Both the position numbers and the translations under genes were made by a program. Shown here one piece after another: positions 1 to 34,716 of a stretch of 34,716 nucleotides of DNA. The DNA lies in contig JACRCN010000021.1 in the NCBI GenBank assembly GCA_016219005.1, positions 1 through 34,716 on the forward strand, in the 5' to 3' direction. The stretch is from Deltaproteobacteria bacterium. Its GTDB lineage: Bacteria > Desulfobacterota > Desulfobacteria > Desulfobacterales > SpSt-501. Below the pieces are notes generated by a model. The model made no database searches and was not told the DNA's origin. It was given only the letters and a program-made list of their open reading frames with translations. The first letter of the stretch is position 1, and the number at the start of each line of letters is the position of its first letter.

Positions 1-4
1 GGGA

Positions 5-26
5 CATCCTATATTCCTCCTGTCAA
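5..26 (-). promoter_or_regulatory. Ribosome binding site and ATG of a gene cut by the left edge
   Basis: On the minus strand an AGGAGG (positions 21-16) stands 8 nt before an ATG at 7-5 that reads off the left end of the window. Only two complete codons remain, so the product cannot be named. A TTGACA overlaps the Shine-Dalgarno sequence at 26-21. The site may mark the next gene downstream of the IS110 element, but it could be chance. Confidence 0.35.
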
Positions 27-120
27 GCCAATTTTATTAATGTATGATTACGAAGGGTTGAGGATATCCCGGATTTTTGGCAACACTCCACCTGCATGGT
101 TTCAGATCTTTTCTTCGGCA

Positions 121-300
121 GATTCTCTTGCCTGAGAATGAGCCCTCGCTTGATCGTTACGATTATGCGGCATCTCCATGCGGTTGCCGCCAGGATTGCC
201 GATCATCCCTTATCCAAGCTTTGAGCTCGGCAAGAGGCCCGGGATATTGTCCCTCCAGAGGTCAAATGCCTCTACGCTGTTGCTCGGGCTCTCTCGCCGA
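121..300 (-). ncRNA. Candidate structured RNA 3' of the IS110 transposase (possible bridge RNA)
   Basis: Between the transposase stop and the left flank I see a run of hairpins. They are 122-127 with 134-139 (ATTCTC/GAGAAT, perfect), 167-172 with 185-190 (GCGGCA/TGCCGC), 196-202 with 227-233 (TTGCCGA/TCGGCAA), 257-261 with 269-273 (AGAGG/CCTCT), and an enclosing stem 233-241 with 285-294 (AGAG-GCCCG against CGGGC-CTCT with one bulged base). IS110-family transposases are guided by element-encoded bridge RNAs, which in the IS1111 subgroup lie downstream of the transposase, as here. That this is such an RNA is inference. The exact ends are not known and no promoter was identified. Confidence 0.4.
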
Positions 301-316
301 AGATGGTAGCAACGCT

Positions 317-1600
317 TTAAGCTTGAATGTGGGCTGGGTTAAAGGACTCCTTTCGCTTCATCAACGTCCAGGCAATCACCAACATCTTGGCAGCGATCTT
401 CACCAGCATCTTGGTTCGGATGCCTTTTTCCCGCTGTCGACCGTCCAACAGCCGACTATAGTAAGCCCGGAAGTGGCTGGTTAAACTGGAGGCGACCAAC
501 GCCGCCTGGTACAACGCGTAACGCAAGTCCGCCTTGCCTTTCTTGGAGATCACCGGCACCGCCGCTTTGCTTTTCTCACCGCTGCGGTTGGCGCTCAGAT
601 CAAAACCGGCCAAACGGATCAGTTGCGCCCGGTTCTCAAAACGATGCGGATTGCCGATCGCCGCCAATGCCATGGCGGAAACGTACGGCCCGAAGCCGGG
701 GATGCTCTTTAGATAATCGTATTCCTCGAAGCCTTCGGCTATCTTCTGGATGGCGCGTTCAACACGGCTCAGTTGAGCTTGAACCGACTGAAGCATTTCA
801 ACCACCAACTCAGCCTCCAGTGCCATCGCCGGCCCCGGCCGGCAACCGATGGACTGTCCGGCCGCTTCCCAGATATGACGCAGACGCCGTTGTTGCCGGA
901 GCCCTCCGTTATGCGTCGTCACCTTGACGATGAACTGCTCACAGCTCAGCTGCCGGATGCTTCCCGGGTCGAGAAACCAACGCACGATGGCCAGGTTCTC
1001 CGCCGCGGCGTTATTCCAGAACCGGTCCAGTTCCGGGAAGTACCGGGCCACCAGGTTGTTTCGGATGCGCACGCGACAGCTGTGCAACTGCTTCTTCAAA
1101 CGTTTCCGGAACAACAGCAGGCTTCGCAGCTCCCGCAGCCGGAGCTCCGGCCGATCGTAATAGTGACATTTGCCCTGCGCCACCAGGTCCGCCACATTGG
1201 CCGAGTCCTTGGTGTCGTTTTTATCCCAGCGACCATCGATCAGGCTGCGGTTCTTCTTGATCGCCTCGTTGGTCGCATAGACCACCAGATGGCCCTGTTC
1301 GATGAGATGCTCTGCCAGCGGTTTGTGGTAGACGCTGGTGGGCTCCAGCCCGAATACGAACTGCTTGAGACCCTCCCGGTCCATGTAAAACCGAACCTGA
1401 GTCAGAAGGTGCCGGAAGCCTTCCGCGCTGTTCTCAACGATCAGCCCCTTGAGCAGCGTGCGGCCGTTGGCATCTCCGAAAAATCCGTGGTGCTTGCGCT
1501 TGGCGATATCCAGCCCTACGATGAGGTGGTCCTTCGAGCCACGGATCTCTTTCTTGAATTGACGAAAACGATCGATGCTGTTAAACTCAATCCCGTTCAT
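317..1600 (-). CDS. IS110-family transposase (RuvC-like DEDD recombinase)
   Basis: This 427-residue protein moves the insertion sequence. The N-terminal RuvC-like domain opens with the first acidic motif in LIVGLDIAKRKHHG (about residues 27-40). The C-terminal Transposase_20 domain carries IPGFGPYVSAMALAAIG and the serine-containing stretch FDLSANRSGEKSKA, with KKGKADLRYALYQAA after it. The length is at the upper end of normal for the family and no frame is broken, so it may be active. The ATG at 1600 follows AGGAGGTTACC, an excellent ribosome binding site, but that site lies in one arm of a strong stem-loop (1604-1663), so translation may be restrained. A long open frame on the opposite strand is a shadow. 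The family call is secure; the IS1111-type subgroup is only suggested by the structured 3' flank. Confidence 0.93.
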   Translation of the reverse strand: MNGIEFNSIDRFRQFKKEIRGSKDHLIVGLDIAKRKHHGFFGDANGRTLLKGLIVENSAEGFRHLLTQVRFYMDREGLKQFVFGLEPTSVYHKPLAEHLIEQGHLVVYATNEAIKKNRSLIDGRWDKNDTKDSANVADLVAQGKCHYYDRPELRLRELRSLLLFRKRLKKQLHSCRVRIRNNLVARYFPELDRFWNNAAAENLAIVRWFLDPGSIRQLSCEQFIVKVTTHNGGLRQQRRLRHIWEAAGQSIGCRPGPAMALEAELVVEMLQSVQAQLSRVERAIQKIAEGFEEYDYLKSIPGFGPYVSAMALAAIGNPHRFENRAQLIRLAGFDLSANRSGEKSKAAVPVISKKGKADLRYALYQAALVASSLTSHFRAYYSRLLDGRQREKGIRTKMLVKIAAKMLVIAWTLMKRKESFNPAHIQA

Positions 1601-1603
1601 GGT

Positions 1604-1663
1604 AACCTCCTCTTAGCCGTTAAAAGGTTATGGGTAATGGCAACCTTAGGCTATCAGGAGGTT
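1604..1663 (-). promoter_or_regulatory. Stem-loop sequestering the transposase ribosome binding site
   Basis: Three nested pairings line up in one hairpin: 1604-1611 with 1656-1663 (AACCTCCT/AGGAGGTT, perfect), 1615-1618 with 1649-1652 (AGCC/GGCT), and 1624-1629 with 1642-1647 (AAGGTT/AACCTT). The outer arm next to the gene is exactly the transposase Shine-Dalgarno sequence, so in the mRNA it would be paired. Many insertion sequences limit translation of read-through transcripts this way. It may also be part of the element end or its guide RNA. The pairing is visible; its function is inferred. Confidence 0.6.
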
Positions 1664-1916
1664 ATTATTTTATCTACACGATAATATTTTTTATCTCTGC
1701 TATACTTCCAAAAATTTACTTCTCTTCTTCTAATATATAACGCTGGTAAGAAAATAAAACACTTATTGAATCAACTCATAATGTGTTTGCCACAGCAGAT
1801 CTTATCTGTCAATTTATCTTTTTAACCAGAAGAAAAAAGTGGCTATGGTCATGGTAGAGGTTCTCACCGGCAACCAGCGCAGACGCCACTGTTGAACGGT
1901 CGAGTTCGTCGCGGGG
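1664..1916. other. AT-rich spacer, no gene seen
   Basis: About 250 bp, mostly AT-rich, separate the IS110 element from the 3' end of the next minus-strand gene. I see no credible open frame, no terminator with a clear U-tract and no repeat shared with the rest of the window. The promoter of the transposase could lie in its left part. Confidence 0.5.
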
Positions 1917-2309
1917 TTAGGGCTCTGGGTCGACGGAGACTCCCTTGAAGGTTGCCTCGCCCTCCAGGAGCCGCTGAAAGTACTTGGCACAGTCATCATC
2001 CTTGCTCATCTTCGCCCGGCCTAAAAGCTTTTCAGTCACGGAGCGGTGCTTTTCTATTTGTAGTATCCACTCTCGATCTCCACTGTCGTCCTCGGACGCA
2101 CTTGAGCCCAGCAGATAGCTGCGCCCCTTCCACTCCACCGAGGAATACCAGCCCCAGTCTTCTGCCTCCGGTTCGGACACCGCCACGTCGGGGCGTGCCT
2201 GCTCCCGGAGCCACAGAAGAAGCGATTCACCGGGAATCGGATTGATGGGGTTTGGACGTTCCTTCGAGACATCGAACTTGGTGGTCGTGAAGCGAATTAC
2301 GTGCGCCAT
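1917..2309 (-). CDS. Conserved hypothetical protein, 130 residues
   Basis: A small soluble acidic protein with no signal peptide or membrane segment. I prefer the ATG at 2309, giving MAHVIRFTTTKFDVSKE, over an upstream TTG that adds 23 hydrophobic residues without a ribosome binding site. Visible features are a PNPINPIPGESLLLWL segment, a tryptophan-rich stretch (EDWGWYSSVEWKGRSYLLG) and a C-terminus ending GVSVDPEP. Composition and codon use look like a real gene and the overall pattern seems familiar as a conserved uncharacterised family, but I cannot assign a function. It lies 124 bp downstream of the ddl stop on the same strand, so it may be read from the ddl transcript. Confidence 0.7.
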   Translation of the reverse strand: MAHVIRFTTTKFDVSKERPNPINPIPGESLLLWLREQARPDVAVSEPEAEDWGWYSSVEWKGRSYLLGSSASEDDSGDREWILQIEKHRSVTEKLLGRAKMSKDDDCAKYFQRLLEGEATFKGVSVDPEP

Positions 2310-2433
2310 GTGCTTGATAGCCTCAACGAAAATTAGAAAAACGATTGTCTGCAATATGTTCGGATTCGATTTGACCAACTGAGAATATCACGATGCCCAC
2401 TTGCATTATATCCGAGATGTCGATCGTGTCTTC

Positions 2434-3525
2434 TCACAAGTAACTCGTCCTCAATTTCTTCTCTTTTGCGAATCTTTCAATAGCCAATTGAATCAACTTG
2501 TCGATTAGTTCGGTGTATGTAATTCCGGAGGCTTCCCAAAGCTTAGGATACATGCTGATCTTTGTGAATCCGGGAATGGTATTGATTTCGTTTACAAGAA
2601 CCTCGCCGTTCTGTTTCAGGAACATGTCGACCCTTCCAAGTCCTTCACACGAGAGCGCCTTGAAAGTCTTGATGGCCAAGTTCCTTGCGCGTTCCGCCAC
2701 TTCGACCGGAAGAACCGCCGGTATTTCAAGCACCGCCCCCTTCTCATCGATGTACTTCGCTTCGTACGAGTAGAAGTCATGGCTGGATCTGATTTCTCCA
2801 ATAACCGATGCAATTGGCTTGCTATTCCCAAGAACCGAGCATTCAATCTCTCTATCTGAAATGAACTCTTCGATGAGTATTTTCATGTCAAAGGCGAAGG
2901 CGTGTTCCAAGGCCATTCCATACCCGGCTTCATCATTTACTTTCGAAACGCCAATCGAGGATCCCATGTTTGCCGGCTTCACAAAAAACGGCCGCCCCAG
3001 TCGGCTGACGACTTCAGAATAGCTCGGCCGGGGCTCCTCATCGCTGAGAGAAATGAACCGTCCAATTGGAACTCCGGAGTCCCGGAGCAGTCGTTTCATG
3101 ACGTCTTTATCCATCCCGACAGCAGATCCCAACACACTCGAGCCGACAAACGGGATGTTCGCGAGTTTCAGGAACCCCTGCACGGTACCGTCTTCTCCCA
3201 TTGGACCATGAAGGATCGGGAATGCAACATCTATCGCGCCGCTGGTCTGAGGGCTGTTAACACGCGAGATTTGGCCGCTGCTCTCAGGGGCGAATGTGAT
3301 CTTTTCCAATGAAGCGTTAAGACTGATTTGCCTTGGATCATCGGAATTCAGAAGGTACTCCTTGCTCGAAGAAAGAAGCCATTTGCCCTGCTTGTCGATT
3401 CCAATTAAAACCGGATCATATTTTTCCCTGTCGATAGCGTCGTAGATATTCTTCGCAGACTGGAGCGACACTTCATGTTCAGCTGACTTTCCGCCAAAAA
3501 TTATTCCAACCCGTGTCTTTTTCAC
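2434..3525 (-). CDS. ddl: D-alanine--D-alanine ligase
   Basis: This enzyme makes the D-Ala-D-Ala dipeptide for peptidoglycan in the cytoplasm, using ATP. The 363-residue length is normal for the family. The N-terminal signature GIIFGGKSAEHEVS (residues 8-21) and HGPMGEDGTVQG define the substrate-binding part. The ATP-grasp part shows FFVKPANMGSSIGV, ILIEEFI, the omega-loop tyrosine in FYSYEAKY (typical of dipeptide ligases rather than VanA-type depsipeptide ligases), and the metal-binding RVDMF and LVNEINTIPGFT near the C-terminus. The start is GTG at 3525, with GGAG four bases upstream. The gene stands outside any mur/fts cluster. A miniature inverted-repeat element ends about 20 bp before the start codon, so the promoter must lie in or beyond that insert. 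Confidence 0.95.
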   Translation of the reverse strand: MKKTRVGIIFGGKSAEHEVSLQSAKNIYDAIDREKYDPVLIGIDKQGKWLLSSSKEYLLNSDDPRQISLNASLEKITFAPESSGQISRVNSPQTSGAIDVAFPILHGPMGEDGTVQGFLKLANIPFVGSSVLGSAVGMDKDVMKRLLRDSGVPIGRFISLSDEEPRPSYSEVVSRLGRPFFVKPANMGSSIGVSKVNDEAGYGMALEHAFAFDMKILIEEFISDREIECSVLGNSKPIASVIGEIRSSHDFYSYEAKYIDEKGAVLEIPAVLPVEVAERARNLAIKTFKALSCEGLGRVDMFLKQNGEVLVNEINTIPGFTKISMYPKLWEASGITYTELIDKLIQLAIERFAKEKKLRTSYL

Positions 3526-3544
3526 GCGACTCCGATCCCCTTTT

Positions 3545-3692
3545 TAGAAGCTATCTCAAAAATGCATCTGACAGTCGATGGCGGCGTTGCACGCCTCTGA
3601 AAAATGCTCACAACCTGACAAGGTTGCTGCGCTTTTTCATCCGCGTGCGCCTTGCCCTCGGCTGTGATCTGCTATTTTTGAGATGGCTTCTA
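3545..3692. mobile_element. MITE-like element 1, one long imperfect hairpin
   Basis: Terminal inverted repeats 3545-3563 and 3674-3692 match at 18 of 19 bases (TAGAAGCyATCTCAAAAAT), and imperfect pairing continues inward for about 30 more bases on each side. The centre holds a perfect hairpin, CAACCT-gaca-AGGTTG (near 3611-3626), with flanking TGAAAAATGC/GCGCTTTTTCA arms. The whole 148 bp can therefore fold as one long stem. Both tips are TA, as expected for a TA target duplication of Tc1/mariner/IS630 type. No protein is encoded. It lies in the ddl leader region. Confidence 0.75.
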
Positions 3693-3724
3693 GTCAACTT
3701 TTTTTGTTGTCATTTACTCTCTCC
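3690..3724 (-). promoter_or_regulatory. Orphan translation start beyond the ddl-side MITE
   Basis: On the minus strand AAAGGAGAGAG is followed by ATG at 3713 and an open frame MTTKKVD that ends at a TAG formed by the tip of MITE 1 (3690). The spacing is ideal for translation. It could be the remains of an original start for ddl or for a leader peptide that the insertion cut off from its gene. If one TA of the supposed target duplication is removed, the frame still meets a stop, so an earlier N-terminal extension of Ddl is not proven. Confidence 0.4.
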
Positions 3725-3842
3725 TTTCGAAATGATTTGATAGTTTGGGTATATTGCTGTTAAGCCGATCGCGTACAGAGACGGAGATCAGCTTATCGAG
3801 ATAGAGGTGCTGTAAAAGCTAAATTGGTGGATATGAGAAATG

Positions 3843-3875
3843 AAACCCCCGGCTGTGAGCAGCTCGGGGGTTTTT
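3843..3875. terminator. Rho-independent terminator, both strands
   Basis: AAACCCCCG-GCTG, a TGAG loop and CAGC-(T)-CGGGGGTTTTT form a GC-rich stem with one bulge and a T-run on the plus side; the minus side has a shorter TTT. It lies 22 bp past the stop of the small minus-strand frame at 3898-4050 and probably ends that transcript. No plus-strand gene ends just before it. Confidence 0.7.
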
Positions 3876-3897
3876 AGTCTGGTGTGGTCGGGGAGTG

Positions 3898-4050
3898 TCA
3901 CCGGTTGCTGTTTCCGGCCCCCTTCATTATGGCTGTTATCACTCGCCTTTTTACGAGTTCAGCCTTTTTGGCCGGCGGGTCTCCGACCCTGATCCTTTCC
4001 ACGGTGGTCGCGCGGATGGCTTTTTCCAGGGCTTCGAGCCGCTTTTCCAT
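3898..4050 (-). CDS. Small basic protein of unknown function, 50 residues
   Basis: Reading the minus strand from an ATG at 4050 gives a 50-residue frame starting MEKRLEALEKAIRATTVERI and ending in a TGA at 3898. It is lysine/arginine-rich, starts with a helix-forming stretch, and has no membrane segment. A GGGGAAGG sequence stands 6 nt before the ATG, and a strong terminator follows the stop. These three signs make it a credible gene although no family is recognised. Short proteins of this kind occur in Mu-like prophages, and the divergent neighbour at 4159 is also phage-like, so both may be prophage remnants. A short hydrophobic frame just upstream (ending within this gene in another frame) lacks a start and is not listed. 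Confidence 0.45.
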   Translation of the reverse strand: MEKRLEALEKAIRATTVERIRVGDPPAKKAELVKRRVITAIMKGAGNSNR

Positions 4051-4158
4051 AAAAAGCCTTCCCCGAATACTTCCGCCGCCGCGAGCGCAAGCCCCGCCAG
4101 CAAAAGGCGGTTTAGGGCCAGATACCGTAACTTTAGACGCTATTTAACAAAAAAGTCA

Positions 4159-4416
4159 ATGTCTAAAAAGCGGCAAAAAATAGACGAGCGGCAGATGATG
4201 CTGGGCTTAAGCATTGAGGAGCGGGTGGAGGCGCACCTGACGGAAAAGGCCGAACTCCTCGCCCGGCTGACAGCCGTTCCCGCAAAGCCGGCGCCTGCGG
4301 TCGAAAGCTACTCCGAGGCCTGCATCGAGATCGCGGCGGCCATCAAGCACGCCATCCGCGACTGCGGAAAATCCCGCGAGCAGATGGTCGATGCGATCAA
4401 CGCCTACTTCGGATGA
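4159..4416 (+). CDS. Phage-type helix-turn-helix-like protein, probably truncated
   Basis: The ATG at 4159 starts an 85-residue protein, MSKKRQKIDERQMMLGLSIE. It has a charged N-terminus (about residues 1-40), a proline/alanine linker (45-52), and a helical end containing AIKHAIRDCGKSREQMVDAI. That last segment resembles the beginning of small DNA-binding proteins found in Mu-like prophages, where more than 50 further residues normally follow INAYFG. Here a TGA ends the frame at that point. I read it as a broken prophage gene, though a short complete protein is possible. The upstream extension of the frame to 3895 overlaps the minus-strand gene and is not used. No strong ribosome binding site is visible. 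Confidence 0.5.
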   Translation: MSKKRQKIDERQMMLGLSIEERVEAHLTEKAELLARLTAVPAKPAPAVESYSEACIEIAAAIKHAIRDCGKSREQMVDAINAYFG

Positions 4417-4480
4417 TGCCACTAACTGCTTTTCCAAATGAGCCTTTGCATAATAACCGATAATGTTTCACAACATGCCG

Positions 4481-4705
4481 CTATCTATTATAATTTTTGT
4501 CATAGTAAGGGCTTTTATAGAAACTGCATTCCTCGCAGGATTCAATTTTCATGGCAAGAGTTCCTTGCACCTTTCCTCCGCACAGCGTGCCAACTATTTT
4601 GGCGCAATGTCGCCCATGAAGAGGATATGCTGGACACTCGCCCAAATCCGCCGTGTTGAATCCACCGCGTTCTCGACCACAATTATTAAATTCCCAGCAA
4701 TCCAT
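4481..4705 (-). CDS. Two-CW-domain cysteine-rich protein
   Basis: A 74-residue cytoplasmic protein beginning MDCWEFNNCGRE and carrying eight cysteines: CWEFxxC at the start, single cysteines in GECPAY and GRHCAK, the strongly conserved GTLCGGKVQGT, and CEECSFY near the end. This layout is that of the two-CW family, small probable metal-binding proteins common in sulfate-reducing and other Desulfobacterota. The biochemical role is not known. GGAG lies 7 nt before the ATG at 4705. It stands alone, with no same-strand neighbour within 480 bp. Longer frames on the plus strand here are shadows. Confidence 0.85.
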   Translation of the reverse strand: MDCWEFNNCGRERGGFNTADLGECPAYPLHGRHCAKIVGTLCGGKVQGTLAMKIESCEECSFYKSPYYDKNYNR

Positions 4706-5204
4706 AACGGAACTCCTTATTCAATCAAATTTCATTCAAAATACTGTATCGGCATATTCGGAAAAATATTTAGTCAGATAATGAGGAGTGCGCATAAGAG
4801 ATGGTGCTGATCAGGATGGAAGGAGAACTATGCAAAAAAGCTAAAATCGAAGATTAAATTTACCTGCCGATAGCCGCTGCTTGCCCGAATTCAACACCCA
4901 ATTTCGGACAGGCTTTGTGTTGCCAAACGGCTGGCTAAAAAAATTTTTAAAATAGTGTGTCAATTTCTCTAGAATAGTGTGTCACCTTACACTACCAAAA
5001 GGCGATTACCAAGGTGATGGAGCGCCATGCACTCTAAAAAAGACTTGACAAAGAAGAAAAAGTGGAAGAGGTAAAAACAAGATAACTTATTAATATAAAT
5101 AGAAGAAACAGGAATTATTACGTACAGGTCGGGTGATATCACCAGCAGGATGCTATGAGCTGAGACATGCCCCTGGAAGCTGAGTGGCCTACATCCGCAA
5201 AGCG
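4706..5204. other. AT-rich spacer with tandem repeat and a palindrome
   Basis: No gene is visible in this 500-bp stretch. It holds the tandem 22-bp units at 4951-4994 (listed separately) and a perfect 12-bp palindrome GGTGATATCACC at 5132-5143, shortly past the 3' end of the trehalose gene. The sharp change from AT-rich spacer to GC-rich coding sequence near 5205 suggests a recombination border. Confidence 0.5.
4951..4994 (+). repeat. Two tandem 22-bp units sharing AATAGTGTGTCA
   Basis: Units 4951-4972 and 4973-4994 both start with AATAGTGTGTCA and share further bases. Multiple short direct repeats of this style are found at the ends of IS21-type elements, so this may be an IS end left behind. 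A 22-bp stretch here (4969-4990) recurs exactly at 32237-32258. Confidence 0.6.
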
Positions 5205-7448
5205 CTACCCGCAGGCGGTTAGCGCCTCGAGGAAGTCCTCGGCCCACGTCGCGGCCGTCGTTTGCGAGACGACCGCAAGCAGCTTGCGGTGCCGCTCCCG
5301 CCTCTCGGCCAGCCCCATCCTCAGCGCCCGGTCCAAGTCCCGCGCCATTCCGTCCGCCTGCCACGGGTTGGTTAGCACCGCGTCCCTCAGCTCGGCCGCT
5401 GCCCCCGCGAACTTCGACAGCAGCAGCACACCGGGCTCCTTTGGCTCCTGCGCTGCCACGAACTCCTTGGCCACCAGGTTCATCCCGTCGCGCAACGGCG
5501 TCACGTACCCGACCGCCGCCGCACGGTAAAGCTCGGCCAAGTGTGCGTGGCTGTAGCTGCGGTACAGGTATCGCACAGGTACCCACGCCCCCTCGCCGTG
5601 CTCCCCGTTGATCCGACCCACGATGTTCTCGATACGCCGCCGCTGCTCAGCGTACCCTGGCACGTCCGCCCGGGAGGGGACCGAGATCTGCACCAGCGAG
5701 ACGCGGCCGCGCCACTCGGGATGCAGCTCCAGCAGGCGACCGAAAGCTTCGAGCCGCTCTGGGATGCCCTTGGTGTAGTCCAGCCGATCGACGCCCAGCA
5801 CCAGCCGGCTCGGCGTGATCGCCCGCAGCAGCGTGTCGACCTCATCGGCGACCGCCCGGTCGGCCGGCTCCTGAAATGACGCGGGGATGATCCCGAGCGG
5901 GAACGCTCGCACCCGGACGCGCCGCCCACGGTGCTCGACCGCATCGTCCGAAACCTTCGCCGGCGACAGAGCGCCGACTGTGTGGAGGAAATTGTCGACA
6001 TACGCGGCCGTGTGGAAGCCGAGCAAATCATAGTCCAGCATCGCGTCGAGAAGCTGCTCGGCCCACGGCAGCAGCTCGAAGAGGTCCGGCCCCGGGAACG
6101 GGATGTGCAGGAAGAGCCCCAGGGGCCCCCGATGGCCGAGTTCACGCAGGCCTTGCGCCGCCAGCAACAGGTGGTAGTCGTTCATCCAAACGGGCGTCTC
6201 GGGCAGGACCAACTCGCTCGCTGCCGCTGCGAACGCGCGATTGACCTCCTGGTAACAGTCCCATTCGCTATCCACGAAGGCCACGTGCTGTGGGAACATG
6301 TGGAAAAGCGGCCACAGCGCCCGGTTGCAGAATCCGTTGTAATAGCTGCGGTGCCACCGCTCGGGGAAGTCCATCCAGGCCAGCACCGGCCGCAACTCGT
6401 CGTCGATACCTATGGGGCCAGGCTCTTGCTCGGCTGTGATGCGTCCGCTCCAGCCCAGCCACAGCCCATGCCGGGCACCGAGCACAGGCTCCAGCGCCGA
6501 CACTAACCCGCCAACGTTCCGCTTGCGACCAGCCTCTCGCGGCCGCGTCGCGCGCCGCAGGTCCGGCAGCCGGTTCGATACGATGAGCAGCTCGTACCGG
6601 CCGCGGATGCTGCCGGCGCCGCAAAGGGGTGTGGTTAGAGGCTCGGGCAGCTGCGGCGAGGCCTCGGCCTGGCCGCAGCGCGTTGCCGCAATCCAGTCCA
6701 ACAGCCCGGCCACCGCGACCGGATCGGCCAGACGCCAGCGTGCGTGGCTGCGGCGAGGTGGGCCGACCAGGACCGACTCGTCGGCCACTCCGAACTCCCT
6801 GAACATCTCCTCGTCGGTCAGGTCATCGCCGAAGGCGAGCAGGCGGGCTTCAGCGCCTAGTTGTTCGCGCAGCCAAGTCACGGCTATGCTTTTGCGCATA
6901 TGCGACGGCCGCACCTCGAACACTTTGACCCCTTCGAGCCGCTCGAAGCCCGGCGCCTGAGCCAGATACTCCTCAATCGCCGCATCGACCGCTACAGTCA
7001 TAGCCGCTCGCTCCGGCTCCGGAACCAGCCGGTAGTGAAAGGTCACGGACCATGTCTTGCGTTCCACCAGGGCGCCTGGAACCGAAGCGGCTATCTGCCC
7101 GAGTCTGGTGGCCAGCGGCTCGACGTCCCTGGGTTGCCGGTCCACGGTCGCCTCCCATGCGCCGGTGCTGCGCCGCCAGCCGCCATGCTCGGCCACCAGC
7201 CAAACGCCTGGGACCGGGGCCAGCAGCCGCTCGAGGTCCTCGCGCGGACGGCCGCTAACGATCGCCAGCAACAAGCCCTGCAAAGCCGCTAGTTCGGACA
7301 GCTTCACCGCCAGCCCAGGCGGGAGCCGCGACTCGGACGGAGTCGAAACAAACGGTAGCAGAGTACCGTCCAGGTCGCAGATCACGCCGAGAGGCGTGTG
7401 CCGCACCAAAGACAGCCAGTGAGCCAGCAGTCCTTGATAGGTGTCCAT
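5205..7448 (-). CDS. Trehalose-6-phosphate phosphatase/synthase fusion, phosphatase domain first
   Basis: A bifunctional cytoplasmic enzyme expected to join UDP-glucose to glucose-6-phosphate and then dephosphorylate the product to trehalose, an osmolyte and stress protectant. The start ATG at 7448 follows GAGAGG with 6 nt spacing; an upstream start adds 21 residues without support. Residues 15-255 are an OtsB-type HAD phosphatase with DLDGT (D25, D27), SGRP and GDDLTDE (207-213). Residues 284-745 are an OtsA-type GT20 synthase with SNRLP (R293), GGLVSALEP, GWSG, SYYNGFCNRALWPLFH, NDYHLLL (D424), VDRLDYTKG (R555, K560) and TPLRDGMNLVAKEF. The usual first residue of HDYH is Asn here. Eukaryotic fusions and many bacterial ones have the reverse domain order. 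The gene is far richer in GC than both flanks, suggesting transfer. Confidence 0.93.
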   Translation of the reverse strand: MDTYQGLLAHWLSLVRHTPLGVICDLDGTLLPFVSTPSESRLPPGLAVKLSELAALQGLLLAIVSGRPREDLERLLAPVPGVWLVAEHGGWRRSTGAWEATVDRQPRDVEPLATRLGQIAASVPGALVERKTWSVTFHYRLVPEPERAAMTVAVDAAIEEYLAQAPGFERLEGVKVFEVRPSHMRKSIAVTWLREQLGAEARLLAFGDDLTDEEMFREFGVADESVLVGPPRRSHARWRLADPVAVAGLLDWIAATRCGQAEASPQLPEPLTTPLCGAGSIRGRYELLIVSNRLPDLRRATRPREAGRKRNVGGLVSALEPVLGARHGLWLGWSGRITAEQEPGPIGIDDELRPVLAWMDFPERWHRSYYNGFCNRALWPLFHMFPQHVAFVDSEWDCYQEVNRAFAAAASELVLPETPVWMNDYHLLLAAQGLRELGHRGPLGLFLHIPFPGPDLFELLPWAEQLLDAMLDYDLLGFHTAAYVDNFLHTVGALSPAKVSDDAVEHRGRRVRVRAFPLGIIPASFQEPADRAVADEVDTLLRAITPSRLVLGVDRLDYTKGIPERLEAFGRLLELHPEWRGRVSLVQISVPSRADVPGYAEQRRRIENIVGRINGEHGEGAWVPVRYLYRSYSHAHLAELYRAAAVGYVTPLRDGMNLVAKEFVAAQEPKEPGVLLLSKFAGAAAELRDAVLTNPWQADGMARDLDRALRMGLAERRERHRKLLAVVSQTTAATWAEDFLEALTACG

Positions 7449-7800
7449 ACCATACCTCTCATGCTTTGCCTTGCTTGAATAACAACTGCCGAACATGAAG
7501 GTTGACCTCATTCTATTTTACGCATACGGTCTGCAATATAGATAGATGCTGCGATATCACCAAGTTGTATAAATATCCCAAGGGAAATGCCTTGCGAGAG
7601 ACAGAGATGGTCCTGAAATGACCTTGCAAAATTCAGGTTGAAAAAGGCAAATTTGAAAAGAAAACCGAATGAGGCCAGAACAGTTGAACGAAGCCAGCGT
7701 CCGCTTCAAGTCCGGAGGAATGGGAAAGATACTTCGTTTGGAATGAATATACCCGAGTCAGAAGACCATAATCAAATGAAATGTAAGCAGGCAAAAGAGA
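7449..7800. other. Spacer upstream of the trehalose gene, no gene seen
   Basis: About 350 AT-rich bases contain the trehalose promoter region. An open frame from a TTG at 7638 (63 codons, very basic) has no ribosome binding site and runs into the R1 repeat, so I do not call it. A stretch around 7770-7800 containing ATCAAATGAAAT also occurs before the R1 copy near 29770, so the R1 homology may begin here. Confidence 0.45.
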
Positions 7801-8010
7801 TCATATCACAAAGTGGCCCAACCCTGTGATACGTCCGATGATCTCCAAAGCGTTCAAACTGGAATAGGGAATCAATATTCCGAAAGGCACCGTAGGCCGT
7901 GAGAAAGCGAACGGGGTACACCTGTCTGGGGCTTAAATCGCCTTTTAATAATGAACGGCATGGCGCGATCCTGTTTCTGTTTGAATCAATATAGCAATGC
8001 CGTTCATCCT
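7801..8010 (+). repeat. Dispersed repeat R1, copy 1
   Basis: Shares long blocks with the copies at 23708 and 29801, including CAAAGCGTTCAAACTGGAA, GAGAAAGCGAAC and GATCCTGTTTCTGTTTGAAT. It contains a small dyad GGAATA...TATTCC (7861-7881). Its tail forms a longer dyad, ATGAACGGCAT (from 7951) with ATGCCGTTCAT (ending 8007). The tail ends 7 bp from the stop of the minus-strand gene at 8015, so it could act as a 3' structure of that mRNA. Internal deletions relative to the other copies break any reading frame. Confidence 0.8.
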
Positions 8011-8014
8011 TGCC

Positions 8015-9649
8015 TCAAGGCTTCAAATCCCATTCTTTGAGTTTCTTCGATGCCGTGCCGAACTGGCCCAGTTGGTAAACGGCCGCGCCCGCGGGCGAGA
8101 AGGTGAACGACTCAAACGGATCAGCGAGCATCCTGTCGAGGTATTCCCGGAGGGCGACGCCGGTGGTGACGTGCGGATTGAAATGCTCGCCGGAAGCCTT
8201 CGGAACGAACGCCGACACGTATTGGATCAAGAACGGGTCGATGACGGGATCGGCGGGTGTGGTGACGAACGCGGCCGAGGTTCCGGTTTCTACCGTGAAC
8301 GGGGTCACGGCGGCGATCACGTCCGCTTGTAGCTTGAGCAATTCCGGGGTTGGCTTCGCGACAATGCCCGAGAGGCCGATGTCCTTGCTCGGGATGTAGT
8401 AGTACTTGTAGGCTTCCAGCTTCATGCCGGTCACGTTGGCGTTGGCGAAAACCTTGCCGACGGCGGCATAGATCTTTTCGAGATCCGCGGTGCGAACGAA
8501 ACGTTGAACTATCGTGATGTGCGGACGATGCGTCGCATCCAGGGCGAAGCCTTTCGGGTAAACCTTGAGCAGGCGGGCGTTCACGGCTTCGGCATGCCTG
8601 AGCATCGTGGCGTCCGGCTCCAGCAGGATGTCAATGGCCGTGACCGGGCTCCGCTCGAACGGGAAGACCTGCTTCCAGTCGTCCTTCATGCTGACCACGG
8701 TCCAGCCATCCTGCTTCGCCTGATCGTAGAGCGCCTGCGTGAAGGCACCGAGTTTGGGTTTGGGTAATCCGAGTGCCGGCCCGTAGGCGTATTCGCGCGC
8801 CGCATCATCGTGCAGCACCAACAGCATGAACCGCGCGCCGGTGCCGCCCTGCGTGTATTCCAGCATCTGCTGGTCGCCCGCGGAATTTCCGAACGCGGCG
8901 ATGGGCCGGCGGCCGATGTGCTGGTTGATGCCGACGGGCTTGCCGCCTTTGTCGTCATTGAAGTTCAGCTGCGGCAGACGCACGAGGACGGGCTTGCCGT
9001 TGCGCATTTCAAACCTGGTCTTGATGCTGCTGCCGACGACCTGCTCGGGCGGGATGCCATAGACCTTTTCCGTCCACGGCCGCATGAATTCGATGCCGCC
9101 GCCGGAGACGATGAAGTTCTTGAAGCCGTTCGCCCGCAGATAGGCGAGCAGTTCGAGCATCGGCTGATAGACCATCTCGGTGTATGGCTTGCCGGTCTTA
9201 GGATGTTTCGCGGTGGCGATCCAGTCCTTCACAATCTGCTCGAATTCCACTGTGGTCATGCCCGTGTGCGTGGCCATGACGATTTCGAGGAGTGCGCGGT
9301 CGCCGCCCGCGAGCGCGGTTTTCAAATCGCCCTTGAGCAGCGAGGCAAAGGGTTCCCTGGTTTTCCATTCGGGATGCTGCGGCGCAAGCGCCTTCACCCG
9401 GTCGAGCGCGAAGTACAATTGAACCGGCAGCGGCTGCTCGCACCAGAGAGTCCCGTCGTTGTCGAAGGTGGCGATCCGCTCGGCGGGCGGAACAAACGCC
9501 GCCGAGCCTTCCTTCGTCACCTTCTCCACGAAGCTGATGATCCCCTGCTTTGTGGGCCCGTCGTTCCAGGATGGAAGCGGGTCGGCGGCAAAGGCCGCGT
9601 TTGTGAGCAGCAGCAGAGCGAGCAGAGCCTTCAACAGTGCGCTTTTCAT
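8015..9649 (-). CDS. Exported fusion of a HAD phosphatase and a 2H-phosphoesterase-like domain
   Basis: A 544-residue periplasmic protein. The signal peptide ends near AFAADP (residue 22). Residues about 35-315 are a HAD-superfamily phosphatase of phosphoserine-phosphatase type: nucleophile motif FDNDGT (D63, D65), SGGG in the middle, and AAFGNSAGDQQML as the metal-binding motif. Residues about 335-544 look like a 2H phosphoesterase (LigT/cyclic phosphodiesterase fold), with both catalytic-type motifs present: HITI (H377) and HVTT (H493). The HAD part is certain by motif; the 2H part rests on the paired motifs and overall shape. The substrate is unknown. It lies 63 bp downstream of an exported sulfatase on the same strand and is very likely co-transcribed; AAGGAGG precedes the ATG. 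Together they could strip sulfate and phosphate groups from an organic substrate. Confidence 0.88.
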   Translation of the reverse strand: MKSALLKALLALLLLTNAAFAADPLPSWNDGPTKQGIISFVEKVTKEGSAAFVPPAERIATFDNDGTLWCEQPLPVQLYFALDRVKALAPQHPEWKTREPFASLLKGDLKTALAGGDRALLEIVMATHTGMTTVEFEQIVKDWIATAKHPKTGKPYTEMVYQPMLELLAYLRANGFKNFIVSGGGIEFMRPWTEKVYGIPPEQVVGSSIKTRFEMRNGKPVLVRLPQLNFNDDKGGKPVGINQHIGRRPIAAFGNSAGDQQMLEYTQGGTGARFMLLVLHDDAAREYAYGPALGLPKPKLGAFTQALYDQAKQDGWTVVSMKDDWKQVFPFERSPVTAIDILLEPDATMLRHAEAVNARLLKVYPKGFALDATHRPHITIVQRFVRTADLEKIYAAVGKVFANANVTGMKLEAYKYYYIPSKDIGLSGIVAKPTPELLKLQADVIAAVTPFTVETGTSAAFVTTPADPVIDPFLIQYVSAFVPKASGEHFNPHVTTGVALREYLDRMLADPFESFTFSPAGAAVYQLGQFGTASKKLKEWDLKP

Positions 9650-9712
9650 CCATTGCCTCCTTGATGCGAATTAATGACGGGGCGCTGCCCGAAGCGCCCC
9701 GCCGCGTCCGTG

Positions 9713-11317
9713 CTACTTCGACCCGCCGCCTTCCTTCAGCTTCTGAAGGACCGCATCCATGTTGAAGGCGTCCGCCTTCTGCCGCTGCGGGTAGTCCTTG
9801 AAGGTCATCAGGAACTCGCCCACGAACCCCTGCGCGGGGATCAACATGAAGGCGTGATCCAGCAGCCAGTCGTAATAGGTGTTCGAGGTTATGTCAGCCC
9901 GCTCGTACGGGTCCGTGCGGAGATTGAAGATCTTCGGTACCCGCAAGGTGGTGAACGGGTTCGCCCAGACCAGTAGCGTCCCGGGGGCACGCTGCTCCAT
10001 GAAGACGAGCTTCCAGTTGTCGTAGCGCAGGCCGGTCAGTTGCTGGTCGTCGTTGACGTAGAAGAACGATTCCCGTGGACTCTTCTCAACCTGGCCGGTC
10101 AGGTAGGGGACGAGGTTATCACCGTCCAGATGGACCTTGTAGGTCATGTCCCCGATCTTGTAGCCCTTGAGCAATTTGTCTTTCACTTGCGTATCCCCGG
10201 CGACGGCCAGAAGGGTCGGCAGCCAATCGAGGTGAGCGACGATCTCGTTGGAAACACTGCCCGGTTTGATATGACCTGGCCAGCGGACCATGGCCGGCAC
10301 CCGATAGGCGCCTTCCCAGTTCGTGTTTTTCTCGCTGCGAAACGGCGTCATGGCAGCATCCGGCCAGGAGTTCATGTGCGGACCGTTATCGGTGGAGTAC
10401 ATGACGAAAGTGTTGTCCGCGATGCCGAGGTCGTCCAGGACCTTGAGGACCTGGCCGACGTTCTTGTCGTGGTCGATCATGGTGTCGTGGTACGGGCTCT
10501 GCCAGCGCCCCGACTGGCCGATGCTCTCCGGCTTGGTGTGGGTGCGGAAATGCATGTGGGAGAAGTTCACCCAGACAAAGGCCGGCTTGCCGGCCTTGTT
10601 TTGCCGCTGGATGAAGTCCACTGCCCGCGCGGCAACGTCATCGTCGATGGTTTCCATCCGCTTCTTGGTCAGGGGACCGGTGTCCTTGCATACCTGTTTG
10701 CCGACCTTGCCGAAGCGTGGATCCACGGTCGGATCGTCTGTACTCGAAGCTTTGCAGTCCATCACGCCGCGGGGACCGAACTTCGCGCGGAAGGCCTGAT
10801 CTTTCGGGTAGTCCGGCAGTTCCGGCTCTTCCTCGGCGTTGAGGTGGTAGAGGTTGCCGTAAAACTCGTCAAAGCCATGCACGGTGGGCAGGAACTCGTT
10901 GCGGTCACCCAGATGGTTCTTGCCGAACTGGCCGGTGGCATAGCCTTGTGCCTTCAACAGCTCGGCGATCGTCGGGTCTTCCTTTTGCAGCCCCACCGTC
11001 GCGCCCGGCAGACCGACCTTGGTCAGGCCGGTGCGCAAGCCGGACTGGCCGGTGATGAATGACCCCCGGCCGGCGGTGCAGCTCTGCTCGGCATAGATGT
11101 CGGTGAACATCATCCCTTCCTTTGCCACACGGTCGATGTTGGGCGTCTGGTAGCCCATCAGGCCTCGCGAGTAGGCGCTGATATTGGACTGGCCGATGTC
11201 GTCCCCCCAGATGATGACGATGTTGGGCTTCTTCTCCGCCGCTGCCGGACCTGCGACCAAGGCCAAAGCGGCAAGCAACACGAAAAAAATGTTCAATGCT
11301 TTTAGACGGTATCTCAT
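9713..11317 (-). CDS. Exported arylsulfatase, type I (formylglycine) family
   Basis: A sulfatase of 534 residues that would hydrolyse sulfate esters in the periplasm. The start ATG at 11317 has AGAAGGAG 6 nt upstream and gives a clean signal peptide ending AGPAAAEKK; a frame extension to 11398 lacks support. The metal-binding aspartates are in WGDD (residues 38-40). The active-site motif is SCTAGRGSFITG, with C80 as the residue converted to formylglycine; it fits C-x-A-x-R instead of the commoner C-x-P-S-R. Further conserved parts are GKNHLGD, MYSTDNGPHMN and the C-terminal NLRTDPYERAD. Maturation needs a formylglycine-generating enzyme, which is not encoded in the window. It is first in an operon with the HAD/2H fusion. 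The natural substrate cannot be read from the sequence. Confidence 0.92.
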   Translation of the reverse strand: MRYRLKALNIFFVLLAALALVAGPAAAEKKPNIVIIWGDDIGQSNISAYSRGLMGYQTPNIDRVAKEGMMFTDIYAEQSCTAGRGSFITGQSGLRTGLTKVGLPGATVGLQKEDPTIAELLKAQGYATGQFGKNHLGDRNEFLPTVHGFDEFYGNLYHLNAEEEPELPDYPKDQAFRAKFGPRGVMDCKASSTDDPTVDPRFGKVGKQVCKDTGPLTKKRMETIDDDVAARAVDFIQRQNKAGKPAFVWVNFSHMHFRTHTKPESIGQSGRWQSPYHDTMIDHDKNVGQVLKVLDDLGIADNTFVMYSTDNGPHMNSWPDAAMTPFRSEKNTNWEGAYRVPAMVRWPGHIKPGSVSNEIVAHLDWLPTLLAVAGDTQVKDKLLKGYKIGDMTYKVHLDGDNLVPYLTGQVEKSPRESFFYVNDDQQLTGLRYDNWKLVFMEQRAPGTLLVWANPFTTLRVPKIFNLRTDPYERADITSNTYYDWLLDHAFMLIPAQGFVGEFLMTFKDYPQRQKADAFNMDAVLQKLKEGGGSK

Positions 11318-11401
11318 TTTTTTCTCCTTCTCAATTATTGGGTTCCGGTTTGCATCTTTCTGTTTGTGTGCAACAAGAGGGCGAGATGTAAGCGCCACCC
11401 T

Positions 11402-11551
11402 TTAAACTGCTTCCACGGCCGCAAGGTCAAGGTGGTCGGTGGATGCCGTAGGCTTGAGCACGAAACCTTTCGCCCCTGCCGCAAGGCATTCATCCATCAC
11501 CGTCTGTTCGTCATGTACGCTCAGGATGATGGCTTTGAACTCGGGGGTGGT
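11402..11551 (-). pseudogene. Fragment of a response-regulator receiver domain
   Basis: On the minus strand about 50 residues match the second half of a NarL/FixJ-type receiver domain: PEFKAIILSVHDEQTVMDEC, then AAGAKGFVLKPTAST with the conserved lysine, then an AAVEAV end with a probable small indel. The phosphoacceptor half, the linker and the DNA-binding domain are absent. The upstream part of the frame (HRLIVHSRYSLA) is not receiver-like. I take it as a deletion remnant just upstream of the sulfatase operon. It is unlikely to be functional. Confidence 0.7.
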
Positions 11552-11571
11552 GCATGCCAGGGAATAGCGGG

Positions 11572-11615
11572 AGTGTACAATAAGGCGGTGAAACGTCAAC
11601 TAGGAGATGTCCTAG
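11572..11615 (-). promoter_or_regulatory. Candidate promoter with an overlapping palindrome
   Basis: The minus strand carries TTGACG (11599-11594), 16 nt, then TACACT (11577-11572), a fair sigma-70-type match. Immediately upstream is a perfect 6+6 palindrome, CTAGGA-4 nt-TCCTAG (11600-11615), placed like an activator or repressor site. Transcription would run through the receiver-domain remnant into the sulfatase operon. This was judged by eye only. Confidence 0.4.
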
Positions 11616-11984
11616 TTTTGCGGACAATTTTTCTAGTCCAGGGAATCAGGGGTCTGCATGAATTTCGACTTCGGCTGCGAAGGAAAACTCGACTCTCAAG
11701 CAGGTCGAGCCGCCGGCAACCGGCACTCCCTACGTTGCAGCCAACGGAACGGTTGTGGTGAAAGAGACTCCGAGGTGTCTTAAGAGGTTATCCGGACAAG
11801 GCGGTCCGATTGCCGGTGGCGAAATAATCTCGCAAGGAGCGTCATCAGCATGAAGAACGACTGAAAGCGCATTTTCGCCAGTACAGGCACATCGGTTTTC
11901 CTGTGATAGATAGCGGTTGGGAATTTGCAATCTTGGTAGGTGGAGAAAATATCACCTTAACGGCAGATATCTACCAGAAGCTGG
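11616..11984. other. Spacer with a possible decayed gene and a short dispersed repeat
   Basis: A plus-strand frame at 11680-11853 reads KENSTLKQVEPPATGTPYVA and continues with a protein-like composition, but it has no start or ribosome binding site; it may be a gene scrap. At 11893-11914 lies the short repeat containing TGTGATAGATAGC that recurs at 29240. Nothing else is recognised. Confidence 0.4.
11893..11960 (+). repeat. Short dispersed repeat R2, copy 1
   Basis: A core GGTTTTyCTGTGATAGATAGC is shared with 29241-29261 with one mismatch. Weaker similarity continues for about 50 bp (TGGrA, TGnAATyTyGG and TCnnC blocks), so this is probably a pair of diverged copies and not chance. No function is visible. 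Confidence 0.5.
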
Positions 11985-13106
11985 TCAATAACCGCAGCTA
12001 AAAATCTTTGCTGCAGAAAAGAGAAAACCCTGCATATTGGGCGGCATTTTTTCAAACTGAATGCCGAGAACGATTGTTTTGCGACCGCTCTCGACTATTT
12101 CTTGCATGCGAACAAGCTCACCAAAAATCGACAGCGATATGTTGTCGTTATAAAAAGAAGCATTGACCCTTCGTTTTTCGTTTCCTTCTATGCACAGTGC
12201 AAGACTTTCTTTCAGTTCTTTTGAGGACTGGTTCGGGATAAAACCAACTCCAGTGACCGAAAGATCTTTCGAAAATCCCGAGAGGCTATATTCCGAGACA
12301 TGATTTGATGGTTCTAAAATCTCCACATTCATTTTAACCTTAATCGGATACCTGTTGCTTTTACGGAGTTTGATATCATCCGTTGAGGCAGCAGCATTAG
12401 TCCTTATTCCGAATAGCCTAATTATTCCTTGCTCGATCCGAGGGTGTTTCTGGCAAAGCCCTCTAAGAGAGTCCCTGCTTAACCTTGCCAATTGCATCAG
12501 AGTGATAGTTTCAATACACGACCGTGATTTATGTTGCTCGGTATATGGATATGCTTTTCCAAAGCTATCATACTCTCTAATTCTCCTACTTGGCATAGCA
12601 TTGCTCTTCGACTTGCTGTCAAGCAGTTGATAATATGATTCCTTGGCTTCTCCAGAAATTACAATGTAGATGGAATCTTCAATTTCACCAGGCTTTATGA
12701 CGATTGTTTTCGGGGGGATAACAACGATATCCAAATTTAACATCAAGTCGATTTTTTCGGGTAGGGGAAGGCTGGTAAAGAAGTTATAAAAATCGTGGTT
12801 CTGATATTCGAAGCTATTTAGCTTAGAAAAAAAGGATTCAATCTCTTCCCTATTGGGCCGTGACAGCCTCCATTTGTGTGCTTGGGAAATAATTCCCTTG
12901 ATTAGATTCCCAGATGCAATAGAAATTTGTGCTGCTTTTCCATAGAAAGTTGCCGCTGATTGGTTCTGGAAATTTTTCTTTAACAGGCCAGCATACATGT
13001 AATACAAATCAGGATCATCCGGATACTGTAAAAAAAATGAACTGAAGGCCTCCGGGTTAGTGACCGTTATGGTACCTCCGATTATGCCTTCGACTATACT
13101 ATGCAC
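11985..13106 (-). CDS. Cyclic-nucleotide-binding-like and PilZ domain protein
   Basis: A 373-residue cytoplasmic protein. Residues 1-100 look helical and TPR-like (PDDPDLYYMYAGLLKKN). Residues about 115-235 resemble a cNMP-binding beta-barrel (IKPGEIEDSIYIVISGEAK at 137-155), but the phosphate-binding cassette reads SFGKAYPY where FGE-type is usual, so cyclic nucleotide binding is doubtful. Residues about 246-365 form a PilZ domain with the c-di-GMP motifs R248-x3-R252 and D281-L-S-V-T-G286. The start is GTG at 13106, with GAAGG 6 nt upstream. It follows the HD-GYP gene by 36 bp on the same strand, so a c-di-GMP-degrading enzyme and a c-di-GMP receptor are made together. The output partner is not known. 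Confidence 0.85.
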   Translation of the reverse strand: MHSIVEGIIGGTITVTNPEAFSSFFLQYPDDPDLYYMYAGLLKKNFQNQSAATFYGKAAQISIASGNLIKGIISQAHKWRLSRPNREEIESFFSKLNSFEYQNHDFYNFFTSLPLPEKIDLMLNLDIVVIPPKTIVIKPGEIEDSIYIVISGEAKESYYQLLDSKSKSNAMPSRRIREYDSFGKAYPYTEQHKSRSCIETITLMQLARLSRDSLRGLCQKHPRIEQGIIRLFGIRTNAAASTDDIKLRKSNRYPIKVKMNVEILEPSNHVSEYSLSGFSKDLSVTGVGFIPNQSSKELKESLALCIEGNEKRRVNASFYNDNISLSIFGELVRMQEIVESGRKTIVLGIQFEKMPPNMQGFLFSAAKIFSCGY

Positions 13107-13142
13107 TATTTGCCTTCACAATGTACATCGAGGTTCCCTGAA

Positions 13143-14111
13143 TTACTTAGGGCTATAGATGTTCAACAATGAACGAGCGAAGTTTTTGAAAATACTACGT
13201 GAGAACTTACCAGCGTCGACAATTTCAGTCCGAATAGTTCTAAGAGCCCCTAAAGGGTCTACAGCTTTCCGATAGACCCGCTCATCGTTGGTTAAAGCCT
13301 CATAGCAGTCAATGATAGCAACTATTTGGGCGAACTCTGAAATGTCTGTCTTCTGGCCAGGGTACCCGCTACCGTCCAACTTCTCATGATGTTCAAGGGC
13401 TGTAGTCTTTATTTGACTGTTTCCAAATCTGCAAGTGCTTAGAATATTAAAACCCTTTGTCGTATGCTTTTTCATTTCGTGGAATTCATTCTCTGTGAGT
13501 TTGCGAGCCGCTTTGAGAAGGTCGCTATTTATTCGGGTTTTCCCAACATCGTGCAGAAGAGCAGATATCCCGAGCACTTTCTTTTTATGCTTTTCGAGGT
13601 TGACGTACTCTGCATAACCCAATGCCAAAGCCATCACGTTCACAGAATGTTTGGTTGTTGTAAAGTCCTTACTGGTAAGATCGAATAGTACCTTTACAAC
13701 CTCGCGGTTGTTGGTAACCTCTCGCACCAGAATATTTACTGTTGTGCTAACACCTTCAAGGCTTCCGGTTACCGGCTCTTCCAATGTCGTTTGGACGATA
13801 CTCTGGACCATATTCCTGACCTTGATCAGGTCGTTTTCTTTTAGGCACCTTTTAATCTCACGGTTGTATCCGTTTTGGACCTCCTGTATCGCCTCAATCT
13901 TATTTTTCCGCTTGATATATAGTCTCTTCGGGTGCATCCGCTCACGTATTCTCATCTCGCTCAGCGTCACACCAACTGGCTTGTAAATAGCGCATCCACC
14001 CTCCCTATTCTCATAATAGAAGGGGACTTTACGAAAAAGGTTCAGATGCGAATTATCTACTTGTATGTAGTCCTTATCCAACAAATAACCACCCCTGGAA
14101 AAGTCCTCCAT
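13143..14111 (-). CDS. HD-GYP domain cyclic di-GMP phosphodiesterase
   Basis: A 322-residue cytoplasmic enzyme expected to hydrolyse c-di-GMP. The catalytic domain covers about residues 145-315 with all landmarks present: KHSVNVM (H155), LLHDVGK (H187, D188, K191), MKKHTTKGF (H216), HHEKLDGSGYP (241-251) and IIDCYEALTNDERVYR. The N-terminal 140 residues (DKDYIQVDNSHLNLFRKVPF and a charged helical region) are not a recognised receiver or sensor domain; a short GCAIYKPVGVTL strand region may be a small regulatory fold. The ATG at 14111 has AGGA close upstream. It is first of a two-gene operon with the cNMP-like/PilZ protein. Confidence 0.92.
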   Translation of the reverse strand: MEDFSRGGYLLDKDYIQVDNSHLNLFRKVPFYYENREGGCAIYKPVGVTLSEMRIRERMHPKRLYIKRKNKIEAIQEVQNGYNREIKRCLKENDLIKVRNMVQSIVQTTLEEPVTGSLEGVSTTVNILVREVTNNREVVKVLFDLTSKDFTTTKHSVNVMALALGYAEYVNLEKHKKKVLGISALLHDVGKTRINSDLLKAARKLTENEFHEMKKHTTKGFNILSTCRFGNSQIKTTALEHHEKLDGSGYPGQKTDISEFAQIVAIIDCYEALTNDERVYRKAVDPLGALRTIRTEIVDAGKFSRSIFKNFARSLLNIYSPK

Positions 14112-14807
14112 TAGATCCTGTATTAAATTATCGGCGAATCTACTGTATTCTTTAGGTATTTCCTGTAACCTTTAGAACAGCTGACATTGACATGCGGGCG
14201 GGTCAATTACCTTGAATCGTTTGAAAACTACTTTAAGCCGAGCAAGGAGAGAAAATCCAGATGGAAAAGATTTTGAATCAAATTTTGATGAGAATGCATT
14301 GGAAAATCTACCGCGCGCGCCGGAGTGGAATCCAATGAAATTTCTGCTCGTTATGTGGTGACCCAACTTTGAAGGAGAGTCTCTTGGAGTGGTCAAGTGT
14401 GGATTACGATGGATAAACTCAACTGCAGACAATAGGTGGGTTTGGAATAAAAATGTCACTAAGAAGGGTAAAGTGTATCACCGTGGCGTCAGGTGCATAT
14501 CACAGATTGGGTGTTCTGGTGATTAGTCGGATGGTATTTGGATTATCCAAAAATATAAAATCATAGCGGATTTATTCCGTAAATTATACTCCTACCTCCG
14601 TCGGCCAGTTCATGTCAAATCCAAATCGAACCATCTCCCGTCCCAATTGCCGGTGATACAGGCTGCCAACCTCACCTTTTCAGAAAGCAGATATGGTGCC
14701 CTTTGCTGTCACTGTACGTAATAAAACGATGATTGACGGATCTGCGTGAGAAGTTCATCATCCAGCAGTTTTTCACATTGCCTTAGGAAATTTAAAGATC
14801 CGTTATC
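14112..14807. other. Spacer of about 700 bp, no gene seen
   Basis: A minus-strand frame of 95 codons (14172-14459) has no ribosome binding site and no recognisable family, so I do not call it. The spacer contains an R1-related head fragment at 14498-14539 and an 8-bp inverted pair ACGGATCT/AGATCCGT (about 14738 and 14796) near the kinase stop. The promoter of the HD-GYP operon should lie in its left part. Confidence 0.45.
14498..14539 (+). repeat. R1-related head fragment
   Basis: CACAGATTGGGTGTTCTGGTGA and the following GTCGGATGGTAT match the head of the R1 repeats at 29806 and 23712, with a few substitutions and one small indel. The rest of the repeat is absent. Confidence 0.5.
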
Positions 14808-17800
14808 TCAGGAGGCATCTAAATCATCCGCTAATTTTTGAATACCATCCAGGTCAAAATCTTCAGAGAGCTGAATTATTTTGTCGCAAAAAGGTTTCAG
14901 TGCATCGTTTTCAGAATTCAACTCTTTGGCGATGGCTGCAACTTGCATCACGTCTCCCATCTCAGCAGCCGCTTTGATGCGATCGGCCGCCTTCTTAGCC
15001 AGTTCGGGAGGTACAGATGACATCTTGTCTCCGGTGCTCTCGATCGTTTTCTTTTCAGCCATGGGACCTAAGGTTTGAACCGCGTCCATAGCCTGCTCGA
15101 GAATACTTTCCAGTTTAGTTAATTTCTGATTAAGTTCCATATCAGAGGCAGTTTCCGCAGCCCGCCCTTTAACAAGTTTTTCCATTGCCGCGGCCGCCGC
15201 CTGAAGGTCTGTGGCTGCCAGATTCCCAGCCAGACCATTCAGGTTGTGCACCAGGCTGTGGGCCTGAGTAAAATTCCTGGCCGCCAATGCCTCACGGATA
15301 TCGTCGGCAACTCCGCCGTAGTTTGCACCAAAATCAAGCAGCAGCTTGCGGTAAAGCCGTTTGTTGCCCATCAAGCGCGCAAGACCGGGCGCCAGATCAA
15401 AGCCCGGCAAAGACTCCGGAAGCTGCTCTTCATCCGGCATCGCCTGAACCTCCTCGGGTCCTTTGGCAGAAATTTCCGCTTGTTGGACTGGGACTCTTTT
15501 CCCGCTCGGTTTTATCCATTTCTGCAGGGCGGCAAAAAGCTGGTCCGGGTCAACGGGTTTGGTGACATGGCCATTCATGCCGGCCTTTATGCTTTGATCC
15601 TGATCACCGGCCATGGCATGGGCGGTCATGGCAATGATTGGCACATTTCGGATTTCGGACTTCAGATTTCGAATTTCCCGCGTAGCGCTGTATCCGTCCA
15701 TCACCGGCATCTGAACATCCATCAGAACAGCGTCATAATTGCCTGCCTTTACTGCATTGACAGCTTCCAGACCGTTATTGGCTATGGTTACTACCAGCCC
15801 AGCCCCTTCCAGGATCTCTTTAGCCACCTGCTGGTTGATTTCGTTGTCTTCTACCAACAGCAACCGCACTCCCTGAATATGTTTAACAGCTTCGTCTGCC
15901 TGTTCTTTTCTTTGCACTACCCGGGCGATGTCGGGCACGGCCGCTCCCAAAGCTTGCATCGTGGCATCAAAAAGCATCGAAGGACTTACCGGTTTAAGGA
16001 GAAAGCCCTCGAGTCCAACCTCTTCCACTTGCTGCATGACCTCTTCGCGACCGTAGCCGGTCACCATAACGATGGCCGGAATTTTGCTTAAACCCTTATG
16101 GTTTTTAATGCGCCTGGATGCTTCAATTCCGTCCATGCCCGGCATCTGCCAATCCATAAGAACCAATTCAAAGGGTTGGCTCTCAGATGCTGTTTCCAGC
16201 TCCGTTAACCCCTCCTGACCGGAGGCCGCCAGGGTGACCTCAAATGAAAAAGATTCCAGCATTTCCCGCAAAATGCCCCTTGAGGTGGCGTTGTCATCCA
16301 CCACCAAAACCTTCATGCCACGCAGATCCGGTGGGAGCTTAAAACGCTTTTGGGCCTTTTCTTTTCCCAGACCGAAGTTGGCGGTAAAACTGAAGGTACT
16401 GCCCCGGCCGGGATGGCTTTCCACCCAGATTTCCCCGCCCATCATCTCTGCCAACCGTTTGCTGATCGTTAATCCCAGCCCGGTGCCACCATATTTTCGG
16501 GTCGTTGAGGAGTCTGCTTGCGCAAATGGTTGAAAAAGCTTGGCAGCTTGTGCTTCAGTCATGCCAATGCCGGTATCCCGGACAGAAAATTTTAAAGTTA
16601 CTTGCGCTTCTTCTTTTCTGACCAATTCGGTGGAAACGACGATCTCTCCTGAATCCGTAAATTTGACGGCATTGTTGGCTAAATTGATGAGAATCTGTCC
16701 AAGGCGCAGGGGATCACCGACAAGGGTCTTGGGAACGGATGGGTCGGTATAAAAAAGCAGTTCCAGTCGCTTTTCCTGGGTTTTAATACCCACCAGCGTG
16801 GAAATGTTGTCGAAGGTATCCTCCAATTGGAAGTCCACTGATTCCATGCCCATTTTGCCGGCTTCGATCTTTGAAAAATCCAGAATGTCATTGATGATAC
16901 CTAAAAGGGATTTGGCGGAAATATCTACTTTTTTGAGGTAGTCGTATTGCTTGGCGGTAAGAGCGGTTTTCATGGCTAAATGCGCCATCCCAATGATGGC
17001 ATTCATGGGAGTGCGGATTTCATGGCTCATATTCGCCAGAAAATCGCTTTTGGCCCGGGTGGCTTCCTCGGCCAGCTCCCTTGCGCGATTGACTTCCGCC
17101 TCGGCCTTCAGGCGCTCCCGGATTTCATTGGCCATCCGGGTGTTGGTCTGCTGCAGGTCTGCCGTCCGCAGGGCAACCTTCTCTTCCAAATCAGCCGTGT
17201 GGCGACGGATATCCGCCAGCATGGTGCAAAACGCACCTGCCAGCACCCCCAGTTCGTCGGTTCTTTCCATAAGATCGCTGGATTCCAGCGACGTGTCCTT
17301 CCCTTTCTCCCCAGCGGTAATGTCTTTGATGATGGCCGTGAGTCTCGTTAGCGGTGCGGTTAACCTATTGGAGAACACCACACCCACTAAAATCCCGACT
17401 GCCAGGATGAACAGGCCGATAAGCAGAGAACTCATGATCAGCACCCGCACCGGCTGGTGAAAGTCCTGGCGGGATGCCACTCCGATCAGGTGGATCGGAA
17501 AGCCCGGCAGGGTGGTGCTTTTGAGCAGAATCATCCCCTGTGCCTCCGGTATGTCCCGGGGCCTGTTCCACGCTGCGGCCTCGGTGAAGAATTCGCGCTC
17601 GACATCGGTCCGGGCGGTGGTATCCGGCCACACCATCCGGTCATCAGGCAGAAGCCCTGCAAAAGTCAGGAACCCCTCGTGGCCGATGGCGAAATCGATG
17701 AAAAGCGCCTTGTTTACCTGTGTCAGGTCCAGGAAAAGGGCGATGAACCTGCCCGGCTCGGGCTTGCCTTCGTCTGAAAACGGGCGACTGAGCACCAGCA

Positions 17801-18284
17801 CCCACCTGTCCTGGTCCGGATGAAGCTCGCCCAGGTTCATCAGAAACGGCCGTCCCTTGAACAATTGGGCCCAGAACGCCTCCCCCTGCCCGGGCTGCCG
17901 GGAAGGCCGCGCGCGGGGGAAGGCGTGATCGTAGAGCACGGTGTCATGATCCACCAGAAGAATGTCGGCGATCCAAGGCGCCTTGTCGCAGGCCCGGCTG
18001 AGGTAGGCTTCTAGTCCCGAACGTGACAGGACGACCAGTGCCGGGCTCTTGAAAAACACCTTGACAATCGGCTGGCTGTCCCACACCTCCAGGTTCAGGG
18101 ACTGCCATTTCAGGAAGTTCAGAAAAAGATCGCTGCCCTGCCTTATCTGTTGAGATAATGCGTTTTCCAGGGTCGAGTGCAGAACTCTGGAAGCATTCAT
18201 CGCGATCACACCGGTCAAGATCGCGGTGACCATTAGAATCAATCCAGCGCTCAGCAGGACCAATCGGGTTCTGATGGATCGCAT
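14808..18284 (-). CDS. Membrane-bound hybrid sensor histidine kinase with two receivers and an HPt domain
   Basis: A 1158-residue multistep phosphorelay protein. TM1 lies at about residues 7-30, a periplasmic sensor domain of roughly 250 residues follows, then TM2 ([20 protein letters not shown]) and a HAMP domain and coiled coil. The HisKA domain has [11 protein letters not shown] (phosphoacceptor H421). The ATPase has [16 protein letters not shown] and [13 protein letters not shown]. Receiver 1 has [10 protein letters not shown] (D711), receiver 2 [10 protein letters not shown] (D856). The HPt domain reads [11 protein letters not shown] (H1013), where HxLKG is usual. A C-terminal tail of about 100 helical residues follows. 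ATG 18284 is 6 bp past the stop of the solute-binding protein gene, so the two are co-transcribed and that protein probably feeds the sensor domain. No DNA-binding response regulator is adjacent. Confidence 0.95.
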
Positions 18285-18290
18285 AAGGAG

Positions 18291-19160
18291 TTATTTCTGC
18301 AAAAGACCAGTGATGAACACGTTGAATTCGCTCAAAGGGATGCCGACCTTCGCTTTCCAGATGTCGTCGAACCGGGACCCCACGGCGGCTTGAGAAACAA
18401 AGAAACGGCGAACAGCCTCCTGTAGGTCCCTGTCTTTTTTGCGAAAGGCCCAGCCAAGTTCGGTGGGGTCGCCGATGGGAAACGCCACCACCACATTCTT
18501 CACCTTGTTGCGGGTCCAATTCAGGGCGCCGTCGGCGCCGATAATCGTGAAATCCGCGGATTTGGCATCCACCGCCTGCATACTTTCGTCGGTGGTCATA
18601 AACTGGATCTGAATGGGGCTGGATGCCAGCGGTCCGGCATTCTGCGTTTCTAGCCAAGAGTGATAGCTGGTCCCCTCTTGAATGGCGGCGTTTTTGCCGG
18701 CCAGGTCGGCAACACCTGTATAGGCTGGTTGGTTATCCTTGTGGACGACCACCACCATGCGCGTGCGGAACAGGATGACAAAGTCCAGTTTTTTCAAGCG
18801 CCAGTCGTTCTTGACCATGTCGTTGGGGTAGCAGTCGCAAACACCCGAGTTCATCAGGGCCGGTGTGTATGCCGCCTCCTTGTCCGTTACGCCCTTGTCG
18901 TTTTGGAACTGTTGGTCCCAGCTGTCCAGCCGCTTCACCCTGGGAGAAACCCCCAGGTGTTCGGCAAATGCCAACGCCATGGCGGTGTAAAGCTCATAGC
19001 TTGATCCGGCCACACATATTCTCAGTTCATTGGTCTTCCGGATTTCCTCCAACGACCGTGGCCATGCCTGGCCAGGTGCGAAAAGCCCGATGAAAAGCAT
19101 CCCCAAACAAATGAATTGTGTCATCCGGCATCCCGTGTGCCGTAGCCTGGTGTCGATCAT
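18291..19160 (-). CDS. Periplasmic solute-binding protein, family 3 type
   Basis: A 289-residue exported protein. After a signal peptide ending near GQAWPRS it shows the two-lobed amino-acid-type binding fold: LEEIRKTNELRICVAG at the first strand, MALAFAEHLGV, the hinge region with FRTRMVVVVHKDNQP and VADLAGKNAAIQEGTSYHSW, then ADFTIIGADGALNW and GWAFRKKDRDLQEAV. No permease or ATPase is nearby. It is followed after 6 bp by the hybrid kinase, so a signalling role (ligand capture for the kinase) is more likely than transport. The ligand cannot be deduced. GAGG precedes the ATG at 19160. Confidence 0.88.
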   Translation of the reverse strand: MIDTRLRHTGCRMTQFICLGMLFIGLFAPGQAWPRSLEEIRKTNELRICVAGSSYELYTAMALAFAEHLGVSPRVKRLDSWDQQFQNDKGVTDKEAAYTPALMNSGVCDCYPNDMVKNDWRLKKLDFVILFRTRMVVVVHKDNQPAYTGVADLAGKNAAIQEGTSYHSWLETQNAGPLASSPIQIQFMTTDESMQAVDAKSADFTIIGADGALNWTRNKVKNVVVAFPIGDPTELGWAFRKKDRDLQEAVRRFFVSQAAVGSRFDDIWKAKVGIPLSEFNVFITGLLQK

Positions 19161-19253
19161 GTCGCCTCTTTTATTTGCGGTTCAAAACCAACTGAGGATC
19201 GGCCGCGGAAACAAATAAATTTTTTCCACCACCCGGCCGCGATAGCTGGAGGA

Positions 19254-19514
19254 TTAATAAAATAGGGCCGGCATGGTAATCAGGATCACGATAAAAAGGA
19301 CCATAACACCGCTGCCGACTCGCATATAGTCAGCGCTTTTGTAGCCTCCCGGTTGCATGATCAGCGCGTTGACCTGATGTGTCGGCAGCATGAACGTATT
19401 GATAGAGGATATGGCGACAACCAATCCGGCAATTTGGGGGTCCGCACCGACTTGAATGGCTGAACAGGTCGTCAGCATGCCCATGTTAATGACGATCCAA
19501 CCGCAGTGGAGTTT
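19254..19514 (-). pseudogene. C-terminal remnant of an SLC13/DASS-type anion transporter
   Basis: The minus-strand translation VGADPQIAGLVVAISSINTF, then MLPTHQVNALIMQPGGYKSA and DYMRVGSGVMVLFIVILI match the last part of Na+/sulfate or dicarboxylate symporters, including the conserved LPTHQVNALIM-PGGY. The other roughly 400 residues are missing. Upstream (19515-19586) the frame continues with unrelated residues. Only about 85 transporter residues with two membrane segments remain, so it is not expected to transport. It may once have carried sulfate or an organic anion. Confidence 0.75.
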
Positions 19515-19586
19515 TTCCTGGCTCATAGCCTTCGCCTTTCCATGCGCAAAGGTGGCAGGAGCCTCTTCATTGAGGAAAAGATTCAA

Positions 19587-19820
19587 ATCAACCGAAAGCC
19601 GCTTCCCGGCTGGAAAGCTAATTCAACAGAGCTTGGCGCGTTTAATCTATAGGGCCATCGCTGCATTACCAAATACCTTATAGACCCCATTGCATTATAT
19701 ACACTTCAGGATCATTGATGCAAAGTATTATACCCTACTTTACAATCTTGTGTGAGCCGCTCTACAAAGTCATTATCTCTTTTCAGGGTCATCTTCTAAT
19801 ATAGAATCAGGAGGCTTCAG
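19587..19820. other. Spacer upstream of the lipoprotein gene
   Basis: An AT-rich stretch with several possible promoter boxes for the plus-strand gene at 19821 (for example TTTACA near 19739 and TACAAA near 19763, spaced 18 nt). None is strong enough to call. No gene is visible. Confidence 0.4.
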
Positions 19821-20546
19821 ATGGAAAGCAGCTTGTCCTTCAAAAGGGTCGCGACATTCATCAGCTTGATCATATTAACACTTTTAGCCGCATGCGCTTC
19901 GACCAAAGTCAGCGACCGGGAGACCCTTTACTCTGGGCCACTTCCCAGGCCCAACCAGATCATCATCTATGATTTCGTGACGACTCCCGAGGGAGTACAA
20001 CCCGATTCCGCCCTATCGATGCAAGATGTAGCGCCCTCCATTCCCCCGAGCCCCCAGCAAGCCGAACTCGACCGCCAGCTTGGAATGAAGATCGCTGAAG
20101 AACTTGCCCAAGAAATCCTCAATATGGGCCTCCCTGGGGTAAGGGCTACCCAATCGACGACACCTCAGGTGAACGACATCATGCTCCGGGGCTATCTACT
20201 CACGGTCGACAAGGGAAGTGCCGCTGAGCGGGTGGCGCTGGGGCTTGGTGCGGGCGCATCGGATTTGAAGACCCTAATTGAAGGCTATCAAATGACACCT
20301 CAAGGACCTCGCAAGCTCGGCCAAGGCGACGTGAACGCAGGGGGAAGCAAGACCCCGGGCGCAGCCGTTGGTCTGGCCACCCTCCTGATCACCCACAACC
20401 CGGTCGGCCTTGTGGTATCAACCGGGGTCAAGGCCTACGGCGAAGCAAGCGGCAGCGCCACAATCGAGGGCAGGGCCAAGGCAACCGCCAAAGAGATTGG
20501 CGACCAACTTAAAATTCGCTTCGAGCAGCAGAACTGGATCAAGTAA
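19821..20546 (+). CDS. DUF4410-family lipoprotein
   Basis: A 241-residue protein with a lipoprotein signal: a hydrophobic stretch, then the lipobox LAAC (cysteine near residue 26), so it should be anchored to a membrane facing the periplasm. The body shows the DUF4410 pattern: QIIIYDF, a GMKIAEELAQEIL helix, an LRGYLLTVDKG strand, a glycine-rich GLGAGASDLKTLIEGYQM segment and a C-terminal AKATAKEIGDQLKIRFEQQ helix. The function of the family is unknown. AGGAGG lies 7 nt before the ATG. The large sulfatase starts 70 bp downstream on the same strand and may be co-transcribed. Confidence 0.87.
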   Translation: MESSLSFKRVATFISLIILTLLAACASTKVSDRETLYSGPLPRPNQIIIYDFVTTPEGVQPDSALSMQDVAPSIPPSPQQAELDRQLGMKIAEELAQEILNMGLPGVRATQSTTPQVNDIMLRGYLLTVDKGSAAERVALGLGAGASDLKTLIEGYQMTPQGPRKLGQGDVNAGGSKTPGAAVGLATLLITHNPVGLVVSTGVKAYGEASGSATIEGRAKATAKEIGDQLKIRFEQQNWIK

Positions 20547-20615
20547 TGAGCTTTTCGAAAATAATGTAGCGGCCTGATCGGACTTCCCTAATTGTTTTGG
20601 AAGGAGGAGCACAAG

Positions 20616-23102
20616 ATGAGACAGAAGCAAATCTTGGTGTTGCTCATCGCGCTTGCGGTCACGCTTCCGGCCCTGGCGCAGGAAATTACCGGTGTGCCTG
20701 GATCGCCCAGCGCCACCACCTCCATCGGCGGAAAACAGCTTCCGCCGCCCGATCCGCAGTTCGACGGCGTGATCAAGGAGAAGGCCTCGGAGTCGAAAGC
20801 CTGGTGGGCGCCGCGCGTCGTGCCGCCGAAGGGCGCGCCCAACGTGCTGCTGATCATGACGGACGACAGCGGGTTCGGCGCGCCGGGCACGTTCGGTGGC
20901 GTCGTTCCGACACCGGCACTGGATCGCATCGCGAAGAGCGGGATGCGGTACACGAATTTCCATTCCACGTCGCTTTGCTCGCCCTCGCGTGCGGCATTGA
21001 TCACCGGGCGCAACCACCACGTGACCGGCTTCGGGGTGGTGGGCGAAATCGCGACGGGATTCCCGGGCTACGACTCGGTCATCAGGAAGGAGAACGGCAC
21101 CATCGGCGCCGTCCTGAAGGAGAACGGGTACGCGACGTCGTGGTTTGGCAAGGATCACAACACGCCCTTCTATCAGTCGACCCAGGCCGGGCCCTTCGAC
21201 CAGTGGCCCAACGGTATGGGCTTCGAGTACTTCTATGGCTTCGTCGGCGGCGACGCCAGCCAGTGGCAGCCGAACCTGTACCGCAATACGACGGCCATCT
21301 ACCCCTTCCATGGCAAACCGGGCTGGAACCTGACCACGGCCATGGCCGACGAGGCGATCCAGTACATGAAGGAGCTCAAGGAGATCGCGCCCGACAAGCC
21401 GTTTCTTGTCTATTACGTACCGGGCGGCACTCACGCACCGCATCATCCCACACCGGAGTGGATCAAGAAGATCAGCGACATGCACCTCTTCGACGGCGGC
21501 TGGAACAAGCTGCGCGAGACCATCTTCGCCAACCAGAAGCGGCTGGGCATCATGCCCGAGAACGCGAAGCTCACGCCGTGGCCGAAGGAACTGCCTGAGT
21601 GGGACTCGCTCAGTTGGGACGAGAAGAAATTGTTCATCAAGCAGGCCGACGTCTTCGGGGCCTACCTTGCCTACACGGACTACGAGATCGGCCGCGTCAT
21701 CCAGGCGGTCGAAGACCTGGGCGAACTCAACAACACCCTGATCATCTACATCGCCGGCGACAACGGCGCGAGCGCGGAAGGCATGCTCAACGGCACGCCG
21801 AACGAGTTCACCACCTTCAATGGCGTTCCCGTGCCCGTCAGGGACCAGTTCCTCTGGTACCCATTCTGGGGGTCCGACCGCACCTTCCCGCACTTCGCCG
21901 CACCCTGGTCTTTGGCGATGGACACGCCGTTCAAGTGGATGAAGCAGGTGGCGTCGCACTTCGGCGGCACGGCCCAGGGCATGGCCATGTCGTGGCCCGG
22001 CCACATTAACGACGTGGGCGGCACCCGCCGTCAGTTTCACCACCTCATCGACATCGTTCCGACCATCTTAGAGGCGACCGGCATCCCGGCGCCGGAAACG
22101 CTCAACGGCATCCAACAGCGCCCCATGGACGGCGTGAGCATGGCCTACACATGGGACAAGGCGAACGCCAACGCCGCGTCCCGGCGCACCACGCAATATT
22201 TCGAGATGCTCGGCAACCGCGCCATCTATCACGACGGTTGGTTGGCAGCCACGACCCCGGCGACGCTCCCGTGGGAGCTGAGCAGCGCCCCGCCGCCCGA
22301 CGTGATCACCGGGTACAAGTGGGAGCTCTACAACGTCGCCGAGGATCCCACCGAGTCCAACGACCTTGCGGCCCAAATGCCGGACAAGCTCAAGCAGATG
22401 CAGGACATCTTCTACGCCGAGGCGAAGAAGCATGACGTGCTGCCGCTCGACAACACGACGCTGCAGCGCTGGAACGCGCCGAAGCCGAACCTCACCGCGG
22501 GGCGAACCAACTTCACGTACACAGGAACATTGACCGGCGTGCCCAACAGCGGCGCTCCGAACATCCTGAACAGGTCGTTTACCATTACCGCCGAGGTCAC
22601 GATTCCCAAAGGTGGCGCGGAAGGCATGATCGTCACCGACGGCGGGCGTTTCGGCGGCTACGGACTTTTCTTGAGCAAGGGTGTGGCGGGTGTTCGTCGG
22701 GGCAAGCCGGTGTTCCTCTACAACCTGCTCGACCTCAAGCGCACGATCTGGGCAGGGCCCGAGTTGGGCGCCGGCAAGCATACCATCGTCTTCGAATTCA
22801 AGTCCGATGGTCCGGGCCTGGGCAAGGGAGGGACGGGCGTGCTCTACGTGGACGGCAAGGAAGTAGCCAGGAATTCCATGGAACACACCACCCCGATCAC
22901 GTTCCCGGAGGACGAAACCTTCGACATCGGCCAGGACACGCGCACCGGTGTCGCGATGCTGGAGTATCGCTACGGTGTTCCGTTCAAGTTCACGGGCAAG
23001 ATCAACAAGCTCACCTTTAACCTCGGACCGCAGCAACTGACGGCACAGGAACGCGAGCAACTCCCGGCCATTGCCAAACGGGTTGCCCTTGCGAAAGACT
23101 AA
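20616..23102 (+). CDS. Large exported arylsulfatase with C-terminal beta domain
   Basis: An 828-residue sulfatase. The ATG at 20616 has AAGGAGG upstream; a TTG 24 bp earlier overlaps that site and is not the start. The signal peptide ends at PALAQEITG. Catalytic elements are MTDDSGFG (D83, D84), the formylglycine motif SLCSPSRAALITGR (C121), WFGKDHN, YIAGDNGASAEG and the late VYN-type segment ELYNVAEDPTESNDLA. Residues about 640-800 form an additional beta-rich domain (FTITAEVTIPKGG, GVLYVDGKEVA, YGVPFKFTGKINKLTFNLG). The total length is about 50 percent above a simple arylsulfatase. It differs clearly from the sulfatase at 9713-11317. Long frames on the opposite strand are shadows of this GC-rich gene. 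The substrate is unknown. Confidence 0.94.
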   Translation: MRQKQILVLLIALAVTLPALAQEITGVPGSPSATTSIGGKQLPPPDPQFDGVIKEKASESKAWWAPRVVPPKGAPNVLLIMTDDSGFGAPGTFGGVVPTPALDRIAKSGMRYTNFHSTSLCSPSRAALITGRNHHVTGFGVVGEIATGFPGYDSVIRKENGTIGAVLKENGYATSWFGKDHNTPFYQSTQAGPFDQWPNGMGFEYFYGFVGGDASQWQPNLYRNTTAIYPFHGKPGWNLTTAMADEAIQYMKELKEIAPDKPFLVYYVPGGTHAPHHPTPEWIKKISDMHLFDGGWNKLRETIFANQKRLGIMPENAKLTPWPKELPEWDSLSWDEKKLFIKQADVFGAYLAYTDYEIGRVIQAVEDLGELNNTLIIYIAGDNGASAEGMLNGTPNEFTTFNGVPVPVRDQFLWYPFWGSDRTFPHFAAPWSLAMDTPFKWMKQVASHFGGTAQGMAMSWPGHINDVGGTRRQFHHLIDIVPTILEATGIPAPETLNGIQQRPMDGVSMAYTWDKANANAASRRTTQYFEMLGNRAIYHDGWLAATTPATLPWELSSAPPPDVITGYKWELYNVAEDPTESNDLAAQMPDKLKQMQDIFYAEAKKHDVLPLDNTTLQRWNAPKPNLTAGRTNFTYTGTLTGVPNSGAPNILNRSFTITAEVTIPKGGAEGMIVTDGGRFGGYGLFLSKGVAGVRRGKPVFLYNLLDLKRTIWAGPELGAGKHTIVFEFKSDGPGLGKGGTGVLYVDGKEVARNSMEHTTPITFPEDETFDIGQDTRTGVAMLEYRYGVPFKFTGKINKLTFNLGPQQLTAQEREQLPAIAKRVALAKD

Positions 23103-23165
23103 AGGTCTATTGTTTCGCTTGGCGGGCGTGTCAGGAATTTCCGCTCGCCACGAGGGTGAATAGAG

Positions 23166-23549
23166 ATGAACCGACTGCTATCCTTCGCAGCCGTCACTGA
23201 AGCCTTAACTGGTTTAGCGTTGATGGCGGTTCCTTCAATCGTGGGGCGGCTTTTGTTTGGAGCGGAACTTTCAGGCGTCACCGTTGCGGTCGCTCGCGTG
23301 ACCGGCATCGCCTTGGTTGCGCTGGGCGTGGCATGCTTACCAGGCGGCGAGGCAGGCCGGGGGCTTTCCGGCATGTTGACTTACAGCCTGCTTGCTACGT
23401 TGTATCTTGTTTACCTTGGGCTCGGCGGTGAGTGGGTCGGGAGTCTATTGTGGCCGGCGGCGGCGATCCACGCTGCATTGACTTTTCTCCTTGCCATTGC
23501 ATGGCTCAAAGACAGGCAATTTAAGCAATCGAAAGCGCACAGTGATTGA
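23166..23549 (+). CDS. Small four-helix membrane protein, unknown function
   Basis: A 127-residue protein with four predicted membrane helices, near residues 5-30, 38-60, 68-87 and 92-115. The loops are short, with LPGGEAGRG between helices 2 and 3, and a charged tail KDRQFKQSKAHSD probably lies in the cytoplasm. It starts 63 bp after the sulfatase stop on the same strand and is probably its operon partner. No named family is recognised and no catalytic motif is visible. The open minus-strand frame over the same bases is not favoured. Confidence 0.75.
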   Translation: MNRLLSFAAVTEALTGLALMAVPSIVGRLLFGAELSGVTVAVARVTGIALVALGVACLPGGEAGRGLSGMLTYSLLATLYLVYLGLGGEWVGSLLWPAAAIHAALTFLLAIAWLKDRQFKQSKAHSD

Positions 23550-23707
23550 GAAGGCGTTTGAGACGGTGATGCGAAAATATCGAGTTTTAAGGTTACGGAT
23601 TGAAACTATAAATTCGAAAAGGTCTTGGGTGCCGGTTTAGGAACTTAGCGATTTGGTATAGGTTGCAGGCCTGTTTTGATCAATCGAACTTTGGGATAGA
23701 TTGGATT

Positions 23708-23926
23708 TATCTCAGAAAAGGTCGTTCGGTGATATGTCGGATCTGATATCTCCAAAGCATTCAAACTGGAATAGAGATTAATTATTCCAAAAGGCGCCAT
23801 AGGTTGTGAGAAAGTGAACGGAGTCTCCGTCCAGTACACCTGCCTGGGGTTTGAATCGCTCTTTAAATAAGGATGAACGGAATGGCGCGATCCTGTTTGA
23901 ATCAATATACCAACGCCCATCCTTCA
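23708..23926 (+). repeat. Dispersed repeat R1, copy 2
   Basis: A full-length copy containing GGTGATATGTCGGATCTGAT, CAAAGCATTCAAACTGGAAT, the dyad GGAATA...TATTCC, AAAAGGCGCCATAGG and the tail GATCCTGTTTGAATCAATAT. It differs from copy 1 by small indels, including an inserted CGGAGTCTCCG dyad near 23818-23828. It ends 12 bp from the stop of the DUF5680 gene. Stop codons interrupt the frame that is open in copy 4. Confidence 0.82.
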
Positions 23927-23937
23927 TCCCCGCCCAC

Positions 23938-24420
23938 TCAGCGCAGGGCGCCTCCGCTATAATGCAGGGCGTAGACCGGTAGGGCGTGGTCGGTGATACG
24001 TTCGTGGCCCCAAAACGCCTCCAGCGTCCCCTCGCTCTGGTTAGTGTACATGTAGGCCCCCTCCCGCACCACCGCGGGACCGCGATAGGGGTGGGCAACG
24101 GTGCCCTGGCGCAAGGCCAAGCGGAGGAAGGCATAGATGGCCCTAAGCACCGCACGGTCCTGGACGGCAGGGCTTACCCCTCCCGCATAACTCATCGACC
24201 AGACGGGGTGGTCCTGGTACGCGACGATTTCCTGCCCCACAAAATATGCCATGCCGACGTAGATATCGCGGTAGAAAAACAGGCCGTCGCGATATTCGAG
24301 TTGTTTGCTGCCAGACAGCAGGGGAGCCACGGTGGCCTCATCCCCTTGACTCGCATAAGAGTGACGCTTGGCTTGGAGTACAAAATTTGCCAATGCCTCC
24401 TGAGGAAATACGTTTGTCAT
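23938..24420 (-). CDS. DUF5680-domain protein
   Basis: A 160-residue cytoplasmic protein. The family pattern is clear: LANFVLQAKRHSYASQGDE at the start, SGSKQLEYRDGLFFYRDIYV, VGQEIVAYQDHPVWSMSYAG, ALRQGTVAHPYRGPAVVREG, and an EGTLEAFWGHERI plus YALHYSGGAL end. The function is not known; family members are small single-domain proteins found sporadically in many bacteria. The ATG at 24420 has only a weak upstream GGTAAGT-like sequence. The gene sits between two R1 repeats in direct orientation (23708-23926 and 24430-24511), as if carried as a single-gene cassette. Confidence 0.85.
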   Translation of the reverse strand: MTNVFPQEALANFVLQAKRHSYASQGDEATVAPLLSGSKQLEYRDGLFFYRDIYVGMAYFVGQEIVAYQDHPVWSMSYAGGVSPAVQDRAVLRAIYAFLRLALRQGTVAHPYRGPAVVREGAYMYTNQSEGTLEAFWGHERITDHALPVYALHYSGGALR

Positions 24421-24429
24421 ACTTACCTG

Positions 24430-24511
24430 AGGTTTGCGCCGCCATTTAAATTAAGGGTGAACGGCATGGCGCGATCCTGTTTCTGTTTGAATCAATATGC
24501 CAATGCCCGTT
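24430..24511 (+). repeat. Dispersed repeat R1, copy 3 (tail only)
   Basis: Matches the last third of R1: GCCATTTAAATTAAGGGTGA, ACGGCATGGCGCGATCCTGT and TTGAATCAATATGCCAATGC. The head and middle are missing; instead the start of the DUF5680 gene adjoins it at 24420. It has the same orientation as copies 1, 2 and 4. Confidence 0.78.
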
Positions 24512-24980
24512 ATCTCATGCGTGCCGAACTGACCTTCCGAAAATGCCGCTTATAACTTCGCGTCCCCCCCCAACCTTGGTTGGCTGCTGAAATTATTCAA
24601 GAATTAACTCCATAGGAATAAAGCGAATGCCGTTTTTAACCTTTTCATCCTCTATACATTTGAATCCAATTATTAGCTTTCTTGTAGCCAACGATGATTA
24701 GATGGTTTCTTTATAAAACCCCTATCGCAATCCGTAGGCAGGAAGATTTGCCGGGGGTATGCTCCGTTTAATCTTGCATACCGGTGTTAAATGCTGAGAG
24801 GAGTGGGTCTTAAGTTTCGGCAGTGCAATGACCTTATCAGACCGCCTGCGAAGTTGAGAGGGTACGGCGACTGGGTCCCCCATGAAGCAGGCGCCCCACT
24901 CCCCACGACCTTAAATCCGCGAGCCGCACTCTGGGCAGATTGAGGAGGGAGGAAACCATTGAGCAAGAACAGGGCGGAAG
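24512..24980. other. Spacer of about 470 bp, no gene seen
   Basis: No credible gene. A 7-bp hairpin GGTATGC...GCATACC lies near 24757-24783. The stretch becomes GC-richer toward the pao operon, whose last gene ends at 24981. No terminator with a U-tract is obvious for that operon. Confidence 0.4.
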
Positions 24981-27263
24981 TCAGACGAGCAGATCCTCAA
25001 TCTTGATTGGCAGCTCGCGCACGCGAACGCCGGTAGCGTGATGAACGGCGTCGGTCACAGCTGCGGCGAACCCGGCCAAGCCGATCTCGCCGATGCCGCG
25101 CGCCCCGACCTCGTTGATCTTCTTGTCGGGGAAATCGAGGAAGTACACCTCGATCGGCGGATGGTCGGCGTTCACCGCCATCACGTAGTCGGCCAGACTG
25201 CTGTTGATGGGCGCGCCGTTCTGCGGGTCGTATGTGGTGTGCTCCAGCAGCGCCATGCCGATTCCCATCACAACCGCGCCCTCGATCTGATTGCGGCCCG
25301 CTAGCGGGTTCACGATGCGGCCCCCGTCCATGACCGTGACAACGCGGCTGACCCGCAGCCGCGCCATCTCCGGCTGCCAGGTAACCTCGACAAAGTGACA
25401 GCCGAACGAGCGCGTGGAGAACTTCGGTCGTGGATTGCCGAATGTCGTTTCGGATCTGCCGTTGCCGTTAACGACTCGCAGGTTGAGGCGGCGGAGTAAA
25501 TCCGCAAATGGCACGCCGCGCGCAGCACCTTCCACCTTCACGAAGACACGACCATTCTCGAACGCCAGATCCGTTGGTGGACGTTTCTCGAACGGCGAAC
25601 CCGGAGTCATCGCTGCGATATTCAGCAGCGAGGCGATTGCATTGTCGGCTGCCGCAAAGACGGCCGGAGCCACTGACCCAGTCACCATCGAACCGCCCGA
25701 GAGCGGCCCTGGCGGCAGCGACGTGTCGCCGAGCGCTACCTCGACCTTGTCGAGCGGTACTCCGGTCTTCTGGGAGGCGAGCTGCGCGAGGATCGTATAC
25801 GTGCCAGTGCCGATGTCCTGGGTAGCGCATGCGACGCGAGCCGTGCCATCGTCGCGGAGCTGAACGCTTGCCTCGGCAAGGAACCGTGCGGCAATCCACG
25901 AGCAGCCCGCCATTCCCCAGCCCAGCGTCAAACCGTTGCGCTTCATCGATCCAACTTCCGGCGTGCGCGTGGACCAGCCGAACTTCTCCGTGCCCAGTTC
26001 AAAGCACTCGAGCAAATGGCGCGATGAGAACGGAAGCCCCAGCCCCTCGTCGATCTTCGGCTCGTTGATGACGCGCAGCTTGACGGGGTCGATCTTGAGC
26101 TCATAGGCCAACTCGTTCATCGCCGACTCGGTCGCGTAGAGGCCGGGTACGGCGCCGGGGCCGCGCATGTCGGCCGTGGCGCCGATGTTCCGTTTGGCGC
26201 GGCCGAACGTCACACGGAGGTTGGGCACGCTGTATTGGTACGCCGTGGCCTCGCCGCAATCTTCATGGTGATAATCAAGCATCGACCTGTCGTAGACGTA
26301 GTCGTGCTGAAGCGAGACGAGCTTGCCGTCGCGCGCGGCGCCCAGCTGCACCCGCTGTTGGGTGCGAGCCCGATGACCGACTGCCTGGAACATCATCTTG
26401 CGGCTGAGCACGAGCTTGACCGGTTTGCTGAGCTGGCGCGCGGCCGCGGCGGCGAGTGCACAATGCGTCCAGGGAAAGAGCTTGCCGCCGAAACCCGATC
26501 CCAGGAACTTTGAGATGACGCGGACATTCTCCTCGGGCAAGCCAAACATTTGCGCAAGTACGCTGCGCAGGTTGACGACGCCCTGCGTCGAATCGTACAG
26601 CGTCAAATTATTCGGAGATTCCCACATCGCGGTCGTGGCGTGCAGCTCGATGGGGTTGTGCGTCTCGGCCGGCGTGACATAGGTTTGGTCAATCTTGATC
26701 GGCGCATCTGCGAACGCAGCCTTGGCGTCGCCGCGCTCGCTTTCTAATCGGTTCTGCGGGCCGAATGTGGCGAGAATCACTTCCGATGTGGCGAGAACTG
26801 CTTCCGGATCATCGTCGCTTTGGAGTTCGGTCGCGACGTTCGGCTTCTCCTTCTCGTATGTCACGCGAACCGCGTCCGCGGCCGCTTTGGCAGTCTCGAA
26901 CGTGTCCGCCACAGCGAGCGCGAGGTATTGGCCGTAGTAGCGAACAACATCATCCTCGAAAGGCGGGCGGCGCTCTTCGCAGATCCCTTCGAATCCAGGC
27001 TCTGGGACCGAGCGGAAGATTTTTCCGATGTTCTCGCGATGAAAGATCGCGCGCACGCCGGGCATCTTCTCGGCCGCGGCCGTGTCGAGTTTGAGAACTC
27101 GGCCATTGGCGACCGTTGCTTCGACCGGGACGGCATACAGCATGCCGGGAAAGTGGAAGTCGGAGGTGTACTGCGCTTCGCCGGTCACTTTCAACGAACC
27201 GTCGACGCGCGGCGTGCGCCGACCAATTGGTGATGTCGTCTGGATTTGTTGTGTCGTTGACAT
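24981..27263 (-). CDS. paoC: Aldehyde oxidoreductase, molybdenum-cofactor subunit (PaoC type)
   Basis: The 760-residue catalytic subunit of a xanthine-oxidase-family enzyme that oxidises aldehydes to acids in the periplasm. It opens with PIGRRTPRVDGSLKVTGEAQ, the substrate-side domain common to the family, and continues with GSGFGGKLFPWTH, MRGPGAVPG and QDIGTGTYTILAQ around the molybdopterin site. The catalytic base is in GARGIGEIGLAGF (E726). It has no signal peptide of its own; in the E. coli enzyme the complex folds in the cytoplasm and is exported on the Tat signal of PaoA. GAAGGAG precedes the ATG. It starts 18 bp after paoB. The cofactor-insertion chaperone PaoD is not encoded nearby. 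Confidence 0.88.
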   Translation of the reverse strand: MSTTQQIQTTSPIGRRTPRVDGSLKVTGEAQYTSDFHFPGMLYAVPVEATVANGRVLKLDTAAAEKMPGVRAIFHRENIGKIFRSVPEPGFEGICEERRPPFEDDVVRYYGQYLALAVADTFETAKAAADAVRVTYEKEKPNVATELQSDDDPEAVLATSEVILATFGPQNRLESERGDAKAAFADAPIKIDQTYVTPAETHNPIELHATTAMWESPNNLTLYDSTQGVVNLRSVLAQMFGLPEENVRVISKFLGSGFGGKLFPWTHCALAAAAARQLSKPVKLVLSRKMMFQAVGHRARTQQRVQLGAARDGKLVSLQHDYVYDRSMLDYHHEDCGEATAYQYSVPNLRVTFGRAKRNIGATADMRGPGAVPGLYATESAMNELAYELKIDPVKLRVINEPKIDEGLGLPFSSRHLLECFELGTEKFGWSTRTPEVGSMKRNGLTLGWGMAGCSWIAARFLAEASVQLRDDGTARVACATQDIGTGTYTILAQLASQKTGVPLDKVEVALGDTSLPPGPLSGGSMVTGSVAPAVFAAADNAIASLLNIAAMTPGSPFEKRPPTDLAFENGRVFVKVEGAARGVPFADLLRRLNLRVVNGNGRSETTFGNPRPKFSTRSFGCHFVEVTWQPEMARLRVSRVVTVMDGGRIVNPLAGRNQIEGAVVMGIGMALLEHTTYDPQNGAPINSSLADYVMAVNADHPPIEVYFLDFPDKKINEVGARGIGEIGLAGFAAAVTDAVHHATGVRVRELPIKIEDLLV

Positions 27264-27281
27264 GTTCGCTCCTTCAATAAA

Positions 27282-28286
27282 TCACGCCGTCGCCATCTGA
27301 AGCGCGGAGGTGAGGCTGCGCTTGGCCAGCTCGATTTTGAACGCATTCTCACTCTGCGGTTTAGCGTCGCGCAGCGCCGCCTCTGCCGCCTTGCGAATGT
27401 TCGCCTGGTTTACGGACTGGCCGACGAGCGCGGCTTCGGCCTCGGGGGATCGCCATGGTCTAGTCCCCACGCCGCCCAGTGCGACGCGTGCCCGAGTCAC
27501 TCTCCCTCCCGCGACCGTGATCATGACGGCCGCTGAGGCCAGCGCGAACTCGTAGGAGACGCGGTCGCGCAGCTTCAGATAGACTTGCCTGCTTCCGGCG
27601 ACGGGCGGCGGGAGCGTCACATGCGTGATCAGATCGCCCGGCTCAAGCACTGTTTCGCGCTCCGGTGTTTTGCCAGGCAACAAATGGAAGTCACCGATTG
27701 GGATCGCGCGTGAGCCTCTGGTTGGCGGGCCTTGAACGTGGATTGTCGCTTCCAACACCGCCATCGCCACGCACATGTCTGACGGGTTGGTTGCGATGCA
27801 GTGCTCGCTCGTGCCCAAGATGGCGAGCATGCGATTGCTGCCGGTGATGACCGAGCAGCCGGTTCCAGGCTGGCGCTTGTTGCACGGCATTGCGGTGTCG
27901 CGGAAGTACACACATCGCGTGCGCTGAAGCAGGTTGCCGGCCGTCGTCGCCATGTTTCGAAGCTGGGTCGATGCGCCCGAGACAATGGCTTGCGACAGCA
28001 CTGCATAATCCCGCTGCACCTTCGGATGGTGGGCGAGATCTGAATTTCGAACGGTCGCGCCAATCTTCAGCCCGCCGTCAGGCGTCGTTTCGATCTTGTC
28101 GAGCGGCAATCGGTTGATATCGATCAGCCGCGCGGGCGTTTCGACGTTCAGCTTCATCAGGTCGATGAGCGTCGTTCCACCGCCAAGGAACCGGATGTCA
28201 GCGCCCTGCTGCGCAGTCTTGGCCCGGGCGGCGGTCGCAACCGCCGCCTTCGCATCCTTCGGCCGAATGAATTCAAATGTATGCAT
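27282..28286 (-). CDS. paoB: Aldehyde oxidoreductase, FAD-binding subunit (PaoB type)
   Basis: A 334-residue flavin subunit. The N-terminal FAD-binding domain shows FEFIRPKDAKAAVA, RFLGGGTTLIDLMKL and RLIDINRLP, then GASTQLRNMATTAGNLLQRT. A cysteine-rich insertion, RCVYFRDTAMPCNKRQPGTG followed by another Cys, is the mark of the PaoB subgroup, where these residues hold an extra [4Fe-4S] cluster. The C-terminal CO-dehydrogenase-flavoprotein domain follows (YLKLRDRVSYEFALASAAVM). The ATG at 28286 has AGGAG 8 nt upstream. It lies between paoA (39 bp gap) and paoC (18 bp gap), in the standard order. Confidence 0.9.
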   Translation of the reverse strand: MHTFEFIRPKDAKAAVATAARAKTAQQGADIRFLGGGTTLIDLMKLNVETPARLIDINRLPLDKIETTPDGGLKIGATVRNSDLAHHPKVQRDYAVLSQAIVSGASTQLRNMATTAGNLLQRTRCVYFRDTAMPCNKRQPGTGCSVITGSNRMLAILGTSEHCIATNPSDMCVAMAVLEATIHVQGPPTRGSRAIPIGDFHLLPGKTPERETVLEPGDLITHVTLPPPVAGSRQVYLKLRDRVSYEFALASAAVMITVAGGRVTRARVALGGVGTRPWRSPEAEAALVGQSVNQANIRKAAEAALRDAKPQSENAFKIELAKRSLTSALQMATA

Positions 28287-28325
28287 CGCGATGGCTCCTG
28301 TTTCACTTCACGGGCGGCGCCCCGA

Positions 28326-28964
28326 TCAGGTCTTTTTACGAACTTCCTGAATTGCCGCCACGATATTGGGATAAGCCCCGCATCGGCAGATGTTGCCGCT
28401 CATCAGCTCCTTCACATCGGCATCGTCGGGACCGCACGGCTCCTTCAGCAGCGCGACCGCCGACATGATCTGGCCTGATGTGCAATATCCGCACTGGTAT
28501 CCGTCGTGAGCGATGAACGCCGCCTGCATTGGGTGCAATTGGTCCGGGGTGCCCAGGCCCTCAATGGTCGTGATCTCATCGCCATCGTGCATCAGCGCGA
28601 GAGTGAGACATGAATTGACGCGCCTGCCATTGACGTGCACCGTGCACGCGCCGCATTGTCCGTGATCGCACCCCTTCTTCGTGCCTGTGAGGGTAATCGT
28701 CTCACGCAGGCAATCCAGCAATGTCGTGCGCGGGTCGATGCGAAGCCGATGCTCTTTTCCGTTGATTCGCAGTTTGACGGGCACACCATCGGAGCGATGG
28801 CCTGTTTCACCCGCGTCAGCGGGCGGACGCTGTGCCATCAGATCGCGTGCATCGATCGCGGTGACGGCTCCGGCCGTTCCTACAGTCGCAAGAAAGGTTC
28901 GGCGGCTCACTCCCGACACGCCCGCAGAGGGTTCTCTCGGTTCTTTGGGGTTTTCTTTCGACAT
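28326..28964 (-). CDS. paoA: Aldehyde oxidoreductase, [2Fe-2S] subunit with Tat signal (PaoA type)
   Basis: A 212-residue iron-sulfur subunit. Near the N-terminus VSRRTFLATVG is a twin-arginine signal (R21-R22), so the assembled complex should be exported to the periplasm. The plant-type [2Fe-2S] domain has GCDHGQCGACTVHVNG and a following NSC. The second, xanthine-oxidase-type cluster domain has YQCGYCTSGQ and NICRCGAYPNIV. GGAGG stands about 5 nt before the ATG at 28964. It is the first gene of the paoABC operon; the roughly 400 bp upstream would hold its control region. Confidence 0.9.
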   Translation of the reverse strand: MSKENPKEPREPSAGVSGVSRRTFLATVGTAGAVTAIDARDLMAQRPPADAGETGHRSDGVPVKLRINGKEHRLRIDPRTTLLDCLRETITLTGTKKGCDHGQCGACTVHVNGRRVNSCLTLALMHDGDEITTIEGLGTPDQLHPMQAAFIAHDGYQCGYCTSGQIMSAVALLKEPCGPDDADVKELMSGNICRCGAYPNIVAAIQEVRKKT

Positions 28965-29144
28965 GGCGACCTCCAGATGAAATCAGAAGAAGAGAAGCAA
29001 CGGTATACCATCCCTCGATGACCGACTCTAATTAAACTACAGGCCCGCAGATGCTATCGCCGTTTCATATATTCAGGTCTATGCACTTTGGAGCCTTTGA
29101 TACCTTAGTAATAGGCTTACTTATATGGGGTTTATAACGTATTT

Positions 29145-29204
29145 GAGGCTGAGTTTTTAGGTAAAAGTCAATTCTTGGCCCCCTGACGCTCTCAACTCAG
29201 CCTC
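29145..29204. repeat. Perfect 11-bp inverted repeat upstream of paoA
   Basis: GAGGCTGAGTT (29145-29155) and AACTCAGCCTC (29194-29204) are exact reverse complements, 38 bp apart, with TTTTT just outside or inside each arm. It could be a stem-loop terminator, an operator pair for the pao operon or the two ends of a tiny decayed insertion. Confidence 0.55.
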
Positions 29205-29240
29205 ATTTTTAAAGTCAGTATTTCCAAAGACAGGCTCGTT

Positions 29241-29310
29241 GGTTTTTCTGTGATAGATAGCTATCTGGAACCTGAAATTTCGGCCGACCGCTAAAATTTG
29301 ACTCGGATAT
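29241..29310 (+). repeat. Short dispersed repeat R2, copy 2
   Basis: Carries GGTTTTTCTGTGATAGATAG, matching 11894-11914 apart from one base, with weaker similarity onward. It lies between the pao operon and the ABM gene. Confidence 0.5.
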
Positions 29311-29360
29311 GGCAGCCATCTGCCGCCATGCAGGAATGAGCCGGGGCGCTGCGTGGGTGC

Positions 29361-29657
29361 TTAAGACATAAAGCCGTATTGGTAGGCTTCATAGGTGGTT
29401 CGCCCATCTAACAGCATATCGGCCTTTGAGTGAAGCTCTTTTCTTTGACTGCTGTTAAACCACTTCTGCCAATCCTCCAAAGACCGCCACGTGCTGATCA
29501 CCAGAAACTCCTGCGGATTTTCTATGCTCCGCAGCGTCTCGCTGGAAATGTAGCCTTCTTGCTCTAAAGCTAGCATGCGCAGCTGGCGGAAAATGGTAAC
29601 TATATACTTAGCCTTGTCCAAGGGTAAACGCCGTTTGATCAAAATTTTAACTGCCAT
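29361..29657 (-). CDS. ABM-domain (antibiotic biosynthesis monooxygenase-like) protein
   Basis: A 98-residue protein with the dimeric ferredoxin-like fold of the ABM superfamily: strand AVKILIKRRLP, helix KAKYIVTIFRQLRMLALEQ, then GYISSETLRSIENPQEFLVI and the signature STWRSLEDWQKWFNS. Members include small monooxygenases and heme-degrading enzymes, but many have no known activity; the heme-type or quinone-type residues cannot be assigned here. AAGGAGG precedes the ATG at 29657. It is a single gene, separated from pao by about 400 bp. Confidence 0.85.
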   Translation of the reverse strand: MAVKILIKRRLPLDKAKYIVTIFRQLRMLALEQEGYISSETLRSIENPQEFLVISTWRSLEDWQKWFNSSQRKELHSKADMLLDGRTTYEAYQYGFMS

Positions 29658-29800
29658 GATGACCTCCTTAACAGAAGATGGTTTCTTTCTCAGATGATAT
29701 CCCCGTGTGTTGCATCTATGCCAAATGCGAAAATTTCTGTGAAATATACTTTAGTCAGGAATGCAAAATCAAATGAAATTGGATCGGCGAGGACCGGGGC

Positions 29801-30026
29801 GATTTCACAGATTTGTTGCTATGGTAATATGTCGGATGATATCCCCAAAGCGTTCAAACTGGAACAGAGATTAAATATTCCAAAAGGCGCCATAGGATGT
29901 GAGAAAGCGAACAGCGCTTTCATCCGATACACCTGCCTGGGGTTTGAGCCGCCCTTTAAATTAAGGATGAACGGCATGGCGCGATTTTGGTTCTGTTTGA
30001 ATCAATACACCAATGCCCATCATTCA
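29801..30026 (+). repeat. Dispersed repeat R1, copy 4 (best reading frame)
   Basis: A full-length copy. Unlike the others it keeps a plus-strand frame open from an ATG at 29829 to 30053 (74 codons, starting MSDDIPKAFKLEQRLNIPKG), including LGFEPPFKLRMNGMAR, whose tail is also open in copy 3. There is no ribosome binding site. Either R1 descends from a small gene that has decayed elsewhere, or the frame is open by chance. It ends about 54 bp from the stop of the methyltransferase gene. Confidence 0.8.
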
Positions 30027-30079
30027 CGCCCATATTTCCTCCCCAAGCTCTGACACTACTTCCTCTCAGACGCTGTCAG

Positions 30080-30637
30080 TTATATTTTCTGCAAAAGGAC
30101 TTTGCGGCCTTTCAAGTCAAATTGCTGTCTATCCGGGGTGAACCCGTGCAATCGCGCAAGGGCAACGCTATTCTCGAAATCTTGTTTGGAAACATGACCC
30201 CTTGGTTCTATGATGAGCAATCTTCCGTTCTTCTTCAGCGTTTGACGAATCTCCTTCAGGAACTTTCCTTGGTCCGGCGTTTCGTGGAGCATGTGAATAA
30301 CGGCGGCCAGATCCACGCTTTCTCGAAGATTTTCAACATGTAACCAGTCGGGTTTGCATAACCGCCGCTCTATCCTGTTAATCATTCCGGCTTTGAAGGC
30401 CCTCTTCTCCAGAACCGCGATCATTTTGGGCTCGATATCGACCGCAATAACTCTCCCGGAAGGCCCGACCAGATGCGCCAGTGGAATGGTGAAATAGCCC
30501 ATCCCGCTTCCCGGCTCCAGAACGATCATACCTTCGCGGACAAAATTCCCAAGCAGTTTATACGGATTTTCGAATAGATTCCTGATGGGATTTATTAACA
30601 GATACCCAACCCAGAATGGGCAGACTCTTTTAGCCAC
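30080..30637 (-). CDS. Class I SAM-dependent methyltransferase
   Basis: A 185-residue cytoplasmic methyltransferase. Motif I is VLEPGSGMGYFTIPLA (about residues 39-54), motif II GRVIAVDIEPKM, motif post-II around ERRLCKPDWLHVENL, and motif IV AAVIHMLHETPDQGKFL, followed by GRLLIIEPRGH. The N-terminus CPFWVGYLLINPIRNLFENP is typical of a group of small methyltransferases often annotated as UbiE-like; the substrate is unknown. The start is GTG at 30637, with GGAG 5 nt upstream. The 3' end adjoins R1 copy 4, and an R1 head fragment lies 130 bp upstream of the start. Confidence 0.9.
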   Translation of the reverse strand: MAKRVCPFWVGYLLINPIRNLFENPYKLLGNFVREGMIVLEPGSGMGYFTIPLAHLVGPSGRVIAVDIEPKMIAVLEKRAFKAGMINRIERRLCKPDWLHVENLRESVDLAAVIHMLHETPDQGKFLKEIRQTLKKNGRLLIIEPRGHVSKQDFENSVALARLHGFTPDRQQFDLKGRKVLLQKI

Positions 30638-30943
30638 TTGAACTCCAGAATCCCCTATGCGACCGAATCGATTCGCGCCGCTATTTATTCGAGCCTGAAT
30701 GGTCCTGAACGCTTCTTGTCTGTGGCCTCGATCTCGATATGAATCCGTGGGTAAGATCCCATAGCACAGATGTTTTTCCTACGTGATATGTCGGATGATA
30801 TTAAAAACATGGCAGTATACACAATAGAGTTGTGATTGCGCGATGGGACCCTGATTAAGGCCGCGCAGACGCAGACATAGGCCGATATAGGCAAAATTGA
30901 TGAGCGGTCCGGAAAGCGAATCAATACCGATATACGCCGCGAA
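30638..30943. other. Spacer with an R1 head fragment
   Basis: About 300 bp without a credible gene. An R1-related head lies at 30764-30802. A minus-strand frame covering part of the region is arginine-rich and lacks a start signal, so it is not called. Confidence 0.4.
30764..30802 (+). repeat. R1-related head fragment
   Basis: CACAGATGTTTTTCC and GTGATATGTCGGATGATATT match the head of R1 copies 2 and 4. The remaining repeat is missing. Orientation is the same as the full copies. Confidence 0.6.
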
Positions 30944-31489
30944 CTAGCGGATAGGGTCCATCTCCGTCCACCTCTTCTCTGGAAATACGGGGCTCGTGCA
31001 GACGACCGCAACTTTGTACCAATCCTGTGCAGGGATACCCGGGTCTCCAGCGGCTCCACCGTCCCATGTGCCTCGAATTAAGCACGCCACTCCTGCCCTG
31101 CGAAACGCGAAGGACGTGCCATCTGCTCCATCTGCGCTGTATGCGGGCATCTCCTCCCACCCTTGACCCGAGAAGCTTTGATGCAGGCGTGAAGCTGCGT
31201 CGCCAGTCGCCTCTGCCCCGGCGAAGGACCCCGAAATCGCCAATCCACATCCGAAGACCGGCTCTCGAAGGGTCTCGTCGCGGAAGGTATCCACACATCG
31301 CTGCACCGACACGCCATGGGTCTTTGCGGCAATTGCGTACGCGGCATCGCACGCGGCACGAACCTCACTCGGCACCATCCTTGGTACCGGTGGTTGCTTT
31401 TGCGCTGTTGCAGCCGGTAAGCTGGTTGTAACGACCAGGAAGACGAGCAGATAGGCCCTAACCAAAACACGACAGCAGAACTTCAACAT
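30944..31489 (-). CDS. Exported hypothetical protein, 181 residues
   Basis: The N-terminus MLKFCCRVLVRAYLLVFLVV ends in LPAATAQ, a good signal peptide with cleavage near residue 29, so the protein should be periplasmic. The mature part has four or five cysteines (ACDAAY, QRCVDTF, FGCGL, VACLIRG, VVCTS) that could form disulfides, and ends FPEKRWTEMDPIR. The frame is GC-richer than its flanks and has sensible composition. No family is recognised. The stop at 30944 is followed by no clear terminator. The next gene upstream, at 31534, is also exported and on the same strand with a 44-bp gap, so the two may be co-transcribed. Confidence 0.65.
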   Translation of the reverse strand: MLKFCCRVLVRAYLLVFLVVTTSLPAATAQKQPPVPRMVPSEVRAACDAAYAIAAKTHGVSVQRCVDTFRDETLREPVFGCGLAISGSFAGAEATGDAASRLHQSFSGQGWEEMPAYSADGADGTSFAFRRAGVACLIRGTWDGGAAGDPGIPAQDWYKVAVVCTSPVFPEKRWTEMDPIR

Positions 31490-31533
31490 CCGCTTCGCCC
31501 CTTAAATTATTAAGTGTCTTCTTTATGCCGCAA

Positions 31534-32079
31534 CTATAATGTTTGATAGCTTTCCTGGAATTCGCCATCTTTGAAAAGATAATCGATCATTGCTCCATCG
31601 TTTAAAAGATTGCCTTTAGTATCAGTTTGTTGAGGATAGGCCAAGGTAAAACCTGTGCCTTCTTTATTTGGCCATAGATAATAGTTCAACCCCGTTTCTT
31701 TATTCCCGTCATTCATGTTTTCAAGTTTTTCGGGATTAAGCAGGTCAATCTGGCGTAGTACGATTACGCCGTATCCTTTTGGAGTCGAAATGAGACATAT
31801 TAGAAGACTATTTTTATCATCATGGCCATCAAGGATAAGATCGTTCTTTTTATCCCCGTTAACGTCGAGGATTAGAGCATATGGATAGCGTTTCTTTTCT
31901 ATTGAATCTTTTTGGATGGTTGGGGTGTAATCGCCGGTTTTCCACGCTACGAATCGGGGATTATATTTTTTGAGAGCAGCCACCATCTTCTTGTTAATGA
32001 CCGCCTCTTCCGCATGCGTGGTGAATGCTATTGAGAAGAAGATCGAGACTGCTGTCAAAAACAAACAACGCTTAATCAT
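31534..32079 (-). CDS. Exported hypothetical protein with a calcium-loop-like motif
   Basis: A 181-residue protein. I choose ATG 32079 (MIKRCLFLTAVSIFFSIAFT), since GGTGGG lies just before it and the signal peptide then begins at once; a start 18 bp upstream is possible. Cleavage is expected after TTHAEE, placing the protein in the periplasm. The motif DVNGDKKNDLILDGHDD is an acidic loop of the FG-GAP/dockerin style that often binds calcium, followed by a strand LLICLISTPKGYGVIVL. The rest (NKEGTGFTLAYPQQTDTKGN) has no recognised family. It is AT-rich, unlike its downstream neighbour. Confidence 0.72.
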   Translation of the reverse strand: MIKRCLFLTAVSIFFSIAFTTHAEEAVINKKMVAALKKYNPRFVAWKTGDYTPTIQKDSIEKKRYPYALILDVNGDKKNDLILDGHDDKNSLLICLISTPKGYGVIVLRQIDLLNPEKLENMNDGNKETGLNYYLWPNKEGTGFTLAYPQQTDTKGNLLNDGAMIDYLFKDGEFQESYQTL

Positions 32080-32236
32080 GTGCCCACCCAGCGGCATAAC
32101 ATTTTTTGGATGTTTTATCTAAAACGATTATAACAGACTTGTCCAAAATCGGTTTTTAGAGTGAACCCTGCAAAGGGCTAAAAAAATCCTCCTTATTGGG
32201 GTATGGTTGTGATCGCCAAACCATCAACACTTGCGG

Positions 32237-32258
32237 CTAGAATAGTGTGTCACCTTAC
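32237..32258 (+). repeat. Exact 22-bp direct repeat of positions 4969-4990
   Basis: All 22 bases from CTAGAATAG to CACCTTAC are identical with 4969-4990 and in the same orientation; the flanks differ. It is unlikely to arise by chance within 35 kb. It may be an IS end present twice or the border of a 27-kb mobile segment. Confidence 0.7.
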
Positions 32259-32318
32259 GGTCGCGCTCTGCTGTCGAATTGATGGCAAGAAAGCCAATCG
32301 TCGGTTTGAGCCAGCGCA

Positions 32319-32445
32319 GGGCGGCTGCGCCATAAGCCCAAATTCAAGGCGTGCAAGTGCCGTGGCGCGAGGCGTACTTCAGGTACGACGCAGCGGCGGC
32401 GGCACGCGGCACAACGCGGAAGTTGGGCTTATGGCGCAGCCGCCC
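32319..32445. mobile_element. MITE-like element 2, overlapping the end of the ATPase gene
   Basis: The terminal inverted repeats 32319-32341 and 32423-32445 are identical over 23 bp, starting GGGCGGCTGCGCCATAAGCC. Imperfect pairing continues inward to a central hairpin CGTAC-ttcag-GTACG (32373-32387). The element is 127 bp long and encodes nothing. Its right arm contains the last five codons and TAA stop of the ATPase gene, so insertion has probably replaced the original end of that gene. Confidence 0.72.
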
Positions 32446-34716
32446 GCCAGGCAGGAACGGCCTGGCCTTGCGCATCCCGCCGGTAGGGCAGCCAGAGCAA
32501 CCCGAAAAACTCCTGGGTGATGCCGGCCGGGGTCGGTGCGATCAGGACTTCCTGGAGCGTTTCGCTGCCCGGGTCGAACGCCGCCTCGATCTTGGCGATG
32601 TCCGCCTGCAGCGCCTGGTCCAATTCCGCCATCTGGGTTTTGACCGCCTCGGCGGTTTCCTGCGCCCGGGCGGTGTCCATGCTTTCCTTTTGCAGGCGCC
32701 CGGCCGATTTCATGGCGGCCCCCAGACGTCCTGCCGAGGTGGCGCTGACGGCCTTGCGGCCGAGGAAGGCCCCGAGGATGGCCGTCCCGAAGGAGATGGC
32801 GGTCTCCACCTTCTTGGCGGATAACTGTTCCTTTTCCCGCGTCATGGCCTGCTCCGCCCGCATCAGCCGGTCCTTCAGCGTGGTGAACTTGCCGGCGTAA
32901 CGGCGCCGCAGCTTTTCCACCTCGAGGTCGCGCTGCTCCCGGCCGGCCTGGGACAGCCGGGCGACGAACTCGGCCTTGGATTCCTCCGGCCGCGATGTAA
33001 GACCGAAGCGCGCCGAGCGCATCAGCCGCAGGCCGCAGTTCTGGCGCACCCAGCGTATCAGGTCCTTGCGCCACGCGTCATAGGACTTGGCCTTCCTGGC
33101 CTCCGCCGGAAGCTCGGCGAAAGCGGCACCGGCTGCGGGTTTAGCCTTGAGCCCGGCCGGGTCCAGGGTGAGGGCGACGGCCTGGTCCCAGTCGAGCGCG
33201 ACCGGGCCTTCCGCCGGCGGGGCGGCGAAGGCCATCTTCCGGGAGAGGTCCATCTGCTGCTTGGCGCTGGTGTAGTGAATCTTAAGGCTGGCCGCCACCG
33301 CCGGGAAATATTCGATTCCCGGCGCATCCTCGGAAGCCGGCAGGTAATAGGCGGTTATCCCCGGCGGCAACAGCGGCGGCTGGGGTTCCCCGGCAGCACT
33401 CGGAGCGGGCGCCGGCAGCCCCTGCGGCGGCAATGTCGCCGGTGCCGGCGGCGCAAGTGATGGGACGGCCGCTCCCGCGGCCGTGAGGGCCTTGATATGC
33501 TCGCGCGTCATGGGGCCGCGCAGATAGGATAGCGTCCAGCGGGTCTGGAAAGTGACCGGGGCGTTTTCGTGGACGTTGTTCAAGAGAAATACGCGTTTGC
33601 CCAGCCCCGCCAGAATTCTCTCCATGCGGCCGCGATCGAAGCTCTCGCCGCCGGCGGCCCCCTCCAGCCCGGCCATCACCCGTTGTTTGTCGCCCTCGGT
33701 CTGCAGGCGGCCGATGAACCAGGTGCCGGTGTTGGCGAGCCCCTTGTAGTCGAGGTCCACCGGGTTCTGGGTGGCCAGCACCACCCCCAGCCCGTAGGCG
33801 CGGGCCTGCTTGAGCAGGGTCAACAGGGGTTGCTTGGAGGGCGGATTCTTGACCGGCGGGAAGAACCCGAAGATTTCATCCATGTACAGGACGGCCCGCA
33901 GGCTGGAGGTGCCGGGCTGGGTCCGGACCCAGGCCAGGATTTCGTTCAGCAGTTTGGAGACGAAGAACATGCGCTCGGCCTCGCCGAGGTGGCTGATGGT
34001 GAAGATGGAGGCCCGGGGCCGGCCTTCAGCCGTGAACAGCAGGCGGCCGATATCCATCGGCGCACCTTCCAGCCAGGCCTCGAACCCGGGTGCGGCCAGC
34101 AGGTTGTTGAATCGCATGGAGAGTTGGAAGCGTTCGTTTGCCGGGTAAAAGGAGTCGAGGTCCATAACCCCCAGGCGGGCAAAGGGCGGCTCCTGGATGG
34201 CGCGCACCAGGCCCGGCAGGTCCAAGCCCTTGCCCTGCGACCAGGCCGCGTTGAACAGGTTGGCGACGAGGATGTGCTCGCGGCTGCTGATGGGGTCGGC
34301 CTCGATTCCCGCCAGTGCCAGCAGGGAGGTGGTGGTGCTCTGGACCCGCTCCCGCACGAGGTCGCGGTCTTCCAAGACGACCGCGGGCGGCGGCACGAAG
34401 CTGCCCAGGGCGTTTACCGGCAGGCCCGACCGGCTGCCCGGCGTGTAGACGGCCAACTCCGCCGCCGCCCTCAGACGGGCGATGCGCTCCGGCCCCTGGG
34501 TCCAGTCGGCGAGCCCCTTGCGCCAGACCTCGGCCTGCTTGGCGGCGAACTGCGGCCGCGTGAGGCCGGCCGCCACGGCTTCCTGCTCGTCCACCCAGGG
34601 CAGGAAGTCCTGCGCGGCCAGATCCGGGAAGGTGAGAAGCAGGTTGGGCAGATCGCCCTTGGGGTCGATGGCGATCACCGGGATGTTGTCGAGCAGCGCC
34701 TCCTCCAGCAGGCCGA
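32429..34716 (-). CDS. HerA/VirB4-like P-loop ATPase, 5' end outside the window
   Basis: At least 762 residues; the frame stays open to the right edge, and the Walker A motif must lie beyond it (the first visible residues are GLLEEALLDNIPVIAIDPKG). The ATPase core shows IDPKGDL, then SIFTISHLGEAERMFFVSKL, the Walker B stretch AVLYMDEIFGFFPP, and VVLATQNPVDLDYKGLANTG with a downstream arginine, as in HerA/DUF87-type ATPases. A proline/alanine linker follows, then a C-terminal region with a long coiled coil (DRLMRAEQAMTREKEQLSAK) and a glycine-rich GTAILGAFLGRKAVSATSAG. The substrate (DNA or protein) is unknown. The last five residues RAAAP and the stop come from MITE element 2, so the natural C-terminus is probably altered. 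Confidence 0.82.
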   Translation of the reverse strand, partial: GLLEEALLDNIPVIAIDPKGDLPNLLLTFPDLAAQDFLPWVDEQEAVAAGLTRPQFAAKQAEVWRKGLADWTQGPERIARLRAAAELAVYTPGSRSGLPVNALGSFVPPPAVVLEDRDLVRERVQSTTTSLLALAGIEADPISSREHILVANLFNAAWSQGKGLDLPGLVRAIQEPPFARLGVMDLDSFYPANERFQLSMRFNNLLAAPGFEAWLEGAPMDIGRLLFTAEGRPRASIFTISHLGEAERMFFVSKLLNEILAWVRTQPGTSSLRAVLYMDEIFGFFPPVKNPPSKQPLLTLLKQARAYGLGVVLATQNPVDLDYKGLANTGTWFIGRLQTEGDKQRVMAGLEGAAGGESFDRGRMERILAGLGKRVFLLNNVHENAPVTFQTRWTLSYLRGPMTREHIKALTAAGAAVPSLAPPAPATLPPQGLPAPAPSAAGEPQPPLLPPGITAYYLPASEDAPGIEYFPAVAASLKIHYTSAKQQMDLSRKMAFAAPPAEGPVALDWDQAVALTLDPAGLKAKPAAGAAFAELPAEARKAKSYDAWRKDLIRWVRQNCGLRLMRSARFGLTSRPEESKAEFVARLSQAGREQRDLEVEKLRRRYAGKFTTLKDRLMRAEQAMTREKEQLSAKKVETAISFGTAILGAFLGRKAVSATSAGRLGAAMKSAGRLQKESMDTARAQETAEAVKTQMAELDQALQADIAKIEAAFDPGSETLQEVLIAPTPAGITQEFFGLLWLPYRRDAQGQAVPAWRAAAP

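Follow-up and report, generated by a model that had tools for sequence, protein, structure and literature searches.

The window, i.e., the whole stretch of 34,716 nucleotides that was analyzed, contains a gene for a predicted exported protein in which a HAD phosphatase domain is followed by a 2H-phosphoesterase domain, and directly upstream of it a sulfatase gene (Table 1). The fusion gene starts with an ATG located six bases behind a GGAGG sequence (9660-9656). The amino terminus of its product was recognized by eye, rather than with a dedicated predictor, as a signal peptide (MKSALLKALLALLLLTNAAFA, followed by AD), the best 12-residue mean hydropathy amounting to 2.66. The adjoining domain reaches 41.3 bits with PF12710 (3e-10; cut-off 27), matches PDB entry 4ovy in phmmer at E 4.7e-119 and carries both the DxD and the GNSxxD motif, on the basis of which it can be assigned to the HAD superfamily. 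D63 in motif I is the likely nucleophile, by analogy with HAD enzymes in general. An exported HAD protein had already been suggested in a first-pass annotation made from the sequence alone, and both the predicted signal peptide and the PF12710 score agree with it. A second HAD copy of the same genome, located on contig C97, lacks a 2H domain.

Table 1. Location of the fusion gene, its domains and motifs, and the upstream sulfatase gene in the window.
Feature	Position	Strand	Basis
HAD-2H fusion gene, 544 aa, with signal peptide	8015..9649	-	ORF and translation; Pfam
Signal peptide, residues 1-21, likely cleavage between AFA and AD	9587..9649	-	by eye; hydropathy
HAD phosphatase domain, residues 23-333	8651..9583	-	PF12710; PDB 4ovy match over 23-333
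HAD motif I FDNDGTL, residues 62-68, likely nucleophile D63	9446..9466	-	sequence
2H phosphoesterase domain, residues 334-544	8018..8650	-	AlphaFold model of 333-544; Foldseek, VIA
First HxT motif, H377-I-T379 (in PHIT)	8513..8521	-	H invariant 51/51
Second HxT motif, H493-V-T495 (in PHVT)	8165..8173	-	H invariant 51/51
Predicted exported formylglycine-type sulfatase, 534 aa from likely ATG	9713..11317	-	PF00884 181 bits vs. 25; QSCTAGRGSFITG

The open reading frame of the upstream gene extends from 9713 to 11398 on the reverse strand and matches the sulfatase family PF00884 at 4.4e-53. Translation more likely begins at position 11317, where an ATG lies (by eye) behind GGAG, and the gap to the fusion gene therefore comprises 63 bases. 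Read from this ATG, the protein starts with a signal peptide as well (by eye), and it contains CTAGR, which fits the formylglycine motif C-x-(A/P)-x-R; family match and motif together predict a formylglycine sulfatase. The sulfatase neighbor noted in the first-pass annotation is thus a PF00884 gene on the same strand. A candidate hairpin in the intergenic stretch (about 9676-9703) was rejected, as it folds no better than shuffled sequences (z -0.73). Just upstream of the sulfatase gene, a reverse-strand segment at about 11440-11540 resembles by eye the receiver-domain end of a response regulator and is perhaps a gene remnant. Further away, on the forward strand, a gene for a DUF4410 protein (19821-20546) is followed by that of a larger second sulfatase (20592-23102, 836 aa, CSPSR motif), encoded on the strand opposite to the first and sharing just 33% identity with it across 151 residues. 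Altogether, the genome yielded seven sulfatase-domain matches, five of them over the cut-off, of which two lie in the window and two on C97; a potential sulfatase-maturing protein (PF03781) is encoded elsewhere in this genome. Two other reverse-strand frames of the window may be mentioned, one for a trehalose phosphatase (residues 45-241) fused ahead of trehalose-6-phosphate synthase (308-765; window 5205-7511), the usual order being synthase first, and a 749-residue frame (32429-34678) without Pfam match at E≤0.001.

The carboxy-terminal part of the fusion protein scores 18.6 bits with PF13563, under the cut-off of 27. All 51 aligned 2H domains match this family at E≤0.01 (best 1.8e-9), and in longer frames the cut-off is exceeded by the relatives L026 (30.4 bits), L050 (33.3 bits) and L088 (36.8 bits); it is also reached by L059 and L081. 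An AlphaFold model of residues 333-544, built from the 51-row alignment, attained a pLDDT of 94.1 and a pTM of 0.90. With this model, the best Foldseek match was the Arabidopsis cyclic nucleotide phosphodiesterase 1jh6 (E 2.6e-6), and all 25 matches listed at E≤0.001 are 2H-type enzymes by title. VIA Z scores were 15.3 for YjcG (2d4g), 15.0 for drCPDase (5h7e), 14.7 for 1jh6 and 14.1 for LigT, with rmsd values of 2.9-3.3 over 162-172 residues, and in these alignments sequence identity to the LigT/ThpR, YjcG, CPDase and drCPDase structures is just 11-18%. The 2H-phosphoesterase fold suspected in the first-pass annotation is therefore borne out by structure prediction and by both comparison methods, while another fold did not appear, and the two histidine motifs stand at the positions given there. 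In the model, H377 and H493 each start a beta strand (domain residues 45 and 161; strands 46-54 and 161-168), a placement also described for the histidines of LigT (PMC5283653). The columns of both histidines are invariant in all 51 aligned rows including that of the window; the first motif has T in at least 90% of these rows, the third position of the second is T or S throughout according to a pattern search, and both HxT/S patterns were found in 51/51 frames. We consequently predict a 2H fold with two conserved H-x-T/S motifs. The structural matches also include the central domain of AKAP18 (VIA Z about 13), a non-enzymatic 2H relative, which would fit a non-catalytic binding module; a function of this kind is very improbable in view of the complete conservation of both histidines and both motifs. 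A model of the full-length protein (pLDDT 79.2, pTM 0.54) is too poor for orienting the domains and their sites.

The alignment of the 2H domain did not match the genome's single ThpR-like protein, encoded beside a recA-like gene, in hhalign (probability 0.4%), and no match was present among 50,697 phage records. A sequence profile search of the PDB returned just two hits, both of them weak, partial and to retron reverse transcriptases (best E 0.042), which we took as chance.

Scanning genome contigs for the 2H domain yielded 59 loci, a number that stayed the same upon addition of L010 from a search of the order and removal of L070, a 30-residue match in which tblastn did not find the 2H domain; L001 and L009, the copies belonging to the window itself, were not counted. 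Classes were assigned by hand. HAD-2H fusions account for 24 loci (two of which, L067 and L068, are partial), fusions of the 2H domain to a PAP2 phosphatase for 12 (including L055, cut by a contig end), and a separate 2H gene is present in the remaining 23 (in two frames in L063). The first-pass annotation had called for a survey of the HAD-2H fusion, which thus recurs in 24/59 other loci. As the same fusion is found in many other genomes, chance is excluded as its cause, and at the sequence level the fusion in the window is confirmed to be real. One relative in this class (L015:2915-3901) lacks the middle of the HAD domain (query residues 51-211) and has an intact 2H part. Next to separate 2H genes, a HAD gene occurs within 3 kb in 11/23 cases, counting two on the other strand (L061, L065) and one fragment (L069); it is missing within this distance in the other 12, in some of them because the contig ends. 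In a single genome (L088) the order of the fusion is reversed, with the 2H domain preceding the HAD domain and PF13563 as well as PF12710 above their cut-offs; by eye, a gene beside it looks like one for an anaerobic sulfatase maturase. In L087, HAD, 2H and sulfatase are encoded in three adjacent frames. The HAD motifs are well preserved in fused frames (FDNDGT in 23/25, GNSxGDxxM in 24/25), and these strict patterns are rarer in 21 frames with HAD and without 2H domain (14 and 20, respectively).

Export appears to be frequent among the relatives and not universal. A crude hydropathy rule for signal peptides was reached by 17/22 HAD fusions, 11/11 PAP2 fusions and 13/20 others; by eye, no signal peptide was visible in the pair from Streptomyces, in two genes of Variovorax or in the reversed fusion.

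The 2H domain is rare, being present in 3/395 genomes of the phylum, one of which is the window's own, while the other two contain L087 and L088. The search at the level of the order gave 3/389, again including the window's genome and in addition the doubtful L011 (E 6.7e-4, 27% identity, frame amidohydrolase-like by eye), which was dropped. Among plasmid records there were seven matches, five of which were examined. An Ensifer plasmid carries a sulfatase upstream of a PAP2-2H fusion (L083) and a Rhizobium plasmid the genes for a sulfatase, a HAD protein and a separate 2H protein (L084); on plasmids from Rhodococcus (L081) and Streptomyces (L082) a HAD gene directly precedes the 2H gene, and no HAD was found at the locus of another Rhodococcus plasmid (L085). 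According to the records, origins include Pseudomonadota, Acidobacteriota, Planctomycetota, Verrucomicrobiota and Nitrospirota, which together with Actinomycetota from the plasmids makes six phyla, although single assignments may be wrong because many relatives are metagenome-assembled genomes.

The alternative fusion partner resembles the PhoC/PhoN phosphatases: PF01569 was detected in 7/10 frames scanned (best 2.4e-19), all three motifs are present in 11/11 frames of PAP2 fusions, and the PAP2 part of L029 scores 175.6 bits with the PhoC model NF045654, under the cut-off of 430. In a tree of 51 2H domains, at least five changes between HAD and PAP2 partners are counted among fused rows; when PAP2 is set against all other labels there are seven changes, and well-supported branches force all seven. 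The row nearest to the HAD-fused 2H domain of the window is the PAP2-fused L014, with 81% identity. Phyla are mixed as well; for instance, the Verrucomicrobiota rows L041 and L057 group with L060 from Rhodoblastus. The simplest reading of this tree would be gene transfer accompanied by exchange of the phosphatase. An IS110-type transposase is encoded in the window (317-1600, -), and the family to which its 2H gene belongs seems to be mobile across phyla.

In the present case, the fusion partner suggests the next step of the reaction and the signal peptide suggests action outside the cytoplasm. 2H enzymes convert 2',3'-cyclic phosphates to 2'-phosphates (PMC5283653), and an enzyme that would naturally follow is a phosphomonoesterase; from this chemistry and from the joining of the domain to two unrelated phosphatases, one of them in both orders, we propose a path from cyclic phosphate via monoester to free phosphate, located in this organism outside the cytoplasm. 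The exported protein would thus combine two catalysts for consecutive steps, a reading to which we assign a probability of roughly 0.55. The 2H domain would open a cyclic phosphodiester to a phosphomonoester; its substrate would most likely be a 2',3'-cyclic nucleotide or an RNA fragment that ends in a cyclic phosphate. From the phosphomonoester, the HAD domain (a PhoC/PhoN-like PAP2 in other bacteria) would remove the phosphate, so that phosphate and alcohol would be released into the periplasm. The sulfatase gene upstream is probably co-expressed with the fusion gene, and its product would scavenge sulfate from the same or other organic molecules. The activity, the order of the steps, the substrate, the sulfatase's part and its co-transcription are what we infer here, 2',3'-cyclic nucleotides being a first guess. 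Opening followed by dephosphorylation had been brought forward in the first-pass annotation, and this sequence of steps now receives indirect support from the two unrelated phosphatases to which the 2H domain has been fused.

It is the same exchange of partners that argues for coupled steps against the idea that the two domains act on different substrates and are joined merely through shared export and regulation, the 2H domain cutting, for example, cyclic dinucleotides or 2'-5' linkages. The poxvirus cGAMP phosphodiesterase 9bkq is indeed second in Foldseek (E 8e-6), phage Acb1 (7t26) is among the VIA matches (Z 10.2), and 2H genes exist that have no phosphatase nearby. Mere co-export, however, does not predict that two unrelated phosphatases, with HAD in either order, are joined to the 2H domain, and VIA Z scores are higher for CPDase- and LigT-like enzymes; we consider such a division of substrates improbable.

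The link of sulfatases to 2H genes is looser than that of phosphatases. A sulfatase gene was found within 3 kb in 27/59 loci, made up of 13/24 HAD fusions, 6/12 PAP2 fusions and 8/23 loci with separate 2H genes; the remaining 32 were without, some of them with a contig that ends too early to tell. In loci with HAD only (L002-L008, flanks of about 1.5 kb or less), a sulfatase stands beside the HAD gene in 4/7. Near the fusion of L029, a gene for an anaerobic sulfatase maturase was identified by TIGR03942 (464 bits vs. 349; cluster in 5 loci). Neighbors were surveyed in 125 crude stop-to-stop frames, taken from 137 that had been selected from 421 candidates, and no nuclease is among the 25 commonest of the 155 Pfam families in these frames. 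Such surroundings would also suit a non-nucleotide substrate, i.e., the same two-step chemistry on a cyclic phosphate or phosphodiester of glycerol, inositol or a sugar, perhaps sulfated, with sulfatase, 2H domain and phosphatase stripping one molecule. We regard this as rather unlikely, as the 32 loci without a nearby sulfatase speak against it and the 2H activities listed in PMC5283653 concern nucleotides and RNA. The commonest Pfam family among the neighbors is DUF3313 (5/125 frames). A protein of about 143 residues without Pfam match (representative L049:6019-6447) is encoded near the 2H gene in L043, L047, L049, L052, L054 and L066.

Returning to the two-step reading with a cyclic nucleotide, the PF02872 domain (the C domain of CpdB/UshA) is encoded in 10/14 control genomes and was not found in the window's genome, which is 98.5% complete; this is suggestive and no proof. 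More tentatively, one might picture a mobile module, exported in most cases and present in at least six phyla, in which one 2H cyclic phosphodiesterase is combined with unrelated phosphatases that can replace one another (PAP2, or HAD in either order), and which either performs the task of CpdB with other folds or opens environmental cyclic phosphates that have gone unrecognized as a phosphorus source, tied to the use of sulfate esters. If true, soil and water bacteria would possess an additional phosphorus-scavenging route for cyclic phosphates, and a clear case would be at hand of unrelated phosphatases swapped behind one first step. The individual domains are all known. A literature search, covering mostly papers accessible without subscription, yielded no account in which an exported 2H domain is joined to a phosphatase of the HAD or PAP2 type, and the exchangeable, mostly exported combination thus appears to be new. 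For the solved structure 4ovy, no paper naming it was found.

Among characterized proteins, LigT/ThpR, YjcG, the Arabidopsis CPDase and drCPDase have their fold in common with the 2H domain of the window (VIA Z 14-15), and two HxT/S motifs at strand starts are likewise shared with known 2H phosphoesterases. In contrast to these enzymes, the domain described here is predicted to be exported and is fused to a phosphatase. The HAD protein of PDB entry 4ovy matches residues 23-333 of the fusion protein from end to end, its chain of 310 residues differing by the absence of a 2H domain. Class A acid phosphatases of the PhoC/PhoN type (PAP2) are absent from the window and take the place of HAD in 12/59 loci, where, unlike plain enzymes of this class, they carry a carboxy-terminal 2H domain. 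CpdB of E. coli consists of a metallophosphoesterase and a 5'-nucleotidase C domain, neither of which is among the three families found in the fusion protein with Pfam at E≤0.1. As a periplasmic 2',3'-cyclic phosphodiesterase and 3'-nucleotidase, it catalyzes both steps (PMC4905662), and what it shares with the fusion protein is solely the proposed task, an extracytoplasmic breakdown of cyclic nucleotides that yields nucleoside and phosphate.
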